Shown here: piece by piece, positions 1-64,000 of the stretch
How positions within the stretch are numbered: position 1 is the first letter of the stretch
How the letters are laid out: every line of letters starts with the position of its first letter
From: Roseburia hominis
GTDB lineage: Bacteria > Bacillota > Clostridia > Lachnospirales > Lachnospiraceae
NCBI GenBank assembly: GCA_021771815.1
Contig: JAETOE010000012.1
Span: 23,839 to 87,838 of the forward strand
Length of the DNA stretch: 64,000 bases
Direction of reading: 5' to 3'
Translations under genes and position numbers: made by a program
The notes under the pieces: generated by a model
Told to the model about the DNA's origin: nothing
Seen by the model: the letters and a program-made list of their open reading frames with translations, nothing else
Database searches by the model: none

Positions 1-552
1 AGCAGGCTCCTCCGCGGTCGGATTCAACTCCGCACGGTTCGTCGTCACCACGTCAAGAAATCCCTGCAGAGAACTCATATAAGCGTCATGGCGAGCTTTT
101 GCTGTGTCCATCGAATGTGAAATCGTGTTTTCAAGATTACGCAGGATATCGTCGGTGTATTGCATCGCGCCCATGCGGATATTATTCGCATCATTCGTCG
201 CATTATCAAGAATCTCCTGCGCCTGCTTTGTCGCGATCATGACGACCTCATTCGCCTGCGCATACGCTTGCTGCATAATCTGATGCTCACTGACAAGCTC
301 GTCCGTCTTGATTTGCGCCTGCGCGATAATCGCGTCCGCCTTTGCCTGCGCATCGGCTAAGATTGCTTCCTTGTTGCTGATGATCTTCTGGTAGCGTTTG
401 ATTTCCTCGGGGGTCTTGACGCGAAGTTCATTTAACAGTTCTTCCATCTCTTCCCGGTTCACGATGATCTTAGAGGAGGAAAATGTCTGAGGCTTACAAT
501 TGTCAATATATTCTTCAATTTCCTCTATAATCTGTTCTATTCTACTTGCCAT
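1..552 (-). CDS. V-type ATPase subunit H-like coiled-coil protein (3' end outside window)
   Basis: The frame is open from ATG at 552 to the left edge, so 184 codons are visible and the C-terminus is missing. An AAGGAG lies 7 bases before the ATG. The protein starts MASRIEQIIEEIEEYIDNC. From about residue 60 to 140 it is an Ala/Gln/Glu/Lys/Asp-rich helix with a heptad look (ADAQAKADAIIAQAQ), followed by a Gly/Met/Asp stretch. This resembles the proteins annotated as ATPase or V-type ATPase subunit H next to coaD in Lachnospiraceae. No catalytic motif is visible. The gene is last in the housekeeping operon, 10 bp after coaD. A role as a structural or DivIVA-like coiled-coil protein is equally possible. 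Confidence 0.65.
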   Translation of the reverse strand, partial: MASRIEQIIEEIEEYIDNCKPQTFSSSKIIVNREEMEELLNELRVKTPEEIKRYQKIISNKEAILADAQAKADAIIAQAQIKTDELVSEHQIMQQAYAQANEVVMIATKQAQEILDNATNDANNIRMGAMQYTDDILRNLENTISHSMDTAKARHDAYMSSLQGFLDVVTTNRAELNPTAEEPA

Positions 553-562
553 TAGCTTCTCC

Positions 563-1048
563 TTATTTTGAGATATGATATTTCTCGTATATTCTGTCAA
601 TAAATCTTGCCGGAACGAACTTTGTCAGATCACCGCCATAGGATGCAAATTCCTTGACGATTGTTGAGCTTAAATAAGAATACTGCAGACTGGTCGTCAG
701 AAAAATCGTCTCGACGTCAGGATTCTCCACATGATTCGTCTGCGCAATCTGCAGCTCATATTCAAAGTCGGTCACAGCCCGAAGTCCCCTCACGATAATC
801 GTCGCTTGAATCTCCTTCATGTAATCGACCAGCAGACCGTCAAAAGACGATACCGTGACGTTCGGCATAGAATCCGTCATCTCTTTTATCATACTAACAC
901 GTTCGTCCAGAGAAAACAATGAATTTTTTGCACTGTTATTGAGCACGCCGACTACCAATTCGTCCACGATTCTCGAGGAACGCTCGATAATATCCATATG
1001 TCCAAGCGTCAGCGGGTCAAAGCTTCCCGGATAAATTGCTCGTTTCAT
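563..1048 (-). CDS. coaD: Phosphopantetheine adenylyltransferase
   Basis: Transfers AMP from ATP to 4'-phosphopantetheine, giving dephospho-CoA in cytoplasmic CoA synthesis. The 161-residue protein has the family's usual length. It opens [17 protein letters not shown], with the nucleotidyltransferase T/HxGH motif at residues 14-17, and carries the second signature SSTIVKE near residues 127-133. The start at 1048 is preferred over an upstream in-frame ATG at 1093: the longer version only adds residues encoded by a repeated DNA element, and AAGGAGG sits 5 bases before 1048. That Shine-Dalgarno sequence is the end of the repeat at 1053-1130. The gene follows rsmD, the common order in Firmicutes. 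Confidence 0.96.
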
Positions 1049-1052
1049 AGAG

Positions 1053-1130
1053 TCCTCCTTGTTTTCCGAAGGAAAATGCGACTGCATATGCATGGAGCAA
1101 TGCCCAGCAAGCTGTGCAGGATTTTCCTCC
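1053..1130 (-). repeat. Shine-Dalgarno-bearing hairpin repeat, copy A
   Basis: A 78-bp element fills most of the 112-bp gap between rsmD and coaD. On the coding strand it begins GGAGGAAAATCCTGCACAGC and ends TTCGGAAAACAAGGAGGA. The internal hairpin TTTTCC-TTC-GGAAAA and a CATTGC/GCAATG-type inverted repeat (here CATTGC...GCATATG, imperfect) are visible. The terminal AAGGAGG is the ribosome binding site of coaD. Near-identical copies lie at 1719-1796 and 28939-29016, a shortened one at 10374-10433, and a remnant at 22148-22173. Confidence 0.9.
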
Positions 1131-1160
1131 TATTGGGGCAACATGATTTGCCGAAACTGT

Positions 1161-1712
1161 TCATTCTCTTCGGATAAATGCGTGTTCGTTCGTCTTATAG
1201 GTTTTCAGCCGCACAAGCTTTAGTCCATACTCCGAAAGATACGAAAAATCCGTATCAAGCGCCGCTTCCACGATCATCAGCGTGTCCTCTTTCAACAGGG
1301 AAGACGCCGCAAGATAACGAAGCACTTCCTGCTCGATACCCTTCTTGTAGGGCGGATCCATAAAAATAATATCGAACTGGTACTTTCCCTCCATCGCGCG
1401 GAGCGCACTAAGCGCCTCCGTCGGATAGACCTTCGTCTCTTTTGTGAACTTCGTAAAACGGATATTCTCCTCGATACAGGCGGCAGGCTTCTTGCCGCTG
1501 TCCACAAAGACCGCATAGCGCGCGCCGCGGCTTACCGCCTCAAGTCCGATCTGCCCGCTTCCCGCAAACAGATCGAGGAAATAGCTGCCCGGTATCTCAT
1601 CCTGTATAATGTTAAACAATGTCTCCTTGATCCGGTCGGTGGTCGGTCTGGTGTCTAACCCCTCTACCGTCTTAAGTGGTAGGCTCCGCGCCGTTCCCGC
1701 TATGATCCGCAT
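1161..1712 (-). CDS. rsmD: 16S rRNA (guanine(966)-N(2))-methyltransferase
   Basis: Uses S-adenosylmethionine to methylate G966 of 16S rRNA during 30S assembly. The 183-residue protein begins MRIIAGTARSLPLKT, typical of RsmD. It has the SAM-binding loop LDLFAGSGQIGLEA at residues 46-59 and the catalytic DPPY at 119-122. An in-frame ATG further upstream (1766) is rejected because it lies inside repeat copy B; AAGGAGG from that repeat sits 7 bases before the start at 1712. The 5' end overlaps the 3' end of the pncC gene by 13 bp in another frame, suggesting translational coupling. Downstream is coaD. Confidence 0.95.
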   Translation of the reverse strand: MRIIAGTARSLPLKTVEGLDTRPTTDRIKETLFNIIQDEIPGSYFLDLFAGSGQIGLEAVSRGARYAVFVDSGKKPAACIEENIRFTKFTKETKVYPTEALSALRAMEGKYQFDIIFMDPPYKKGIEQEVLRYLAASSLLKEDTLMIVEAALDTDFSYLSEYGLKLVRLKTYKTNEHAFIRRE

Positions 1713-2302
1713 AATGAATCCTCCTTGTTTTCCGGAGGAAAATGCGACTGCCATTGCATGGAGCAATGCCCGGCAAGCCGTGCAGGATTTTCCTCCTTAA
1801 GCATTGTAATCAGCAGGCGAAGCGCCGCCTCGGTAGCAGCCTCCCGCCGCTCTCTCCGGCTGTTCTTCTCGAAGACATAACGCTCTGTCACCGTCTTCCC
1901 TTTCAGATAACAGCCGATATACATAAGTCCCACCGGACAATCTTTCGTTCCGCCATCCGGTCCGGCGACGCCTGTCACGGAGAGCGCCGCGTCGCACCCG
2001 GCAGTCCTGGCAGCGGACTTTGCCATATCGCAGGCAGTCTCGCTGCTCACCACCCCGTATTTTTCAATCGTCTTTGGATTTACATGAATCATTTTTACCT
2101 TCGCTGCATCCGAGTATGTGACGTAGCCCTCGGTAAAAAATTCGGAAATCCCAGGCACGTTGACAAGCGTCGACGCGATCATCCCGCCTGTCGCAGATTC
2201 TGCGGTAGTCAGGGTATAACGGCGTTCCTTCAACAACTTATAAACAAGATATTCTAAGGATTCCTCCACCGGCTCTGTGCCAAAGCTTTTCTTTACTGAC
2301 AT
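1700..2302 (-). CDS. pncC: Nicotinamide-nucleotide amidase, CinA C-terminal domain protein
   Basis: Deamidates nicotinamide mononucleotide to nicotinate mononucleotide in pyridine nucleotide salvage. Only the CinA C-terminal amidase domain is present (200 residues), as in stand-alone PncC; the N-terminal MoaB-like domain of long CinA is absent. Family motifs are TTAESATGG, SVTGVAGPDGG and CPVGLMYIG. The start at 2302 is chosen because AGGAAGGAA precedes it; an ATG at 2329 lacks a good site. The last 25 or so codons, after LRLLITMLKEE, run through repeat copy B, so the tail NPARLAGHCSMQWQSHF and beyond is repeat-encoded rather than family sequence. The native stop was apparently displaced by the insertion. 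Confidence 0.9.
   Translation of the reverse strand: MSVKKSFGTEPVEESLEYLVYKLLKERRYTLTTAESATGGMIASTLVNVPGISEFFTEGYVTYSDAAKVKMIHVNPKTIEKYGVVSSETACDMAKSAARTAGCDAALSVTGVAGPDGGTKDCPVGLMYIGCYLKGKTVTERYVFEKNSRRERREAATEAALRLLITMLKEENPARLAGHCSMQWQSHFPPENKEDSLCGS
1719..1796 (-). repeat. Shine-Dalgarno-bearing hairpin repeat, copy B
   Basis: A 78-bp copy of the same element as 1053-1130. It lies inside the 3' end of pncC and directly before rsmD. On the coding strand it runs from GGAGGAAAATCCTGCACGGC to GGAAAACAAGGAGGA. The hairpin loop differs from copy A (TTTTCC-TCC-GGAAAA) but keeps the stem. CATTGC-TCCAT-GCAATG is a second perfect inverted repeat. The final AAGGAGG serves rsmD. Because the element is translated as the end of pncC, it changed the neighbouring protein. 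Confidence 0.9.
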
Positions 2303-2406
2303 ATTCTGTTCCTTCCTGCTGTCTGTCATTTCGAACTATATCTGCTTTTTTGCAGACTTTTTCATCGGTTATCCCTGTTTTTGTCCGGCATTTTAAACCA
2401 CAACTT

Positions 2407-2949
2407 CTATTTCTGCTCTTTTAGAACATCCTTATTCTTTGCAATATAATCGATCAGCGATACGATCGTTAATATCAATGCAACGTACGTCAGAACAACG
2501 CCCAGAATCTGAAACGCCGGATGCGGAATGTCAAGGATCAGCACAATGACCATAAGCATCTGGAAAGTCGTCTTAAACTTGCCCCAGTAGCTTGCGGCGA
2601 TCACAACACCGTTGTCCGAAGCCACCAGGCGGAAACCGCTGATGATGAACTCCCGCGCAATGATCACAATAACGATCCACGACGCCAGACGGTCAAGCTC
2701 GATCAGACAGATCATCGCAGAGCACACTAAAAGCTTATCCGCCAGAGGATCCATAAATTTGCCGAAATTCGTCACAAGATTGTACTTTCTGGCAATCTTT
2801 CCGTCCAGCAGGTCCGTGAGGCTTGCCACGATAAAAATAGCTACCGCAATATAATTTCCGTAGTCCGGAAAATAAGGCGCAAGCAGGAAAAATACAAAAA
2901 ACGGAATCAAAATCACACGCATAATCGTTAACTTATTTGGTAAATTCAT
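2407..2949 (-). CDS. pgsA: CDP-diacylglycerol--glycerol-3-phosphate 3-phosphatidyltransferase
   Basis: Membrane enzyme that makes phosphatidylglycerophosphate, the committed step of anionic phospholipid synthesis. The 180-residue protein carries the complete CDP-alcohol phosphotransferase motif: D49-G50-x2-A53-R54-x8-G63-x3-D67-x3-D71. Four or more hydrophobic helices surround it. The start ATG overlaps the rimO stop codon as ATGA, so the two genes are translationally coupled. About 100 bp without a gene separates it from pncC, holding only a weak TCTGC/GCAGA hairpin. Confidence 0.96.
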   Translation of the reverse strand: MNLPNKLTIMRVILIPFFVFFLLAPYFPDYGNYIAVAIFIVASLTDLLDGKIARKYNLVTNFGKFMDPLADKLLVCSAMICLIELDRLASWIVIVIIAREFIISGFRLVASDNGVVIAASYWGKFKTTFQMLMVIVLILDIPHPAFQILGVVLTYVALILTIVSLIDYIAKNKDVLKEQK

Positions 2950-4286
2950 ATCAATTCTCCTATCAGATCATATTCATACGCCCCAGTCACGCGGGCGCGC
3001 ACAATGTCACCGGTCATCAGTTCCTCATCTGTGTTGATAAAAATATAGCCGTCCACATCCGGCGCATCCCGGTAGGTGCGTCCGATATAGGCATTCTCGT
3101 CACTTACCCTGCCCTCGATAAAGACATAAAGCTCTCTGCCCGTCATCTCCTCATTCTTATCGGAAATGATCTCCTCCTGAAGTTCCATGACATCTGCCTG
3201 CCAGTCCTTCTTTACCTCCTCATCAAGCTGGTTGGGGAATTCCGCTGCAGGTGTTCCCTCCTCCGGCGAGTAAGTAAATGCACCCAAACGATCGAATTCC
3301 ATGTCGTTGACAAACTGCATCAGCTCCTCATGCATCTCCTCCGTCTCTCCCGGGAATCCGCAGATCAGCGTCGTGCGCAGCGCAATATCGGGAATCCGCT
3401 CCCGCAGCTTTGTGATGATGGAAACGAGATCATCTTTGCTTGTGCGCCGTCCCATGCGCTTTAACATTGCATCGCTGGCGTGCTGGATCGGCAGATCCAG
3501 ATAATGACAGACCTTTTTATTATTTGCGATCGTATCGATCAGTTCATCGTAGATTTCTTCCGGATAGCAATACATAATGCGTATCCAGAAAAGTCCTGGG
3601 ATCTCACTTAATGCATCAAGAAGCTTGTGAAGCGATTTCTCTCCGTACAGGTCGATTCCGTAAAGCGTCGTCTCCTGTGCGACAAGGATCAGCTCCTTAA
3701 CGCCCCCCGCGACAAGCTCCCTCGCCTGTTCGATAAGCTCTTCCATCGGAACACTCCGGTAATTACCGCGGATATAGGGAATAATACAGTAGGTACAGCG
3801 CTTGTTGCAGCCCTCCGCGATCTTAAGGTGTGCAAAATGTCCTCCTGTCGTTACGCTCCGCTTTGCTGTAATGTGCGGCAGTCCCTCGAGTGCCTTAAAA
3901 TTCTCGTAGAACTCGCCGGACAACGCCTTTCTGATCGCATTCACGACATCCTCATAGGAATTCGTACCGAGTATCGCATCGACCTCCGGGATTTCCTTTC
4001 GGATCTCATCCTGATAGCGCTGCGCAAGACATCCGGTCACGATAAGCGCCTTTAATGCGGCATCCTTTTTGTGCTCTGCCATCTCAAGGATCGTGTTGAT
4101 GCTCTCCTCCTTGGCATCGCCTATAAAACAACAGGTATTGATGATTATGATGTCCGCCTCGTACTCATCGTCCGTCAACACAATCGGTTCCCCGCCGATG
4201 CCGCCTGCATCCCGGATCATGCCCAACATGAACTCGGTATCTACGAGATTCTTGTCACAGCCCAGGGAAATAAATAATAACTTCAT
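2946..4286 (-). CDS. rimO: Ribosomal protein S12 methylthiotransferase
   Basis: Radical-SAM enzyme that adds a methylthio group to an aspartate of ribosomal protein S12. The 446-residue protein has the three N-terminal cluster cysteines (C10 in SLGCDKN, C52/C53 and C86), the radical SAM CxxxCxxC at C160, C164 and C167 (CNKRCTYC), and a C-terminal TRAM-like segment ending GAYEYDLIGELI. SLGCDKNLVDTE at the N-terminus separates RimO from MiaB. The start at 4286 follows a GGAGA. The gene lies between rpoZ and pgsA, with a terminator-like hairpin separating it from rpoZ. Confidence 0.96.
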   Translation of the reverse strand: MKLLFISLGCDKNLVDTEFMLGMIRDAGGIGGEPIVLTDDEYEADIIIINTCCFIGDAKEESINTILEMAEHKKDAALKALIVTGCLAQRYQDEIRKEIPEVDAILGTNSYEDVVNAIRKALSGEFYENFKALEGLPHITAKRSVTTGGHFAHLKIAEGCNKRCTYCIIPYIRGNYRSVPMEELIEQARELVAGGVKELILVAQETTLYGIDLYGEKSLHKLLDALSEIPGLFWIRIMYCYPEEIYDELIDTIANNKKVCHYLDLPIQHASDAMLKRMGRRTSKDDLVSIITKLRERIPDIALRTTLICGFPGETEEMHEELMQFVNDMEFDRLGAFTYSPEEGTPAAEFPNQLDEEVKKDWQADVMELQEEIISDKNEEMTGRELYVFIEGRVSDENAYIGRTYRDAPDVDGYIFINTDEELMTGDIVRARVTGAYEYDLIGELI

Positions 4287-4310
4287 GCTTGTCTCCATCA
4301 CTCTAAATGA

Positions 4311-4345
4311 ACGCCAAAAAGGATGATAGACCTATCATCCTTTCC
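4311..4345 (-). terminator. Hairpin terminator between rpoZ and rimO
   Basis: AAAGGATGATAG is followed at once by its exact complement CTATCATCCTTT, then TTGG when read on the minus strand (…CATCCTTTTTGG). The 12-bp stem plus T-run is a good intrinsic terminator after rpoZ. Since the same operon order continues, it may attenuate rather than stop transcription into rimO. Confidence 0.7.
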
Positions 4346-4367
4346 CGATTCATGAATATCAAACTTC

Positions 4368-4616
4368 CTATTCCTCATCCTCCGCCGCTTCCGGGATAAT
4401 CTTGACCTTTCCCTCATACAGTTCCTCAACCGCAATCGACAATGGCTTTGGACAGGTAACCTTATCTGCCATCGGTTCGTCTCCTGCAATAATCTGACGC
4501 GCGCGCTTCGCGGTCGCGATCACAATCGAATAACGGCTGTTTACTACCGGCTCTTCCCCGATTTCAACTTCGTCGTTGACTACTTTCATTAACTCTACAT
4601 AAGATGGATGTATCAT
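4368..4616 (-). CDS. rpoZ: DNA-directed RNA polymerase omega subunit
   Basis: Small subunit that aids assembly and stability of RNA polymerase. The 82-residue protein begins MIHPSYVELM and contains NSRYSIVIATAKRARQI, the conserved omega core, then CPKPLSIAVEELYEGKVKI. The tail is acidic (EAAEDEE). An AAAGGAG precedes the start. It directly follows gmk (30 bp), the standard gmk-rpoZ pairing in Firmicutes. Confidence 0.96.
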   Translation of the reverse strand: MIHPSYVELMKVVNDEVEIGEEPVVNSRYSIVIATAKRARQIIAGDEPMADKVTCPKPLSIAVEELYEGKVKIIPEAAEDEE

Positions 4617-4646
4617 AATAAATCTCCTTTCCTGCGCAGGCGGCTG

Positions 4647-5291
4647 TCAGTCCTGCCGGCGCGTGAAGCCTTTCAGCTCTTCTCTCATTTCTCTGATATT
4701 CCCTGCATTGCGCGATACGCGGTAGTGCTCGTTTCGGATGATCTCATGAACCTCCTCTACGCATTCTTCGAGTACGTCGTTCACGACCAGATAATCGTAC
4801 TCCTCCAGTCCTTCTGCCTCCTCAAGTGCCCGCGCCAGACGGTTCTCGATGACTTCCATGGACTCTGTTCCGCGCCCGATAAGCCGCCTCTTTAATTCAT
4901 CGGCACTAGGCGGCGTCACAAAAAGCAGCAGCGCATCCGGAAACTGTTCCCGCACCTTAAGCGCCCCCTGAATCTCAATCTCTAAAATAACATCCCTGCC
5001 GGCTTCAAGCTGTTTTCCAACATATGCTTTCGGCGTGCCGTAATAATTGCCGACATACTGTGCATATTCAATCAGTTCTCCGGCTGCGATCATCTTCTCA
5101 AACTCCTCGCGGCTCTTAAAAAAATACTCCACGCCATCCTTCTCGCCGGGTCTTGGCGCACGCGTTGTCGCCGATATGGAAAGCGCGTAATTCTGCTCGT
5201 ATTTTGCGAGCAGTTCCTTCATGATCGTACCTTTTCCCGCACCGGAAAAACCGGATACCACTGTCAAAATTCCTTTATTCTTTCGCGTCAT
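4647..5291 (-). CDS. gmk: Guanylate kinase
   Basis: Phosphorylates GMP to GDP. The 214-residue protein starts MTRKNKGILTVVSGFSGAGK, with the P-loop GFSGAGKGT at 14-22, followed by the guanylate kinase signature around TTRAPRPGEKDGVEYFF and YAQYVGNYYGTP. The start at 5291 gives the normal family length; longer in-frame starts overlap remA and add non-conserved residues. The first codons overlap the end of remA by 17 bp, so translation is likely coupled. Confidence 0.96.
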   Translation of the reverse strand: MTRKNKGILTVVSGFSGAGKGTIMKELLAKYEQNYALSISATTRAPRPGEKDGVEYFFKSREEFEKMIAAGELIEYAQYVGNYYGTPKAYVGKQLEAGRDVILEIEIQGALKVREQFPDALLLFVTPPSADELKRRLIGRGTESMEVIENRLARALEEAEGLEEYDYLVVNDVLEECVEEVHEIIRNEHYRVSRNAGNIREMREELKGFTRRQD

Positions 5292-5550
5292 CACAAACCT
5301 CTGCGGCATTACCGTTAAATCTGCCGGCAAGCGTCTCCGGCTGTAATGCTGATAAAATGATTTTGTTATTCTCCGTAAATATGACACTCTTCGTCCGCCT
5401 GCCCTGCGTTGCGTCAATCAAAGTCTCCTGCTCCTTGCCCTTCTGGATCAGGCGCTTTGCCGGTGCGGAATCGGAAGAAATAATGCTGATGATCTTATCG
5501 GTGTTGACCATATTGCCAAATCCGATGTTGATTAACTTCGCCATAGCCAT
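5275..5550 (-). CDS. remA: RemA-family extracellular matrix regulator (DUF370)
   Basis: DNA-binding protein; in Bacillus subtilis RemA activates biofilm matrix genes. The 91-residue protein has the family core KLINIGFGNMVNTDKIISI and ATQGRRTKSVIFT. The start could be 5550 or the second ATG at 5544 (MAKLINIG); both are only weakly preceded by AGG. It sits between yicC (stop 2 bp upstream) and gmk, the conserved yicC-remA-gmk-rpoZ arrangement. Confidence 0.93.
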   Translation of the reverse strand: MAMAKLINIGFGNMVNTDKIISIISSDSAPAKRLIQKGKEQETLIDATQGRRTKSVIFTENNKIILSALQPETLAGRFNGNAAEVCDDAKE

Positions 5551-5552
5551 AC

Positions 5553-6431
5553 CTATTCAATATTCTGAATCTGTTCACGAACCTTCTCGATATCGGTCTT
5601 AAGGCTGATCCCGACGTCCGATACCTTAAGATCCGTCGTCTTTGAGAGAATCGTATTCGCCTCACGGTTCATCTCCTGTGCAATAAAATCGAGCTTTCTG
5701 CCCATGCCGCCGCCTGCCAAGAGTGTATCCTTCATACTCTGGATATGACTTCTTAAGCGAACCGTCTCCTCGTCCACACAGATCTTATCCGCAAAGAGCG
5801 TGACCTCTGTGGCAATCCTTGACTCGTCAAGCTGACGCTCTCCTAAAAGTTCCTGTACCTTCTCGGTCAGTCTCGCGCGGTATTCGGCGAGAATAAGCGG
5901 AGAACGCTCCTCGATGAAGTCAACATAGGAAAGCATTCCGTCAAGCTTCTCTATAAGGTCGCCTCTTAGCCGCTCGCCCTCTGCGATCCGGCTCTCTGCA
6001 AGCTGCACTGCCGCAGCGCGGACCGTCTGTTCCAGACCCGCCCACAGCTCCTTCTCATCAATATTCTGCTCCTCCATCACGAGCACTTCCGGATAGCGGG
6101 AAAGCGTGCTCACACGCACGTCGTTCTCGATCCCGAACTTCTCTGACATCTGTTGTAAATATGCCAGATACTGCGCCGCGATATCTTCGTTATATTTTAA
6201 CGCGTAATTCTCTTCTGTATAGTCCTCATAAGATATGAAGATGTCAACCTTTCCGCGCTCAATGTACTCCTTTAAGAGATTGCGGATCGCGCTCTCAAAG
6301 AAATTCAGCTTCTTGGGCATCCTGATATTGACGTCCAGATAGCGATGATTCACGGATTTGATCTCAACGGTGAATTTACGGCTGCCGTCCGCAATCTCTG
6401 CACGTCCGAAGCCGGTCATACTCTTAATCAT
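5553..6431 (-). CDS. yicC: YicC/YloC family protein (stress-linked endoribonuclease family)
   Basis: 292 residues beginning MIKSMTGFGRAEI, the hallmark N-terminus of YicC. It has the conserved segments EIKSVNHRYLDVNIRMP and a C-terminal DUF1732 region, LDFIAQEMNREANTILSKT. Family members have been reported as endoribonucleases, but the cellular role in Firmicutes is not settled. The start at 6431 is set by GGGAGAGG 3 bases upstream; a much longer frame to 6539 overlaps the preceding gene's stop and is not supported. It heads the housekeeping run yicC-remA-gmk-rpoZ. Confidence 0.93.
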   Translation of the reverse strand: MIKSMTGFGRAEIADGSRKFTVEIKSVNHRYLDVNIRMPKKLNFFESAIRNLLKEYIERGKVDIFISYEDYTEENYALKYNEDIAAQYLAYLQQMSEKFGIENDVRVSTLSRYPEVLVMEEQNIDEKELWAGLEQTVRAAAVQLAESRIAEGERLRGDLIEKLDGMLSYVDFIEERSPLILAEYRARLTEKVQELLGERQLDESRIATEVTLFADKICVDEETVRLRSHIQSMKDTLLAGGGMGRKLDFIAQEMNREANTILSKTTDLKVSDVGISLKTDIEKVREQIQNIE

Positions 6432-6535
6432 GTGCCTCTCCCAACATAGTCTAACCTGCACCGTACATCTGTCCTGCCTTACTTTACATTCGCCGATGCC
6501 AATTCGATTCATTATATATCTATTTCCCGGGTAAG

Positions 6536-8731
6536 TCAAGACTTAGCCTTTGTTTTGCAGACCACAAACAGTCCAAGCAGCGTCGCAAGCGATATGAACT
6601 CCCCGATTCTCCAGACTGTGCGTTCCCTGTAATAGATTTCAAGCTCGCCGCGATACCCAGCCGGCAGCGTCACCGATGCCGCGCCGTAAGCGTCCCATAC
6701 AACAGGAAATTCCGTTCCTTCCGCGGTATCGACCGCCCGATAGCTCTTATAGGCAAACAGCGGTACCGTCACACATCCCTCCATACCCGCGCGATTTTCA
6801 CATGTCACCCAAAAATGATTTCCGTTTCTGCGGTACTCTGCAATCGTCACATGCTCGCTGCATGTGATCGCGCTCTCTGTCACATGCTCCTTTGACATTC
6901 CCTGTATCAGATATTCTCCGCCCGAGACGGCATTTACCGTGTTGATGCCCGATGTGTCTGTCACAATGGTCGCGTCGCTTTCCGTCAATCGTACATTGAA
7001 GAACCACAGGCCCTGGACTACAGCGAAAATACATAACCCCGCCACGACCCTTTTTGCTGTAGCGCTTCCAAACAGCAATTTCATATTATCGTTAAGATAG
7101 AGCCAAAGCAGTGTTCCCATAAGCACCGCCGCCGCAAGAAACCGCCATGCAAACTGATACGAAGCAAATACCTTCCCGATCACCGGAATTTCACCGATCG
7201 ATCTCCATGGGAAGAACATCACAGACATAAAAAGTGCAAGCGCAAGCAGAAGAAACAGTCTGCACTGCTCTTCCCATCCCACAGCGTCCGCCTTTTCTTT
7301 TAATTTCTTTCGGTATACAAGATACTGCCATAGAAACACGATGGCGGCAAACGTGATAAGAACGCCCGGCCCAATCAGCATATCCGCCTGTATTCCGCCG
7401 GAGGCATCTGTAGAGCCAAGTCCAGTAGAACCGTATAACTGGAATAACTGCGGCAAAAACAGGCCATGCGCCTGCATATTTTCCGGCGTACCTCCCTTGA
7501 TCCACAAATCTTCCCGAAGCATATAATCCGCAAACGGAATCAGAAAATTGAGATTCAAAAGGATCGTAACGCCCGCGGTCATTATGATGCCGCCAAGACG
7601 CCTTAAAAACTTTTTTCCGCAGAGCAGACAGTAAAGCGCCGAGAAAATCACTGTCATCTCAAAGCTTAAAACATGCGACTGTAAGATCAACGTATAGCCG
7701 GCAATCATATACAGACAACCGCGCCGCACTTCCTGCGTGTGCAGCATGAGATAAAGCCCGAGGAATACGAGCGGCAGAAACGCCATCGCCGTGTACTCAC
7801 CAAGAGCGCATCTCGTATAAATATTCACAAGACGGTAGACGGACAAAGTATAAACAAGGCTTCCGAGAAGTCCTGCTTTCCATCCCTTTCCGATTTTCTT
7901 TGCACAGGCGTAGGATGCGGCGACGGTGACTGCGTTGATAAGCAACACATAAAGCTTATAAGCTGTCTGCAGTGTAAACCCGCCCAGGCGAAAAAGCGCC
8001 GGAATATATAACAGCAGATCACCGTACATCACCGATACCGGATACCCGTAACCGTTCAGCCAGCCCGGCTGTACCCTGACCGGAAACTGCCCCGATTTCA
8101 ACCCTTTCGCCAATCCTTCGATGCGCATCATATGAAACGCAAAATCATGTCCTGTCACCATATAATTGACAAAAAGAGGCAGCGACGAAAGCAGCCACAG
8201 CATCACAAGCGCGAATAAGACATTCCTCTGCGCCGTGTCCATTCCGGCAAAAATCCCCCTATACCAAAGAACAAGCAGAACATCCAGAATCGCAAATACA
8301 ACAAGCAGCGTAATACAGCGCGCCGTTTCCGCCTGATTCGTCCTTTGCACAGTCAGTTCCGAAATCGTAAGATCGTCCTCCGTACTGCTGTCAAGATAGA
8401 ACCACCCGTCGTCTATGCCGACACGAACTTCGAAGGAGGCCTCGGTATGGTAAGGAAAAAGCAGCACCTTGCCGCCGTAGACCGTCCCCGCAGAGCTGTC
8501 AGTCATCGGTCTTAGCCATGCTTCCTCGGATGCAGTCTCATAGACAACATCCATCTGATAAGAACCTGCCGGAAGTGAAATGGGATTCTCCCATGTCGGA
8601 ATTTCTTTCTTTCCTGCGCCAAAAGTCTCCATGTAACCGTTACCTGCAAAGATTTTCCAAACCGCGAACACCAGACAGATTACTTCGGTCAGAACAAGCA
8701 TCAACACTGCCATTTTCTTTGATTTTTCCAT
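6536..8731 (-). CDS. Large polytopic membrane protein, PTPS-related / GT-C-like
   Basis: 731 residues. An N-terminal TM helix (about 8-28) precedes an extracytoplasmic beta-rich segment (about 30-130), then many TM helices, and a second soluble segment (about 590-705) before a final TM helix. HDFAFHMMRIEGLAKGLKSG and FPVRVQPGWLNGYGYP match the 6-pyruvoyl-tetrahydropterin-synthase-related membrane domain, which resembles GT-C glycosyltransferases and YfhO-like proteins. The D in HDFAFH is in the position of the first-loop acidic residue of GT-C enzymes. The likely role is surface polysaccharide or teichoic acid modification; the substrate cannot be read. It is preceded by the GtrII-like gene with the same topology class. 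Confidence 0.75.
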   Translation of the reverse strand: MEKSKKMAVLMLVLTEVICLVFAVWKIFAGNGYMETFGAGKKEIPTWENPISLPAGSYQMDVVYETASEEAWLRPMTDSSAGTVYGGKVLLFPYHTEASFEVRVGIDDGWFYLDSSTEDDLTISELTVQRTNQAETARCITLLVVFAILDVLLVLWYRGIFAGMDTAQRNVLFALVMLWLLSSLPLFVNYMVTGHDFAFHMMRIEGLAKGLKSGQFPVRVQPGWLNGYGYPVSVMYGDLLLYIPALFRLGGFTLQTAYKLYVLLINAVTVAASYACAKKIGKGWKAGLLGSLVYTLSVYRLVNIYTRCALGEYTAMAFLPLVFLGLYLMLHTQEVRRGCLYMIAGYTLILQSHVLSFEMTVIFSALYCLLCGKKFLRRLGGIIMTAGVTILLNLNFLIPFADYMLREDLWIKGGTPENMQAHGLFLPQLFQLYGSTGLGSTDASGGIQADMLIGPGVLITFAAIVFLWQYLVYRKKLKEKADAVGWEEQCRLFLLLALALFMSVMFFPWRSIGEIPVIGKVFASYQFAWRFLAAAVLMGTLLWLYLNDNMKLLFGSATAKRVVAGLCIFAVVQGLWFFNVRLTESDATIVTDTSGINTVNAVSGGEYLIQGMSKEHVTESAITCSEHVTIAEYRRNGNHFWVTCENRAGMEGCVTVPLFAYKSYRAVDTAEGTEFPVVWDAYGAASVTLPAGYRGELEIYYRERTVWRIGEFISLATLLGLFVVCKTKAKS

Positions 8732-8768
8732 GCTGCACTTCTCCTCGTTTCGATTTATTCTTTTGCGC

Positions 8769-10364
8769 TCACTCGTACTCCGACATCTTTACGACAACAA
8801 TTCCGTCAATCATACAGATCGAGCCGTCATCCGGGTAGCACGGCATCTCCTTTACCTCTTTTTTCTGCATAAGCGCCTTTGTTTCCTCGTAACCGCAGAA
8901 CTCCGGTGCAAAACCAAGATATTTTGTAATCAGGTGTGCCTTGGAGTAGGCGCTGACGTTCGAAGCATTTCGCCCGTCCTGCAAAACAATATCCTCAAGC
9001 AATCCTCCGAGATAGTTCGTCTCATCCTCCACCTCGCCATTTCCGATCAGAGCCACATGCATCTCGTCCGTATATCCATCCAGACTCTTAATCTGTGTCA
9101 CGATTGTCTCATAGTAGGCAAGATCATGGTACTTGGTGTATTCCTGCGACATATAGCTGGCGTTCGCGTACCAGATGTAAATCGCGATAATTGCCGCCGA
9201 TGCGAAAAAAATCACCCACTGCATGCTCTTTTTTACACGCTCGTACCCACTCATGCAAATTACAAAATGATCAACAAATATCAGAGGAAATACGAAAAAG
9301 AATACGACCGAATACAGCATGAGCGCATAAACCGCAGCCCCCGACGCCATAATATATATAAGAAATAATGCCGCCGGAAACAGCACGCCCGCGCAGACCA
9401 TCAGAATTTTTCCGGGCGCACTCCGCTTCCCTCTCAAAAGAAAAATTACGATTCCGACCGCCAGTACGAGCCAGACCAATGTAAGACATTTCCGAAGCAG
9501 GCTTGTCGGCGTTAAATACTTTACATTTTCGGAAAACATCGCCCAAAATGACTGATAGCATATTCCTACCGATGCAAGAAGCTTTCCCGGCGAAAGCTGT
9601 CCCATCGAGGCAATGCCCTGATAATCCATCATTGTGACATTCCAGCAGACAAGGAGCATCCGGTTCAGCAGGAAATAGAGGATAAGACCTCCGATCAGCA
9701 CCGCAAGATAACGCAGTGCCGCAAAAAAGTTCTCCCGAAAAGAAGGATTTCCTTCACCAAAGGCGCAGGAAAGAATAAATGCCATCAAAAACAGACAGGC
9801 AGTGTTGGCAAAATAGGCCTGATATGTCCCAATCGAACATGCGAGCAGAAGAACCGCAGCGATATGATACAAAAACTTCCCCGGGAAACGAACGACAAGA
9901 TATGCCGCAAGCACGCTTAAGAAAATTCCTACCGAATAGAACGCCGCCGTGAACATGAAATAGAACATACACACGACCGCAGGAAATACCGTCATAAAAG
10001 CACCGATTAAGGCTGCAAGCGTCGGACTTTTAACCTGAAACATTCTGACAACAAGCGCTGCCGATGCTGCAAGCAGAAGAATCGATACGATACCATTCCA
10101 CAGAGGAAACGAATAGCTTCCGCCAAGCCATCTTGAATTGCAGTCCGCCATAATCTTAAGGAACCATCTGCCAAGCTCCGCGCCGATGCCATATCCGCCC
10201 GGCGTATTTACAAGCTCGTCATAGTTATAAAGCTTGTTCGTAAACATATAGAAATGTGCAGCCATACCGCAGACAAGAGCGCTGATAAATGCATAAAGCG
10301 CAGCGCGCGGCAGGCTTTTATATTTGTCTATAATGTAATGATCCGGTGTTTTTAACTCCACCAT
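8769..10364 (-). CDS. GtrII-type glucosyltransferase domain membrane protein
   Basis: 531 residues with about ten TM helices. The first extracytoplasmic loop, YNYDELVNTPGGYGIGAELGRW, matches the Glucos_trans_II (GtrII) domain of O-antigen-modifying glucosyltransferases; D and E in YDEL are the likely catalytic acids. A C-terminal soluble part (about 410-530) follows the last helix. It probably moves a sugar from a lipid carrier to a cell-surface glycan. The start at 10364 lies 10 bases after the AGGAGG supplied by repeat copy C. The gene is 37 bp upstream of the PTPS-related gene, so the two form an operon. Confidence 0.78.
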   Translation of the reverse strand: MVELKTPDHYIIDKYKSLPRAALYAFISALVCGMAAHFYMFTNKLYNYDELVNTPGGYGIGAELGRWFLKIMADCNSRWLGGSYSFPLWNGIVSILLLAASAALVVRMFQVKSPTLAALIGAFMTVFPAVVCMFYFMFTAAFYSVGIFLSVLAAYLVVRFPGKFLYHIAAVLLLACSIGTYQAYFANTACLFLMAFILSCAFGEGNPSFRENFFAALRYLAVLIGGLILYFLLNRMLLVCWNVTMMDYQGIASMGQLSPGKLLASVGICYQSFWAMFSENVKYLTPTSLLRKCLTLVWLVLAVGIVIFLLRGKRSAPGKILMVCAGVLFPAALFLIYIMASGAAVYALMLYSVVFFFVFPLIFVDHFVICMSGYERVKKSMQWVIFFASAAIIAIYIWYANASYMSQEYTKYHDLAYYETIVTQIKSLDGYTDEMHVALIGNGEVEDETNYLGGLLEDIVLQDGRNASNVSAYSKAHLITKYLGFAPEFCGYEETKALMQKKEVKEMPCYPDDGSICMIDGIVVVKMSEYE

Positions 10365-10373
10365 TTGAATTCA

Positions 10374-10433
10374 TCCTCCTTGTTTTCCGAAGGAAAATGC
10401 GACTGCCTTTGCAGGCGCAGAGGATTTTCCTCC
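10374..10433 (-). repeat. Shine-Dalgarno-bearing hairpin repeat, copy C (shortened)
   Basis: A 60-bp version of the element seen at 1053 and 1719. The ends are intact: GGAGGAAAATCC at the 5' side and TTCGGAAAACAAGGAGGA at the 3' side. The central arm is shortened to CTGCGCCTGCAAAGGCAG. It lies in the leader of the GtrII-like gene and supplies its AGGAGG. This copy is in a divergent intergenic region, so it is not just operon-internal spacer. Confidence 0.88.
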
Positions 10434-10499
10434 TGTAATCCTCAAAAGTCTTATGTACAGTTATCTATTTTATCATATATTTCCTGCTTGTCAATTTTA

Positions 10500-10516
10500 A
10501 TTATCATTTTGATAAT
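10500..10516. promoter_or_regulatory. Candidate operator upstream of XRE regulator
   Basis: ATTATC-ATTTT-GATAAT is a perfect 6+6 palindrome 47 bp before the start of the XRE-family regulator, in A+T-rich promoter-like DNA between divergent genes. Autoregulation through such a site is common for this family. No convincing -35/-10 pair was assigned, so this is a position-based guess. Confidence 0.4.
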
Positions 10517-10562
10517 GCAATATCCATTTGACTATTTTACTATACACCAAAGGAGATTTGTT

Positions 10563-10844
10563 ATGATCGCAGATAAAATCAAGGAACTTCGCGAAGCAAA
10601 CAATTTAACGCAGACCGAGTTATCGAAGAAGCTCGGCATCACGAGGAGCAGCGTCAATGCCTGGGAACTCGGTATATCCGTCCCCTCCACGACCTATCTG
10701 ATCGAACTGGCGCAGCTATTTCACGTTTCTACTGATTATCTGCTGGGTCTTCCGACGAACAATACAATCGACGTTTCTCAATTATCGGAAAGAGAGATTA
10801 TCCTGGTGTATGAACTCGTCGACTATTTTAAATCACAAAAATAA
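10563..10844 (+). CDS. XRE-family helix-turn-helix regulator
   Basis: 93 residues. The HTH_3 domain fills residues 1-60: MIADKIKELREANNLTQTEL, then LGITRSSVNAWELG as recognition helix region, and HVSTDYLLGLP. A short tail follows (SEREIILVYELVDYFKSQK). AGGAG 7 bases before 10563 fixes the start; longer open frame upstream is leader DNA. It is transcribed alone, divergently from the GtrII-like gene, and ends in a strong hairpin. The target is unknown. Confidence 0.88.
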   Translation: MIADKIKELREANNLTQTELSKKLGITRSSVNAWELGISVPSTTYLIELAQLFHVSTDYLLGLPTNNTIDVSQLSEREIILVYELVDYFKSQK

Positions 10845-10890
10845 GAGGGTATCCCGGAATCTGTTACCAGATTCTGGAATACCCTCTTAT
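10841..10890. terminator. Long-stem bidirectional terminator
   Basis: Two 23-base arms (10841-10863 and 10868-10890) pair around loop TTAC with only two mismatches, both of the G/T type. It overlaps the last codon and stop of the XRE gene and lies between it and the convergent niaR gene. The stem is unusually long for an intrinsic terminator and has only a weak T-run. Confidence 0.75.
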
Positions 10891-10956
10891 CTTATCGATT
10901 TACCCTTAAAAGAACCTCTATAAAATCCTTAAAAATCCCTTAAGGAATCTAAAATT

Positions 10957-11502
10957 TCAGGATTCCGCCGCCTCATACGGCAAAACCTCCGCAAGATACC
11001 CTTTCCCGCGCAATGCCTCCTCGATCTCATCTAAGATCGCCTCCGTCTCCGCCGCGATCCGGTGAAAATGATATCCCGAAGTGATATTTAAAAGAGGCAC
11101 GGACTTTCCTGTCCGCAGGTCGTTTAAGAACATCTGCACGTCACGCCGGTTCTTGATGTTAAGCGCCGCCTCCATCCTGCCATAGACGCGATGGTTCACC
11201 ATAACGTTTTGCACACATCCGCCGAGGTCTACAATCGTAGTGAGTTCATCCTCGACCTGCTCGTTCGTGTGGTACACCTTCATTAACCGCGTCGCATGCT
11301 TCGGCTCATTCAAAAAATATCCTCTCGCCGTGGAAACAATAGGATATCCCTCCGTGCGCAAAAGTGCGATATCCTGCACCACGACCTGACGGCTGACCCC
11401 GGTCTGGCTGCCAAGCTGTGCGCCCGAAAGCGGCCGATCCGACTCACGCATCAGAAACAATATTCTTTTTCTTCTGTCCGCACCGGTCATTTCCTTTTCC
11501 AT
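10957..11502 (-). CDS. niaR: NiaR-type transcriptional repressor of NAD biosynthesis
   Basis: 181 residues. Residues 10-60 form a winged helix (RKRILFLMRESDRPLSGAQL, VSRQVVVQDIALLR); the rest is a 3H domain with the metal-binding-type histidines in HATRLMKVYHTNE, NHRVYGR and GYHFHR. NiaR uses nicotinic acid as co-repressor. The start at 11502 has AAAGGA upstream. It is the last gene of nadB-nadC-niaR, so the repressor is encoded in the operon it probably controls. nadA is not in the window. Confidence 0.9.
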   Translation of the reverse strand: MEKEMTGADRRKRILFLMRESDRPLSGAQLGSQTGVSRQVVVQDIALLRTEGYPIVSTARGYFLNEPKHATRLMKVYHTNEQVEDELTTIVDLGGCVQNVMVNHRVYGRMEAALNIKNRRDVQMFLNDLRTGKSVPLLNITSGYHFHRIAAETEAILDEIEEALRGKGYLAEVLPYEAAES

Positions 11503-11528
11503 GACGTTTTCCTTTCCCGACTGCACAA

Positions 11529-12383
11529 TTACTCCAACACCCGCAGATGCTTTAAACTGACGTCCAGAATCGGTGCGGAATGTGTCAGCGCGCCGCTGGA
11601 CACATAATCTACGCCGAGCGCCGTAATCGTCTCAATATTCTCCTTTGTGATATTGCCGGAGCACTCTGTCTCGGCTCTCCCAGCGATGATGCGGATTGCC
11701 TCCGCCATCTCGTCCGGCGTCATATTATCGAGCATAATAATGTCCGCCCCCGCCTCGACGGCTTCCTTTACCATGTCAAGATTCTCCGTCTCGACCTCAA
11801 TCTTGCGCACAAAAGGCGCGTATGCCTTTGCAGCGGCGACCGCTTCGGAAACGCCGCCCGCCGCGTCGATGTGATTGTCCTTAAGAAGCACGCCGTCCGA
11901 GAGATTATATCTATGATTATTTCCACCGCCGATACGAACCGCGTATTTCTCGAAGATACGCATTCCCGGCGTCGTCTTTCTGGTATCGAGAAGCTTTGTC
12001 TTTGTCCCCCGAAGAAGCTTTGCAACGGTGTTCGTGTAGGTCGCGATACCGCTTAAACGCTGCAGATAATTTAACGCCGTGCGCTCGCCGGATAGAAGTA
12101 CGCGGATATCTCCGGTGACAACTGCTAAAAGCTGTCCCTTCTTTACTTCCTCTCCGTCCTTTACGTAGAACTCTACCTGTGTATTCGCATCAAGCAGTGT
12201 AAACACACGCTCAAAAATCTGTAAACCGGCAATAATACCGTCTTCCTTGCACAAAAGCTGCACGTCACCCTTTCTGTATTCCGGCATGACCGCATTCGTG
12301 GACACATCCTCGCTGCTGATGTCCTCCTCAAGCGCCATTTTAATGTATTTGTCAGCAACAAGCTGCATTGTAATTGGATTCAT
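11529..12383 (-). CDS. nadC: Nicotinate-nucleotide pyrophosphorylase (carboxylating)
   Basis: Converts quinolinate and PRPP to nicotinate mononucleotide. The 284-residue protein begins MNPITMQLVADKYIKMAL, with ALEEDISSEDVST, SGIATYTN, the LLDTRKTTPGMR signature and GGGNNHRYNL, and a barrel end IMLDNMTPDE and YVSSGALTHS. GGAAG precedes the start at 12383. It overlaps the nadB 3' end by 32 bp, indicating coupled translation. Confidence 0.96.
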   Translation of the reverse strand: MNPITMQLVADKYIKMALEEDISSEDVSTNAVMPEYRKGDVQLLCKEDGIIAGLQIFERVFTLLDANTQVEFYVKDGEEVKKGQLLAVVTGDIRVLLSGERTALNYLQRLSGIATYTNTVAKLLRGTKTKLLDTRKTTPGMRIFEKYAVRIGGGNNHRYNLSDGVLLKDNHIDAAGGVSEAVAAAKAYAPFVRKIEVETENLDMVKEAVEAGADIIMLDNMTPDEMAEAIRIIAGRAETECSGNITKENIETITALGVDYVSSGALTHSAPILDVSLKHLRVLE

Positions 12384-13566
12384 TGTGTTCTCTTCCTTTC
12401 TGTGTGAATTCGATCTGCGCCGCGGCGCGTTTTGCAAAAATCAGACTCTCCAGGAGGCTGTTGCTCGCGAGGCGGTTCTTCCCATGCACCCCGTTGCAAC
12501 TCGTCTCTCCGACTGCATAGAGGTGTTCCATGGTCGTCTGCGAATTGCTGTCCACATGCACGCCGCCCATAAAATAGTGCTGTGCCGGAACGATCGGCAC
12601 GGGTTCTTTACAAATGTCATACCCTTCTTCCAGACACCGTTCGTAAATATTTGGAAAATGTCCTTTTATGATTTCTTCCGGCACCTTCTCAAATGAGAGA
12701 TACTCGAAATCGACGACTTCCTTCTCCATTTCCTCATGGATCGCCTTTGTCACCACGTCGCGCGGAAGCAGTTCGTCCACAAAGCGCTCTCCCTTGTGGT
12801 TTAAAAGGACTGCGCCTTCGCCTCTCGCGGACTCGGAAATCAGGAAGCTTCTGCCCGGCTTCTTACTGTAGAGACAGGTCGGATGAATCTGCACATAATC
12901 CATGTGCTCCAATTCGATTCCGTGCTCGCCCGCAATCCGGCAGGCATCTCCGGTCAGCAGCGGAAAATTCGTGGAATGCTCATAAAGCCCGCCGATTCCT
13001 CCGGTCGCAAGCACCGTATCCCCGGCATAAATATGAAGCGTCTCCCCGTCTGCCGTCTTCGCTGTCAGACCGTGGCAGCAGCCGTTCACCGTCAGAATAT
13101 CCGTCATCGTCGTATATTCCATAATCGTCACGTTGGGGAGCTTTTTCACATGAGAAAGCAGTGTCGTCGTAATCTCCTTCCCAGTGATATCCTTGTGGAA
13201 ACAAATGCGCGGTCTTGAGTGCGCTCCCTCCCGCGTGTAGGCGAGCGTTCCGTCAGGGTTCTTCTCGAAACGGACGCCCAGGGCAAGCAGATGGTCGATC
13301 ACGCTTCTACTTCCGCGAATCATGATGTCCACGCTCTCCCTGCGGTTCTCGTAATGTCCTGCGCGCATCGTATCCTCAAAATAGGAATCGTAATCCTCCT
13401 CGTCGCGCAGCACACAGATGCCGCCCTGCGCCAGCATGGAATCGCAGCTTTCCAGATCCTCCTTCGAGAGCATCAGAATCCTCTTATCCGCCCCCAGGTG
13501 AAGCGCCGTGTAAAGCCCGGCGACTCCGCAGCCGGCAATGACGACATCATAATATAATTTTTTCAT
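12352..13566 (-). CDS. nadB: L-aspartate oxidase
   Basis: FAD enzyme oxidising L-aspartate to iminoaspartate, the first step of de novo NAD synthesis. The 404-residue protein has the dinucleotide loop VVIAGCGVAGLYTALHL near the N-terminus, SMLAQGGICVL, HSRPRICFHKDITGKEI, and the C-terminal FAD contacts VGETSCNGVHGKNRLASNSL. It ends soon after that motif, so the helical C-terminal domain of E. coli NadB (540 residues) is missing; short forms occur in Clostridia. It is first in the operon, behind a good promoter. Quinolinate synthase is not encoded nearby, so NadA must be elsewhere or absent. Confidence 0.94.
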   Translation of the reverse strand: MKKLYYDVVIAGCGVAGLYTALHLGADKRILMLSKEDLESCDSMLAQGGICVLRDEEDYDSYFEDTMRAGHYENRRESVDIMIRGSRSVIDHLLALGVRFEKNPDGTLAYTREGAHSRPRICFHKDITGKEITTTLLSHVKKLPNVTIMEYTTMTDILTVNGCCHGLTAKTADGETLHIYAGDTVLATGGIGGLYEHSTNFPLLTGDACRIAGEHGIELEHMDYVQIHPTCLYSKKPGRSFLISESARGEGAVLLNHKGERFVDELLPRDVVTKAIHEEMEKEVVDFEYLSFEKVPEEIIKGHFPNIYERCLEEGYDICKEPVPIVPAQHYFMGGVHVDSNSQTTMEHLYAVGETSCNGVHGKNRLASNSLLESLIFAKRAAAQIEFTQKGREHNESNYNAACC

Positions 13567-13663
13567 AGTTATCCCTCTTTTTCGCAGGTCCCGCAGCTTT
13601 TACGGATTCCTCTTGCGCTTTCATGCAGCCTGCTTTACCTAATTTATACATGAAACTTAACAG

Positions 13664-13692
13664 AGTATATCATATAACTTTACATCTGACAA
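13664..13692 (-). promoter_or_regulatory. Promoter of nadB operon, candidate NiaR control region
   Basis: On the minus strand TTGTCA and TATACT are separated by 17 bases, a near-consensus sigma-A promoter about 100 bp before nadB. CTGTC-type motifs occur repeatedly just upstream and over the -35 box (GCTGTCAG, ACTGTCTTGTCAG), so they could be the NiaR operator. The operator assignment is inference. Confidence 0.6.
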
Positions 13693-13788
13693 GACAGTTA
13701 TTCTGACAGCGGGGGATTTTTTGACAATCTGCATGGATTGTCTTGACAAACGCTTCCATGCAGATCTTACTTTTCGTCAGTCAGGATT

Positions 13789-14589
13789 TCACTTTATCTT
13801 CTTTCCGACAGCCTCCGCGATTTTGAGAATTTCCGTCTCTTTTTTTACACGGATTTCCCACTCAATCCCTTCCACAATATGTATCAGGTCGCGGATACTC
13901 TTTCCCTGGCAAATCAATTCCTTTAAGATAAGTTCGAGTGTAAGATAACTGATCTGCTCGGGAATCAGCCCGTCGGCAACGCCCGGATATAATTCTTTTG
14001 CGTTATCTACAATTGTCTTTACAATTGATTTGTTAAGTATCTTCGCATAATGCTCTCTGCAGACAGCCAAAAGCGCCTCCGTCATCTTAGGAAATGACGA
14101 CATATCGGGCAGCATCCGCTCCTGATAAACCTCCTCACCGTACACGAGAATGCGCACCTCATCCTCTCTCAACGCTTCGTTGTCACGAATCCGCACAAGC
14201 GGCATCAGATAACCGCATTCCGCTGCCAGATTTTTCCTCGTCTCATTTATCAGGCTCCCTTTAAGACCTTCCACGACCACGGGAATGAACGCGGTTCCGA
14301 TTTCGAGAAGCAGCGGGTCGGCTATCATGCGGTTCTTGATTTCCGCCTGCATGAAAGCGTCTCCGTTTTCCGTCACCTTCGCCTCTGTCTTAATTCCAAG
14401 CAATTCATTTGCACTGATGTGAAGGATCTGACAGATTCCTTCCACAAGCGCGATATCCGGCAGACTTAAGCCGCGCTCCCATTTGCTGACTGCCTGCGGC
14501 GTCACTCCGAGTCTTGACGCAAATTCCTCCTGCGTCATCTTCTGATTCTGACGGTTCTGACTGATTTTTTCTCCGATCTGATTTTCCAT
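13789..14589 (-). CDS. XRE-type HTH protein fused to an FlhA C-terminal-like (FHIPEP) domain
   Basis: 266 residues. Residues 1-62 are an HTH_3 domain (KMTQEEFASRLGVTPQAVSK, SANELLGIK). From about residue 85 to 250 the sequence reads like the cytoplasmic domain of the flagellar export gate FlhA: DPLLLEIGTAFIPVV, PLVRIRDNEALREDEVRI, GEEVYQERMLPD, LNKSIVKTIVDNAKELYPGV, LIPEQISYLTLELILKEL and GKSIRDLIHIVEG follow FlhA's order and spacing. There is no membrane segment and no flagellar gene nearby. A regulator that uses an FlhA-C-like fold as a sensor or partner-binding domain is the best reading. It is divergent from the 14822 gene. Confidence 0.75.
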   Translation of the reverse strand: MENQIGEKISQNRQNQKMTQEEFASRLGVTPQAVSKWERGLSLPDIALVEGICQILHISANELLGIKTEAKVTENGDAFMQAEIKNRMIADPLLLEIGTAFIPVVVEGLKGSLINETRKNLAAECGYLMPLVRIRDNEALREDEVRILVYGEEVYQERMLPDMSSFPKMTEALLAVCREHYAKILNKSIVKTIVDNAKELYPGVADGLIPEQISYLTLELILKELICQGKSIRDLIHIVEGIEWEIRVKKETEILKIAEAVGKKIK

Positions 14590-14709
14590 ATTTTTCTCCT
14601 TTATGTACGGACATATACATATAATCCTTACTGTCCTGTCTGTTTTATTTTCTTAAGAAGCGCTTCTTTGAGTGTTATCATAGCATGTCCTCTCCCGAAC
14701 GTAAAACAA

Positions 14710-14739
14710 CGGGCGGTTTCTTTTTTACAAAACCGCCCG
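14710..14739. other. G+C-rich hairpin in divergent leader region
   Basis: CGGGCGGTTT and AAACCGCCCG pair perfectly (10 bp) around a T-rich loop. The hairpin sits between the divergent HTH-FHIPEP gene and the 14822 gene, where no transcript is expected to end. It could be a leader attenuator, the end of an unseen small RNA, or a terminator against read-through. The rest of 14590-14821 holds only a short GGCATTTCATGCC palindrome before the ribosome binding site. Confidence 0.45.
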
Positions 14740-14821
14740 GTCTGATTTTACTGTATATTTTCTGTTGGAAACCAGATACTAATTTCAGGCATTTCATGCC
14801 GCAACAAAAGGAGGCATCACC

Positions 14822-15256
14822 ATGATTAACAAAGATACCATTTCCCTTCTGCAAGAATGCAATTCGGGAACCCAGATGGCAGTCTATTCCATAAATGAAA
14901 TTTTGGAGACTGCAAAGGATCAGAAATTCCGTGATATTCTGACCTCTTCCAAGCACCAGCACGAAAAGCTTGGAAACGAGCTTCACATTCTGCTCCAGAA
15001 ATACGGCGATTCCACGAAAGACCCCGGCGTCATTGCCAAGGGCATGTCCTGGATGAAGACGAACGCCAAACTCGTATTAGACGACAGCGACCGCGTGTGC
15101 GCCAGTCTGATTACGGACGGCTGCAACATGGGAACCAAGACCATGCAGCGGCATTTAAACGAATATCTTGCCGCTGACAGGGAAGCGAAACAAAAAGCAG
15201 AAAGCCTGATTTCCATGGAAGAAAACCTCGCCTGTGAAATCAAGCAATTCCTGTAA
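14822..15256 (+). CDS. Small four-helix-bundle (ferritin-like) protein of unknown function
   Basis: 144 residues, all predicted helical: MINKDTISLLQECNSGTQMA, then YSINEILETAKDQKFRDIL, SKHQHEKLGNELHILLQKY and a C-terminal helix ending ENLACEIKQFL. The pattern resembles the ferritin-like DUF2383/PA2169-type bundles, but the full set of Glu/His metal ligands is not obvious. AAAGGAGG 8 bases upstream fixes the start. It stands alone, followed by two hairpin terminators. The function is not recognised; a stress or spore role is possible. Confidence 0.7.
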   Translation: MINKDTISLLQECNSGTQMAVYSINEILETAKDQKFRDILTSSKHQHEKLGNELHILLQKYGDSTKDPGVIAKGMSWMKTNAKLVLDDSDRVCASLITDGCNMGTKTMQRHLNEYLAADREAKQKAESLISMEENLACEIKQFL

Positions 15257-15296
15257 AATCTAACCATTTTCGAAAAAAACAAAAATGGTCAGATTT
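15257..15296 (+). terminator. Inverted repeat after the four-helix-bundle gene
   Basis: AAATCTAACCATTTT and AAAATGGTCAGATTT form an imperfect stem right after the stop codon, with an A-rich loop. There is no T-run after the stem, so it may work with the better terminator that follows. Confidence 0.55.
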
Positions 15297-15321
15297 CCGC
15301 CAGAAACCGCGGCACAAAATC

Positions 15322-15375
15322 AGCCCTGCCAGAAAAGCACAAGTATTGCTGCTTTCCTGCAGGGCCTTTTATTCT
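15322..15375 (+). terminator. Rho-independent terminator
   Basis: AGCCCTGCCAGAAAAGCA pairs with TGCTTTCCTGCAGGGC around a short loop, followed by CTTTTATTCT. A strong G+C-rich stem with T-tail ends the 14822 transcript before the convergent 15444 gene. Confidence 0.8.
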
Positions 15376-15443
15376 ATAAGAAACAACGCGCTGTTATAAA
15401 GTGTGAAAATATTGTTCCTATAGAATACAATCGGAATATTGTT

Positions 15444-15689
15444 TCAGCTTAGATTCCATTTACTGCCTACCACAAATTCCTTGATTTCCTCGAGCACCGG
15501 CTCTGTCTCATCGTAAATCGAGAGCGTGAGCGGATCTTTAAGGTCCATCGTACAGATGCCTAAGATGGACTTGCCATCCACGGTATAGCTGCCTTTTGCC
15601 AGATCGAACGAACCTTTATAATGGCTCAATATATTGCAAAGCTTCTGCGCCTTCCCCGGCGAATCAATTAACACTTCTACCTGTGTCAT
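15444..15689 (-). CDS. HPr-like protein lacking the phosphorylatable histidine
   Basis: 81 residues with the HPr fold pattern: a beta strand (TQVEVLI), helix (SPGKAQKLCNILSHYK), strand, then VDGKSILGICTMDL, which matches the conserved KSIMG stretch containing the regulatory serine of HPr. The active-site His-Ala-Arg-Pro of HPr is replaced by GKAQKL, so PTS phosphotransfer is not expected. This recalls Crh of Bacillus, which lacks the histidine but keeps the serine and acts as a CcpA cofactor; the functional parallel is inference. AGGAGG lies 11 bases before the start. It is a single gene ahead of the pepF stop. Confidence 0.82.
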   Translation of the reverse strand: MTQVEVLIDSPGKAQKLCNILSHYKGSFDLAKGSYTVDGKSILGICTMDLKDPLTLSIYDETEPVLEEIKEFVVGSKWNLS

Positions 15690-15835
15690 AGAATATATTA
15701 CCTCCTGCTTACAGAATATGCGGTACTTTGTACGCAATTTCCATAAACAAAGTATTCCACTTTTTAAAAGTGTTAATCAATTTTCTTCTCTGTCTCTCTT
15801 CTGACTTTCCTGCAATCTTTGCGTCACGCGGCCGA

Positions 15836-17632
15836 CTACACCAACGTCTCGATTTCATCCAAAATCTTTCCGAACACATCGAGTGCATCCTGAATCGGTT
15901 TCGGCTCTTCCATATTGATGCCGACTTCCTTTAGCAGTTCGACCGGAGCCTTGGAGCAGCCGCCGGAGAGGAACTTCTTATAGCGCTCCACCGCAGGCGC
16001 GCCCTCCTCTAAAATGCCGTGCGCGATCGCTACCGCCGCCGAGAAGCTCGTCGCATACTGGTACACATAGAAATTGTAGTAAAAATGCGGTATTCTCGCC
16101 CACTCGTATGCGATTTCCGGATCGGAAACCATATCCTCCCCGAAATACTTCTGATTTAACTCATAATAAAGCTTGCAGAGATTGTCGGCGTTTAGGCTCT
16201 CGCCGTCCTCCGCCATCTTATTGCTCCGCATCTCGAACTCTGCGAACATCGTCTGACGGTATACCGTTCCCTTGAAGCTGTCAAGATAATGATTCAACAG
16301 ATAAGCGCGCTCCTTCTGGTCCGTCGTATGCGCAAGCAGATACTCCATCAGCAAAATCTCGTTGCAGGTCGATGCGACCTCCGCCACAAAAATCTTGTAC
16401 TGCGAATAGATATAGGGCTGATTCTCATTCGAGTAATAAGAATGCATCGCATGTCCCATCTCGTGCGCAAGCGTGAACATATTGTCAAGCGTGTCGTTGT
16501 GATTCAGCAGCACATAAGGATGTGTGCCGAACGCCCCTGCAGAATAAGCGCCGCTTCTCTTGCCCTCGTTCTCATAGACGTCGATCCAGCGGTTCTCAAA
16601 GCCTTCTTTGACCTTCGATACATAATCCTCGCCGAGCGGGGCAAGTGCCTTAAGCACCGTCTCTTTTGCCTCTTCGAACGGAATCTTCTTTGCCGCATCC
16701 GCGATCATCGGTGTGTAGACGTCGTACATATGAAGTTCGTCCACGCCGAGACATTTCTTTCTGAGCTTCACATAGCGGTGCATCTTATCCATGTTCGCAT
16801 TCACGGTGTCGACCAGATTATGATAAACCTTCGCCGGCACATTATTGGCATCCACAGCAGCCTCGAGCGTCGAATCGTATTTCCGCGTTTTTGCGTAAAA
16901 AAACTGTTGCTTTACCTGTCCGTTATAAAGCCCCGCTATCGTATTCGCAAACTGTTTGTATACGCTGTAGAACTGTGTGAACGCATCCTTTCTGACACGG
17001 CGGTCTGCCGACTCCTCGAACGGTACGAAATTGCCGTGGGAAAGACGTACCTTCTCACCGTTCTCATCCTCGATTTCCGGGAAAATCAGATCGGCATTTC
17101 CAAGAATCGAGTACACCTGCTCCGCCGTCTGCGACATTTCGCCCGTCATTGCGACAAGCTTCTCCATCTCGGCAGAGAGCGTATGCGCCTTCTTTCTCTG
17201 AATCTCCTCAATCTGCCTGCGGTAAAGTTCAAGCTCCGGCTTCTCTTTATAGAAGCCCTCCATCGTCTCCGACTCCGCTGCGAGTATTTCCGGCACTACA
17301 AACGCCGTCTTGCTTTCACACTCCACCGCCGTGCTGTAGACCTTCTGCGCCATTGCCTGATGCTCCGTATTCTTCTGATCCTCGTCGAAGAGACGCTCCG
17401 CATAATTGTATGCAAGATCGATTTTCTGTCCGATCTGTGCGTTTAGCTCCAGCACCCTGTAAAGCTTCTCTGTTGATGAAGCTACCTCGCCTTCCATCGC
17501 AGAAAGTTCCGCCGCAAGTGCCTTCACCTCGCCAAGTTCGTGCTCCCACGCCTCTTTCGATGCATACATATCGCTTAAGTTCCAGGTATATTCCTCTTTC
17601 ACTTCACTTCTTTTCGGTAATTCTTTTGCCAT
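15836..17632 (-). CDS. pepF: Oligoendopeptidase F (M3 family)
   Basis: Cytoplasmic zinc metallopeptidase cleaving short peptides. 598 residues, the normal PepF size. The start MAKELPKRSEVKEEYTWNLS is typical; GAAGGAGG precedes it, and a longer open frame to 17710 is not supported. The zinc motif HEMGH is at 390-394 in LAHEMGHAMHSYYS, with the third ligand Glu in VAEVASTCNEILL downstream. It is monocistronic, divergent from rqcH. Confidence 0.95.
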   Translation of the reverse strand: MAKELPKRSEVKEEYTWNLSDMYASKEAWEHELGEVKALAAELSAMEGEVASSTEKLYRVLELNAQIGQKIDLAYNYAERLFDEDQKNTEHQAMAQKVYSTAVECESKTAFVVPEILAAESETMEGFYKEKPELELYRRQIEEIQRKKAHTLSAEMEKLVAMTGEMSQTAEQVYSILGNADLIFPEIEDENGEKVRLSHGNFVPFEESADRRVRKDAFTQFYSVYKQFANTIAGLYNGQVKQQFFYAKTRKYDSTLEAAVDANNVPAKVYHNLVDTVNANMDKMHRYVKLRKKCLGVDELHMYDVYTPMIADAAKKIPFEEAKETVLKALAPLGEDYVSKVKEGFENRWIDVYENEGKRSGAYSAGAFGTHPYVLLNHNDTLDNMFTLAHEMGHAMHSYYSNENQPYIYSQYKIFVAEVASTCNEILLMEYLLAHTTDQKERAYLLNHYLDSFKGTVYRQTMFAEFEMRSNKMAEDGESLNADNLCKLYYELNQKYFGEDMVSDPEIAYEWARIPHFYYNFYVYQYATSFSAAVAIAHGILEEGAPAVERYKKFLSGGCSKAPVELLKEVGINMEEPKPIQDALDVFGKILDEIETLV

Positions 17633-17780
17633 AACAAGCCTCCTTCTCCATAATTGTCTTCCTGCCGTCCGGCAGAACAAAAGTGCGCTTCGCACACTCT
17701 CGCGTTTCAAATTTAATTTACCCTCTTATTGCACAAATGTAAAGGATAAGTTTGCGCCCTCTCTCTTGTCAACAAAAATG

Positions 17781-17811
17781 TTGTGACCTTCCACGCTTCC
17801 TATGCTATAAT
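17781..17811 (+). promoter_or_regulatory. Promoter of rqcH
   Basis: An extended -10 element TGCTATAAT (TATAAT at 17806-17811) lies 40 bp before the rqcH start. A TTGTGA at 17781 is a possible -35 with a long 19-base spacer; the TGn extension may compensate. Confidence 0.65.
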
Positions 17812-17850
17812 GGGTATATTATTTTTAGACATTTATGAAGGAGTACCATT

Positions 17851-19638
17851 ATGGCATTAGACGGATTTGTGATATCCAATTTAGTATATGAGTTGAACAA
17901 CACCATTTTAAACGCAAAAATCAGCAAAATCGCACAGCCGGAAAACGACGAATTGCTCTTCACCCTAAAAGGGGCAAACGGACAGTTCCGCCTTGCGATG
18001 AGCGCAAGCGCTTCCCTGCCGTTTCTGTATCTGACGGAGACGAACAAGCCGAGTCCTCTGACTGCGCCGAATTTCTGCATGGTGCTGCGCAAGCACATTG
18101 CAAACGGACGCATCACGCGCATTTATCAGCCGCACATGGAGCGCATCATTCATTTTGAGATCGAACACCTCGACGAACTGGGCGATCTGCGCACCAAGAC
18201 ATTGATCGTGGAACTGATGGGGAAGCACAGCAATATCATCTTCTGCAATTCCGACGGCATGATTATCGACAGCATCAAGCACGTTTCCTCGATGATGAGC
18301 TCGCTGCGTGAGGTTCTTCCGGGGCGCGCCTACGTGCTGCCCGCGACGCAGGAGGACCGTCTGAATCCGCTTGAGGTCACTGAGGACGCCTTTATGGTGA
18401 GCGTCATGGCAAAGCCTGTGACTATCACTAAGGCAATCTATACCTCCTTTACCGGGATAAGCCCCGTCGTTGCAAGCGAAATCTGCCACCGCGCGTCCAT
18501 TGACGGCGACGTTCCGACCGACGCTTTGAGCGCGGATGAAAAAAAGCATCTTTTTCATAATTTTATCTGGCTTACGGACGATGTGAAGAACCATAATTAC
18601 AGCCCCAATATTGTAAACCACGGCAAAGAACCGGTTGACTTTTCCTGTTTCCGTCTCACGGAGTATGTCGGCGGGGCGGACGCGGCTGCTCATGCAGCAG
18701 GCGGCTTGGAATTTTCCTACTCCATGCAGGAGTACGACTCAATTTCCGCTGTCCTGGAGCACTACTACGCGTCCAAAAACGTCTACACCCGCATCCGCCA
18801 GAAGTCCGTAGATCTGCGCAAGATCGTAGGCACGGCGTTAGACCGCAATCGCAAGAAATACCAGCTTCAGGAAAAGCAGCTAAAGGACACCGAAAAACGG
18901 GATAAGTATAAGGTCTATGGGGAACTGATCCACACCTACGGCTACGGGCTTGCCGAGGGCGCAAAGGAACTGGAAGCGCTTAACTATTACACCAACGAAA
19001 TGATTAAGATTCCGCTCGACCCGACCCTTGACGCCAAAGCGAACGCACAGAAATATTTCGACAAGTACAATAAGCTAAAGCGCACCTATGAAGCGCTGAC
19101 CGATCTAACGGAGGAGACACGCGCCCAGATCGAGCACCTTGAGAGCATCTCGACCTCCTTAGATATCGCGCTCACAGAGGACGACCTCGTACAGATTCGC
19201 GAGGAACTGATGGAATACGGCTACATCAAGCGCAAACGCAGCGACAAAAAGGCAAAGGTAAAGAGCAAGCCGTTCCACTATCTCTCCTCGGACGGCTACC
19301 ACATCTATGTCGGGAAGAACAATTACCAGAACGAAGAACTGACCTTCAAATTCGCCACCGGAAACGACTGGTGGTTTCACGCCAAGGGAATGCCGGGCTC
19401 TCACGTCATCGTGAAGTCAAACAACGAAGAGCTCCCCGACCGCGTATTTGAGGAAGCCGGAAAGCTTGCGGGCTACTATTCCAAGGGCAGGGAGAACGAC
19501 AAGATAGAGATTGATTATCTCCAGAAGAAAAATGTCAAGAAGCCGAACGGCAGCGCGCCGGGCTTCGTCGTCTACTACACGAACTACTCGCTGACGATCC
19601 ACCCGGATATCTCGGAATTGACGCTGTTGGAATCTTAG
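17851..19638 (+). CDS. rqcH: Rqc2/RqcH ribosome-associated quality control protein (NFACT family)
   Basis: Binds stalled 50S subunits and directs C-terminal alanine tailing of nascent chains. 595 residues. The N-terminal NFACT-N domain starts MALDGFVISNLVYELNN and has PNFCMVLRKHIANGRI; a coiled-coil middle (about 320-420) includes LQEKQLKDTEKRDKYKVYGE; the C-terminal NFACT-R domain (about 460-575) has DGYHIYVGKNNYQNEEL and DWWFHAKGMPGSHVIVK. AAGGAG precedes the start. Older annotations call it fibronectin-binding protein. Confidence 0.95.
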   Translation: MALDGFVISNLVYELNNTILNAKISKIAQPENDELLFTLKGANGQFRLAMSASASLPFLYLTETNKPSPLTAPNFCMVLRKHIANGRITRIYQPHMERIIHFEIEHLDELGDLRTKTLIVELMGKHSNIIFCNSDGMIIDSIKHVSSMMSSLREVLPGRAYVLPATQEDRLNPLEVTEDAFMVSVMAKPVTITKAIYTSFTGISPVVASEICHRASIDGDVPTDALSADEKKHLFHNFIWLTDDVKNHNYSPNIVNHGKEPVDFSCFRLTEYVGGADAAAHAAGGLEFSYSMQEYDSISAVLEHYYASKNVYTRIRQKSVDLRKIVGTALDRNRKKYQLQEKQLKDTEKRDKYKVYGELIHTYGYGLAEGAKELEALNYYTNEMIKIPLDPTLDAKANAQKYFDKYNKLKRTYEALTDLTEETRAQIEHLESISTSLDIALTEDDLVQIREELMEYGYIKRKRSDKKAKVKSKPFHYLSSDGYHIYVGKNNYQNEELTFKFATGNDWWFHAKGMPGSHVIVKSNNEELPDRVFEEAGKLAGYYSKGRENDKIEIDYLQKKNVKKPNGSAPGFVVYYTNYSLTIHPDISELTLLES

Positions 19639-19696
19639 ACGCCGTGCATAAAATGTGAAATCACACATGAAAGCATTTACAGATTTCCCCGAAACA

Positions 19697-19737
19697 AAAT
19701 GCTGCATCCCGCCAAAACGGAATGCAGCATTTTACTG
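19697..19737. terminator. Convergent terminator between rqcH and the histidine kinase
   Basis: AAAATGCTGCAT and ATGCAGCATTTT form a perfect 12-bp stem, extended by CCG/CGG, with A and T runs on either side. It is suited to stop transcription in both directions between the converging genes. Confidence 0.85.
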
Positions 19738-19778
19738 TTCATACTCTATATTTTTATATCCACTCCCTTTTCCCGTTT

Positions 19779-21248
19779 TTAACGGTTCAAAAAATCATTT
19801 GCTTCCTGCATCTTGCAAACCGCAATCCGCACATCATATGTTCCGCTCTCACGCTTCCGAAATTCAAACTTCCATCCATGCGCCATTACAATCTGTTTTG
19901 CGACCCGAAGCCCCATAACATGCACAGGGTTCTGCTCATAGATTTCTGCTTTCTCTTCTTTCTCACTCCACGCAGTATTTTTCCCGCAGTCCGCCGCATA
20001 CTCTTCCTCCTCCCTAAGAACGCGTACCACGCGCTCCGGGATTCCCGGTCCGCTATCTGCAAACAAATATTCCACACCATCTTCCCATGCCAAAAGACGC
20101 ACATTCACCGCGCACCCATCCGGGTTATGCCGTATACTGTTTCCGATCAGATTGCGAAATGCGCGAAGCAGCAGCCCGGTATCACCATAGTACTGTATCT
20201 GCTCCGTTTCCGCAGCAATTTCTACCGCTATCTCATAGGAATCCCCGATTCCCTGATTATAGTATTCCGCAACGCATTCCCGCAAAAGCACTGCCGGGAA
20301 AAACGGTCCCATCCGCAGTGGCTGTGTCTGATATTCCAGCTTCGAAGTCAGATTCAAGTCCGCAATGAGCTGTCCGATCACAAGAGCCGCTTCCTGAATC
20401 TGCTTCGCTTTTCTCCGTTCCTCCCCGCCAAGCAACGCATTTGCCGCAAGTTCATCCGCATAGCCGGTAATCAGCGTCAAGGGCGTCCTGATATCATGTG
20501 ATACGCCTGCAATCCATTCCGTGCGCGCCATATCGCGCTTCGCAAGCCTTCGATCCTGTTCCTGCAAATGCTCTGACGCCTGGTTCAGTCTTACCGCCAG
20601 TTCCGCAGTAAGCCCCTTTTGAGGCACTCTCGCCGGCTGTTTTGCTGCAAGTGAATCAATTCCCTGTGCAATCGGACGAATCGACCGGTAAAAGCGGCAG
20701 GCAAAGAACAGCGCCAGAACAAAGAGAAGCAGCAGATTCAGAATCAAAAAACATTTTATAATCTCCGGCAGTTTCTGCATCAACGGGAAACTATAGATCA
20801 CACTGATTCTTACTTCATCCTCCTTCCCCATCCCATAGACCATCAACTGGTCGCCCTTGCGCCAGGTACGGACAGGATAATCCGCTAAATACCACCGGGA
20901 AAAGGCGGACACATCGGCAATGCTGTAGCGGCGGTTCAGTTCTTCGGGCAGTTCATAGCTCCACGCGACATTTCCGTGCTCATCTAAGAGCATCGCCCAT
21001 ACAAAGGAACTTTCCTCCAGCTTTTGCTGCCCTTCGTCCGTCAGCTTCCATGCGCCGTCTTCATACCTGAGCGAGTTGTTGATCTCTTCCATCAGGAAAC
21101 GACCAATGTTTCCCTCGTGCCCACTGTCAATGCCTGCCTGCTTTAACATGACTCCGACAAAGACAAACATATTGATATTAATGATAAGTACCGTAATCAC
21201 AATCGCAGACCAGATATATCGCCTGCTGATTTTCCATAAGCTTTTCAT
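19779..21248 (-). CDS. Membrane sensor histidine kinase
   Basis: 489 residues. TM1 is about 12-35 and TM2 about 160-187, enclosing an extracytoplasmic sensor of roughly 125 residues. A HAMP-like linker leads to HisKA with the phosphorylated H251 in AGVSHDIRTPLTLI, the N-box NLIGNSIRHN (366-375) and G1 box DSGPGIP (398-404). The C-terminal end is EANDFLNR. The gene starts 1 bp after the response-regulator stop, so the pair is one unit. Divergent from the ABC transporter genes, it most likely senses a lantibiotic or other cell-envelope peptide. Confidence 0.9.
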   Translation of the reverse strand: MKSLWKISRRYIWSAIVITVLIININMFVFVGVMLKQAGIDSGHEGNIGRFLMEEINNSLRYEDGAWKLTDEGQQKLEESSFVWAMLLDEHGNVAWSYELPEELNRRYSIADVSAFSRWYLADYPVRTWRKGDQLMVYGMGKEDEVRISVIYSFPLMQKLPEIIKCFLILNLLLLFVLALFFACRFYRSIRPIAQGIDSLAAKQPARVPQKGLTAELAVRLNQASEHLQEQDRRLAKRDMARTEWIAGVSHDIRTPLTLITGYADELAANALLGGEERRKAKQIQEAALVIGQLIADLNLTSKLEYQTQPLRMGPFFPAVLLRECVAEYYNQGIGDSYEIAVEIAAETEQIQYYGDTGLLLRAFRNLIGNSIRHNPDGCAVNVRLLAWEDGVEYLFADSGPGIPERVVRVLREEEEYAADCGKNTAWSEKEEKAEIYEQNPVHVMGLRVAKQIVMAHGWKFEFRKRESGTYDVRIAVCKMQEANDFLNR

Positions 21249-21249
21249 G

Positions 21250-21960
21250 TTATGACTCCTTCGCCAGACGATAGCCAATGCCGCGTGCAGTCAGAATCCA
21301 CTTCGGATGCGACGGATCTTCTTCGATTTTCTCCCGCAGATGCCTGATATGTACCATCAGAGAATTTTCATACCCGTAATAAGAATCATTCCAGACAGCC
21401 TGACAGATCGCGTCGAACGTCACGACATTTCCACGGTTCGCATACAGCTTTTTTAACAGCAGAAGTTCCTTTGCCGTGAGCATCGTCGTCTCCCCCTGAT
21501 ATTCTACCGTCGCATTTTCCAGCGAAATTCTTCGCCCGGACAGTTCTATAACATCGGCTTCCCTTAAAGCCTCCTGATTTTGAAAGTAAGACCGCTTTAA
21601 AATGGCGTTTACACGCAGTACAAGCTCCTGCGGCAGAAACGGTTTGGTGATGTAGTCATCCGCTCCAAGCCCCAATCCAAAAAGTCTGTCATTATCCTCG
21701 TCCCTCGCCGACAAAAACAAAATCGGCAGCATGGACGTCTCCCGCATCCGGCGGAACAGCGTAAAGCCGTCGCCGTCCGGCAACATAATATCTAAGATTA
21801 CAAGTTCAGGCTTTTCACGCCGGAACGCGTCCATGCCCTCTCCACAGCTATACGCGGTAACGACCGTCTCATAGCCGCTTTTCCTTAAAATATCGGCTGT
21901 CATTTTCGCCAGTTCTCTGTTATCGTCCACCAGAAGTATTTTACAGTTGTAAATATTCAT
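21250..21960 (-). CDS. OmpR-family response regulator
   Basis: 236 residues. Receiver domain 1-120 with acidic pocket D13/D14 and phosphoacceptor D57 (VILDIMLPDGDGF), and K in ITKPF; winged-helix DNA-binding domain 130-236 ending SLMVHIRHLREKIEEDPSHP and ILTARGIGYRL. The start at 21960 is MNIYNCKILLVDDN. It is followed by its kinase gene and faces the ABC transporter across about 215 bp that contains an 11-bp direct repeat, a probable binding site. Confidence 0.92.
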   Translation of the reverse strand: MNIYNCKILLVDDNRELAKMTADILRKSGYETVVTAYSCGEGMDAFRREKPELVILDIMLPDGDGFTLFRRMRETSMLPILFLSARDEDNDRLFGLGLGADDYITKPFLPQELVLRVNAILKRSYFQNQEALREADVIELSGRRISLENATVEYQGETTMLTAKELLLLKKLYANRGNVVTFDAICQAVWNDSYYGYENSLMVHIRHLREKIEEDPSHPKWILTARGIGYRLAKES

Positions 21961-21993
21961 GCTTCCTCCGATTTCCATTGATTGCTCTTTTAT

Positions 21994-22011
21994 ATGTTAT
22001 CATGATAACAT
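21994..22011. promoter_or_regulatory. Perfect 18-bp palindrome between the two-component genes and the ABC transporter
   Basis: ATGTTATCATGATAACAT is its own complement and lies 34 bp before the response-regulator start. It may be an operator for autoregulation, or part of the regulator promoter (ATAACATATAAAAG on the minus strand). Confidence 0.5.
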
Positions 22012-22046
22012 TTTTCTTCCGCCTGTAAAATCTTTCCCTCAATTCT

Positions 22047-22068
22047 TAAGGTAAAAATAAGGTAACAC
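22047..22068 (+). promoter_or_regulatory. Candidate response-regulator operator (11-bp direct repeat)
   Basis: TAAGGTAAAAA is followed at once by TAAGGTAACAC, two half-sites exactly one helical turn apart. This is the arrangement bound by dimers of OmpR-family regulators. It lies 109 bp before the ABC ATPase start, in the gap shared with the regulator gene. Confidence 0.65.
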
Positions 22069-22147
22069 TAAGTCCGTTTTAAGCCGTGGTTGTTAAGCTT
22101 TCTACTGTTCCGGCAGCCCGGAGCAAAGCAGAGCACACAAAACGAAA

Positions 22148-22173
22148 GAAAACAAGGAGGAAAACAAGGAGGA
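22148..22173 (+). repeat. Remnant of the Shine-Dalgarno hairpin repeat, copy E
   Basis: GAAAACAAGGAGG is followed immediately by AAAACAAGGAGGA, two tandem copies of the 3' terminus of the element found at 1053, 1719, 10374 and 28939, without the hairpin body. The second copy supplies the ribosome binding site for the ABC ATPase. The same tandem pattern occurs at the 5' border of copy D (29016-29028). Confidence 0.75.
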
Positions 22174-22176
22174 TTT

Positions 22177-23088
22177 ATGGAAACAGTAATCAAAACAACT
22201 TCCCTTACCAAACAATATCACGGCAAAAGCGTTGTGACCGATCTGGATCTTAACGTACCGTCCGGCAGCATCTACGGATTCTTAGGACCGAACGGCGCGG
22301 GAAAATCGACGACGATGAAAATGATCTTAGGACTCACCAAGCCGACTGCCGGAAGCATCTCTGTTCTCGGGAAACAGGTCAGTCAGAAAAATCGGATTGC
22401 TCTTTTAAAGAATACGGGCTCTCTGATCGAGTCGCCCGCTTACTACGGTCATCTGACCGGACGCGAAAACCTGGCGCTGATCGCCTCGTTAAAGCAGGTC
22501 GATTCCAGACAAATCGACGACCTTCTTCAGATTGTGCATCTTGATAAACAGCAGGAGAAAAAGGTCAGCCACTATTCTCTTGGCATGAAGCAGCGTCTCG
22601 GTCTTGCCGCCGCTCTGCTCGGTCATCCGAAGCTTCTGCTTCTTGACGAGCCGACAAACGGACTAGACCCGGCAGGCATTCAGGAAATGCGCGAACTGAT
22701 CTGCTCCCTGCCTGTTCGCTACGGCATGACCGTTTTCGTCTCAAGCCATCTGCTTGCGGAGATCGACCAGATGGCAACGCATGTCGGCATCATTGACAAC
22801 GGCTCGCTGATCTTCCAAAATGAATTGTCCGTGCTCCACGAACACAGCCGCGCCCGCATGAAACTGCTTGCGACAGACAACGCCGCTGCACTCGCTCTTC
22901 TAAAGCGGGCCGGACTTCCCATCTTCTCGGAGCGCGGCGAAGTCATTTACTTAAACAACCGTGAACCGGAAATCATTCTGCGCGCGGGACGTCTGCTGTA
23001 TCAATCGGACATCGGCATTCTGCGCCTCGAAGAAGAAAATAAAAGTCTTGAGGATATTTTCCTTAGTCTTGTGGGAAGGAGCATCTAA
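22177..23088 (+). CDS. Lantibiotic-immunity-type ABC transporter ATP-binding protein
   Basis: 303 residues. Walker A GPNGAGKST at 37-45, signature SLGMKQRLGLA from 134, Walker B LLLLDEPTNGLD from 153, and switch H in VFVSSHLLAEI. The length and the C-terminal extension after the nucleotide-binding domain fit the BcrA/MutF/EpiF class. It is followed at 3-bp spacing by two dissimilar permeases, the LanFEG layout. A frame extending upstream to 22090 is leader and repeat remnant, so 22177 is the start. Confidence 0.92.
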   Translation: METVIKTTSLTKQYHGKSVVTDLDLNVPSGSIYGFLGPNGAGKSTTMKMILGLTKPTAGSISVLGKQVSQKNRIALLKNTGSLIESPAYYGHLTGRENLALIASLKQVDSRQIDDLLQIVHLDKQQEKKVSHYSLGMKQRLGLAAALLGHPKLLLLDEPTNGLDPAGIQEMRELICSLPVRYGMTVFVSSHLLAEIDQMATHVGIIDNGSLIFQNELSVLHEHSRARMKLLATDNAAALALLKRAGLPIFSERGEVIYLNNREPEIILRAGRLLYQSDIGILRLEEENKSLEDIFLSLVGRSI

Positions 23089-23091
23089 CAT

Positions 23092-23871
23092 ATGAATACA
23101 GCAACGAACACCACTCATCGGGCGCATTCTGCCGCCGTGGAATTTAAGAAGGGACGCCGCCTGCATCTTTCTCTTGTTCCGCTTGGATTTCTTTTTGTCG
23201 TTTTTCTCTGGGCGGTCTATGTCAGCAAGGATCCGAGCGACTATGAACGGGCGCAGGGCTATGCCTATCTGTTCTTTGAACTGCCGCTTTTAAACTGCAT
23301 CGTTATGCCGATTATGATTTCGGTAATTGCAAGCCGCCTCTGCGATATGGAGATCAAGGGGCAGACCTTAAAGCTTTTGTGCACTCTACAGAAAAAAGGC
23401 AGCTTCTACGATTTGAAATTTCTGCATGAAGTCTTTTATCTTCTGATTTTTGTACTTGGAGAAGCGCTCATTTTTCCGTTCTGCGGCACGCTGTTCCGTT
23501 TTACGGAGACGTTCTCCCTTTCCCTGCTCGTCCGTCATGTGACGGCGACGTTCGCGGCGGGTGCTGCTGTGCTGATCTTACAGCACCTTCTGTCGCTGTG
23601 CCAAAAGAATCAGATTCTTCCGCTGATCGTTGGACTGGCAGGTTCCTTTCTCGGCCTGTTTTCCATGTTCTTCCCACATGCTGTCGCAAGGCTGATTCTG
23701 TGGGGATATTTCGGCGCGTTTCTGCCGTATTCGATGAATTATGATGATATTTCACGTCAAATGTCATTTACATTTGTCCCGCTTCCCGTCGGGCTATTTG
23801 TGGGATTTCTCCTGTTTAGCGTCCTGTTTTACCTCGTCTGCCGGTGTATTTTCTTAAGAAGGGAGGTCTGA
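23092..23871 (+). CDS. ABC transporter permease, MutE/EpiE type
   Basis: 259 residues with about six TM helices; the first is LVPLGFLFVVFLWAVYV (about 26-42). The pattern of a short cytoplasmic start, a large first loop and SRLCDMEIKGQTLKLLCTLQ resembles lantibiotic-immunity permeases of the LanE class. Start 3 bp after the ATPase gene. It probably forms a heterodimer with the next gene product and expels or detaches a peptide antibiotic from the membrane. Confidence 0.82.
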   Translation: MNTATNTTHRAHSAAVEFKKGRRLHLSLVPLGFLFVVFLWAVYVSKDPSDYERAQGYAYLFFELPLLNCIVMPIMISVIASRLCDMEIKGQTLKLLCTLQKKGSFYDLKFLHEVFYLLIFVLGEALIFPFCGTLFRFTETFSLSLLVRHVTATFAAGAAVLILQHLLSLCQKNQILPLIVGLAGSFLGLFSMFFPHAVARLILWGYFGAFLPYSMNYDDISRQMSFTFVPLPVGLFVGFLLFSVLFYLVCRCIFLRREV

Positions 23872-23874
23872 TTT

Positions 23875-24606
23875 ATGCTTGGTTTATGTATAAAGGCGGA
23901 AAATACAAAGCTCCGCCGCTCGGTCGTCTGGCTTGCAGCACTGTTAATTCCGGTTATTCCGGCCATCATGGGTACCTTCAATTATTTGCAGAACGCGGAA
24001 ATTCTCACAGGCGCATGGTACTCGCTGTGGAGCCAGTTCACGCTGTTCTACTCACTGCTGTTCTACGCACCGCTGATCGGCATTTACTGCTCCTATCTGT
24101 GGCGTCTGGAACATATGGATCACAACTGGAACATACTGATGACGATGCCCGTATCTTTGTCGCGCATATTCGCCGGAAAGCTTTTCATCATTCTGAAAGT
24201 GACGCTGTTCACCCAGCTATGGGTCTTCATCCTGTTTGTCATCGCCGGAAAATACGTCGGATTTCCAGGATTCCCGCCGCTCGAAATTTTTCTCTGGACG
24301 CTTCGTGGAACGCTTGCCGCCGCCGCGATCGGAGCGCTGCAGCTCCTCTTGTCCATGTGCATCCGAAACTTTGCGATTCCCATTGGCATTGCGCTTATGG
24401 GCGGCTGCGCCGGACTCGTCCTCTCAAACCTCGGTCTTGGACTCTGGTGGCCGTATTCGCTTCTTATGACAGGAATGAACTCTAACAGCTACGAAGACAA
24501 ATTGTCAGGCGGCGTGCTTCCTTTCCTTGTGAGCACACTCCTGTTCTTCCTGCTGTTCTCCGGAATCAGCATCTGTCTGCTGAAGCATAAGGATGTAAAG
24601 GCTTAA
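23875..24606 (+). CDS. ABC transporter permease, MutG/EpiG type
   Basis: 243 residues, six predicted TM helices. LRRSVVWLAALLIPVIPAIM, then YLWRLEHMDHNWNILMTMPV and FAGKLFIILKVTLFTQLWVF match the LanG class of immunity permeases. It starts 3 bp after the upstream permease. The last codons (KDVKA-stop) are the first unit of a tandem repeat that continues past the stop codon. Confidence 0.82.
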   Translation: MLGLCIKAENTKLRRSVVWLAALLIPVIPAIMGTFNYLQNAEILTGAWYSLWSQFTLFYSLLFYAPLIGIYCSYLWRLEHMDHNWNILMTMPVSLSRIFAGKLFIILKVTLFTQLWVFILFVIAGKYVGFPGFPPLEIFLWTLRGTLAAAAIGALQLLLSMCIRNFAIPIGIALMGGCAGLVLSNLGLGLWWPYSLLMTGMNSNSYEDKLSGGVLPFLVSTLLFFLLFSGISICLLKHKDVKA

Positions 24607-24683
24607 TAAAGATGTGAAAGCTTAATAAAGATGTGAAAGCTTAATAAAGATGTGAAAGCTTAACAAAGATGCGAAGTTTTAAT
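24589..24683 (+). repeat. Tandem 19-bp repeat starting in the end of the permease gene
   Basis: Five head-to-tail 19-bp units. Unit 1 (AAGGATGTAAAGGCTTAAT) is the gene's own last codons and stop. Units 2-4 are AAAGATGTGAAAGCTTAAT or one base different, and unit 5 is degenerate (AAAGATGCGAAGTTTTAAT). Because 19 is not a multiple of three, each unit puts TAA in a new frame. A terminator follows at once. Confidence 0.9.
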
Positions 24684-24690
24684 AAAGAAT

Positions 24691-24726
24691 GCCTGCCGCA
24701 GACATAAGCGGTTGTCTGCGGCAGGC
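24691..24726. terminator. Terminator after the ABC transporter operon
   Basis: GCCTGCCGCAGACA pairs with TGTCTGCGGCAGGC, a perfect 14-bp stem with a short loop. It lies between the converging transporter and lipoprotein peptidase genes and probably serves both. Confidence 0.85.
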
Positions 24727-24737
24727 ACTTTAACAAA

Positions 24738-26507
24738 TTATTTATTTTTCTGTTCATTCGCCCAGTCCTGCATATAATCCTCAATAATATAGAACGGCGC
24801 AGGTCCCGTCTCAAGCAGAAATTGGTGAAAATCCTTCAGCACAAACGCATCCCCCAGCCAATCCTTTGCCTCGGCGCGCAGACGTCTAAACTCCTGATAA
24901 CCGATAAAATAACTCAGATAATTTGCGGGATCGCTGATTAGCGTCTCAAAAATTTCATCGGCGGTCTCCTCATCCGAAATGCCGTAATCATCCAGATAGG
25001 AAGCGACCTCTTCCCTGTCCCATCCCTTATAATGGATGCTCATATCAAGATACGCATAGAGCGCAAGGGAGGCTGCATTATTGAGCGACGCAAGCTTTGC
25101 GACATCCGCATCAAGTCCGCTGATTCCGTAGGAATACTGCTCCACATAAGTCGCCCACCCTTCTGAATAACCCGGATAGGACAAAACATTGCGCACAAGC
25201 GGCAGCCCGCAGGCTCCGGTGTAACAGTTCTGGTACAGATGTCCCGGATATCCCTCATGCGCAAGCGTCGTATAGACATCCATATTGGAATCTTCCCCGT
25301 CAAAATATTTCTCATTGATATAGATAACATTATTTTCGAGATCATCGATAGGCGTCGTAAGATAAAAGGCCGGACTTAGATGCTCCTGCAATGACGGATG
25401 CACGTATTTGATCGTATAATTCACCTCCGGCGGCGCGGGGAAATCCTTTGACACTTTTACAGTCAGATCTTCCATAACGGCATCCGGCTCGGTAATCGGG
25501 AACGTATAGTCCGCATACATATACCAAAGCTCCGGTTTTTCACTGATAAGCGTATACATTTCATCCAGACTGGCGTTAATAAAGTCGTCCGTGCGGGCAA
25601 TCAGTTCGTCCACCGAATCATCACATCCGGTCGCCGTGCGCACCAGATACTCGTAATATTCCTTTCCGTCATCATAATAGCAGAGTCCAAGCTCGTTCGT
25701 CCCTGTTCCCCGAAGCGCCGTCAGTCCATCGATCAATGTCTCATAACCGTTTACTACATCCGTTGTAATGATCGTATGGTTACGCTCCTTATAATCGGCG
25801 CGTTCCTCGTCGGTAAGTCCCTCGAACGCATCGATTTTGTCGTCAAAGATCTCAATCATATAATTGTTCTCTGGGTCGGAAATAAATTCCTCGCACTGTT
25901 CAATGACCGCGTCCGCCGCATAATCCGGCATAAAAAGCCCTGCTTTTGATTTCTCCTGCTCATATACAACGATTTCTGCAAACAGTTCGTCCATCTGTTC
26001 CGTCAATGCAAGATAATCTTCAATATCCCCTCTGGTGCGAAAAGTATACTCTGCAAGAACGACCGGAAGTTCCGCCTGATATCCGGTCGTGGGTCCTAAT
26101 ATCTCATGATACAGCGTCAGATCCTTCACCGAAAGATCCGTCCTGATGGAATCGATCAGAATATCGCGCGTCAGATTCTGTGCCGTCGTAAGCTTCTCTT
26201 CATCAAAACGCTCAAGCTTCTTTAACGTCTCCTCCATCCCGTCGTAGCCTTCCTCGAAATTCTCTACAGAATAGTGTCCGAGCGTCACGTCATAATCCGC
26301 AATCCCGTAATTCTCTGGATAGGCGAGCGTGTAGTGAAGCGACACCGTGTCCGCCTCCGTCATTTCGTCCGTAAAAAGTTCGTCCATATAGGAATCGAAC
26401 GCTTCTTCTGATGAACCTCCGATATTTGTGCCGGAACAACCGGTAAGCGTGATGCAGCCGGCAAGCAAAAAAGCCGCCAGACATTTGCTTTCATTTCTTC
26501 TGTACAT
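24738..26507 (-). CDS. DUF885-family zinc metallopeptidase lipoprotein
   Basis: 589 residues, exported. A short signal peptide ends in a lipobox at LTGC24 (LLAGC18 is a second candidate). The C-terminal half carries the gluzincin-like motif HEGYPGH at 417-423 and SEGWATYVEQ at 448-457, typical of DUF885 peptidases. It should be anchored on the outer face of the membrane and act on peptides; the substrate is unknown. Monocistronic, separated from ytvI by 89 bp without other features. Confidence 0.87.
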   Translation of the reverse strand: MYRRNESKCLAAFLLAGCITLTGCSGTNIGGSSEEAFDSYMDELFTDEMTEADTVSLHYTLAYPENYGIADYDVTLGHYSVENFEEGYDGMEETLKKLERFDEEKLTTAQNLTRDILIDSIRTDLSVKDLTLYHEILGPTTGYQAELPVVLAEYTFRTRGDIEDYLALTEQMDELFAEIVVYEQEKSKAGLFMPDYAADAVIEQCEEFISDPENNYMIEIFDDKIDAFEGLTDEERADYKERNHTIITTDVVNGYETLIDGLTALRGTGTNELGLCYYDDGKEYYEYLVRTATGCDDSVDELIARTDDFINASLDEMYTLISEKPELWYMYADYTFPITEPDAVMEDLTVKVSKDFPAPPEVNYTIKYVHPSLQEHLSPAFYLTTPIDDLENNVIYINEKYFDGEDSNMDVYTTLAHEGYPGHLYQNCYTGACGLPLVRNVLSYPGYSEGWATYVEQYSYGISGLDADVAKLASLNNAASLALYAYLDMSIHYKGWDREEVASYLDDYGISDEETADEIFETLISDPANYLSYFIGYQEFRRLRAEAKDWLGDAFVLKDFHQFLLETGPAPFYIIEDYMQDWANEQKNK

Positions 26508-26596
26508 AAAATACTGCTCCTCTCCATGTGTTTAGACCCAAAAACAGATACGCGTATCGTTCAATTTCACTGCTGTCTCCTTGATTTCCTCATATG

Positions 26597-27724
26597 TTAC
26601 TTTGTGATTTTCCTGAAAGTATTAAAATCCGTGACAACCTCCTTCACACACCAGATCAGCGTGTCGAACGTTCCCACCTCATAGAGATTGATCAGTATCA
26701 TGCCGACCGGAATCGCGACGATCATTCCGACGACATTGCTGATACGATAGCCTACGAACATAAAGAACAGCGCCGCAAACGGGTCCATTCCGACCGATTC
26801 CCCGATCAGCTTCGGCTGTACAAGCTGATGTACTACAAGCGCCGCAGCGTACAAAATCAACATTCCAAGCGCCGTCATATAATTACCGGAAAAGAACTTG
26901 ATGACCGCCCACGGACAGAGCACCGTTCCCGTCCCGAACACCGGAAGCATATCCAGAAATGCAATGCCAAATCCAATCAGCCATGCATAATCGACGCCGA
27001 GAATCAAAAGCCCGATGAACACCACCACATAGATAACGCCCATTATCTTAAACTGCGCCTTGAAATAGCCTCCGACTACCCGCGCGAGCTGATCGGTGAT
27101 TCTGCGTGTCTGCCGTCTTAAGGATTCCGGCACATGGCGCTCCAACAGCCCGGCAATCTTATCGTGGTCTGCAATGAAAAAGTACGTCGCTAAAAGCCCT
27201 ACGATCACGCCCACGAGCATATCGGGAATCCGCTTGGCAATATCCCCGATCACAAAGACTGTCGACTCTTCGCCGCCTGTCATCCACTCTGAAAGATAGC
27301 CGCTTAACGTCTCACCGATCTCTTCCAGCTTAATGTCATGCACGAACGGAAGCTTTGTGAGCAGTGCTTCAAGCTGCTCTCCCGCCTGCATCAGTTCTCT
27401 TCCCGCGTTCCCCATCATGGTCGGCACATATGCGGCAAAACTCTCAAGCCCAGCCACAAGTGCAGCGATTACGCCATAAAAAATCAGCACGATAACGGCA
27501 ATTACGATGACAATGATGAGCACCGAACCATATTTCCGCTTCATCTTAAGCTTTTTCTCAAGGAAGCGGACAATCGGGTTTGCAATCAGGGAGAGGACAA
27601 ACCCAATGACAAACGGCATAAAGTATGCCAACAGCCTTGGCAGTACAAAAATCAACAGAAATAATATGATTCCCGCCGCCAGAAAATTGCATAATATTTT
27701 CAGATATTTCGTTGATTGCTTCAT
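26597..27724 (-). CDS. ytvI: Sporulation integral membrane protein YtvI (AI-2E transporter family)
   Basis: 375 residues with about eight TM helices. Helix pairs at the N-terminus (FLAAGIILFLLIFVLP, FVIGFVLSLIANPIVRFLEK) and the C-terminal block FGIAFLDMLPVFGTGTVL, HQLVQPKLIGESVGMDP, FVGYRISNVVGMIVAIPVG are characteristic of the AI-2E family. The start MKQSTKYLKILCNFL and length match YtvI. GAGGG precedes 27724; a GTG nine codons upstream is less likely. Role in sporulation is known only from expression and annotation. Confidence 0.85.
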   Translation of the reverse strand: MKQSTKYLKILCNFLAAGIILFLLIFVLPRLLAYFMPFVIGFVLSLIANPIVRFLEKKLKMKRKYGSVLIIVIVIAVIVLIFYGVIAALVAGLESFAAYVPTMMGNAGRELMQAGEQLEALLTKLPFVHDIKLEEIGETLSGYLSEWMTGGEESTVFVIGDIAKRIPDMLVGVIVGLLATYFFIADHDKIAGLLERHVPESLRRQTRRITDQLARVVGGYFKAQFKIMGVIYVVVFIGLLILGVDYAWLIGFGIAFLDMLPVFGTGTVLCPWAVIKFFSGNYMTALGMLILYAAALVVHQLVQPKLIGESVGMDPFAALFFMFVGYRISNVVGMIVAIPVGMILINLYEVGTFDTLIWCVKEVVTDFNTFRKITK

Positions 27725-27796
27725 AAGTTGCGCCCTCACTTTGTCTGTCACGGTTCATGCCCCGCAAATTAGTATTTTATACTCCCTCACAATTCG

Positions 27797-28933
27797 CTAC
27801 GCCTCGATCAGTCCTGCTCTGCGCATCTCCGTGTAAGCGAGCAGGAACGGGCCGACGCCCTTTGCATCGTCCTTTACGACCGGCTCTGACATATAATAGT
27901 CGTAGGTTCCCGGACGCATCTGCTTGCCGCCTAACCCTGCGACCAGACAGATACCGTCCAGATGCAGGCTGCCGTCCGCGTCCTCCGACAAATATTTCTC
28001 ACAGATGCCGTGAAATGTCTTCGCTCCATACGCCTGATAGCTCTCCGGCAAAAAGCCGAGCCTTACGCCCTTAAGAAGCGCATACGCCATAATGGAGCTT
28101 CCGCTCGTCTCAAGATAGTTCTTCTCCATACCGCCGAAGTTCACGACCTGATACCACATACCGCTCTCATCCTGATACTTAAGCATGGAATCCATCAGTT
28201 CCGTAAAAATCCGCTTCATCCGCTCGTAGGGTTTGGTCCCGGACGCATCCATCTTGTCGAGCGTATCGAGAAGCGCCATCGAGAACCAGCCCAGCGCACG
28301 CAGCCAGAAATTCTGGCTTAAGCCCGTGACCTTATCGCACCAGAACATTTCTCTTGACGAATCGTAGGCATGGTAATAAAGCCCGGTCTTGGGGTCGCGC
28401 ATATGCTCTTCCACGTTGAAAAACTGATTGAAAATATCGTCATAATTCTTCTTATCATGAAAACGCGTCTCGTATTCCATATAAAACGGCTGACACATGT
28501 AAAGTCCGTCCAGCCATACCTGATTCGGGTAGATATTCTTGTGCCAGAAATTGCCCTCCTTCGTCCGCGGCATCTGTCCGATCTGACTGTATACAAGATC
28601 AATCGCTTTGCGGTACTTTTCCTTTCCGGTCAGATCGTAAAGCTCGAACAGGGTCTTTCCTGCATTTACATTGTCAATGTTGAGCTCCTCCACCGAATAA
28701 CCCTCGATCGAACCGTCCTCATGCACCTTCGCATCGATAAATGCGTCCGCAAATTTAAAATATTTCTCGTCCTTGGTGATGGCGTACATCTCAAGCACTG
28801 CCTTAATCATACAGCCGTCGATGTAATTCCATGTCGATTTTTGACCCTGCAAGATCTTCTCAATGTTCCAGATTGGGCGATCCGGCGTGCTCTTTGCCAA
28901 AAGCCCGTCAATATACTGCTCGATTTTGTCCAT
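27797..28933 (-). CDS. Unsaturated rhamnogalacturonyl hydrolase, GH105 (GH88-like)
   Basis: 378 residues, (alpha/alpha)6 barrel. It removes unsaturated galacturonic acid from the non-reducing end of pectin fragments in the cytoplasm. Family signatures: WNYIDGCMIKAVLEMY, the catalytic Asp in LNIDNVNAGKTLFELY, QVWLDGLYMCQPFYMEYE with the second Asp, and SSIMAYALLKGVRLG. No signal peptide. Start at 28933 follows the AAGGAGG of repeat copy D; an in-frame ATG at 28996 lies inside the repeat. It has its own promoter with a TGTAAGCGCTTACA palindrome nearby, which links it to the uronate cluster 10-20 kb away. Confidence 0.92.
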   Translation of the reverse strand: MDKIEQYIDGLLAKSTPDRPIWNIEKILQGQKSTWNYIDGCMIKAVLEMYAITKDEKYFKFADAFIDAKVHEDGSIEGYSVEELNIDNVNAGKTLFELYDLTGKEKYRKAIDLVYSQIGQMPRTKEGNFWHKNIYPNQVWLDGLYMCQPFYMEYETRFHDKKNYDDIFNQFFNVEEHMRDPKTGLYYHAYDSSREMFWCDKVTGLSQNFWLRALGWFSMALLDTLDKMDASGTKPYERMKRIFTELMDSMLKYQDESGMWYQVVNFGGMEKNYLETSGSSIMAYALLKGVRLGFLPESYQAYGAKTFHGICEKYLSEDADGSLHLDGICLVAGLGGKQMRPGTYDYYMSEPVVKDDAKGVGPFLLAYTEMRRAGLIEA

Positions 28934-28938
28934 GATAA

Positions 28939-29028
28939 TCCTCCTTGTTTTCCGAAGGAAAATGCGACTGCCATTGCATGGAGCAATGCCCAGCAAGCTG
29001 TGCAGGATTTTCCTCCTTGTTTTCCTCC
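28939..29028 (-). repeat. Shine-Dalgarno-bearing hairpin repeat, copy D
   Basis: Full 78-bp element at 28939-29016, plus a 12-bp tandem of its end (CCTCCTTGTTTTCCTCC on the plus strand) to 29028. On the coding strand it runs GGAGGAAAATCCTGCACAGC to GGAAAACAAGGAGGA, with CATTGC-TCCAT-GCAATG in the centre. It fills the leader of the GH105 gene and provides its ribosome binding site. Confidence 0.9.
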
Positions 29029-29054
29029 TAAAAATCCCTTCTTAAATGAATCAT

Positions 29055-29116
29055 ATATAACCTTATCATAGCGAATCTGTCAAAAAATGTAAAGTTATTT
29101 CTTGTAAGCGCTTACA
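29055..29116 (-). promoter_or_regulatory. GH105 promoter with upstream palindromic operator
   Basis: On the minus strand TTGACA (29078-29083) and TTATAT (29055-29060) are 17 bases apart. A perfect palindrome TTGTAAGCGCTTACAA (core 29103-29116) lies about 20 bp upstream of the -35 box, inside the last codons of the VanZ gene. It fits both the CcpA cre consensus and a LacI-family operator. Near-identical palindromes occur at 44694 and 48772. Confidence 0.65.
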
Positions 29117-29544
29117 ATTCTATATCCGCGCACAGAAAGAGATCCAAGAAACACACCGAACGTATTTAAAATCAGATCATCCAGTTCCGAAAATCCCGTT
29201 CCAAATGCGTACTGCAACGTCTCGATTGTCAGTGAAAACAGAAAACCGCACAAAACAGTTGCCACAAGCTTCCATTTCTTTTGTCCCTCCAGATACATAC
29301 CAAACGGAACGAACCAGATAATATTTCCGGCGAACAGATAAATGAACATGAACCATCTTCCCTCTTTTATCATTGGAAGATATCCCTGAAATAGAGTCAG
29401 ATTCAGACGTCCGTTTTCAAAGAAATGGCTGAATGTGAATCCCGTTCGGAACACAGTAATCCGAAAAACCACAGCAACATATATCCAAAAAAGTATGTTG
29501 ATGATAAGCTTCCTTTTCTCTCTTATGTGCTCCGCTAATCTCAT
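29095..29544 (-). CDS. VanZ-like family membrane protein
   Basis: 149 residues with about four TM helices. The VanZ core is FVPFGMYLEGQKK, then GFLFSLTIETLQYAFGTGFSELDDLILNTFG, where the E-T-x-Q and D-x-x-D-x-x-x-N-x-x-G pattern is family-specific. VanZ gives low-level teicoplanin resistance in enterococci; chromosomal relatives have no established role. Its 3' end contains a palindromic operator candidate for the next gene. Confidence 0.85.
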   Translation of the reverse strand: MRLAEHIREKRKLIINILFWIYVAVVFRITVFRTGFTFSHFFENGRLNLTLFQGYLPMIKEGRWFMFIYLFAGNIIWFVPFGMYLEGQKKWKLVATVLCGFLFSLTIETLQYAFGTGFSELDDLILNTFGVFLGSLSVRGYRIVSAYKK

Positions 29545-29780
29545 AAATGCTCTCTTTCCCTTTCCAATCTGCTTTTTTATTTTACTTTATTTTTCATGTT
29601 CTGACAATAACTGCATGTTTAATCCTCTTTGCAGTGCACATACTATCCTTGAACAAAACGTCAGCGAAAACGAAATGCAGTGAAATGCAGTACTTCACAC
29701 GACGCATCTTCCATTCAACGACCACTTGTTCATAACAAACGAAAACAAGCATATAACGTACCATAAGGAGGAAACAAATC

Positions 29781-29987
29781 ATGGCAAATCGTTCATCGAA
29801 CAGAGCAGCAATCCCGGAAGCAAAGAGTGCATTAGACCGTTTCAAGTACGAGGTAGCAAGCGAGATCGGCGTACCGCTTAAGGACGGTTACAACGGTGAC
29901 TTAACCTCCAAGCAGAACGGGTCCGTCGGCGGCTATATGGTGAAGAAAATGATTGAGGCACAGGAGCGCCAGATGGCAGGTAAGTAA
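29781..29987 (+). CDS. Small acid-soluble spore protein, alpha/beta type
   Basis: 68 residues: MANRSSNRAAIPEAKSALD, with FKYEVASEIGV, DLTSKQNGSVGGYMVKKMIE, the conserved alpha/beta SASP signatures including the GPR protease site region (KYEVASEIGV). It coats DNA in the forespore and shows that the organism forms spores. AAGGAGG 10 bases upstream. The 235-bp gap before it (29546-29780) contains no gene; a clear sigma-G promoter could not be picked by eye. The stop codon is part of a tandem repeat. Confidence 0.95.
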   Translation: MANRSSNRAAIPEAKSALDRFKYEVASEIGVPLKDGYNGDLTSKQNGSVGGYMVKKMIEAQERQMAGK

Positions 29988-30070
29988 ACTTACCGTAAGT
30001 AAACTTACCGTAAGTAAAACTTACCACAAATAAACTTACCGCAAGTAAACTTACAGTAAGTAATTTTGTA
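29980..30070 (+). repeat. Tandem 15-bp palindromic repeat over the spore-protein stop codon
   Basis: Six units of about 15 bp: GTAAGTAAACTTACC twice exactly, then variants with one to three changes and one 16-bp unit. Unit 1 contains the last codon and TAA of the spore protein gene. Each unit contains GTAAGT and ACTTAC, which are complements, so every unit can fold and pair with the others. A terminator follows. Confidence 0.9.
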
Positions 30071-30103
30071 AATGATCTGAAAAATCAGAAAAACGCAAAA
30101 GAA

Positions 30104-30155
30104 AAAGGGGGCCGCATACGATTATAAATCGTATGTGGTCCTTTCTTTTTTCGAA
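30104..30155 (+). terminator. Terminator of the spore protein gene
   Basis: CCGCATACGAT and ATCGTATGTGG form a stem with loop TATA-like centre, then CCTTTCTTTTTTC. A clear intrinsic terminator, facing the convergent recG gene. Confidence 0.8.
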
Positions 30156-30186
30156 ACGTTTCCCAACATATCCGACAGTTTCTCTG

Positions 30187-32244
30187 CTATAGGCTCATCT
30201 GATTCCGCTCTCTTTTCAAAAACTGCTCCAGATAATGCCTCAGATTCTCGTGCGCCTCTTCTTTAAGTCCAGGGTCATCCTCCAAAAGCTTATGCACCGC
30301 CTCGGATGCCTGCTGTAAGACTGCGGCGTCCTGATAAATGTCACCAAGTGCAAACTGAAGCTCTCCTGACTGACGGATGCCAAAGAAATCTCCCGGACCG
30401 CGCAGCTTTAGATCCTCGCTCGCAATCTTAAACCCGTCGTTAGACTGATTTAAGATATTGAGCCGCTTTTCCGCTGTCTTACTGCTCGAGCAATTCACCA
30501 TAATACAGTAAGACTGCGCATCCCCGCGCCCGACGCGCCCGCGAAGCTGATGGAGCTGTGCAAGTCCGAACCGCTCCGCATTCTCGATCATCATGACCGT
30601 CGCATTCGGCACATTGACCCCGACCTCTACAACTGTGGTGGATACAAGCACCTGCACTTCATTTTTCATGAATGCTTCCATGACCTTGTTCTTCTGCTCC
30701 GGCTTCATCTGACCATGGAGAAGTCCGAGTTTGATTTCCTCAGGGAAAATTCCGCGCAGTTTCTTCACGTAGTCTGTGGCATTCTCGGTGTCCATACTTT
30801 CGACCGCTTCGACCAGCGGACAGATCACATACGCCTGATGCCCGTTTTTTATCTCGTTTTCGATAAACGAATACGCCTTGGCGCGGTATCCGGTATTCAC
30901 AACGCAGTTCTTGATCGGCAGACGCTTCGCCGGAACTTCGTCCACCACGGAAATGTCCAGGTCGCCGTAAATGATAATCGCAAGCGTCCGCGGAATCGGC
31001 GTTGCACTCATGACGAGAATATGCGGATGAGCGCCCTTTTCCGCAAAATTCTCCCGCTGGCGCACACCGAAACGGTGCTGCTCGTCCGTGATGACAAGCG
31101 CCAGATTATCGTAGACCGCCCGCTCCTGAATCAATGCATGCGTGCCGACGATCATGGCATTCGGATAGAGCTGCAGCGCCTCATAAGCCATGCGCTTCTG
31201 TTTCGCCGTCATAGATCCTGTCAGGAGTACGACAGGAATCTTTAATCCGAACTGCTCACAAAGCTTCTGGAATGTCTCGTAGTGCTGTCTGGCAAGCACC
31301 TCGGTCGGCGCCATAATCGCAGACTGGTAATCATTGTGCGCTGCGTCCGCCATCGCGAGAAATGCAATGATCGTTTTACCGGAACCGACGTCTCCCTGAA
31401 TCAGACGCTGCATCACATAAGCACTCCTCATATCGCGCTGTACATCCAAAAGCGCCGCCTTCTGCGCGTTCGTCAGCTCATACGGAAGCTTCGCGATCAA
31501 CCCGGCCGTAAAACCGTCGTCCATAAACTCAAACTCGTTCGCGTCTTTGACTCGCTTCTCCTTCTGATACTGCATACTTAGGATAAACAGGAAAAATTCG
31601 TCAAATACCAGACGTTTTCGCGCCGTAATCAGCGTATCCATATCATTCGGGAAATGAATCTGCTTCATGGCGTAATTGTACTCGCAGAGCTGATACATAT
31701 CACGGATTTCGGAGGGAAGATATTCCTGAAACAGATTCTCTTCCAGAAAAGCGGCGCGCACCGTCTTGGTGACAAGGTTATTGGAAACGCCGCCCGTCAG
31801 ACCGTAAACGGGCATGAATACATTCTCCATGGCGGCGTACTGCTCCCCTGTGTAGATGACCGCCTGTTCCATCACCAGCCTGCCATTTTTCCGCGTCACC
31901 TTTCCGTAGAACACATATATATTCCCGGGCTTTAGCTGACTCTTGATGTAGGGCATCCGAAACCACACCAGTTCCAGCTGTGCCCCCGCCTCGCCGATCG
32001 TCGTGACGGTGACCGGCATACTGCGCGTCCTGCGCACCACAGGAACCTTCATGACCCTGCCGATAACGGCGGCAGTCTCGCCCTCCGTCACTTCCCCTGC
32101 CTGCTTCGCCACGGGGAACTGTACATAAGTGCGCGGGTAGTGAAGCAGGATATCTCCCACCGTCTCGATATTCAATTTCTGAAAAAGGGCTGCGGTCTTT
32201 TCCCCGATGCCCTTGATTTCCGTAATTGCCGAATTGCGGTTCAT
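30187..32244 (-). CDS. recG: ATP-dependent DNA helicase RecG
   Basis: Remodels stalled replication forks and branched DNA. 685 residues. The wedge/OB domain is N-terminal (start MNRNSAITEIKGIGEKTAAL); helicase motifs follow: I GDVGSGKT, Ia APTEVLARQHYETF, II ITDEQHRFGVRQR, III VMSATPIPRTLA, and VI QLHQLRGRVGRG, then the RecG C-terminal NQSNDGFKIASEDLKLRGPG. The start at 32244 gives the normal length; a frame reaching 32382 has no support. It is last in a run after the YloU-YloV genes, but a hairpin lies between. Confidence 0.96.
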   Translation of the reverse strand: MNRNSAITEIKGIGEKTAALFQKLNIETVGDILLHYPRTYVQFPVAKQAGEVTEGETAAVIGRVMKVPVVRRTRSMPVTVTTIGEAGAQLELVWFRMPYIKSQLKPGNIYVFYGKVTRKNGRLVMEQAVIYTGEQYAAMENVFMPVYGLTGGVSNNLVTKTVRAAFLEENLFQEYLPSEIRDMYQLCEYNYAMKQIHFPNDMDTLITARKRLVFDEFFLFILSMQYQKEKRVKDANEFEFMDDGFTAGLIAKLPYELTNAQKAALLDVQRDMRSAYVMQRLIQGDVGSGKTIIAFLAMADAAHNDYQSAIMAPTEVLARQHYETFQKLCEQFGLKIPVVLLTGSMTAKQKRMAYEALQLYPNAMIVGTHALIQERAVYDNLALVITDEQHRFGVRQRENFAEKGAHPHILVMSATPIPRTLAIIIYGDLDISVVDEVPAKRLPIKNCVVNTGYRAKAYSFIENEIKNGHQAYVICPLVEAVESMDTENATDYVKKLRGIFPEEIKLGLLHGQMKPEQKNKVMEAFMKNEVQVLVSTTVVEVGVNVPNATVMMIENAERFGLAQLHQLRGRVGRGDAQSYCIMVNCSSSKTAEKRLNILNQSNDGFKIASEDLKLRGPGDFFGIRQSGELQFALGDIYQDAAVLQQASEAVHKLLEDDPGLKEEAHENLRHYLEQFLKRERNQMSL

Positions 32245-32288
32245 ATCTGCTCCTCCTTCACAGCCTTTGGCTTTGCATGCGTTCGCCG

Positions 32289-32350
32289 AATCAAAAAAGA
32301 TGGGAAGAATACTTATTGTGCAAGCACAAAATCTCCTTCCCACCTTTTTG
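32289..32350 (-). terminator. Terminator-like hairpin between yloV-type gene and recG
   Basis: AAAAAGATGGGAAG and CTTCCCACCTTTTT form a stem with a large, itself partly paired, loop (TTGTGC/GCACAA). On either strand a T-run follows. It lies in the 134-bp gap before recG. Confidence 0.6.
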
Positions 32351-32378
32351 ATACTTCTCACTTTCGTTCCGGCACTTC

Positions 32379-34088
32379 TCACTCTACCGAAATCACATAG
32401 TAATAAATCGGCTGTCCGCCGTAGTGAACTTCCACCTCTACATCCGGATATTCCGCCAAAAGCTTCTCGCTGATCGCGTTCGCATCCTCTTCCTTCATCT
32501 CCTCACCGTAATAAATGGTGACGATTGCGGAATCCTCATCAATGAGCTGTCCGATCATATCAAGCACGGTAGTGTTAAGCTCCTGACCTACCGAGAGAAT
32601 CCCCGCGTCGCCGATTCCCATGTAATCGTCCTGCTTGATCTCCTTGTCATCAATCACAGTGTCACGCACGGCATAGGTTACCTGACCTGTCTTGACAGCG
32701 CCGATCTCGGCATTCATGCGCTCCTCGTTGTCCTCCGGCGTGCTGTCCGGAATATAATTGATCAACGCCGTAACACCCTGCGGAATCGTCTTGGTCGGAA
32801 TCACAATAACCTTCTTATCCTCCACCAGAGACGCTGCCTGGTTTGCCGCGAGAATAATGTTCTTATTGTTCGGGAGGATGAAAATCGTCTTCGCGTTGAC
32901 CTTCTCGATCGCGTTTAACATATCCTCGGTACTCGGATTCATCGTCTGACCGCCCTCGATGATATAATCGACTCCCAGTCCGGTAAAAATCTCGTTGATG
33001 CCATCTCCGATGCTGACAGAGATAAAGCCCATCTCCTTCGGCGGCTCCTGCTCCTTCGGTTCTTCGGACGCCTCCGCCTGATTTGCGCCGGAGGGCGTCT
33101 GTGACTGCATTTTCTTCTCCTTCAAAGCGGAAATCTTCTCATCGCGTTCCAACTTCATGTTCTCGATAATAATTGTCGTAAGACTTCCGTACGTCAAACC
33201 TCTCTGCATTGCAAGACCCGGATCGTTGGTATGTACGTGTACCTTCACGATCTCATCATCCGCAACTACAACAATCGAATCGCCAATGCTCTCAAGATAT
33301 TCTTTGAACCCGTTCTCCTGCTTTGTAGTGATCGGTCTATCCAACATAATCAAAAACTGCGTACAGTATGCGAACTTGATCTCCTGCGCCGCCTGCGCCT
33401 CAATATTATAGGAAGACTCTGACGCTTTCGTCTGCTCTTTCGTGGGTGCGAGAATCTCGTAGTCGATCTCCTTGCCGAGCAGGGAATCGAGCGCGCCCTT
33501 CATTACCTGCATCAGACCCTGTCCGCCGGAATCCACAACGCCCGCCTGCTTTAAGACCGGAAGCATATCCGGGGTCTTACCAAGGACATGATCGCCCTCT
33601 TTGATCACTTCCTCACAGAATGCAATCAGATCATTCGTCTCGTCACAGATCTCTGCGGCGCGGTTCGCCATCCCCTTAGCAACCGTAAGGATCGTGCCTT
33701 CCTTCGGCTTCATAACCGCCTTGTACGCAGTCTCCACCGCTTTCTGGAATGCGTCGGAAAGTACCTGCACATCCACTTCGTCATACTCTGCAATAATCTT
33801 GGTAAAGCCGCGGAATAACTGGGAAAGAATAACGCCCGAGTTACCTCTTGCCCCACGCAGAGAACCGGAAGAAATTGCCTTGGCAAGCGACTTCATATCC
33901 GGGTTCTTCATAGCAGCGACTTCCTTTGCCGCCGACATGATCGTCATAGACATATTCGTTCCCGTATCTCCGTCCGGAACCGGGAAGACATTCAACTCAT
34001 TGATCCATTCTTTCTTCGCCTCTAAATTCTTAGCTCCTGCCAAAAACGCTTTCCCAAGAGCTTCGGCATTTATCGTAGTGATTTCCAC
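32379..34088 (-). CDS. DAK2-domain kinase, YloV/FakA-like
   Basis: 569 residues. The N-terminal DAK2 domain has the metal- and nucleotide-binding motifs NVFPVPDGDTGTNMSMT and GARGNSGVILSQ; the middle and C-terminal parts match the FakA/YloV architecture (VHVHTNDPG, FILPNNKNIILAANQA). FakA phosphorylates fatty acids bound to a DegV-like FakB. The start is a GTG at 34088: AAGGAGG lies 8 bases before it, while the first in-frame TTG at 34109 lies upstream of that site. It is preceded by the YloU gene, the usual pair. Confidence 0.9.
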   Translation of the reverse strand: MEITTINAEALGKAFLAGAKNLEAKKEWINELNVFPVPDGDTGTNMSMTIMSAAKEVAAMKNPDMKSLAKAISSGSLRGARGNSGVILSQLFRGFTKIIAEYDEVDVQVLSDAFQKAVETAYKAVMKPKEGTILTVAKGMANRAAEICDETNDLIAFCEEVIKEGDHVLGKTPDMLPVLKQAGVVDSGGQGLMQVMKGALDSLLGKEIDYEILAPTKEQTKASESSYNIEAQAAQEIKFAYCTQFLIMLDRPITTKQENGFKEYLESIGDSIVVVADDEIVKVHVHTNDPGLAMQRGLTYGSLTTIIIENMKLERDEKISALKEKKMQSQTPSGANQAEASEEPKEQEPPKEMGFISVSIGDGINEIFTGLGVDYIIEGGQTMNPSTEDMLNAIEKVNAKTIFILPNNKNIILAANQAASLVEDKKVIVIPTKTIPQGVTALINYIPDSTPEDNEERMNAEIGAVKTGQVTYAVRDTVIDDKEIKQDDYMGIGDAGILSVGQELNTTVLDMIGQLIDEDSAIVTIYYGEEMKEEDANAISEKLLAEYPDVEVEVHYGGQPIYYYVISVE

Positions 34089-34101
34089 CTCAAAATCCTC
34101 C

Positions 34102-34461
34102 TTAATCAATCACTCGTACGCCTTCGACGTAGATGTTAATTTTCTTGATTTCCATTCCGGTAAACTCTTCTACTTTGTACTTTACCGTCTCAATCAGGTT
34201 ATCGGAAACCGTACTGATGCTGACACCGTAGGATACGATAACGTGAAAATCAATCGTTATTTTATTCTCTTCATCAACGACAACATTTATTCCATGCGTC
34301 AGATAATCTTTCTTCAGCAGCTTGACCAGACCGTCCTTCATATTGACCGCCGCCATGCCGACAATACCGAAGCACTCCACCGCAACAGAGCCTGCGTAGG
34401 TTGCGATGACTTCTGAATCTATTGTAACTTTGCCCCACTGGGTTTCCATTTGTCCATTCAT
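34102..34461 (-). CDS. Asp23/Gls24 family envelope-stress protein (YloU-like)
   Basis: 119 residues, fully Asp23-like: GKVTIDSEVIATYAGSVAVE, GIVGMAAVNMKDGLVKLL and IDFHVIVSYGVSISTVSDN, VEEFTGMEIKKINIYVEGV. Gene order Asp23-DAK2 is conserved in Firmicutes. Stop lies 13 bp before the DAK2 start, so they are co-transcribed. It is divergent from rpmB. Confidence 0.92.
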   Translation of the reverse strand: MNGQMETQWGKVTIDSEVIATYAGSVAVECFGIVGMAAVNMKDGLVKLLKKDYLTHGINVVVDEENKITIDFHVIVSYGVSISTVSDNLIETVKYKVEEFTGMEIKKINIYVEGVRVID

Positions 34462-34577
34462 AGAATAACGATGCTCCTTTCAAAGCCATATTAACGCTAG
34501 TTTATTGCTATTATAACCGCTTTTTATGAAAATTCATAGTCCTGTTTTACGTTTTTTATATTTTTTTTAAAATTTAC

Positions 34578-34606
34578 TTGCATTATGTACTTTCTTCTGC
34601 TAGAAT
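34578..34606 (+). promoter_or_regulatory. Promoter of rpmB
   Basis: TTGCAT and TAGAAT are 17 bases apart, 99 bp before rpmB, in strongly A+T-rich DNA with T-tracts upstream that could act as an UP element. Confidence 0.7.
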
Positions 34607-34704
34607 AATCATGTTGTGAGCCTGTTTGTTTGCAGGTTCTACCTATAGAATGCGGGACGAGTTCCGCATGCTGGGATTATGAATATGCAAGGAGGTGCAA
34701 AAGC

Positions 34705-34890
34705 ATGGCAAAATGTGCAGTTTGTGGAAAGGGCGCTCATTTCGGTAATAATGTCAGCCACTCTCATAGAAGATCAAATAGAATGTGGAAATCAAACATC
34801 AAGCGTGTGAACTGTAAAGTGAACGGAACACCTAAGAAATTATATGTATGTGCTTCCTGTTTGAAATCCGGTAAAGTTGAAAGAGCTTAA
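34705..34890 (+). CDS. rpmB: 50S ribosomal protein L28
   Basis: 61 residues: MAKCAVCGKGAHFGNNVSHS, HRRSNRMWKSNIKRVN, LYVCASCLKSGKVERA. The four cysteines in two CxxC pairs (CAVC, CASC) mark a zinc-binding C+ type L28. AAGGAGG 10 bases upstream decides the start over a longer frame from 34630. Monocistronic with its own promoter and terminator. Confidence 0.97.
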   Translation: MAKCAVCGKGAHFGNNVSHSHRRSNRMWKSNIKRVNCKVNGTPKKLYVCASCLKSGKVERA

Positions 34891-34900
34891 CAGACCGTGA

Positions 34901-34938
34901 TAGCATCTGTAACAGACGATTACAGATGCTATTTTTTT
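34901..34938 (+). terminator. Terminator of rpmB
   Basis: TAGCATCTGTAA pairs perfectly with TTACAGATGCTA around a 7-base loop, followed by TTTTTTT. A textbook intrinsic terminator. Confidence 0.92.
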
Positions 34939-34991
34939 ATGCAACCAATAATTGTTTGTTCTTTATTTTACGGCGCAAAAAGAGGAGGCTT

Positions 34992-35456
34992 TTATGCCTC
35001 CTCTTTTTGCGCCGCCCTCTCCTGGAACTTCCGCAGCTCCTCATTGAACAGAACTGCGCTCCTCTTATCATTCACATATAAGACCGCGTACACCGCCACA
35101 AAAACCACGGCGATCGCAAACACGAGCACAATGACAAATCCGGTCGAAAACATCGTCCCCGCCGCATAATTGATTCCAACTACAAACAGTTCAATGAGAA
35201 GCAGATGGATACACCTGCGGACGATGACCTCCCGCATCGTAAGTTCCCTCTTAGAATATGTTACGACTCCAAACAGTACCGACACAAAACCGAACAGCGG
35301 CGGTGAGAAAAATGCGTCGTAGCCAAACCCCTGCTCCGGGAAGAAAATCATTCCGAGAATCCCTTCCAGAATACAGATGCATGCCGTACACACGAAAAAT
35401 GACATCATAAATTCCGACCAAAATCCTTTTGCGGATTGTCTGTTTCCTGACCTCAT
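34992..35456 (-). CDS. DUF3021 family membrane protein
   Basis: 154 residues, four TM helices (about 15-35, 45-65, 80-100, 105-130), then a charged C-terminal tail rich in Glu, Arg and Lys (NEELRKFQERAAQKEEA). DUF3021 proteins are regularly encoded directly after a LytTR regulator, as here with an ATGA stop-start overlap, and are thought to hold or inhibit that regulator. AGAGGAGG precedes the start at 35456. Confidence 0.85.
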   Translation of the reverse strand: MRSGNRQSAKGFWSEFMMSFFVCTACICILEGILGMIFFPEQGFGYDAFFSPPLFGFVSVLFGVVTYSKRELTMREVIVRRCIHLLLIELFVVGINYAAGTMFSTGFVIVLVFAIAVVFVAVYAVLYVNDKRSAVLFNEELRKFQERAAQKEEA

Positions 35457-35908
35457 ACCCGTTTTTCCTCCTCTCCCATCACTGCCGCTTTCAGCTTCGG
35501 CACATATGCCCTCGAAATCATGACCGTCTCTTTGTTCTTCATATGTGCAAAAAAACGCCCGTTCAGCGCCGGGCTGATGCTCTCGAGCTGCATTAGATTG
35601 AGCAGCACGGATTTCGAGCACCGTATAAAATGATAAGCTCCGTACGCCTCCTCCGCCTCATAGAGGCGGAGTTTTACTTCATATACTCTGTCTGTCGTGT
35701 AGGCGAACACCTTCTCGTCGAGCGCTTCAAAATAAAGCACCGACGCAAGCGGAAACCGGAAGCTCCTTCCGTTCCAGACTCCCGCAAGCTCCCTGCCTTT
35801 CGTCCCCACATAAGCGCAGATATCCTTTATCTCCTGCGTGATCTCCACGCACTCCACAATGACCTGTTCCGCTTCTTTTTCCGCAATTTTCCGGATTCTG
35901 ACTTTCAT
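35453..35908 (-). CDS. LytTR-domain DNA-binding regulator
   Basis: 151 residues. An N-terminal strand-helix segment (MKVRIRKIAEKEAEQVIVEC) leads to a LytTR domain from about 50 to 145: PLASVLYFEALDEKVFAYT, LYEAEEAYGAYHFIRCSKSVLLNL, LNGRFFAHMKNKETVMISR. There is no receiver domain, so control must come from the DUF3021 partner or protein level. AGAGG precedes the start. It is 18 bp downstream of the hydrolase gene. Confidence 0.9.
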   Translation of the reverse strand: MKVRIRKIAEKEAEQVIVECVEITQEIKDICAYVGTKGRELAGVWNGRSFRFPLASVLYFEALDEKVFAYTTDRVYEVKLRLYEAEEAYGAYHFIRCSKSVLLNLMQLESISPALNGRFFAHMKNKETVMISRAYVPKLKAAVMGEEEKRV

Positions 35909-35926
35909 TGAAAACCTCTTTGCCAT

Positions 35927-37111
35927 TTATTTTTCAGGCGCTTCCTTCAGATAAGTATCAAAGAAATCAAGCACCAGCGCATTCACTTCCTCGATGCATT
36001 CCTTTGCATCTACTTCTCCCACACCGAGCATCCCTGCAAGCAGTGGCGATACCAACGGCAGGTCCGTAAAATTCAGATGCCCCGCATTGTCGATCACCGC
36101 ATAATGATAATCTGCGGCTCGTTCCCCGACATAGAAATTCACATAGCCGTCGCCGGGAAGCGCCCTCGCCTCCGCATCCACTGCAGCCGAATTGACGTCC
36201 AGAAGCGGAACCGGATAAGGCTCTTCATTAAATACTTCTGTTCCGTCCGCAAAACCGACATACTCGCCGAGCATCGTTCCCTCCAGATCAATGACCGCGT
36301 CAATATCCGACCGCTCCCTTGCGACCTGGACCGAAGACGCTCCGCCCATCGAGTGACCGAAAAGCCCGATGTGGTCTACATCGATCAATGCGAACGGCTC
36401 CGCGTTCTCTTCCCCTGCCGCGGACACTGTTCCTGCCGCGGACACACTTTCTCCCGCAGACACATTCCCTGCCGCATTTGCACGTGCAAGAATCTGATCC
36501 AGCACAAAATTTTCATCTGCCGTGCGCACTTCCATCCATTCCTGACTGTACCCGTAGCGCTCTCTTTCCGATTCGGGATCGTCCGCTTCGCCGTTTCCGG
36601 CATTCACCTGCTTTAAGAACTCCATGTTCACATAATCCGTATTTCCGTCCGTATCCGTCACATACATCGCATGATATGTATGCCCGATACTCGCCACCAC
36701 ATAACCGTGCGATGCAAGTTCCGTACAGGTCGAATGATTGCTGTCGATCACGCCGAACGCCCCGTGTGAAAATACCACGAGCGGACAGCTATGTTCCGGC
36801 TGCTCCACCGGATACCAGATTTTCACCGTGAGCTTCCGTTTTTCACCCGTATCGGTATAAGTCTCGGTTCTGCTTTCATCCACCCACGTATATTCCGCCG
36901 TTTCGACCGCATACTCCCCCGTGACCGCAGGACTTTCATACGCGGGGAACAACAGCCTCGGAAGCAATACGGCAAACAACGCCGCTGCAAGAAGAAAACC
37001 GCCTCCAATTACCTTCGCCCGCCATTTTCCGCATCCTTTCTTTGCCCGGACGCCCCATACGATCAGCGCCGCGCCCACACCGCCAGGCAATAACTTTATC
37101 ACAAATCCCAT
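35927..37111 (-). CDS. Alpha/beta hydrolase, PAF-acetylhydrolase/chlorophyllase-like, membrane-anchored
   Basis: 394 residues. Two N-terminal TM helices (LLPGGVGAALIVWGV; GGFLLAAALFAVLLP) place the catalytic domain outside. The oxyanion/His region is VVFSHGAFGV; the nucleophile elbow is GHSMGG; a late H in DNAGHLNF is the probable catalytic histidine. A low-complexity Ala/Gly/Ser/Val/Glu insert (AAGNVSAGESVSAAGTVSAA) sits before the nucleophile strand. Substrate unknown; an ester or peptide-like lipid is likely. It may be co-transcribed with the LytTR-DUF3021 pair. Confidence 0.82.
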   Translation of the reverse strand: MGFVIKLLPGGVGAALIVWGVRAKKGCGKWRAKVIGGGFLLAAALFAVLLPRLLFPAYESPAVTGEYAVETAEYTWVDESRTETYTDTGEKRKLTVKIWYPVEQPEHSCPLVVFSHGAFGVIDSNHSTCTELASHGYVVASIGHTYHAMYVTDTDGNTDYVNMEFLKQVNAGNGEADDPESERERYGYSQEWMEVRTADENFVLDQILARANAAGNVSAGESVSAAGTVSAAGEENAEPFALIDVDHIGLFGHSMGGASSVQVARERSDIDAVIDLEGTMLGEYVGFADGTEVFNEEPYPVPLLDVNSAAVDAEARALPGDGYVNFYVGERAADYHYAVIDNAGHLNFTDLPLVSPLLAGMLGVGEVDAKECIEEVNALVLDFFDTYLKEAPEK

Positions 37112-37242
37112 CTTGTTTCCTCCGTTCTCTTGATGCTTTTACCTTAACACCAGACAACGTTTTTTCAAAACTTTACGGGATAAGATGCATTCTGCGCCGG
37201 TAAAATGCATTTGCGCGACAAAAAGTAAAATGACGCGACAAA

Positions 37243-37303
37243 AATGCCGCATCAGGAAAATGAAGCTCGCATGATCTGCAGTCATTCCCCCTATGCGGCA
37301 TTC
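37243..37303 (-). terminator. Terminator of the yesL-type/pectin gene transcript
   Basis: On the minus strand ATGCCGCAT and ATGCGGCAT pair, followed directly by TTTTTG. The loop is large. It ends the run coming from the GH28 side. The remaining part of 37112-37242 has two GCGACAAAAA direct repeats 20 bp apart (37215 and 37235) and two further copies of GCATTCTGCGC-type sequence; no gene is visible. Confidence 0.65.
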
Positions 37304-37316
37304 TGCGCGTTTTCTC

Positions 37317-37961
37317 TTAAATCGCTTCGCCGCCCGGCACTTCCGCCTGCGGCTCTATGTATTTTGCAAATATCTTTCGATAATATGCCCCGAAGAAATA
37401 TCCCATCAGCCCGAATCCATAAATGAGCGACAGGAAATTTGAAAGCAGCACCGTCGTATTCACCCACACGAACAGTATCACGAGAATCGCCATCTGGATC
37501 GTATACTTCATGTTGCGAAGCGCCATAAAAAAGGAATAGCGTATCGTAGCTCTTACCGGATTCACGAACTTCGCCTGCACGCCGAACACATACAAAAGCG
37601 ACAGGAAATACGGTACAAAAAGAATCCCGGCCGCCGACTGCATCAGCATTCCGAACGTACTTCCCGCCTGATTGCCGAACACAAAATCCACCGCCAGGAG
37701 CACGCCTGCGACAAGGTAAAGGAAAAACAGAGCGGTAGCCTGCTTAAAATTCTCCTTAAAGGACGAAAAGAAATTCTCATGCCAGTAGCCCTCGTTATCG
37801 TGAAGCTTCATGCTGCTGTAAATCAACGCCGTTGTGGAAGCTCCGATCGTAAAGATCGGCAGCGAGCAGATCAGCCACAACAGATTTAGAAGAAATATCT
37901 TTCCGATCTTGTCGATGGTCCGCCATACCACATTGTCCATATCAAAGAATTTATTCCACAT
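37317..37961 (-). CDS. YesL-like DUF624 membrane protein
   Basis: 214 residues, about five TM helices. MWNKFFDMDNVVWRTIDKIG, LLWLICSLPIFTIGASTTAL and YHEN-type segment HDNEGYWHENFFSSFKENF are the DUF624 core. In B. subtilis, yesL lies in the rhamnogalacturonan cluster next to its ABC transporter genes, which fits the setting here; the function is not known. GAGGTG precedes 37961. The start overlaps the upstream epimerase gene by 11 bp, so translation is coupled. Confidence 0.85.
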   Translation of the reverse strand: MWNKFFDMDNVVWRTIDKIGKIFLLNLLWLICSLPIFTIGASTTALIYSSMKLHDNEGYWHENFFSSFKENFKQATALFFLYLVAGVLLAVDFVFGNQAGSTFGMLMQSAAGILFVPYFLSLLYVFGVQAKFVNPVRATIRYSFFMALRNMKYTIQMAILVILFVWVNTTVLLSNFLSLIYGFGLMGYFFGAYYRKIFAKYIEPQAEVPGGEAI

Positions 37962-38805
37962 TTCGCACCTCGCATTCATCCCATAGACCCTGAATATATG
38001 TACGCGCAGCCACCGCATTCTCCGGTACGGTATTCTCGAGCGTCGCATGGATGTACGGCTTTCTCTCCTTCATAAAGCGGATGATCTGCGTATAGTCCAT
38101 CTCGCCCGTTCCGGCCGCTACCGATATCAGTTTATCATCCGAAACCTGAAAATCCTTGATATGCACCATCGCGATATCCTCGCCGAGCAGCTCGATCGCC
38201 TCTGCAATGATCGCCTCTCTGTCCATGTAATTACAGATATCAAGCAGATTGACCGGGTCGAAAATAATCTGGAGATTCGGCGATGCAATCTCATCGAGCA
38301 CTCTTCTGGCGCGCTTCGGGCTGCAGACAATATGCTTGTAGACCGGCTCGATCGCGACGATCACTCCCATCTTCTGTGCATACTCCACGACCGGGCGCAG
38401 ATTCCTGATAAAAATCGCAAGCGCCTCCTCGGAATGGCTTCTCTCCTCGAACTGATACGCCTCATTCGGCGCGCCTGTCTCTGTCCCGACAACGCCCGCG
38501 CCCAAAAGCGACGCAAAGCGGATGTGCGCCATATAGCGGTGTGTGATCCCTGCAAGGCTCTCCGGATTCGGATTCGCCAGATTCAGATAACAGCCAAGTA
38601 CTGCCACGTCCAGCTTATTCTCCATAAAAATGCGTTTTAAATACATCGCATACCCCGGTGTGAGGGCCCCGTCATCCACCGGGTACTCCGAAACCACCTT
38701 AGAGAGCGCCAGATGTCCGCAGGAAAAGCCCTGCTCATGCGCGATCGCAAGCCGCTCTGCGAGCGGCGCCTTTTTTATATCGTGTAAACGTATTCCAAGC
38801 TGCAT
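37951..38805 (-). CDS. Sugar phosphate isomerase/epimerase family TIM-barrel protein
   Basis: 284 residues, AP-endonuclease-2-type barrel. Metal-site residues are seen in GTETGAPN, VAIEPVYKHIVCS (Glu), IIFDPVNLLDI (Asp), AMVHIKDFQV (His) and HATLENT (Glu). The pathway substrate cannot be told, but the position between the GH28 and YesL-type genes suggests a hexuronate or keto-sugar from pectin. AAAGGAG precedes the start. Confidence 0.85.
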   Translation of the reverse strand: MQLGIRLHDIKKAPLAERLAIAHEQGFSCGHLALSKVVSEYPVDDGALTPGYAMYLKRIFMENKLDVAVLGCYLNLANPNPESLAGITHRYMAHIRFASLLGAGVVGTETGAPNEAYQFEERSHSEEALAIFIRNLRPVVEYAQKMGVIVAIEPVYKHIVCSPKRARRVLDEIASPNLQIIFDPVNLLDICNYMDREAIIAEAIELLGEDIAMVHIKDFQVSDDKLISVAAGTGEMDYTQIIRFMKERKPYIHATLENTVPENAVAARTYIQGLWDECEVRNVE

Positions 38806-38835
38806 CGTTTGTTCTCCTTTCCGCTTCCTATTCTA

Positions 38836-40395
38836 TTACTTTCGGATGATTTCGTCCACCCCGAAAAGCTCGAATTCTTCCCCCGCACAGCCCTCAATCG
38901 TCACATTATCAAGCACCATCTTTTTCACATTTCTTGCGAACAATCCCTTCCTGCTGCAGGCGTCCACACCGTTTGACATGATCGGCACATCACATTTTGC
39001 ATCGTCCGCAAAGGAAACTCCAACATTGCGCATCGTAATCTGTTCGATTTTCGCCTCCGGGAGTCCGTCGAACCATGACGCCGCCACATGGCAGTCCTTC
39101 GCCGTGATATTTTCGAAATAAAAACGCTTCATAACGGGCGTTCCGTCATCCACCGGATATGTCTCTCTTGACTGCACGAACTCTGTTCTGCCGTCCGGGT
39201 CACAGAAATAAAAGGCATTTGCCGTAAAGGGCGTCATGACCTGTTCCATCTCAAGATTCCGGAAAATAATATTGTCGAGCACCGCATCCCTGCCGCGCCC
39301 TCTTCTCGTCTTGATGCGGAGCCCTCGGTCCGTGTGATAGAAACGGCACTTCTCGACGATCAGGTTATTCACGCCGCCTGCCATCTCACTTCCCACCGTG
39401 ACAGCGCCGTGCCCGTTCTCCATCAGGCACTGATATACGTGTACATTCGAGGACGGCGTCTTATATTTCCGCCCCATGTAGATTTTGCCGGACTTCACTG
39501 CAATACAGTCGTCCCCAAGCGAGAAACGAATGCCGCAGATCGTGACATCCCTGCAGGATTCCGGATCAAGCCCGTCCGTGTTCGGCGACTGCGCCGGATT
39601 TTCGACGATCAGATTACAGAACAGAAGCTGATCGGAAAAATACGGGTGAATCACCCACGCCGGGCTGTCGTGGAAATAAAGCCCCTGCACCCGGATATTC
39701 CTGCAGCGGTTTAACGAGAGCATCCGCGGCCGGAACGCTCCTACCATCACTTTCTCGTTCTTCCACCAATTCTCGTGATTTGCCGCGCCATTAATGCTTC
39801 CCTCGCCGTAGAGCGTCACATCGGAGACGCCGATGCCGGAAATGATTCCGGCAAACATCGGAAGCGGGTTCCCCTCCCATGTGCCGAGATTGTATTCCTC
39901 CGTCTCGTCATAGCTTTCCACGAGCCCCGGAAGAATTGCAAAGTGCGATCGGTCGGTATCTGCCAGAAGTTCGGCGCCCTTCGCCAGTTCCAGATTGATG
40001 CCGCTCTTTAAGAAAAGACTCGTAATCTTGTACGTTCCCTTTGGAATCAGCACGCGGCTGTTCGCAGGACACGCCATGATCGCCGCCTGTATGAACGATG
40101 TATCATCCGAAATACCATCTCCTTTTGCACCAAATTTCCGTACATTTAACGTAACAAATTCATAATCTGTGCGAAATGCAAGATTTCCCTGCATTTTCCC
40201 CTGCATATCCTCCACACGGATCTCGTAATCGGTATCCGGTCTTAGTCCGTAAACCGAAGTAATCACTGTGTCTGTCGTCTTCTCTTCGCTCTCATTGACC
40301 AAAATGCGGTATGTTTCCTTCGTCTTATAGATACCGCCGTCGTCCAGCTCTATAGATGCGCTTCTCGCCGTCTTCATCACAAGCCGAATCTCCAT
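38836..40395 (-). CDS. Polygalacturonase, glycoside hydrolase family 28
   Basis: 519 residues. Residues 1-80 form a fibronectin-III-like domain (GLRPDTDYEIRVED). The right-handed beta-helix from about 85 holds all GH28 catalytic motifs: NTDGLD (272-277), GDDCIA (294-299), GHG (328-330) and RIK (360-362). There is no signal peptide, so it probably attacks imported oligogalacturonides in the cytoplasm, like other clostridial intracellular GH28 enzymes. GGAGG-rich leader; start at 40395. Downstream genes follow within 30 bp. Confidence 0.93.
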   Translation of the reverse strand: MEIRLVMKTARSASIELDDGGIYKTKETYRILVNESEEKTTDTVITSVYGLRPDTDYEIRVEDMQGKMQGNLAFRTDYEFVTLNVRKFGAKGDGISDDTSFIQAAIMACPANSRVLIPKGTYKITSLFLKSGINLELAKGAELLADTDRSHFAILPGLVESYDETEEYNLGTWEGNPLPMFAGIISGIGVSDVTLYGEGSINGAANHENWWKNEKVMVGAFRPRMLSLNRCRNIRVQGLYFHDSPAWVIHPYFSDQLLFCNLIVENPAQSPNTDGLDPESCRDVTICGIRFSLGDDCIAVKSGKIYMGRKYKTPSSNVHVYQCLMENGHGAVTVGSEMAGGVNNLIVEKCRFYHTDRGLRIKTRRGRGRDAVLDNIIFRNLEMEQVMTPFTANAFYFCDPDGRTEFVQSRETYPVDDGTPVMKRFYFENITAKDCHVAASWFDGLPEAKIEQITMRNVGVSFADDAKCDVPIMSNGVDACSRKGLFARNVKKMVLDNVTIEGCAGEEFELFGVDEIIRK

Positions 40396-40456
40396 CTTCT
40401 TTTCCTCCCGAATATGAATCGCCGCTTTGCGCTGCAATCCTTATAATACTACAAAA

Positions 40457-40477
40457 GGGTGGCAATCCTGCCACCCT
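40457..40477 (-). terminator. Terminator between permease and GH28 genes
   Basis: GGGTGGCA-ATCC-TGCCACCC is a perfect 8-bp stem with tetraloop, followed on the minus strand by TTTTG. It would end or reduce transcription from the ABC transporter genes before GH28. Confidence 0.82.
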
Positions 40478-40493
40478 CTTCTATTCTTAAATA

Positions 40494-41357
40494 TCAGCCC
40501 TTAACACCGCCTGCGGAAATACCGTCCACGAACTTATCCTGTGCGCAGAAAAATACGATCAGTGAAGGGATAATGGAAATCAGAGATAACGCAAGCACTC
40601 TGTTCCATGAGAATCCCGAATCCGCATCCATGGACAGCTTAACGAAAAGCGCCAACGGATATTTTGCCGGTGTATTGACGTAGAGCAACGGTCCCATAAA
40701 GTCATTGGATGACCACATGAACTGGAACAATGCGATGGAAGTAATCGCCGGGGAAAGCATCGGAACAATGACCTTCACCAATGTCTGCATCGCGTTACAT
40801 CCGTCAATCTTCGCCGCCTCATCCAGCTCCTTCGGTACATTGCGCAAGAACTGAATCAACTGGAACACAAAAAGCGTATCCGTTGCGAACAGTGTCGGCA
40901 CAATAATCGGCAGGTACAGGGAAGAGTCTACCCATCCCAGCTTCGTGAATAAAATGAACTGCGGAACATTCAGCACTACCTGTGGCAGAAACAGCGTCGC
41001 CATCAAGACAGAAAACAGAACGCCTCTTCCCTTGAACTCAAAACGACCGAAACCGTAAGCGGTAACTGTTGCGGAAATCATCGTAAATACTACCTTCGGA
41101 ATTACATAGGAGAAAGTGTTGATCATTGCCTTCCACACGTTGATCGCACCGCCGTAATTCTCCATGGCTGCCTTGTATCCTTCTATGGTCGGATTCTTTG
41201 GAATGAAACCGATGCTGGAGAAAATCTCTGCATTCGACTTAAACGTTGCACCGACCATCCAGATCAGCGGGTAAATCATGATCAGACCAACGAGGATCAG
41301 GACAAAGTATCTTAAGAATACATTGACATAGTGTTTTGTTTTACTTTCTGCTGCCAT
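40494..41357 (-). CDS. Carbohydrate ABC transporter permease (MalG/YesQ type)
   Basis: 287 residues, six TM helices. The EAA loop reads ELDEAAKIDGCNAMQTLVKVIVP with the essential EAA-x3-G. N-terminus YVNVFLRYFVLILVGLIMIYP and C-terminal FFCAQDKFVDGISAGGVKG are typical of MalG partners. It pairs with the 41363 gene (5-bp gap). No ATPase gene is present nearby, as usual for CUT1 systems that share an MsmK-type ATPase. Confidence 0.92.
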   Translation of the reverse strand: MAAESKTKHYVNVFLRYFVLILVGLIMIYPLIWMVGATFKSNAEIFSSIGFIPKNPTIEGYKAAMENYGGAINVWKAMINTFSYVIPKVVFTMISATVTAYGFGRFEFKGRGVLFSVLMATLFLPQVVLNVPQFILFTKLGWVDSSLYLPIIVPTLFATDTLFVFQLIQFLRNVPKELDEAAKIDGCNAMQTLVKVIVPMLSPAITSIALFQFMWSSNDFMGPLLYVNTPAKYPLALFVKLSMDADSGFSWNRVLALSLISIIPSLIVFFCAQDKFVDGISAGGVKG

Positions 41358-41362
41358 TTTCC

Positions 41363-42301
41363 TTAACCCTCCTCATCAGAATAGAATACCCAGTACTTCT
41401 GGCTTAAGAACGCGATCACGGTAAAGATCATCAGGATTACGAACATTACCCAGGCCATCGCACTCGCCATACCCATATCGTACTGCTTGAATGCGCTGTT
41501 GTAGATCAACAGTGAAATCAGTGTCGTAGAATTTCTCGGTCCGCCCTGTGTGATGATGTACGGTCCATTGAACTCCTGGAACGCCTGACATAACTGCGTT
41601 ACCAGATTGTAGAAGATAACCGGTGTAATGATCGGCACGGTGATGGAGAAGAACTGACGCCACTTGCCTGCACCGTCGATTGCCGCCGCCTCGTAGAGAT
41701 CAGCAGATACACCCTTTAACGCTGCGAGGAAAATAATCATCGCAGACCCGAACTGCCATACACGAAGCAGACAGATAACAAACAGCGCACAATTCGGATC
41801 GGACAGCCAGCTCGGACCTTCAATTCCGAAGATGCCCAGCAGTCCGTTCAAAAGTCCGTCATCACGGAATACCGCTTTCCAAAGTACGGCGATCGCTACA
41901 GAACCTCCGAGGATAGACGGAATGTAATATGCGGTACGGAAAAAGTTCACTCCCTTGATCTTAAAGTTCAATATGTACGCAATGAACAATGCGAATACCA
42001 GCTTCAGCGGCACCGTGATAAACGCATACTTAAACGTAACGCCCAATGCCTTTGTGATCTTCGGGCTTGTGAACACACTGGCATAATTATCCAGCGTTCC
42101 GATCACATTCATACCCTTGAACAGATTGTAGTCCGTGAAGCTGTAGAATAACGACGCTCCCATCGGATACAGCTTAAAGATCAGAAAACCGATCAACCAC
42201 GGCAAAACGAAGAAAAAGCCAATGTTCTCTTTGCAAATGTCTTGGAATGATTTCTTTTTCTTTGGCACAGTGACATTTGCCGTATTACTTTTCTTAGCCA
42301 A
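41363..42301 (-). CDS. Carbohydrate ABC transporter permease (MalF/YesP type)
   Basis: 312 residues, six TM helices after a short Lys-rich start (VTVPKKKKSFQDICKENIGF). EAA loop: LYEAAAIDGAGKWRQFFSITVP. The segment FFRTAYYIPSILGGSVAIAV is typical of CUT1 MalF-like subunits. Together with the next permease and the 43205 lipoprotein it imports pectin-derived oligouronides or related sugars. Confidence 0.92.
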   Translation of the reverse strand: MAKKSNTANVTVPKKKKSFQDICKENIGFFFVLPWLIGFLIFKLYPMGASLFYSFTDYNLFKGMNVIGTLDNYASVFTSPKITKALGVTFKYAFITVPLKLVFALFIAYILNFKIKGVNFFRTAYYIPSILGGSVAIAVLWKAVFRDDGLLNGLLGIFGIEGPSWLSDPNCALFVICLLRVWQFGSAMIIFLAALKGVSADLYEAAAIDGAGKWRQFFSITVPIITPVIFYNLVTQLCQAFQEFNGPYIITQGGPRNSTTLISLLIYNSAFKQYDMGMASAMAWVMFVILMIFTVIAFLSQKYWVFYSDEEG

Positions 42302-42318
42302 CCTTTTGTACCTCCTAC

Positions 42319-43143
42319 TTATAAATTATTTAAAGTCAGACGCCAAGCGTATGCCATCATGGCAAGTCCCGCCAGCTCTGAATCTTTCAGATCGAATGAT
42401 CCATTTATCAGACCATCTGTCATGGAAAGTCCAATTTCTGCATATTTTTCACTATTTAAAACGCCCATATTACAAGCCTTTAGAATAGAGCAGCCCATCA
42501 TTGCACTTTCTTTTTGCTCAAAGTCCCACTTCCAGCCGGGACTAAGAATGTTCCTGATGGTCGCCTTAAAAACCTCTTCCAGAGATTTGTAATGTTCAAA
42601 AATCTCTCTGCTCATGCGATCCATGACCATGATTACCGTCATAAGATACCATGCCGTATCGGATGTCCATTCGCCATCCTCCGGTGCAAGCCTCAAAAGC
42701 TGTTTTACGATATCCGCATAATCCGCTTTGTTATGGTACTTCGTCTCATACTCCATATAAAATGGATATGCGTCGAACCTCCATGTCCACGGCATCGGGC
42801 TTTCGTCCATACCCTCCCCCCGGAAGATTCCTTCCTTCGTCCTCGGGCAGTTCCGAAGCTGTTCCATACATGCTTCCATCGTTTCTTTGCTGTGCGCCTC
42901 TCCCATCTGCTCATACAGGAAGGAACAGGCTCTCCCCACAGCCGGGGAATCCATGATTGTACTGCCGGCGCTCCATTTCGCGCCGACTGCTTTTTTCAAA
43001 AGCTCTGCTGCCTGTTCTTTTTGTGATCCGCTTTCAGAAATTCCATAGAGTATCCTTGATCCTTCCATGGCGAATCCTGAAATTTTCTTACAGGCATCCG
43101 TATTCTGAATGCATTCTGCCACATATAGATTAAAATTCATCAT
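42319..43143 (-). CDS. Shortened GH88/GH105-like protein
   Basis: 274 residues, about 100 fewer than the GH105 enzyme at 27797. The block CPRTKEGIFR, then WTWRFDAYPFYMEYETKYHN and ADIVKQL lines up with MPRTKEGNFW, QVWLDGLYMCQPFYMEYE and DDIFNQF of that enzyme, and IMDSPAVGRACSFLYEQM with NIDNVNAGKTLFELYDL. The stretch LYMCQ is lost, so the substrate pocket is altered, and the C-terminal helices differ. It may be an active divergent hydrolase or a non-catalytic relative. It sits between the solute-binding protein and permease genes, with AAAGGTG before the start. Confidence 0.72.
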   Translation of the reverse strand: MMNFNLYVAECIQNTDACKKISGFAMEGSRILYGISESGSQKEQAAELLKKAVGAKWSAGSTIMDSPAVGRACSFLYEQMGEAHSKETMEACMEQLRNCPRTKEGIFRGEGMDESPMPWTWRFDAYPFYMEYETKYHNKADYADIVKQLLRLAPEDGEWTSDTAWYLMTVIMVMDRMSREIFEHYKSLEEVFKATIRNILSPGWKWDFEQKESAMMGCSILKACNMGVLNSEKYAEIGLSMTDGLINGSFDLKDSELAGLAMMAYAWRLTLNNL

Positions 43144-43158
43144 ACACCTTTTAAAAAT

Positions 43159-43187
43159 GGAGCTGCTGTTGTGTGAACAGCAGCTCC
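43159..43187 (-). terminator. Hairpin after the solute-binding protein gene
   Basis: GGAGCTGCTGTT pairs exactly with AACAGCAGCTCC around GTGTG. On the minus strand ATTTTTAAAAGG follows. Its place between the lipoprotein and the downstream permeases fits partial termination or mRNA protection, which gives the binding protein higher expression. Confidence 0.85.
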
Positions 43188-43204
43188 GAAATTCATGCAG
43201 CCAA

Positions 43205-44611
43205 TTACTGGGAGATAACGCTTGTTACGCCATCCACTAATACCTGTGCTGCTTCCTCTACTGTGTAATCACCATAGCTTAAGCCAGCCATTACATCGTA
43301 GTATACGCCGTCGCTGCTCTTTAACTGAGAATCCTCAAACTTCGGATCTAAGCTGTTCTGAACCCATGCAAGAACCTTACCGTTCGCCTCTACGACCTGA
43401 CCGTTCAATAAGCCCGCATCGTTTGCTGTCTTTAATGCGATCTGAGATACCGGAACACCTCTCTCAGAAGCAAGGATTGTAGCTGCTTCCTCGTTGTTCA
43501 TTAAGAAGTTTACAAGTAAAGCCGCCTCCTTCGGATGCTCGCAGGAAGATGCGATTGCCCAGCACATAGATACCTTTGCATATCCTCCCTTGTAATCGCC
43601 AAGGTCTGTTAAATAATCGCCGACAACGATCTCACGTCCCTCTGCTGCTGCGGAGAATTTGCTTGCGGAAGAATCCCACTCGAAGATACCTGCATAGTGT
43701 CCGTCGATCCAGTTCTGGTTCTGATCCAGAGAAGAAGCGCCGTCACCAGCGATAGTTGCGATCGACGGGATTACGTGTGCATCCTCAAGATCCTGGATGA
43801 ACTGAAGTCCCTCAGCAACCTGCTCTACCGTATAGTTGAGCTGTCCGTCTGTTACCCAGTCGGTTCCGTATACAGACTCAAGGTAATATACCATGAGAAT
43901 CATTCTGTCGTACTCGCCCAATGCTAACGGATAATAATCGTCACCGTATGCCGCGAATGCCTCGCCGCAAGCCTTCAACTCTTCCAGAGTAGTCGGGAGC
44001 TCACATCCAACCTCATCGAATGTGGTCTTATCCCAGTAGAAAATTCTACCTGTCATGGAAACCGGAAGGGCCGCCTGAGAGCCGTCGCCTGCCGTACACA
44101 TATCAAGGTATGCAGAATCGATCTGGCTCATATCGATCACGCTTGCATAGTCATTTAAATTAAGGAATGCAGATCCGTCAGAGTCGTACTGTGTGATCCA
44201 GTTCCAGTTGATCTGGTTTACATCCTGAGCGGTTCCTGCTGCGAATGCAGTTGCCATCTTCTCTTCCCAGCCATCCCATGCGCCAAAGGTAGACTCAACC
44301 GTGATGCCCGGGTAAGCCGCCTCGAATGCCTCGATTGCCTTCTGAGTAGCCTCATGTCTGGAGTCGCCGCCCCACCATGAAATAGTAAGGGTGCACTCTT
44401 CGTAAGAACCGTCATCCGCTGCGGCTGTGTCTGTGCCTGCCGCTTCTTCGGTGGACGGCGCTGCCTCTGCCGCCGGAGCGTCTGTTGCTGCGTCTGCTGC
44501 CGGAGCATCTGCGGTCTTGTCTCCTGTGGAATCACCACAGGCTGCCGTGCCAAGTGCCATAGTTGCTACTAAACCGGTAGCCATTACACGTTTCAGGAAA
44601 TCCTTTTTCAT
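43205..44611 (-). CDS. Extracellular sugar-binding lipoprotein of ABC transporter
   Basis: 468 residues. Signal peptide MKKDFLKRVMATGLVATMAL with lipobox GTAAC25, then a Thr/Ala/Pro/Glu/Asp-rich linker (about 26-68). The mature domain is a SBP_bac_1 fold: LTISWWGGDSRHEATQKAIE, FEAAYPGITVESTFGAWDGW, AAGTAQDVNQINWNWITQY and late HPKEAALLVNFLMN. The tight link with GH105-like, GH28 and uronate genes predicts oligogalacturonide binding. First gene of its operon, with a promoter carrying an operator-like palindrome. Confidence 0.93.
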   Translation of the reverse strand: MKKDFLKRVMATGLVATMALGTAACGDSTGDKTADAPAADAATDAPAAEAAPSTEEAAGTDTAAADDGSYEECTLTISWWGGDSRHEATQKAIEAFEAAYPGITVESTFGAWDGWEEKMATAFAAGTAQDVNQINWNWITQYDSDGSAFLNLNDYASVIDMSQIDSAYLDMCTAGDGSQAALPVSMTGRIFYWDKTTFDEVGCELPTTLEELKACGEAFAAYGDDYYPLALGEYDRMILMVYYLESVYGTDWVTDGQLNYTVEQVAEGLQFIQDLEDAHVIPSIATIAGDGASSLDQNQNWIDGHYAGIFEWDSSASKFSAAAEGREIVVGDYLTDLGDYKGGYAKVSMCWAIASSCEHPKEAALLVNFLMNNEEAATILASERGVPVSQIALKTANDAGLLNGQVVEANGKVLAWVQNSLDPKFEDSQLKSSDGVYYDVMAGLSYGDYTVEEAAQVLVDGVTSVISQ

Positions 44612-44693
44612 AGTCTTCTTCTCCTTTTTCTTTCTTGGCAATGTGTCAGCTTTACGAATCCTGTTTGAATTCTGTTTCGTCACATTGCAATAA

Positions 44694-44719
44694 TGTAAGT
44701 GCTTACATATTGTATTATA
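44694..44719 (-). promoter_or_regulatory. Promoter and operator of the solute-binding protein operon
   Basis: On the minus strand an extended -10 TGCTATAAT (TATAAT at 44714-44719) is followed, 6 bp downstream, by the palindrome TGTAAGCACTTACA (44694-44707). A GTGCAT lies 17 bp upstream of the -10. A repressor bound there would block the polymerase. The palindrome is one base step from those at 29103 and 48772. Confidence 0.7.
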
Positions 44720-44814
44720 GCACAGCCCTCATAAAAATGCACTACTTTTTTTCATTTTTTTCATTTTTTTTGTAAAAAATGTTTTTCGGCTGTTTTTATA
44801 CGTTTTTTGACTTT

Positions 44815-45615
44815 TTACGGCTGTTTTCCGATGTAAGCCAGGATACCGCCGTCCACATATACGACATGACCGTTGACAAAGTTGGATGCGTCAGAAGCAA
44901 GGAATACCGCCGGTCCCTGCAGATCCTCTGCCTCGCCCCATCTTGCTGCCGGAGTCTTTGCGATAATGAACTGGTCGAACGGATGTCTCGAACCGTCCGG
45001 CTGGATCTCGCGAAGCGGAGCCGTCTGCGGAGTCGCAATATAACCCGGTCCGATACCGTTACACTGGATGTTGTACTCGCCATACTCGGATGCAATATTT
45101 CTTGTAAGCATTTTCAAACCGCCTTTTGCAGCCGCATATGCAGATACCGTCTCACGTCCAAGTTCGCTCATCATAGAGCAGATGTTGATGATTTTTCCGT
45201 GCCCCTTCTTGATCATGCCCGGGATAACCGCCTTGGACACGATGAACGGTGCGTTAAGATCAACATCGATGACCTGGCGGAACTCCTCCGCCTTCATCTC
45301 GAGCATCGGGATACGCTTGATAATGCCCGCGTTGTTTACAAGGATATCGATCACGCCGACCTCCTCCTCGATCTTCTTTACCATTGCCTGCACCTGCTCT
45401 TCATTAGTCACATCGCACACATAGCCGTGCGCCTTGATGCCCTTCTCCTCGTAAGCGGCAAGTCCCTTGTCTACCAGCTCCTGCTTGATATCGTTGAATA
45501 CAATAGTCGCTCCCGCGTCAGCATATGCGGATGCGATTGCAAATCCGATACCATAGGATGCCCCTGTCACAAGCGCTACTTTTCCTTCCAGTGAAAAATT
45601 GTTTAAAATACCCAT
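44815..45615 (-). CDS. kduD: 2-dehydro-3-deoxy-D-gluconate 5-dehydrogenase / gluconate 5-dehydrogenase (SDR)
   Basis: 266 residues, classic short-chain dehydrogenase. Cofactor loop TGASYGIG at 17-24, NNAG in LVNNAGIIKRIP, catalytic Ser in NICSMMSELG and Tyr-x3-Lys in SAYAAAKGG. C-terminus HVVYVDGGILAYIGKQP is typical of the KduD/Ga5DH group. With kduI nearby it would interconvert 2,5-diketo-3-deoxygluconate and KDG, feeding pectin-lyase products into the pathway. It has its own leader with a large inverted repeat. Confidence 0.88.
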   Translation of the reverse strand: MGILNNFSLEGKVALVTGASYGIGFAIASAYADAGATIVFNDIKQELVDKGLAAYEEKGIKAHGYVCDVTNEEQVQAMVKKIEEEVGVIDILVNNAGIIKRIPMLEMKAEEFRQVIDVDLNAPFIVSKAVIPGMIKKGHGKIINICSMMSELGRETVSAYAAAKGGLKMLTRNIASEYGEYNIQCNGIGPGYIATPQTAPLREIQPDGSRHPFDQFIIAKTPAARWGEAEDLQGPAVFLASDASNFVNGHVVYVDGGILAYIGKQP

Positions 45616-45638
45616 CTTCTTCTCTCCTTTTCTATTTT

Positions 45639-45679
45639 CAATATGGTTTCTGCCTTTCTATCATACGGAAACCATATTG
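45639..45679 (-). promoter_or_regulatory. Long inverted repeat in the kduD leader
   Basis: CAATATGGTTTC and GAAACCATATTG are perfect 12-base complements 17 bases apart. They lie 24-64 bp before kduD. A possible promoter on the minus strand has TACAAT overlapping the upstream arm and TTTACT 18 bp further up. The arms could be a two-site operator or a leader hairpin; there is no T-run, so a plain terminator is unlikely. Confidence 0.5.
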
Positions 45680-45758
45680 TATTTACCATTGACAAAATAA
45701 AGTAAATACTGTCATTTTTGTGAAACATCGTATCTGTTCTGAATCGTTATGAAACATC

Positions 45759-47240
45759 TTACAATGTTACGCCCTGCTTGAAGATCGCCATATCATGAAA
45801 GCCGGCTTTCTCACTGCAGACCTTCTCGCCGGATGCAACTTTCATCACGTAATCGAACAATTTCTGTCCCATTTCGTCCAACCCGGCATTCTCCACCAGA
45901 ACGCCTGCGTTAAAATCGATCCAGTTTTTCTTTTTGCCTGCAAGCATACTGTTGCTGGAAATCTTAACCGTGGGTACCGGTGACGCGAACGGTGTGCCGC
46001 GCCCTGTCGTAAACAGCACGATATGTGCGCCGCTTGCCGCGAGCGCCGTCGCCGCGACGAGATCGTTGCCCGGTGCGGACAAAAGGTTCAGCCCCGGCGT
46101 CTCCACACGCTCGCCGTAAGAAAGAACACCGCGTACCGGCGCACTTCCCGATTTCTGGGTACATCCCAGAGATTTATCCTCTAAAGTAGAAATTCCACCC
46201 TTCTTATTGCCCGGAGACGGATTCTCATAGATCGTCTGATGATTATCCTTAAAATACTGTTTGAAATCGTTAATGAGCGTTACCGTCTGATCGAACAGTT
46301 CTCGATTCTCGCAACGGTTCATAAGCAGCGTCTCCGCTCCGAACATCTCCGGCACCTCCGTGAGAATCGTAGTTCCTCCTTTTCCGATCAGAATATCAGA
46401 GAACTTCCCCACGAGCGGGTTTGCCGTGATTCCCGAGAAGCCGTCGCTTCCGCCGCACTTCATGCCGATAATCAGCTTTGACGCGTCTATCGGCTCTCTT
46501 TTCGCTTCCGCCGCATAACCGATCAGTTCATCCAGGAGCTTCGCCCCCTCCTCCATCTCATCTTCACATTCCTGGCAGACAAGGAATTTCACGCGGTTCT
46601 CATCATAAGCGCCGATGTACTTCTTAAGTTCGCCGATGTTGCTGTTCTCACAACCAAGCCCCAAGACAAGCACTCCGCCCGCATTCGGATGATTCACCAG
46701 GTCCGCAAGAATGGTTCGCGTATGTTCCTGATCGTCTCCCATCTGGGAACAGCCGTACGGATGCGGAAATGCAACGACTTCCTCCACGCTTCCCCTCACT
46801 CTCTGGTCCGCCGCTTTCGCCATCGCAGTCGCAATGTTATTCACACAGCCGACCGTCGGAATGATCCAGATTTCATTTCGCACGCCGACCTTGCCGTCCG
46901 GACGCCTAAAGCCCATAAAAGTAGCTTTCTTCGTTTTTGCGACGTCCATATGCACCGGCTCATAGGTATATTCCAACAGATCGCCAAGCGCCGTCTTTAT
47001 ATTATGTACATGAATCCACTGCCCTGCCCGGATGTTCTCTTTAGCGTTTCCGATTCGGAAACCGTATTTTATAACTTCCTCTCCGGCGGCGACATCGCAG
47101 ATCGCCATCTTATGCCCCGCCGGAATCGTCTCGCACGCCTCCACTGTTCCGTCTGCAACCGTAACAGCCTCTCCGGCCTTAATCTCACGCAGCGCTACGA
47201 TCACGTTATCATTTTCATGGATTTTGATAAAATCTTTCAT
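45759..47240 (-). CDS. uxaA: Altronate dehydratase
   Basis: Dehydrates D-altronate to KDG in galacturonate breakdown. 493 residues with an N-terminal SAF-like domain (DNVIVALREIKAGEAVTV, GHKMAICDVAAGEEVIKYG) and the large UxaA domain: RPDGKVGVRNEIWIIPTVGC, FPHPYGCSQMGDD, LGLGCEN, MKCGGSDGFSGITANP and TTGRGTPFASPVPTVKISSN. The conserved Cys residues fit the iron-binding family. It lies 24 bp after uxaB and ahead of kduD. Confidence 0.95.
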   Translation of the reverse strand: MKDFIKIHENDNVIVALREIKAGEAVTVADGTVEACETIPAGHKMAICDVAAGEEVIKYGFRIGNAKENIRAGQWIHVHNIKTALGDLLEYTYEPVHMDVAKTKKATFMGFRRPDGKVGVRNEIWIIPTVGCVNNIATAMAKAADQRVRGSVEEVVAFPHPYGCSQMGDDQEHTRTILADLVNHPNAGGVLVLGLGCENSNIGELKKYIGAYDENRVKFLVCQECEDEMEEGAKLLDELIGYAAEAKREPIDASKLIIGMKCGGSDGFSGITANPLVGKFSDILIGKGGTTILTEVPEMFGAETLLMNRCENRELFDQTVTLINDFKQYFKDNHQTIYENPSPGNKKGGISTLEDKSLGCTQKSGSAPVRGVLSYGERVETPGLNLLSAPGNDLVAATALAASGAHIVLFTTGRGTPFASPVPTVKISSNSMLAGKKKNWIDFNAGVLVENAGLDEMGQKLFDYVMKVASGEKVCSEKAGFHDMAIFKQGVTL

Positions 47241-47264
47241 ATATCATCTCCTGACTGCACCTGT

Positions 47265-48728
47265 CTATGCAAAAATCTTTTCCATCGCTCCACGCATTCC
47301 CAGAGCGCGGATATCTTCTGTATAGGAAGCGACTGCCTCCTCCACACCCGGAAGCGCGCTTAAGTCCTGTCCCCAGAAGGACTCGTTGGAAAGCACTGCA
47401 TGTGTATACTCCTTCGCCTCCTTCGCGCTGTTTTCCGCAAAGAACTCGAGCACTGCAGCGTCGTCCATGATATTGTACTCTTCGCCGTCCCTGTGTCCGA
47501 TAAGCGCTTTATCGCGGATCTCTGTTCCCGTGTAGAACGCCATCAGCGCCGCAAGCGAGAAGGTAAGATGCGCCGGAAGCTTTCCTTCCTTCTCAATATA
47601 TCCAAGGAAGCTCGGCATACATCTCGCTCTCCACTTGGAAACGGAGTTTAAGGAGATAGACAACAATGCATGCTTTACATACGGGTTATTGAATCTCGTA
47701 ATCACGGCCTCTGCAAAATCAAGCAGATCCTGCTTCGGCAGCGTAAGTGTCGGGATGACCTCATCGAAGATCGTCGCTTTCATAAAGTTTAAGATCAACT
47801 CATCGTTCATAGACTCCAATACAATGTCATTGCCGCAGAGATAAGATGCCAGTACAAAGGAGGTATGCGCTCCGTTTAAGATCCTTACCTTTCTCTGCTT
47901 GTACGGCTTCTGATTGTCGGTAAAGATGACCGGAAGCCCTGCATCCGGAAGCGGAAACTCTTTGCTGATGTCCTTTGCACTCTCAATCACCCAGAGCGCG
48001 AACGGCTCTCCGGTTACGATCAGATTATCCTGATACCCGAACTCCCTGCACAGTTCTTCCGCCTCGTCTCTCGGATATCCTGTTACGATACGATCTACCA
48101 AAGTGGAAGTAAATACGCACGCTTCGTTCAGCCACGCGGTAAATTCATCCTCCAACTCCCAGAGCTTTGCCAGCTTTAATACGCATTCTTTCAGATGGAT
48201 ACCGTTGTCGTCGATCAGTTCGACCGGCAGCATGACGAGTCCCTTGTCCGCTGCACCGTCAAAATGTTTATATCTCTCATATAAGAACTTTGTCAGCTTT
48301 CCAGGATAGCTCTTCGGCGGATTCATCTCCAGGCGGTCCGTATCATCATACACAATGCCCGCCTCCGTCGTATTTGATACGATATAGCGAAGTGTATCGA
48401 GTTTCGCATATGCCGCGTACTTCTCATACTCGCCGTAGGCGTCTACAGCATCCGTCACGCTGGTTACAATACGGTTGATTCTCTTCGGCTCACCGTCTAC
48501 GATCCCGCGAAGCTGTACCGTATACTGGCACTCCTGCTCACAAAAACGATCAAGACTGCCGAACTCGATCGGCTTTACCAACACGATATCCCCGTCGAAT
48601 TTTCCCTGCTCATTCGCAATGTCGATCATATAATCAACGAAGGCGCGAAGGAAATTCCCCTCGCCGAACTGTAACACTCTGACTGGTCTGTCGACCTTTC
48701 CTGTTTTTTCCTTACTTAATAGCTCCAT
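47265..48728 (-). CDS. uxaB: Tagaturonate reductase (altronate oxidoreductase)
   Basis: NADH-dependent reduction of tagaturonate to altronate. 487 residues, mannitol dehydrogenase family: VRVLQFGEGNFLRAFVDYMI (nucleotide-binding start), TLRYIVSNTTEAGIVY, KVRILNGAHTSFVLASYL with the catalytic Lys/Asn/His block. The start at 48728 follows GGGAGG; an ATG at 48761 is unsupported. It opens the uxaB-uxaA run, divergent from the LacI gene, and has an operator palindrome just after its -10 region. Confidence 0.93.
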   Translation of the reverse strand: MELLSKEKTGKVDRPVRVLQFGEGNFLRAFVDYMIDIANEQGKFDGDIVLVKPIEFGSLDRFCEQECQYTVQLRGIVDGEPKRINRIVTSVTDAVDAYGEYEKYAAYAKLDTLRYIVSNTTEAGIVYDDTDRLEMNPPKSYPGKLTKFLYERYKHFDGAADKGLVMLPVELIDDNGIHLKECVLKLAKLWELEDEFTAWLNEACVFTSTLVDRIVTGYPRDEAEELCREFGYQDNLIVTGEPFALWVIESAKDISKEFPLPDAGLPVIFTDNQKPYKQRKVRILNGAHTSFVLASYLCGNDIVLESMNDELILNFMKATIFDEVIPTLTLPKQDLLDFAEAVITRFNNPYVKHALLSISLNSVSKWRARCMPSFLGYIEKEGKLPAHLTFSLAALMAFYTGTEIRDKALIGHRDGEEYNIMDDAAVLEFFAENSAKEAKEYTHAVLSNESFWGQDLSALPGVEEAVASYTEDIRALGMRGAMEKIFA

Positions 48729-48771
48729 GATATCCTCCCGGTATTCTGTTAGATTCTGCATTCTGTTGCTT

Positions 48772-48820
48772 TGTAAGCGTTTACACTTTGTATTCTTACA
48801 CCTTTTATCAAATTAGTCAA
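48772..48820 (-). promoter_or_regulatory. Promoter and operator of uxaB
   Basis: On the minus strand TTGACT (48815-48820) and AAGAAT are about 17 bases apart, followed by TGTAAACGCTTACA (48772-48785). The operator is just downstream of the -10, the same geometry as at the solute-binding protein gene. It matches a CcpA cre and a LacI-family site equally. The rest of 48786-49073, the divergent gap, is A+T-rich with poly-T stretches and no gene. Confidence 0.68.
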
Positions 48821-49073
48821 TATGTAATTTTGCACAATTTAGTGAAGTTATCCATTTTGTTTCTGTTTTCTGTTCTTATTTTGGCATTTTTGTTGTTTTT
48901 CGCATTTCAATAGTTGCTTTCTCTTTTTTCGTATTGTATAATAATATTGGCTATGATGAAACTGCTTTCATCATTTTGTATCATAGAACGAGATCATTTG
49001 TGCAACAATCATGTATAAAGCTGTTTTCATCTATAACCGAGCCATATAATTCATCACTTTAAGGAATAGGACT

Positions 49074-50084
49074 ATGACAATCTATGACATTTCAAAAAAG
49101 GCCGGCGTGTCCATTGCCACCGTCTCCCGTGTATTGAACGGAAGCGACAAAGTCCGGCCGGCTACACGCAAGAAGGTAATGGACATCATCGAAAAATACG
49201 ATTACACGCCAAACGCTTTCGCGAGGGGAATGGGGCTGCGCTCCCTGCAGACGATCGGTATTCTCTGCGCGGATTCCTCCGATCTTTTTCTCGCAAAAGC
49301 CGTTTTCTATCTCGAACAGGAGCTTCAGGCAAACGGCTATGAATCGCTGCTCTGCTGTACCGGATATAATCTGGATATCAAGAAGAGTTACCTTGATCTC
49401 ATTCTCTCGAAGAAAGTGGACGGTATTATTCTGGTAGGCTCCAACTTCATCGGCACATCGGAGGACGAGAACCAGTACATCAAGGATATCTCCTCACAGG
49501 TGCCGATCATGCTGCTCAATGCAGCGTTCGATTATCCGAATGTATACAGCACGCTCTGCGACGACTATACTTCCATGTATGAGATCACCACTTCCATGAT
49601 GGAGTCCGGTATCAAAGATATTCTCTACCTATATAATTCCAACTCCTACAGCGGTCTCAAGAAGCTGAGCGGTTTTAAGGCTGCGATGGAAAAGCAGAAT
49701 ATTCCCGATTATGAGAAGCGGATTTTATTCTACGATGGCGATCCCCAGCAGATGGACGACGTTGCCGCTTATATCGACCGCTTCGCCAAAAAGAAGCCGT
49801 CCTTTCACGGCGTGATCGCCTCCGAGGATCAGCTTGCGATCGGCGCCATGAAATATGCGCGAGGGAGGGGGCTGCGTGTGCCGGAAGATTTATCTGTAAT
49901 CGGGTATAATAATTCCATGCTCACGACCTGCTGTACGCCGGAGCTTACCTCGGTAGACAACCGCCTTGAGACGCAGACGCACCAGCTTGTTGCGACGCTT
50001 TTGGGCGTTCTCGCCGGAGAGGAAATGCCGAAGAAATCCATTTTCTCAGGAAAGCTCGTCAAACGCGGAACCACATTATTTTAA
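49074..50084 (+). CDS. LacI-family transcriptional regulator
   Basis: 336 residues. The LacI HTH and hinge are MTIYDISKKAGVSIATVSRV, LNGSDKVRPATRKKV, then a periplasmic-binding-type effector domain (QTIGILCADSSDLFLAKAV, DGIILVGSNFIG, VIASEDQLAIGAMKYARGRG, PEDLSVIGYNNSMLTTCCTP). Set between the divergent uxaB-uxaA and the uxaC-kduI genes, it probably responds to a uronate or KDG. The palindromes at 29103, 44694 and 48772 are its candidate sites. AAGGA precedes the start. Confidence 0.92.
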   Translation: MTIYDISKKAGVSIATVSRVLNGSDKVRPATRKKVMDIIEKYDYTPNAFARGMGLRSLQTIGILCADSSDLFLAKAVFYLEQELQANGYESLLCCTGYNLDIKKSYLDLILSKKVDGIILVGSNFIGTSEDENQYIKDISSQVPIMLLNAAFDYPNVYSTLCDDYTSMYEITTSMMESGIKDILYLYNSNSYSGLKKLSGFKAAMEKQNIPDYEKRILFYDGDPQQMDDVAAYIDRFAKKKPSFHGVIASEDQLAIGAMKYARGRGLRVPEDLSVIGYNNSMLTTCCTPELTSVDNRLETQTHQLVATLLGVLAGEEMPKKSIFSGKLVKRGTTLF

Positions 50085-50128
50085 ATAATTTTATTATAAT
50101 GAAATCATTTTTTATGGAGGGAAATCAC

Positions 50129-51544
50129 ATGAAACAATTTATGGACAAAAACTTCTTACTTCAGACGGAGACCGCACAGAAGTTATACTTCGACAATGCT
50201 GCGGACACGCCGATCCTCGACTATCACTGCCACATCAATCCGCAGGAAATTTATGAGGACCGCCAGTTTGAGAACATCACGCAGGTATGGCTTGGCGGGG
50301 ACCATTACAAATGGCGTTTTATGCGTTCCTGCGGTGTGGACGAGCGATACATCACCGGAGACGCGTCCGACAAGGAGAAGTTTTTAAAATGGGGGGAGGT
50401 GCTCGGCAAGGCGATCGGAAACCCGCTCTTCCACTGGAGCCATCTGGAGCTGCAGAAGTATTTCGGCTATCACGGCGTACTGAATAAGAACACCGCCGAG
50501 GAAGTGTGGGAGCTTTGCAACAAGCGCCTCGCAGAGCCGGATATGTCTGTACGCAATATCATTAAGCAGTCCAATGTGACTTTGATCTGTACCACGGACG
50601 ACCCGGTGGACTCGCTGGAGTGGCACAAGAAGATTGCCGATGACGGAACATTTGACGTACAGGTACTTCCTGCATGGCGTCCGGACAAGGCCATGAACAT
50701 TGAGAAAGTAACTTATTCGGATTACATCGCACAGCTCTCCGAGGTTTCCGGCGTTAAGATCGCTTCCTTTGCGGATTTATGCAAAGCGCTTTCCGTCCGC
50801 ATGGATTTCTTCGCTTCCATGGGCTGCTCCGTATCCGACCACGGGTTAGAGTATGTGATGTATGCTCCTGCTTCCGCGGAGGAGATCGAGGCTATTTTCG
50901 CAAAACGTCTCGGCGGCGCATCCATTACCCGCGAAGAAGAATTGAAATTCAAGACCGCATTTATGGTCTATGTCGGAAAAGAATACGCAAAGCGAAACTG
51001 GGTATTACAGCTTCACTATGGCTGCAAGCGCGACAACAACACACCGATGTTCGACCGCCTGGGACCGGATACCGGATATGATTGCATTAACAATTACGCT
51101 CCGTCCTCTGAGATAGCAGACTACTTAAATGCTTTGAATCAAGACGGCAATCTGCCGAAGACCATAATTTACAGCCTGAACCCGAACGATAATCAGGCAA
51201 TCGGCACGATCTTAGGATGCTTCCAGGATTCCACCGCTGTCGCAAAGATCCAGCAGGGTTCCGCATGGTGGTTCAACGATCACAAGACCGGTATGCAGGA
51301 TCAGATGATTTCTCTGGCGAACCTCGGCAATCTCTCCGGCTTTGTCGGAATGCTGACTGATTCAAGAAGTTTCTTATCCTACACGCGCCACGATTATTTC
51401 CGCAGAATCCTCTGCAACCTGATCGGCAACTGGGTGGAAAACGGCGAGTTTCCGGCGGACTATGAGATTTTAAGTGAAATCGTAAAGGGTATCTGCTACA
51501 ACAACGCGGTCAACTATTTCGGTTTCGATTTAAAGACCTGTTAA
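50129..51544 (+). CDS. uxaC: Glucuronate/galacturonate isomerase
   Basis: Isomerises galacturonate to tagaturonate and glucuronate to fructuronate. 471 residues: MKQFMDKNFLLQTETAQKLY, the metal motif DYHCHINPQEI, WSHLELQKYFGY, TTDDPVDSLEWH, and a C-terminal NQAIGTILGCFQ, GSAWWFNDHKTGM, LTDSRSFLSYTRHDYFRRIL. GGAGGG before 50129 picks the second ATG over the one at 50099. It is 44 bp downstream of the regulator gene. Confidence 0.95.
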   Translation: MKQFMDKNFLLQTETAQKLYFDNAADTPILDYHCHINPQEIYEDRQFENITQVWLGGDHYKWRFMRSCGVDERYITGDASDKEKFLKWGEVLGKAIGNPLFHWSHLELQKYFGYHGVLNKNTAEEVWELCNKRLAEPDMSVRNIIKQSNVTLICTTDDPVDSLEWHKKIADDGTFDVQVLPAWRPDKAMNIEKVTYSDYIAQLSEVSGVKIASFADLCKALSVRMDFFASMGCSVSDHGLEYVMYAPASAEEIEAIFAKRLGGASITREEELKFKTAFMVYVGKEYAKRNWVLQLHYGCKRDNNTPMFDRLGPDTGYDCINNYAPSSEIADYLNALNQDGNLPKTIIYSLNPNDNQAIGTILGCFQDSTAVAKIQQGSAWWFNDHKTGMQDQMISLANLGNLSGFVGMLTDSRSFLSYTRHDYFRRILCNLIGNWVENGEFPADYEILSEIVKGICYNNAVNYFGFDLKTC

Positions 51545-51632
51545 TTATGTTATCATTCTCCCGCGGCGGGCGATTGTCTGCGACACTCTCCCGCCGCGGG
51601 AAAAGCTATATAGAAAAGGAGAATTATTCGTT

Positions 51633-52496
51633 ATGGAACTAAGAACAGCCGCATCTCCAAGAGATGTCAAGCACTACACTACAGAGCGCTTAAGAGAGGA
51701 ATTTTTAATCGACGACCTTTTTGCGCCGGATGTTATCAAACTGGTATACAGCCACATCGACCGCATTATCACAGGCTCTGCCGTTCCGGTAGAGGAGACT
51801 CTCGTTCTCACTGCCGGAGACGAACTGCGCGCACAGTATTTCTGCGAGAGACGTGAGCTTGGCGTCATTAACATCGGCGGTGCGGGAAAGATCACGATTG
51901 ACGGGAAAGTATACAGTGTCGGTCACAAGGAAGGCATGTATATCGGCATGGGCTCTAAGGACATCTCTTTTGCAAGCGACGACGCTTCCACTCCTGCAAA
52001 GTTCTACTTGAACAGCGCACCTGCACATATGACCTATCCGACCGTTTTAATCAAGCTGGAAGGAACACCGGAGGACGGCGTTGTCATTGTAAAGGACTGC
52101 AACAAGGTAGAGCTCGGCTCTTTGGAGAGCGCCAACCATAGAACCATCTGCAAATATATTCTTCCGGGACAGGTAGAAAGCTGCCAGCTTGAGATGGGTA
52201 TGACGAAGCTCGAGCCGGGAAGTGTCTGGAACACGATGCCCTGTCACACACATGACAGACGTATGGAAGTATATCTCTATTTTGATATACCGGAGGATGC
52301 ACTTGTCATGCACTACATGGGCGAGCCGACCGAAACTCGCCACATCGTGATGCGCAATGAGCAGGCAGTCATCTCACCGAGCTGGTCGATTCATTCCGGC
52401 TGCGGCACGCAGGCTTACACCTTCATCTGGGGTATGGTCGGTGAGAATCAGGATTTCGACGACATGGACGACGTTGCCATGACAGATTTATTATAA
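51633..52496 (+). CDS. kduI: 5-dehydro-4-deoxy-D-glucuronate isomerase
   Basis: Isomerises 5-keto-4-deoxyuronate, the product of pectate lyase/GH105 action, to 2,5-diketo-3-deoxygluconate. 287 residues (family about 278). Two cupin halves; the zinc site is in NTMPCHTHDRRMEVYLYFDI with H-x-H and E, and a further His in SPSWSIHSGCGTQAY. N-terminus MELRTAASPRDVKHYTTERL is typical. The 88-bp gap before it holds a CCCGCGGCGGG inverted repeat pair (51560-51600), possibly a weak attenuator. AAAGGAG precedes the start. Confidence 0.94.
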   Translation: MELRTAASPRDVKHYTTERLREEFLIDDLFAPDVIKLVYSHIDRIITGSAVPVEETLVLTAGDELRAQYFCERRELGVINIGGAGKITIDGKVYSVGHKEGMYIGMGSKDISFASDDASTPAKFYLNSAPAHMTYPTVLIKLEGTPEDGVVIVKDCNKVELGSLESANHRTICKYILPGQVESCQLEMGMTKLEPGSVWNTMPCHTHDRRMEVYLYFDIPEDALVMHYMGEPTETRHIVMRNEQAVISPSWSIHSGCGTQAYTFIWGMVGENQDFDDMDDVAMTDLL

Positions 52497-52526
52497 TTTT
52501 ATCAAGGAAAGGAAGTTATAAAAACC

Positions 52527-53165
52527 ATGAAAATCGCATTGATTAACGAGAACAGCCAGGCGGCGAAGAACGAAATGATCTGCTCCACCTTAAAATCCGT
52601 TGTAGAGCCAATGGGACACACCGTATTCAACTACGGTATGTACTCCGCTGAGGATGAGCATCAGCTCACCTATGTACAGAACGGCATTCTTGCCGCAGTC
52701 TTATTAAATTCCGGCGCAGCCGATTTCGTCATCACGGGATGCGGCACGGGCGAAGGCGCCATGCTTGCCTGCAACTCCTTCCCACAGGTACTCTGCGGGC
52801 ATATCGAATCCCCGCTTGACGCTTATCTCTTCTCCCAGGTAAACGACGGAAACTGCATCGCTCTTCCGTTCGCGGAGAATTTCGGCTGGGGCGGCGAACT
52901 GAACCTCACCTACATATTCGAGAAATTATTCTGTGCACCGGGCGGCGGCGGATATCCGAAGGAGCGCGTCGTTCCCGAACAGCGCAACAAGAAGATCTTG
53001 GACGAAGTAAAAAAGGTAACGCACCGCGATTTAGTCTCCATTTTAAAAGAGCTTGACCGTGAACTGGTCAAAGGCGCGTTAAGCGGCGAGCATTTCGCAG
53101 AGTATTTCTTTGCAAACTGCAAAGATGATGCGATTGCGGCATGTGTGAAGGAGATTCTTGCATAA
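52527..53165 (+). CDS. RpiB/LacA/LacB family sugar-phosphate isomerase
   Basis: 212 residues, longer than typical RpiB (about 150). The core MKIALINENSQAAKNEMICS, VFNYGMYS, ITGCGTGEGAMLACN and the catalytic Cys-Gly-Thr-Gly segment identify the family; a 60-residue helical C-terminal extension follows GGGGYPKERV. It is widespread in uronate clusters of Firmicutes, often without an assigned reaction. It is last in the lacI-uxaC-kduI run, followed by a terminator. Confidence 0.85.
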   Translation: MKIALINENSQAAKNEMICSTLKSVVEPMGHTVFNYGMYSAEDEHQLTYVQNGILAAVLLNSGAADFVITGCGTGEGAMLACNSFPQVLCGHIESPLDAYLFSQVNDGNCIALPFAENFGWGGELNLTYIFEKLFCAPGGGGYPKERVVPEQRNKKILDEVKKVTHRDLVSILKELDRELVKGALSGEHFAEYFFANCKDDAIAACVKEILA

Positions 53166-53171
53166 GACCTT

Positions 53172-53204
53172 AAAAAGCATTGGTTTTCATAACCAATGCT
53201 TTTT
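53172..53204. terminator. Bidirectional terminator at the end of the uronate cluster
   Basis: AAAAAGCATTGGTT and AACCAATGCTTTTT form a perfect 14-bp stem around TTCAT, with A and T runs on both sides. It separates the uronate operon from the convergent A+T-rich genes and marks the right end of the cluster. Confidence 0.92.
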
Positions 53205-53213
53205 ATATTTTCA

Positions 53214-53498
53214 TTATTTTCTTTTAGGTAAAAACCATAGTCCAATGCCCACAATAATAAAACATGCCATGAATATTTCCCATATATCCCTTTTTCCCGG
53301 TACATAAATGTATAACAACAAGCTTAATGCGAAGAAACTCCAAAAAATCCTTGCCAATCCCTGCCGTCTGCACCATGTTTTTCTTTCTTCTGCAGAAAGA
53401 AATGCCTCGCTTACATAATATGGGATTTTTCCTAAATATATTCGTATCCCTTCATAGCTATTTATGATAAAAAATGCTATTAGAATAATGCCTATCAT
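53214..53498 (-). CDS. Small membrane protein of unknown function
   Basis: 94 residues. Three hydrophobic segments (IGIILIAFFIINSY, IFWSFFALSLLLYIYV, IFMACFIIVGIGLWFLP) with a charged loop SAEERKTWCRRQ. An ATG at 53498 is preferred over the TTG at 53510 because GAGGG lies 5 bases before it. The DNA is markedly A+T-richer than the uronate genes, as is the following gene. Not recognised; a DUF3784-like protein is possible. 53499-53625 has no gene. Confidence 0.65.
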   Translation of the reverse strand: MIGIILIAFFIINSYEGIRIYLGKIPYYVSEAFLSAEERKTWCRRQGLARIFWSFFALSLLLYIYVPGKRDIWEIFMACFIIVGIGLWFLPKRK

Positions 53499-53625
53499 AT
53501 CAACCCTCAATCTGGTTTTCCAACAAGAGTATGTGTATATGTACCAAAATCATAATCTCTGCTTATCCAAATATCTCCTTCACTCAATCCCAATGTCGCC
53601 CTCGTTTTATACGTCACGAAACCAG

Positions 53626-54432
53626 TCAATCAAATTGAAATTGTGTCAATTCTCCACAAACCATATAACCAATCCTTCGATAGGTAGCATTTGAACATAC
53701 ATTGTCTTGTTCTGTATAAAGCATTGGAATTCTGCCTTCGTCCAAAATCTTCTGTGTCACTTCGGCGACCAGCATTCCGGCGTATCCTTTCCCACGTTGC
53801 AAAGAATCTGTATATACTGTATTGATTCTGGCAAATTTCTCTGCTCTATGAACTATCATCGCCATGGAAACCACCTGTCTGTTATCTTCCCACAAATACA
53901 AATCCGGAGAACCTGCTACATCATTTGCAAATCCTTCCGACTCACCTTCATACATAGGGCGTTTTTCTAAATCCCAAACCATTCCGACAATAAATTTTTC
54001 CAAAATTTCTTTGTGTTTGGCATTTGACAATATCATGTGTCCACTTGCTTTCTTCGCATTTGTAACTTTATCGCAACGATAAATTACCATCGGAATCATA
54101 CTATTATAGCTAACCTTTTTCCGCTCCGATATTCTATTCAGGATTGGTCGAATTATCGCTTCATCTGCTATTACATTTAATTTAGGATTCAAGTCCAGAC
54201 GCTCTTCAATAACCCCTTCAATATCTGTGAGCACATCCTCACTTGTATTTTCTTTTATCCAAATCCACATTGCCAGACGTTCATTTGTCTGTCCGATTAT
54301 ATAGAATTCCTCATCTGTTACCCAAAAAGCATCTTCACTGTCTGATATTAGATAAAATAAGTTAAATAGTATTTTTTCATTTTCGGACATTAATTTGTTT
54401 ATTGTTGGTAATGCATTGTTCAATCTTTTCAT
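53626..54432 (-). CDS. GNAT-family N-acetyltransferase
   Basis: 268 residues. The C-terminal third is the acetyl-CoA fold: VSMAMIVHRAEKFARINTVY, then the motif A loop SLQRGKGYAGMLVAEVTQKI with Q/RxxGxG/A, and LYTEQDNVCSNATYRRIGY. The N-terminal part (about 1-150) is helical and not recognised. AAGGAGA lies 13 bases before the ATG. A+T-rich coding, unlike the neighbours. 54433-54800 downstream of the prophage holds no convincing gene; a hairpin-like CCC...GGG sits near 54740. Confidence 0.85.
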   Translation of the reverse strand: MKRLNNALPTINKLMSENEKILFNLFYLISDSEDAFWVTDEEFYIIGQTNERLAMWIWIKENTSEDVLTDIEGVIEERLDLNPKLNVIADEAIIRPILNRISERKKVSYNSMIPMVIYRCDKVTNAKKASGHMILSNAKHKEILEKFIVGMVWDLEKRPMYEGESEGFANDVAGSPDLYLWEDNRQVVSMAMIVHRAEKFARINTVYTDSLQRGKGYAGMLVAEVTQKILDEGRIPMLYTEQDNVCSNATYRRIGYMVCGELTQFQFD

Positions 54433-54800
54433 ATTATTTACGTTTCTCCTTCTGTGCAAGTTTCTAAGTTACCTCATATAAATTATACCGGCATTTTTCA
54501 TGCCAATCACCTCCATTCTTGCACAGATGGAATCAGAAACTAAAATTTGCTTTCGGACTGCCAATCAGAAGGGATTTTCAATTATGACTACCTGCATCGG
54601 TTCTCACCTGCCCCGATTCTCTGTAACATTCATCATTATTTACTCTGCTTCTTCAATTTGTTTTTTGTTATTATAATATCTGTTTTGTCACTTTGCAAGA
54701 TTATTCTATACAGGACAAATCTATACTAGAAACACAGAATCCCGTAAATTCAAGGGTTTTTCTTTGAAATGTAGGAATACTCACGAAATAGACTGCTTCC

Positions 54801-55052
54801 TTACACCCTCTGATACTTGATTCTGCCCTTAACTACACTTCCCGTTTCATCCTGTATATCCTGTCCAGATGAATCAGAAACTTCTTCCTCCACAATGAAC
54901 TCGGCAGGACAACCGGATAGCATAGTTCCGATAATAATTGTACCATCCGCTCTATGCGCCTGGCAACCCTTTAGTAAGGTTTCTTCGGTAACGGTATCCC
55001 CAGTCAGGTCAATTAACGTTCTATCTCCGTAAACAATTTTGTTTACCGACAT
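54801..55052 (-). CDS. Phage appendage-type small protein
   Basis: 83 residues: MSVNKIVYGDRTLIDLTGDT, VTEETLLKGCQAHRADGTII, then an acidic middle and GRIKYQRV. The first 45 residues repeat the N-terminal module of the next gene upstream (MAYNKVVYGGKTLMDLTGDS…). Such modules occur in phage tail or capsid appendage proteins of Firmicutes. Last gene of the prophage side that can be supported. Confidence 0.65.
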   Translation of the reverse strand: MSVNKIVYGDRTLIDLTGDTVTEETLLKGCQAHRADGTIIIGTMLSGCPAEFIVEEEVSDSSGQDIQDETGSVVKGRIKYQRV

Positions 55053-55056
55053 TCAA

Positions 55057-55635
55057 TCACCCCGCAATCGTTACCGTAGTACCTCCCGCAGAATTAGAAC
55101 TTTCTACATAGGGAATCGCACCCACCACAATCTGAGACAGATAGTTATACCCATCATCCGGCAGAATTGTCTGCTGGACGGTAGACGGAGAAACTGTTTT
55201 GGTCTGGGCATTTACATCCTCAGTTCCGGTCATGTTCCCCTCGACTCCAAGGACGGTAACTCCACTCCTGATATTTCCCGGAACAAGTTTCGCTTTCTCT
55301 GTCTCATCGATTTCTACAATTCCTGAACCGTCGTGATACCCAACAGGAACCACATACGAATCGTCTTTCCCTGATATGGTTCCCGCAACAGCACCGTGAT
55401 TAGGCATGGTTCCGATTACCTTGCTGCCTCTGGCATAGCCCGTTTTTCCTTTCAGAATCTCAGCCGCCGTAACTGTCGCATCCGTAGAGTCCACGTCAAA
55501 TGTACAGGTTCCGGCAATCGCTTCCCCGGATTTGTCATGGGCAGTCTCACCGGCGAGAAGTTTGTCCGGTGTCACGGAATCCCCTGTGAGATCCATCAGG
55601 GTCTTTCCACCGTAAACTACTTTGTTATAAGCCAT
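55057..55635 (-). CDS. Phage tail/appendage structural protein
   Basis: 192 residues. N-terminal module MAYNKVVYGGKTLMDLTGDS then LLAGETAHDKSGEAIAGTC, a middle with YARGSKVIGTMPNHG and ISGKDDSYVVPVGYHDGSGI, and a Gly/Thr/Val-rich end (SNSAGGTTVTIAG). This layout is common in clostridial phage structural proteins often annotated as tail protein. The start at 55635 overlaps the previous gene's end by 11 bp. It is paralogous at its N-terminus to the 54801 gene. Confidence 0.7.
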   Translation of the reverse strand: MAYNKVVYGGKTLMDLTGDSVTPDKLLAGETAHDKSGEAIAGTCTFDVDSTDATVTAAEILKGKTGYARGSKVIGTMPNHGAVAGTISGKDDSYVVPVGYHDGSGIVEIDETEKAKLVPGNIRSGVTVLGVEGNMTGTEDVNAQTKTVSPSTVQQTILPDDGYNYLSQIVVGAIPYVESSNSAGGTTVTIAG

Positions 55636-55924
55636 TCTCAACATCCTTTCCGATATATGCAGTTATTCCGCCCGAATCATTACTGGTCTCATAAAACGGA
55701 ACTTCTTTCACAACGACATCTTCTTTCGGTACCCGGTTGCTGGTAGGAAGTACCTGCTCCTCGAATGTCTTTGGAACAATTTTATACTCCCCACCGTAAA
55801 TATCATACTCTTTGGTAACGGACACTTTCCCCGACAGCCCGCCAACACATGACAATACCCCAGACAAAGAAACATCTGCAGCTATGGAGCCGGATAAAGT
55901 TTCCAATGCGTTGATGTTCCCCAT
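55625..55924 (-). CDS. Phage protein of unknown function
   Basis: 99 residues: MGNINALETLSGSIAADVSL, SGVLSCVGGLSGKVSV, then YDIYGGEYKIVPKTFEEQVL and a Gly-rich end (SNDSGGITAYIGKDVENGL). The Gly/Ser/Val composition suggests a virion surface or fibre part. It is immediately followed by the 55057 gene and preceded at 1 bp by the baseplate-like gene. Confidence 0.62.
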   Translation of the reverse strand: MGNINALETLSGSIAADVSLSGVLSCVGGLSGKVSVTKEYDIYGGEYKIVPKTFEEQVLPTSNRVPKEDVVVKEVPFYETSNDSGGITAYIGKDVENGL

Positions 55925-55925
55925 G

Positions 55926-56258
55926 TCAATCCACCTCTTCCGTCATTTTCATGCTCCCCTTGGTGATGAACGTGTCCACTTCCCCGGTAACTTTGGTAAG
56001 CTGAATGTCATAAACATACTTCCCAAAATCCAGAGCCTTGGTATCTCCTGGTTCGAGTATCAGCTTCATCGTGTCAATGGGTATGTCTTTTACCAAAAGA
56101 GGCTCGCCATCCTCGTATGACTTCTTCATCGCAAACCGTATGGAATCTCCTTCAACCGGGAGATATTGGCTCCCATCCGACTGTGTTATCGAAACGAGCG
56201 CCATAAAAGTATCGCCTCTTGTGAGGGTGATGGTAGTGCCCTGAACGCTATAACTCAT
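55926..56258 (-). CDS. BppU-like/baseplate-associated phage protein
   Basis: 110 residues starting MSYSVQGTTITLTRGDTFMA, a pattern seen at the N-terminus of baseplate upper proteins and related Ig-like phage proteins: GDSIRFAMKKSYEDGEPL, YVYDIQLTKVTGEVDTFITK. GAGGG precedes 56258; a longer frame to 56315 lies inside the membrane protein gene. It overlaps the 56248 gene by 11 bp. Confidence 0.65.
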   Translation of the reverse strand: MSYSVQGTTITLTRGDTFMALVSITQSDGSQYLPVEGDSIRFAMKKSYEDGEPLLVKDIPIDTMKLILEPGDTKALDFGKYVYDIQLTKVTGEVDTFITKGSMKMTEEVD

Positions 56259-56433
56259 CTCTATCCCTCTTTTCCAAAATATAATTTGCTGCCATACCAA
56301 CGGCACAAGACGCAATCAGCGCAAAAGCAATAAACGCCAGCCCTCCGTACTCAAACAGAATGGCCAGCGCTATTATCAGAACCGATATGAAAACCAGATA
56401 CAGCAGCAAAATCCACAGGCAGCCTTTCATCAT
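56248..56433 (-). CDS. Small two-helix membrane protein in the phage lysis region
   Basis: 61 residues, mostly two TM helices: WILLLYLVFISVLIIALAIL and GLAFIAFALIASCAVGMAAN, then a basic tail ILEKRDRDEL. It lies next to the holin gene and overlaps it by 4 bp. It may be a second holin or a spanin-like helper; not recognised. Confidence 0.6.
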   Translation of the reverse strand: MMKGCLWILLLYLVFISVLIIALAILFEYGGLAFIAFALIASCAVGMAANYILEKRDRDEL

Positions 56434-56639
56434 TTTCCTTCCGCCTTGTTATACTGCGCCGCACTGATCCCCAGAATCACACCCAGGAATGTATCCACCG
56501 CAGTGATGGTGCCCACTACCTGTTCCCCACAGGGCAGCCCCCAGATTCCTGCCAGGGCAAAATATAATGTGCCGGCAGCCGGAAGGAGATACTGTGCGAT
56601 CCATTTCAAAGTGTCATAGGTTTTGTTAGTCATCTTCAT
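56430..56639 (-). CDS. Phage holin (Dp-1 type)
   Basis: 69 residues: NKTYDTLKWIAQYLLPAAGT, LYFALAGIWGLPCGEQVVGT, ITAVDTFLGVILGISAAQYN. Two TM helices with a conserved YDxLK start match the Dp-1-like holin family of Firmicutes phages. It would permeabilise the membrane to release the endolysin. No endolysin gene follows in the window. It overlaps the upstream gene by 14 bp. Confidence 0.85.
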   Translation of the reverse strand: MKMTNKTYDTLKWIAQYLLPAAGTLYFALAGIWGLPCGEQVVGTITAVDTFLGVILGISAAQYNKAEGK

Positions 56640-56967
56640 GATTTACTTCCTCCTTGTATTGTGATTTGTGTATAGGTAGTTTGTTTACCTCGTTCATGAT
56701 ACGCTTGGCGGAGCCGTTTCCGCCCATCTTTTCATACGGCTTGTAGAGATACTCGTAAAGATTCTCATATTCATCGGAAGTGATCCACCCCCGGTCGATA
56801 TATGACATTCCCAGATACATAATCCGATCATGTCCCAGTCCTATAAGCATCTCTGTCTTTACGTCTTTTTTCTCTGCTCTTTTGGCGATATAAGCCCACA
56901 GCCCAGAAGACGCTAAAACTGAGCTAAAAACTGTCAGCAGTATTTGCATCCAGCCATCCATCTGCAT
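56626..56967 (-). CDS. Conserved phage membrane protein upstream of holin
   Basis: 113 residues. One N-terminal TM helix (MQILLTVFSSVLASSGLWAY) followed by a soluble part: KTEMLIGLGHDRIMYLGMSY, IDRGWITSDEYENLYEYL, YKPYEKMGGNGSAKRIMNEV. The pattern is typical of small proteins next to holins in clostridial phages; no function is assigned. Its 5' end overlaps the reverse transcriptase 3' end by 44 bp. Confidence 0.7.
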   Translation of the reverse strand: MQMDGWMQILLTVFSSVLASSGLWAYIAKRAEKKDVKTEMLIGLGHDRIMYLGMSYIDRGWITSDEYENLYEYLYKPYEKMGGNGSAKRIMNEVNKLPIHKSQYKEEVNHEDD

Positions 56968-58192
56968 AACCTCCTTCAGTTTTTTCTTGTGACTTATCCG
57001 TTATAATCATCTTTTTATCGACAATCGTAATAGTCTTGCCGAACAGCTCTTCGTACAAGCTGATCAGATTTTGCCGTTGCTGCCTCGACAATAATTTATA
57101 AAAGCCGCCCATCCAGCCACGGAACATATTCTCCACATGCTCATACAGGATTTCCCCGTTCTGGACTTTGACAGCCAGTTTTTTCAGTTTCCTCCTCATC
57201 GTGGTAACACGAGTTGGATTGATCCGCTTAATGATTTTGCCGTCTTTCGTAAGGCTGTAGCGAATCTGCAAATATTTGTAGGTGCTCGAAATCTTCACAA
57301 TCCGGGTCTTTTTCATGTTAATATGAATGCCAAGCTCTTTTGCAATCGCACAAATGTTTTCCAGCAAATCCTGCAATTCTTCCTTGCTCGGGTTCATGAT
57401 GTACCAGTCATCCATATACCGCCCGTAAAACTTCTGCTGCCTGACGTACTTCACATAATTGTCGATACGGTACGGGTAATAGATGCCGATAATCTGAGAC
57501 AGCTGATCACCAATATTGACAGACTTATACATCCATTTCTCGCCCGTCAGCTGGTTCTTTGGAATCTCCCGATAGTCAAGCTTATTAAACGTATCTTCCA
57601 TGCAGGACGCATATTCCTCATCCGACATATAAGAAACATCAATCTTGAATCCATCAAATATAAGAGTGAGCAGCCAGTCAATGAATTCGTCATCGTCGAA
57701 CAGCTTCAGCAGCTCCCTCTTTGCTATCTCATGTATGATATTGTCATAAAACTTGGAAAAATCCCCGAAAAGTATCCATCCCTCATTACCATGTAGCTTG
57801 TAGTAACGGCGGAGATGAACCTCGAAACGATCCCTTTGATGCGAGATGCCTCTGTCCTTGATGGAAGCACCGTTGTCATAAATGATATGTTTACGGACTT
57901 CTGGAAGAAGAACTTCGTCGCATAAGACGTGCCGTACAATCCGGTCACGGATACGAATGCTCGTAATAGGCCTGACCCGGCCTCTTTCGGACAGCGAGAA
58001 CTCCTCAGCCGGTCCATTTTGAAGTGTACGGTTGAGAAGGTCATCCTGTATGGCAATAAGATACCGCAGGAAGTTTATCATGAACTTCTGGGTAGTCTCC
58101 TTCCATTTGCTGCCCTTAATCGAGGCCTTGTAAGCCTTATACAAGTTGTTAGCGTCACAGACTATCTCCTCATACGTCATAAGATTATTCAC
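56924..58192 (-). CDS. DGR reverse transcriptase
   Basis: 422 residues. It copies the template repeat RNA into adenine-mutated cDNA. RT motifs are in order: RPITSIRIRDRIVRHVL (motif 1-2 region, about 74-90), catalytic Asp in LFGDFSKFYDNI (about 141-152), IGDQLSQ (227-233), which is the DGR form of motif 4 in place of QGxxxSP, and YMDD (259-262). There is no maturase X domain, HNH domain or retron-type DNA. GTG at 58192 is the likely start; ATG at 58180 is the alternative, neither with a strong ribosome binding site. It lies 100 bp downstream of the template repeat. Confidence 0.95.
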   Translation of the reverse strand: MNNLMTYEEIVCDANNLYKAYKASIKGSKWKETTQKFMINFLRYLIAIQDDLLNRTLQNGPAEEFSLSERGRVRPITSIRIRDRIVRHVLCDEVLLPEVRKHIIYDNGASIKDRGISHQRDRFEVHLRRYYKLHGNEGWILFGDFSKFYDNIIHEIAKRELLKLFDDDEFIDWLLTLIFDGFKIDVSYMSDEEYASCMEDTFNKLDYREIPKNQLTGEKWMYKSVNIGDQLSQIIGIYYPYRIDNYVKYVRQQKFYGRYMDDWYIMNPSKEELQDLLENICAIAKELGIHINMKKTRIVKISSTYKYLQIRYSLTKDGKIIKRINPTRVTTMRRKLKKLAVKVQNGEILYEHVENMFRGWMGGFYKLLSRQQRQNLISLYEELFGKTITIVDKKMIITDKSQEKTEGGYADGWLDANTADSF

Positions 58193-58291
58193 CGTTATAG
58201 CAATACTTACCGTAGTAAATTGCGTCCGGCTTTGCTATTTATCCTTGATGGAAAGGACAACATCTCCTTCTCTGTTGGTTAGGCAGAGAAT

Positions 58292-58380
58292 CCGGACGAA
58301 CCCCAAGAGAGCCCGACGCGTTGGCGTAGTTCGTATTGCCATTGTTGTTCACATTAGCGAAATTCGTCCCAGAAACGACG
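58292..58380 (-). repeat. DGR template repeat (TR)
   Basis: 89 bp aligned without gaps to 59447-59535. In the sense (minus) strand the TR has 19 adenines and 70 other bases. The other 70 are identical to the VR; 13 of the 19 adenines differ. The 60 bp nearest avd carry all adenines; the last 29 bp, beside the reverse transcriptase gene, have none and are identical. In the target frame the adenines sit in eight AAT/AAC codons, one TAC and two ACG, so stop codons are avoided. The TR begins 5 bp after the avd stop codon. Confidence 0.96.
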
Positions 58381-58385
58381 CAAAA

Positions 58386-58880
58386 TTAGATGTTACCCTG
58401 CTGCACGTATGACTTGATTTTGTTGTCCCGCTGACGCCACTTCTTTATCAAACCGATTTCTCGGTCGATAGCTTTTACATACCTGCCATAAACATTCAGG
58501 TCCACCTCAAAGGTCTCCACAACACGCTGCAGTTCTTTGATGATCTGTTCGCAGTTCACGATAGCAGAAGACTGGTAGTCCCTCCGCGTTTCATATTCCC
58601 TCATGGTAGTCGGATAGATGCTGTTTGCCGCTCTGACATTATTGGTCATAAGCGTTGCCAGATGATCTATTTCCTTCTTATGGGTCAACATCAGATAACG
58701 GTATTTCTCGAAATCCTCCGTATCATCCTTTCCATAAGCATAACGGAGCTGGACGAAATGCTCCAGGTCTTTCACCCCAAAGTTTCTCTGCATGAACTCC
58801 CGCAGCATGTTGTGTAATTCCGTTGAGTACGTAATGGGCTCGAACTTTGACTCTGTCCGGTCACTTACCAGAACGCTCAT
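58386..58880 (-). CDS. avd: DGR accessory variability determinant (Avd-like)
   Basis: 164 residues, almost all helix: LHNMLREFMQRNFGVKDLEH, RYAYGKDDTEDFEKYRYLML, NVRAANSIYPTTMREYETRR, QIIKELQRVVETFEVDLNVY, AIDREIGLIKKWRQRDNKIK. The basic four-to-five helix bundle, the place between target and TR, and size fit Avd, which binds the RT and the RNA. It is longer than the about 125 residues of phage BPP-1 Avd. ATG at 58880 overlaps the XkdX stop (TGATG); a TTG one codon upstream is less likely. Confidence 0.85.
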   Translation of the reverse strand: MSVLVSDRTESKFEPITYSTELHNMLREFMQRNFGVKDLEHFVQLRYAYGKDDTEDFEKYRYLMLTHKKEIDHLATLMTNNVRAANSIYPTTMREYETRRDYQSSAIVNCEQIIKELQRVVETFEVDLNVYGRYVKAIDREIGLIKKWRQRDNKIKSYVQQGNI

Positions 58881-59020
58881 CAATAATCCTTACCGGTGAT
58901 CTCCCGGAATTCCTCCTCAGTGATCCAGCCCATCTTTACGGCGTTACGGACGCGGACTTCATTCCACACCTTCATGTCGTGATAACGTTTTACTTTCTGG
59001 TAATTCTTGCTATGTTCCAT
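58880..59020 (-). CDS. xkdX: XkdX-family phage protein
   Basis: 46 residues: MEHSKNYQKVKRYHDMKVWN, then VRNAVKMGWITEEEFREITG. The family signature is a Lys/Tyr-rich start and W/I-T-x-E-E-F/Y-x-E-I-T-G. GAAAGGAGA precedes the start. XkdX proteins sit near the end of phage tail operons; the role is unknown. Here the gene is wedged between the DGR target gene and avd, so the retroelement has been inserted into, or grown around, the tail operon. Confidence 0.85.
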   Translation of the reverse strand: MEHSKNYQKVKRYHDMKVWNEVRVRNAVKMGWITEEEFREITGKDY

Positions 59021-59035
59021 GGTGAGTCTCCTTTC

Positions 59036-59344
59036 CTAGATTTCAATCCCGGCCATCATTGCGACGTACTCGATATCGGACTGTATTTTGATTTTTTCCA
59101 ATTCCGCCGCAGAGAGATCCCGCAGGACAAACCAGTAATCCTCTCCAACGGGAGTGATCTGAACCAGCTCCATGTTCTCATGAATTTCTTCATTCTCTCC
59201 ATCGCTGATGATTATGGGCGAACAGTTCCCTTCAAAAATCAGCGCATCGATGGAATCTCTGGAAATAAAGTTGTTCCCATTGATTCTAAGATTTTTGATC
59301 TCCGTTCCATCCGCAAGGGTAATTACATAGATTTTTTCATCCAT
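59036..59344 (-). CDS. Conserved phage protein in tail operon
   Basis: 102 residues: MDEKIYVITLADGTEIKNLR, INGNNFISRDSIDALIFEGN, CSPIIISDGENEEIHENMEL, then EDYWFVLRDLSAAELEKIKI. Beta-rich start and helical end. GAAAGGAAC precedes 59344; a start at 59371 is unlikely. It is common next to XkdX genes in clostridial phages, with no known function. 82 bp without a gene separate it from the target gene stop. Confidence 0.68.
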   Translation of the reverse strand: MDEKIYVITLADGTEIKNLRINGNNFISRDSIDALIFEGNCSPIIISDGENEEIHENMELVQITPVGEDYWFVLRDLSAAELEKIKIQSDIEYVAMMAGIEI

Positions 59345-59403
59345 TCCTATTGTTCCTTTCTTTTTTACCATCTTTTTCAGTTACCTGGATACGGTTTTCA
59401 CAA

Positions 59404-59418
59404 GGGGCACAAGGCCCC
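59404..59418 (-). other. Hairpin downstream of the DGR variable repeat
   Basis: GGGGC-ACAAG-GCCCC on the plus strand is a 5-bp G+C stem with 5-base loop; flanking bases AAGG extend it imperfectly. It lies 8 bp past the target stop codon and 29 bp past the VR. DGR target genes often carry a hairpin or cruciform at this place that promotes mutagenic homing. It could also end transcription weakly. Confidence 0.6.
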
Positions 59419-59426
59419 CGGATTAC

Positions 59427-60407
59427 CTAACCAACCACACCGAAGACCGGACGAACCCCAAGAGAGCCCGACGCGTCGGCGGAGATCGTACCGCCAAGGA
59501 GGTTCACACGAGCGAAACCCGTCCCAGAAACGACGTCTCTCAGCCACTGATTCTGCCTGTGGGGATTTATGAATCTCGGATAAATCCGCATCAAAGCCAA
59601 CTGTGTCTTATTGATTGTATAACGATACGGAACAGTTGTACCGTTTCCGGCCGGGGTATGCACATAAGCCCCATACATCATGATCTCGTTGGGTAATTCC
59701 ACCTTAGAATCGTACCAGGCTCCCGCAGAAGGGTATCCGTTGCTTACGGCATTCACCAGAAGTTCTCTGTGGTTCAGAATATTTGCAGCACCAAAGGCCG
59801 CATTCACCAGGGTTTTTGCATTCTCCAGATTTGTTGTATACATCTTAGAGCCGACATAGCCTCCGGTGGTAATATTCGTCTCGTTCATCTGGGCGTTGTA
59901 TAATACGGCATCCGGCATGATCACCAGATGAGGTGTCGTGCAGGAAGTATCACCGCAGTTCAGCCAGTAATTGATGTCAACAATTCTCCATATGTTATCA
60001 CCGACAGTCCAGTAATCACCGACAAAGAATCCCTTGAATGTTCCGGCCTTGATCTCGGCTTTCTGCGCCGCAGTCAGAGCAGGCCCCAGGTTTTTTCCCC
60101 TGAAAATATTTCTCCGCATTTCAACGGTTGCAAATTCATCAAGAACCGCAAATAACACGTCGTTGGACGCAATCGCCTTATTTCCGGTCGCCGTCCCGAC
60201 AAGAATCTTATCGTTAGCTGATAATGCATTGATCTGAGGCAGTTCGGAAAGATTGACTCCGGACATAAACTGCTCCGAATCAAGCAGGCCGATCAGTGCC
60301 TTTGCCAGATCCCCAGCCAGGATTCCCTTTGTGCCGCTTTCCCCGTCAAGCAGAAAAACATTGTCGGTTGAAAGTTTCTGCACTTTCTCATAATCTACGA
60401 TTTTCAT
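59427..60407 (-). CDS. DGR-diversified tail protein with C-type-lectin-like end
   Basis: 326 residues. The N-terminal part (MKIVDYEKVQKLSTDNVFLLDG) has tail-fibre or appendage style. The C-terminal part from about 130 (WTVGDNIWRIVDINYWLNCG, YTINKTQLALMRIYPRFINP, QNQWLRDVVSG, GSLGVRPVFGV) resembles the lectin-fold domains diversified by Firmicutes DGRs, with WLRD and GVRP as anchors. The variable positions are G297, R300, L303, L304, G306, I308, S309, D311; N302 is unchanged. CTCCTCC on the plus strand gives AGGAGG 6 bases before 60407; the upstream ATG at 60431 only overlaps the previous gene. It probably binds host surface ligands. Confidence 0.92.
   Translation of the reverse strand: MKIVDYEKVQKLSTDNVFLLDGESGTKGILAGDLAKALIGLLDSEQFMSGVNLSELPQINALSANDKILVGTATGNKAIASNDVLFAVLDEFATVEMRRNIFRGKNLGPALTAAQKAEIKAGTFKGFFVGDYWTVGDNIWRIVDINYWLNCGDTSCTTPHLVIMPDAVLYNAQMNETNITTGGYVGSKMYTTNLENAKTLVNAAFGAANILNHRELLVNAVSNGYPSAGAWYDSKVELPNEIMMYGAYVHTPAGNGTTVPYRYTINKTQLALMRIYPRFINPHRQNQWLRDVVSGTGFARVNLLGGTISADASGSLGVRPVFGVVG
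59447..59535 (-). repeat. DGR variable repeat (VR)
   Basis: The VR covers the last variable part of the target gene, from GTC-GTT-TCT to GTT-CGT-CCG. Relative to the TR, sense codons change AAT to GGT, AAT to CGT, AAC to CTC, AAT to CTT, AAT to GGT, AAC to ATC, TAC to TCC and AAC to GAC. One AAC and both ACG codons are unchanged. The last 29 bp (59447-59475) have no sense adenine and are the candidate initiation of mutagenic homing (IMH). Confidence 0.96.
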
Positions 60408-60427
60408 ATCGCTCCTCCTCGTTAAAA

Positions 60428-61558
60428 TCATTTGGTTACAAATATAACTCTGGCATCAATCGGATTTCCGCTGCTGTCCAGAATAAGTTCACTTGAATGG
60501 GTGCGGCCGGTCACTGCGTCAATATCGCTGTCAAGAACGTCTTTATTTGAAGAATCCTGTACAGCGCCATATGTTCTGTATCCGCTGTCATAAAGCTGGT
60601 GGTATACCGCATACTCCGTTGAAAGGACTTCGGAGAATACTTCCAAAACCTTCGTTCTATTTTGAAGCTCCAGAATCTCCTTCGCCATATTAGCGGCAAC
60701 GTCACTTGAAAGCATTGCCTGCAGGTTCTGAAACCAGCTTACAAAATCTGTCTGGCTCTGATCCCTCCAATCCGCCATTTCAGCAGTATATCCGTTGGTA
60801 TACCCATAAAACCACTGTTCCCATTGCTGCTTCCAGAAAACATTCGTGCGCTCCATATCTATCGTTTGGGACTGAAACCAATCCGTCCATTGTTTTTCCC
60901 ATGCAAGATATGCCTCCTGGATCTCCGTTGTCTGCGCCAAAAACCAAGTTGCCCACTGTTCTTTCCAGAAAATATTGGTATGTTCCATGTCGGCCACTTG
61001 TCTGGCGTAATATTCCTCCCACTGATCGCCCCACTGCGCAATGAGGTCGTCAATGCTGATGGTGTCAATAATTCCAGTGACAAATGGTGTCGCCGAAGTA
61101 CCCACCATATTCGTGATATTGGACTGCCGGATTTCTGTAACGCCGGACCCAACATATATGTACGCCAGCGGATACTGGTGAACTGCACTCGTATTGACCA
61201 TTAGAGGTCTTGCAGGATTAGTAGCCGGCGTTCCTTTTATCACTTTGATTGTATTTTCGCGGACGCTTTCCTCCGCATTTACTTCCAAAATAATGGCGTC
61301 AATTCTGTTAAGGATTATCTCCGATAACGGAACCTCAATCGGGAGCAAGGAGTCGTTCAGAGTCCATGTATGATTGAACCAGGCCCGTCCCACCCCAACT
61401 GTAACCATCATTCCGGAATTTGACTTTACGACCATGTGATCGCCGATTGACATATAAATGCCATCGCTGATAATTCCATCAAAAATACTTGATATCTGTA
61501 TCGAATTGTATCGGCGGTCATGGTTCTTCGCATTGTAAAATCCATACGTTACACTCAT
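60428..61558 (-). CDS. Phage tail/baseplate upper protein with W-rich repeats
   Basis: 376 residues. The N-terminal half MSVTYGFYNAKNHDRRYNSI, FDGIISDGIYMSIGDHMVVK matches upper baseplate or fibre-anchor proteins of Firmicutes siphoviruses. Residues 188-252 (DNA 60803-60997) hold three imperfect repeats of about 22 residues (TNIFWKEQWATWFLAQT, AYLAWEKQWTDWFQSQT, TNVFWKQQWEQWFYGYT). A C-terminal coiled coil and a domain with DSSGNPIDARVIFVTK follow. The diversified protein gene follows after 20 bp, so this protein may hold it on the virion. Confidence 0.75.
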   Translation of the reverse strand: MSVTYGFYNAKNHDRRYNSIQISSIFDGIISDGIYMSIGDHMVVKSNSGMMVTVGVGRAWFNHTWTLNDSLLPIEVPLSEIILNRIDAIILEVNAEESVRENTIKVIKGTPATNPARPLMVNTSAVHQYPLAYIYVGSGVTEIRQSNITNMVGTSATPFVTGIIDTISIDDLIAQWGDQWEEYYARQVADMEHTNIFWKEQWATWFLAQTTEIQEAYLAWEKQWTDWFQSQTIDMERTNVFWKQQWEQWFYGYTNGYTAEMADWRDQSQTDFVSWFQNLQAMLSSDVAANMAKEILELQNRTKVLEVFSEVLSTEYAVYHQLYDSGYRTYGAVQDSSNKDVLDSDIDAVTGRTHSSELILDSSGNPIDARVIFVTK

Positions 61559-61570
61559 CTGCAGAACCTC

Positions 61571-62629
61571 CTATTCCACTACGCTGAAAGTCGGGTATGT
61601 TTCATAACCTGTCGTGTCCTGTGCCCTGACGATTTCAATCACCCGAACTTTTGATTCTATTCCATACTCGTTTACAATCTGAACGATATCCCCTTTATAA
61701 AAATCCTTTCCATAAACAAACGTCTGCGTAGACTCCACCTGCCCCTCGAACGACTTGGTAAGCTGATACTCAGAAAGTTTTTCTTTTCCTCTTTGGTCCA
61801 ACTGGGCATTGTATTCTCCATCTGACAATTTTCCGTCCTGTGTTTCAGACTGTATATCTCTGGCGTCCGTATAAATCTCTCTCCGGTTTAAGTCTTTCCC
61901 AGTTCCAACAATCCGTGTGCACCTTGTTGAACCTGCATCTTCCCCTGCTACCAAAGTCACATTTTTCAACGTTTTCTTTGACTCCAGATAATTGCTGTTA
62001 ATGATATTTTCAAACTTAGGAGAAAATACAACATAAGGATTGACTGATTGATCATAAGAACGGTCCGCTCCGGAATAAAGACTAAATACAAACTGATTCT
62101 GCTCATTGAGTATGATCTGAAATCCAAGATTATAGGCTTTGCAAATGGTTTCTATGGTTTCGTACAGATTGTCCCCGGTATACTGAGCCCGTATCGTCAG
62201 ACCCGTTATATATGGATCTTTTGATTCCTGGAATACAAACCCTGCAATCTTCCGATCTGCAATAACCGGAGAAATAACATTTTCGGTAATCAGCTTTTTA
62301 ATCCCATTTTGAAGATTTCCGTTAAGCACTGTTTGCTGCCAGACAATGCGCCGGTCCAGAATAGATTCCAGGGAACGTCCAGATATTGTCAAATGTCCTC
62401 CGGTCTCCACTTCCGTCCCGATCTGAACTTCCTCCACAATCATCACCTGATCTGAATCCTTCAGCCAGGCATAATAGTCCTGCTTCACTGTTTTCATAAG
62501 TTCAGCATTTGCTGGTGTATAAATCTCAAAGTCTCCAAAACCATGATACCTCTCAGTCCAGATCAGAGACTCGAAAGCATCGATTAGACAGACCTGCTGA
62601 AACTTTTCGTCCATAATCAATACTTCCAT
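61571..62629 (-). CDS. Siphovirus Gp37-like tail protein (ReqiPepy6 Gp37-like family)
   Basis: 352 residues: LIDAFESLIWTERYHGFGDF, IYTPANAELMKTVKQDYYAW, LTISGRSLESILDRRIVW, and a C-terminal half with FEGQVESTQTFVYGKDFYKG. This is the pattern of the Gp37-like tail-associated protein that follows the distal tail protein in many Firmicutes phages and forms part of the tail tip. AAGGAG 8 bases before 62629 decides the start. Confidence 0.88.
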   Translation of the reverse strand: MEVLIMDEKFQQVCLIDAFESLIWTERYHGFGDFEIYTPANAELMKTVKQDYYAWLKDSDQVMIVEEVQIGTEVETGGHLTISGRSLESILDRRIVWQQTVLNGNLQNGIKKLITENVISPVIADRKIAGFVFQESKDPYITGLTIRAQYTGDNLYETIETICKAYNLGFQIILNEQNQFVFSLYSGADRSYDQSVNPYVVFSPKFENIINSNYLESKKTLKNVTLVAGEDAGSTRCTRIVGTGKDLNRREIYTDARDIQSETQDGKLSDGEYNAQLDQRGKEKLSEYQLTKSFEGQVESTQTFVYGKDFYKGDIVQIVNEYGIESKVRVIEIVRAQDTTGYETYPTFSVVE

Positions 62630-62632
62630 AAT

Positions 62633-63550
62633 CTATACTCCTTCATATATGATTCTGTTTTCAATCTTAAACTGCAGGTTTTCTGAACCGTATTCCGCCA
62701 CATAGGCAAAAATATTATCGCCTTTTGACAGCTGGAACCAGTCCGAACCTTTGTCCAGGCAGTTGAGGATATTGGTATAACGGCCTGTTCTAAGCAGCCG
62801 GATTGATTTCTCTCCCCGGACGGTTGTGATGATGATGTCATCACCGGATATGATTCCTGAACCAGTAAGAGCTTCCAGCTTATCCGTATCGATCCGCATT
62901 ACTTCCCTGGTCCCGGTATTGTAAATTGTAATGTTCCTTGCTTCTCCAATAGCGTGGATTGTGATAGTTACTCCGATCTCCGCATCCCCGTCATAATAGA
63001 CTGAACGCTCCGTCTGATTTTCTATAGAGCCGAATTCAATCAAGTCCTCATCAAGGGAATTATTATCAAACTCAAACTCAAAAAGGGGTTCCACGCCATA
63101 GAAAATAGTTACGTTATTTCCATTTTCCCCGGCCGAATAAAAATACGGGTCCGGGCATACGATAGAGATCTGACTGGACTCCTGCTCGCTGAAAATATTT
63201 GGCTCGTTGGATTCAACATACCCCTTTGTCCTGACAATCCGATTATCCGTCTCTACAAGGAAATCGAGGAACTTCTTAATCGGAAAATACTTGTAGGTTG
63301 TCTGTCTTGCGTCTTCAATCCTTGGAGCTTCGGTAAAATATAACTGCATAACGATATTTCGCTCTTCAAGCCTTGCCGAGTTATACAGCGAGCCGTCATT
63401 TGTCGCCAGATTCGTAGTATTGACATCGGCCTTAGCGGGACCAAGACCTTCTATGCTTTTGATGAGCAAACCATGTTCGGGGTCATCATCGGCAAGGTTA
63501 ATCTTGATCCATTCGCCAAGGTAATTTGTTACTGTTACTGATTTGATCAT
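62633..63550 (-). CDS. Phage distal tail protein (Dit-like)
   Basis: 305 residues: MIKSVTVTNYLGEWIKINLA, LIKSIEGLGPAKADVNTTNL, RNIVMQLYFTEAPRIEDARQ, YFPIKKFLDFLVETDNRIV, then PDPYFYSA and a galectin-like C-terminal half. It is the Dit/tail component N-terminal family that caps the tail tube. Stop-start overlap ATGA with the tape-measure gene upstream and 3 bp before the Gp37-like gene. Confidence 0.9.
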   Translation of the reverse strand: MIKSVTVTNYLGEWIKINLADDDPEHGLLIKSIEGLGPAKADVNTTNLATNDGSLYNSARLEERNIVMQLYFTEAPRIEDARQTTYKYFPIKKFLDFLVETDNRIVRTKGYVESNEPNIFSEQESSQISIVCPDPYFYSAGENGNNVTIFYGVEPLFEFEFDNNSLDEDLIEFGSIENQTERSVYYDGDAEIGVTITIHAIGEARNITIYNTGTREVMRIDTDKLEALTGSGIISGDDIIITTVRGEKSIRLLRTGRYTNILNCLDKGSDWFQLSKGDNIFAYVAEYGSENLQFKIENRIIYEGV

Positions 63551-64000
63551 GTGCTACTCACCGCTCCCTTCATCGCCGCAAACTGGTTCTTAGTCTGCCG
63601 GTAGATATCTTTCCGGGACAGAGCTTTCGGCGAGTAGTTATTCTGCACGAAACTGTATGTATTCGATGCAGGCTGTTGATAGTTTCCTGAAGCATTATCA
63701 GCGGCAACAGAACTAATTTTATTGTCCCTTGCGGCCGACAGAGCTTTATTATAGGAAGCCGACATATTCAACCCCTTTGTGAACAGGGAATTGATTTCGC
63801 TGACTCCATTTTGAACATTTGTCATATCCAGAACCGGCCTGATAGTCGGCTCCGTGTCCATCTCTCTGTTTACGATATCCGAAATATTGTCACACGTCGA
63901 ATTATAGTTCCCACCTACGGCAGTATTACCGCAGATTGAATTCGGCATCTCCTTCATATTGTCTATCTTAACGTGCTGTGTTTTACGGCACGTTTTTATC
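63547..64000 (-). CDS. C-terminal end of phage tape measure protein (5' part outside window)
   Basis: The frame stays open to the right edge, with about 150 codons visible and no start. It ends ALSAARDNKISSVAADNASG, NTYSFVQNNYSPKALSRKDI, YRQTKNQFAAMKGAV, the usual C-terminus of tape measure proteins before Dit. An ATG at 63957 is only an internal codon, since the same frame continues upstream (IKTCRKTQHVKIDN). The prophage therefore extends beyond the window. Confidence 0.8.
   Translation of the reverse strand, partial: IKTCRKTQHVKIDNMKEMPNSICGNTAVGGNYNSTCDNISDIVNREMDTEPTIRPVLDMTNVQNGVSEINSLFTKGLNMSASYNKALSAARDNKISSVAADNASGNYQQPASNTYSFVQNNYSPKALSRKDIYRQTKNQFAAMKGAVSST

What the first reader, a model, noticed from the sequence alone, without database searches (positions are those of the whole stretch)
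56924..60407. Complete diversity-generating retroelement inside a prophage tail operon
All parts are present on one strand within 3.5 kb: target gene with VR, an XkdX gene and a small phage gene, avd, TR and RT. Seen directly: the 89-bp TR (58292-58380) and VR (59447-59535) align without gaps; 13 differences, all at sense adenines of the TR (13 of 19), none at the other 70 bases. The RT has IGDQLSQ and YMDD. Known: this adenine bias is diagnostic of DGR mutagenic homing. Inference: the phage diversifies a receptor-binding tail protein. The 13 substitutions imply at least one past homing event.
Basis: partly seen in the sequence, partly recalled or inferred. Interest (0 to 1): 0.93.

Follow-up and report, generated by a model that had tools for sequence, protein, structure and literature searches.

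The report
Phage retroelement rewriting two lectin-like genes
A virus resident in a bacterial chromosome carries a gene-rewriting cassette whose template differs only at adenines from parts of two of the virus's own genes, one in the tail region and one far away, and the sequence beside the template is complementary to the sequence beside both targets, which is a likely but untested way for the cassette to find them.

Summary
The finding is real. TR (58292-58380) and VR (59447-59535) differ at 13 of 89 bases, all TR adenines (chance 2e-11); RT, avd and XkdX are intact. Three things are added. (1) The window ends at a contig end. The prophage continues on another contig, with a second, distal VR: from TR position 7 on, 8 differences, all at adenines, in a 185-aa early-region DUF6273 gene. 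A five-base mark of this TR is in both VRs. Ten of ten RT-bearing viral records of 50 kb or more have a distal VR; its natural variation peaks at TR-adenine codons. (2) 109 of 112 unique VRs are followed by a GC-rich hairpin with a 5-nt loop (CTTGT in 82); 0 of 53 TRs are. (3) The TR 3' flank is complementary to the VR 3' flank (median 19 bases, 52 pairs), covaries (0 of 100,000 permutations), and its motif sits in different reading frames in the two targets. In one fixed-window test, 0 of 16 pairs from 15 other phages show it. Distal targets are known elsewhere; I did not find the complementary flanks in print.

The parts
56924..58192 (-). DGR reverse transcriptase, 422 aa, GTG start
   Evidence: phrog_1423 8.8e-63; RVT_1; IGDQLSQ and YMDD; best solved-structure match 8ub7_A, 6e-11
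58193..58291 (-). spacer between TR and RT (99 nt), predicted part of the TR RNA
   Evidence: sequence
58268..58290 (-). TR 3' flank hairpin TTCTCTG-CCTAACCAA-CAGAGAA; loop and 3' arm (58274-58283) complementary to the VR 3' flank
   Evidence: stem pairs change on both sides among relatives; complementarity
58292..58380 (-). template repeat (TR), 19 adenines
   Evidence: relatives
58386..58880 (-). avd, accessory protein
   Evidence: phrog_3206 7e-11; ATG at 58880
58880..59020 (-). XkdX
   Evidence: PF09693 2.5e-17
59036..59371 (-). small gene without family match
59404..59418 (-). hairpin GGGGC-CTTGT-GCCCC 3' of VR1, predicted target-site element
   Evidence: 109 of 112 unique VRs have one of this class
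59426..59435 (-). box GTTGGTTAGG, reverse complement of the TR 3' flank
59427..60407 (-). tail-operon target gene, 326 aa, VR at its 3' end
   Evidence: no family match
59447..59535 (-). variable repeat 1 (VR1)
   Evidence: 13 of 13 differences at TR adenines
54720..54730 (.). predicted attachment core TCTATACTAGA, prophage end; the other end is at C85:11777-11787
   Evidence: contig L057 runs across the junction
54720..64000 (-). part of the prophage held in the window (lysis, DGR and tail end); it continues beyond the contig end. Its other end, C85:1-11787 of the same genome, carries the distal target gene (C85:2806-3363, minus) with VR2 (C85:2829-2911)
   Evidence: one IMG/VR record with both DGR and distal gene

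Best explanation
This is a prophage diversity-generating retroelement (DGR) whose single template repeat matches, apart from adenines, variable repeats in two genes of the same prophage, a tail-operon gene and a small early-region DUF6273 gene, and whose reverse transcriptase is predicted to rewrite both by adenine-specific mutagenic homing, likely steered by a template-flank RNA that would pair with the coding strand just 3' of each target. Shown: the parts; adenine-only differences at both VRs (the distal one from TR position 7 on); a five-base TR mark present in both VRs; a GC-rich hairpin with a 5-nt loop after nearly every VR; and complementarity between TR flank and VR flank that covaries among relatives. 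Inferred from BPP-1: cDNA is primed in the spacer and replaces VR. Inferred and untested: the cDNA pairs with VR while the spacer hairpin's loop and 3' arm pair with the adjoining box on the same strand, a splint that picks out true targets near and far. Inferred: the tail target binds host surfaces; the early target binds some other variable partner.
For: VR1: 13 of 13 differences at adenines. VR2: 8 of 8 from TR position 7 to 89 (chance 1.9e-6). TR mark at five positions identical in TR, VR1 and VR2, against 0 of 5 and 2 of 5 in the VRs of relative L012/L056. Relatives: tail 850 of 867 (62 of 67 pairs used), distal 387 of 398 differences at TR adenines (29 pairs). Distal target entropy 2.60 bits at 14 TR-adenine codons, 0.12 at 14 other VR codons, 0.27 elsewhere (26 of 45 rows). 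One prophage. Hairpins 109 of 112 VRs, 0 of 53 TRs. Complementary flanks. Same layout in phage Fontainebleau, whose RT is 42% identical.
Against: No activity was measured. TR, RT and VR2 were not seen on one contig in this genome; the join rests on relatives. Two BPP-1 results speak against pairing being essential there: swapping both stem arms kept homing, and complementing the 4-nt spacer kept wild-type activity (PMC3240598, passages). Fontainebleau and 14 other phages lack the complementarity in the 40/40-nt test, so DGRs can do without it. In one search several single types (L014, L101, L102, L121) do not have their cognate as best partner; 16 of 68 tail and 18 of 44 distal flanks lack the exact TGGTTA. 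Eight of 27 genomes and 24 of 39 RT-bearing IMG/VR records, many of them fragments, show no distal VR.
Confidence: 0.8

Rival explanations
1. [quoted passage not shown]
For: The box is on the coding strand, so it is also in the mRNA. TR and tail target lie in one operon-like run. BPP-1 homing tolerates stem exchange and spacer complementing (PMC3240598). 15 other phages' DGRs lack it in the fixed-window test.
Against: The box lies between VR and the hairpin, at the target site, in both targets, though these are different genes in different modules.
Confidence: 0.25
2. The complementarity has no function: it is a relic of how the cassette arose, or a by-product of coding and stem sequence.
For: Much of the signal is one common word, TTGGTTAG/CTAACCAA, in related phages.
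Against: Cognate pairs beat non-cognate pairs (0 of 100,000 permutations; 6 of 100,000 without the five most diverged types) and the same-strand control does not (11,525 of 100,000). Diverged L118, L115 and L031 keep long complementary runs with other letters. TGGTTA is in frame 2 in 52 of 68 tail genes and frame 1 in 26 of 44 distal genes.
Confidence: 0.12
3. The distal VR is, or was, written by another retroelement, for instance the second DGR on C85, and only resembles this TR.
For: Another DGR is present in the same genome.
Against: VR2 matches this TR at every non-adenine base from TR position 7 on and shares its five-base mark. The other DGR's match to this TR is 76% over 55 bases. Distal and tail VRs go with one RT in 10 of 10 records of 50 kb or more.
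Confidence: 0.03
4. The window's own copy has stopped working; the differences are old.
For: This TR has 5 fewer adenines than that of relative L012. No reads were at hand.
Against: RT, avd, TR, boxes and hairpins are intact, and both VRs carry the altered TR's mark plus further adenine changes.
Confidence: 0.12

Closest known systems
BPP-1 DGR (mtd, avd, TR, brt)
   Same: Order target-avd-TR-RT, adenine-only TR/VR differences, GC-rich hairpin 3' of VR (PMC3240598 passages); best solved-structure match of the RT is 8ub7_A, which I recall to be the BPP-1 enzyme
   Different: One target there; GRNA 4-nt loops against 5-nt CTTGT-type loops here. A 16-base complementarity of the BPP-1 spacer to its VR hairpin appears with the annotated TR end and a 60-nt flank (p 0.001) but not in the 40/40 test, whose window does not reach it
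Quimbyvirus DGR and other gut prophages with a distal second VR (PMC8008677, PMC12629997, PMC11792537; passages)
   Same: One TR, a tail-side VR and a second VR; in Quimbyvirus the second is distal to the structural module with lectin-type targets, in four gut prophage species it lies near counter-defence genes such as a DNA methyltransferase; here too an N6_Mtase-like gene is close
   Different: Quimbyvirus RT is frameshifted and its second target on the other strand; host group differs (Bacteroides); flank complementarity was not described in the passages read and was not tested here for Quimbyvirus
Tentaclin DGRs nd4 and nd12 (PMC10743442, passages)
   Same: One TR with two lectin-domain targets
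   Different: Both targets lie in the DGR cassette; 40/40 flank test p 0.118 (nd4) and 0.999 (nd12); nd4 p 0.043 with 60/45 windows
Acutalibacter phage Fontainebleau (ON453893)
   Same: TR, tail VR and a distal VR with 15 of 15 differences at adenines, in a DUF6273-like gene next to a DNA polymerase gene; 5-nt loop hairpins by eye
   Different: RT 42% identical; no flank complementarity. The phage paper does not contain the words retroelement or DGR (PMC10197239, word search)

Membership tests
Diversity-generating retroelement | DGR-type reverse transcriptase | tested here: met
   phrog_1423, motifs IGDQLSQ and YMDD; best PDB match 8ub7_A. That IGxxxSQ marks DGR enzymes is recalled
Diversity-generating retroelement | TR/VR pair with differences at TR adenines only | tested here: met
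   13 of 13 and, from TR position 7, 8 of 8; relatives
Diversity-generating retroelement | Accessory protein (Avd) | tested here: met
   phrog_3206 7e-11
Diversity-generating retroelement | VR in the 3' part of a C-type-lectin-fold target gene | tested here: inconclusive
   Both VRs are at 3' ends. Distal target: model pLDDT 79.9, one Foldseek match at E 9e-4 (9qa6), C-type lectins only at E 0.26 and above. Tail target: poor model
Diversity-generating retroelement | Mutagenic homing in cells | not testable with these tools
   no reads, no experiment
BPP-1-type target site | Hairpin 3' of VR with 7-10 bp GC-rich stem | tested here: inconclusive
   A GC-rich hairpin is there, but stems are mostly 5-6 bp
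BPP-1-type target site | 4-nt GRNA loop | tested here: not met
   5-nt loops: CTTGT 82, CCTGT 16, CTCGT 9, CTAGT 1, CTTGC 1 of 112
DGR with distal second target (Quimbyvirus kind) | Second VR outside the cassette in the same phage | tested here: met

The most novel reading that the evidence does not exclude
This DGR lineage is an RNA-guided gene editor: the spacer hairpin of its template RNA carries a guide (CUAACCAA and covarying versions) that pairs with the coding strand between each VR and its hairpin, so that any gene fitted with VR, guide box and hairpin becomes a target anywhere in the phage genome, including an early gene outside the tail module.
Probability: 0.4. Interest if true: 0.87.

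Novelty: new variant of a known kind. Interest (0 to 1): 0.65.

Why it matters
How the mutated cDNA of a DGR finds and enters its target is called incompletely understood in a 2026 paper (PMC12875486, passages). A covarying complementarity between the template RNA's flank and the target's flank makes RNA-guided target choice directly testable. The conserved early-region target shows that these phages hypermutate something besides a tail protein, with an unknown binding partner. The hairpin and box give a search rule for distal targets that lie far from the RT (about 50 kb in lysogens).

Tried and rejected
Exact att repeats between window 50-58 kb and C85:9-12 kb: nothing above 12 bp; settled by contig L057 across the junction. 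TR/VR pairs in other phages: the first script had a bad threshold and found none, not even in BPP-1 (whose family figures stand); redone. There the MT835491 pair is doubtful, because its flanks resemble each other on the same strand (by eye), and the BPP-1 window does not reach the stretch that paired; I therefore do not use BPP-1 as support. Other windows: nd4 p 0.043, Shimadzu 0.277, Brigit 0.39, own second DGR 0.45; Fontainebleau 0.147 and 0.942. Coding as the cause of the box: rejected by the frame difference. Rfam on window 54600-62000: no match. Sequence matches in the PDB for avd and both targets: none at E 1. DNA relatives of window 54720-64000 among 50,697 phage records: none (near mode).

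Rows dropped: one search sets aside L009, L030, L118 (decayed TR) and L088, L112 (gapped) from 67 tail pairs. One search uses 26 of 45 rows. In one search, 3 of 44 loci (L017, L042, L051) gave no VR. One search covered 39 of 46 RT loci's records plus 7 chosen for the distal gene; one search asked for 28 of 41 genome loci and 27 were held. In one search two pairs (L046, L048) were added by coordinates. G057 has distal matches about 111 kb from its TR on one contig and is left out of the distance list. Five records with distal homologues of 52-58% identity had no pattern match; what writes them was not tested. In one search seven of 53 TRs have some other 5-nt-loop hairpin with few G-C pairs. 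The window left of about 54.7 kb was not studied.
Full report
OBSERVATION. The cassette is as described. Along the minus strand: target (59427-60407), small gene, XkdX, avd, TR, RT, then a phrog_4105 gene and a holin. TR and VR1 differ at 13 of 89 positions, all TR adenines (chance 1.9e-11). The RT is open over 422 codons with IGDQLSQ and YMDD and matches the PHROG reverse transcriptase family; its best match among solved structures is 8ub7_A (that this is the BPP-1 enzyme is recalled). avd matches 'Avd protein of DGR'.

THE PROPHAGE IS SPLIT OVER TWO CONTIGS. The window is G000:C56:23839-87838 of a contig of 87,838 bases, so position 64000 is a contig end. A search of the own genome with the TR found TR, VR1, a 90% match at C85:2829-2911 and a 76% match over 55 bases at C85:96517-96571. 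C85 begins with phage genes on the minus strand followed by an integrase. IMG/VR contig L057 matches window 54720-56444 at 96% and C85:8635-11787 at 95%, the two stretches overlapping by 11 bases; the junction reads TCTATAnTAGA in all three. The window's tail end and the start of C85 are thus two ends of one prophage. By addition, TR and the C85 copy are about 12 kb apart in the excised form (11.4 kb in record G004). In 12 related genomes with TR and distal VR on one contig the distance is 48.5-51.8 kb (11) or 58 kb (one); a thirteenth, G057, at about 111 kb, was left out.

A SECOND TARGET. The C85 copy is the 3' end of a 185-aa gene, C85:2806-3363. From TR position 7 to 89 it differs at 8 positions, all TR adenines; positions 1-6 do not match (chance for the 83 bases 1.9e-6). 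This strain's TR lacks five adenines that the TR of relative L012 has; at these five positions TR, VR1 and VR2 carry the same letters, while VR1 and VR2 of that relative agree with them at 0 and 2 of 5. The mark ties the three together; it does not tell whether the TR changed first or was written back from a VR. The gene is DUF6273 (8.8e-7), close to two DUF6353 genes and an N6_Mtase-like gene, and has 1040 homologues at E 0.001. Among 26 of 45 aligned homologues (80% identity or more) entropy is 2.60 bits at the 14 codons with TR adenines, 0.12 at the 14 other VR codons and 0.27 at the other 157 residues. A model (pLDDT 79.9) gives one Foldseek match at E 9e-4 (9qa6) and C-type lectins only from E 0.26 up.

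HOW COMMON. 46 RT loci came from IMG/VR and 41 from genome contigs, mostly Lachnospiraceae and other Clostridia by record title. TR/VR pairs were found in 41 of 44 IMG/VR loci examined. A degenerate pattern found distal VRs in 14 of 39 RT-bearing records, and a scan with its own TR added G035. Many records are fragments; the ten of 50 kb or more all have one, while three of 44-47 kb (G010, G015, G018) show none. Of 27 genomes searched, 19 have at least one distal match, on the same or another contig, and eight have none. Some phages have two distal copies (G005, G038, G041). Phage Fontainebleau of Acutalibacter muris, RT 42% identical, has the same layout: distal VR with 15 of 15 differences at adenines, in the gene after DNA polymerase I.

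ADENINE STATISTICS. Over a 66-base core, tail: 67 pairs, 961 differences, 886 at adenines; without five decayed or gapped TRs, 62 pairs, 867 differences, 850 at adenines, 17 of 2754 other sites. Distal: 29 pairs, 398 differences, 387 at adenines, 11 of 1292 other sites.

THE TARGET SITE. After 109 of 112 unique VRs (68 tail, 44 distal) comes a GC-rich hairpin with a 5-nt loop: CTTGT 82, CCTGT 16, CTCGT 9, CTAGT 1, CTTGC 1; the other three have CTTGT with an imperfect stem. Of 54 sequences first labelled TR one has it, and that one lies in a 272-codon frame and is a mislabelled distal target; 0 of 53 TRs have it, seven having a hairpin with another loop and few G-C pairs. In L076 the hairpin lies inside an extended reading frame, so it is not simply a terminator. 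Guo et al. describe 7-10 bp stems and GRNA loops for other phage DGRs (PMC3240598, passages).

THE COMPLEMENTARY FLANKS. The TR is followed by a hairpin, TTCTCTG-CCTAACCAA-CAGAGAA here. In 21 of 23 flank types where it could be read by script its inner stem pairs vary on both sides (pair 7: G-C 10, A-T 6, G-T 1). Its loop and 3' arm are complementary to the stretch between VR and the VR hairpin (GTTGGTTAGG here). Perfect runs of 8 nt or more occur in 41 of 53 unique tail pairs, with shuffles averaging 4.1-5.3, and in 1 of 53 for the same-strand control; distal pairs 19 of 21. With gaps allowed a median of 19 bases pair, and z exceeds 2 in 52 of 52. Over 22 TR-hairpin types cognate pairs score 11.0 and non-cognate pairs 8.6, reached by 0 of 100,000 permutations; without the five most diverged types 6 of 100,000; same-strand control 11,525 of 100,000. 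L118 keeps CTTCATAATC, L115 CTTCTCCAT and L031 a 13-nt run with letters of their own, though several single types do not have their cognate as best partner. TGGTTA is in frame 2 in 52 of 68 tail genes and frame 1 in 26 of 44 distal genes; the rest lack the exact word. In a 40/40-nt test 44 of 49 family pairs have p below 0.05, against 0 of 16 pairs from 15 other phages (lowest p 0.118; caveats in Tried and rejected). It looks like a trait of this lineage. Three searches did not turn it up in print, nor did the passages read of PMC3240598 and PMC12875486; I found no paper on the 8ub7 structure in the library, and most subscription papers are not held.

MECHANISM. PMC12875486 (introduction, passages) says that the BPP-1 spacer folds, recruits bRT-Avd and primes cDNA from an internal adenine, and argues that cDNA pairs with transiently single-stranded target. 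If so here, cDNA and spacer hairpin would lie side by side on one strand, since the box is on the coding strand directly 3' of VR. This splint is inference. BPP-1 stem and spacer exchanges that kept function speak against its being needed there (PMC3240598), and an mRNA role is not excluded.

NOVELTY. Several VRs and a distal second VR are known: Quimbyvirus (PMC8008677, passages), four gut prophage species (PMC12629997, passages), Lelie, Lagaffe_CP and CP11 with two variable regions (PMC11792537, passages), tentaclins (PMC10743442, passages). New as far as seen: the lineage-wide early-region target in Clostridia phages, the 5-nt loop class, and the covarying complementary flanks.

Noticed in passing
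G000:C85:95053-98095 (L006:5054-8096): A second, unrelated DGR in the same genome: RT 439 aa, an avd-sized gene, and a DUF6273 target whose 3' end resembles the sequence between that gene and the RT with changes mainly at adenines (by eye); no flank complementarity.
   Followed up: partly
TRs of L118, L030, L009; window 58292-58380: Some TRs have lost most adenines (4, 7 and 11 in a 77-base core against 22-27 in most; 20 here), as if the template had itself been overwritten.
   Followed up: partly
L005 3698-9973: 35-46 bp stretches recur several times in the early region, before early genes by position; possibly promoters or operators.
   Followed up: no
L076, L139-L142, L146: In some phages the distal target runs on past the VR: longer reading frames (304-354 codons) with the VR hairpin, loop CCTGT, inside the frame.
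   Followed up: no
L136 (G057:C3:184400-187500): Two distal-type targets only 620 bp apart, about 111 kb from the TR on the same contig.
   Followed up: no
L005:5713-5784: A tRNA-like gene of undetermined type in the phage early region.
   Followed up: no
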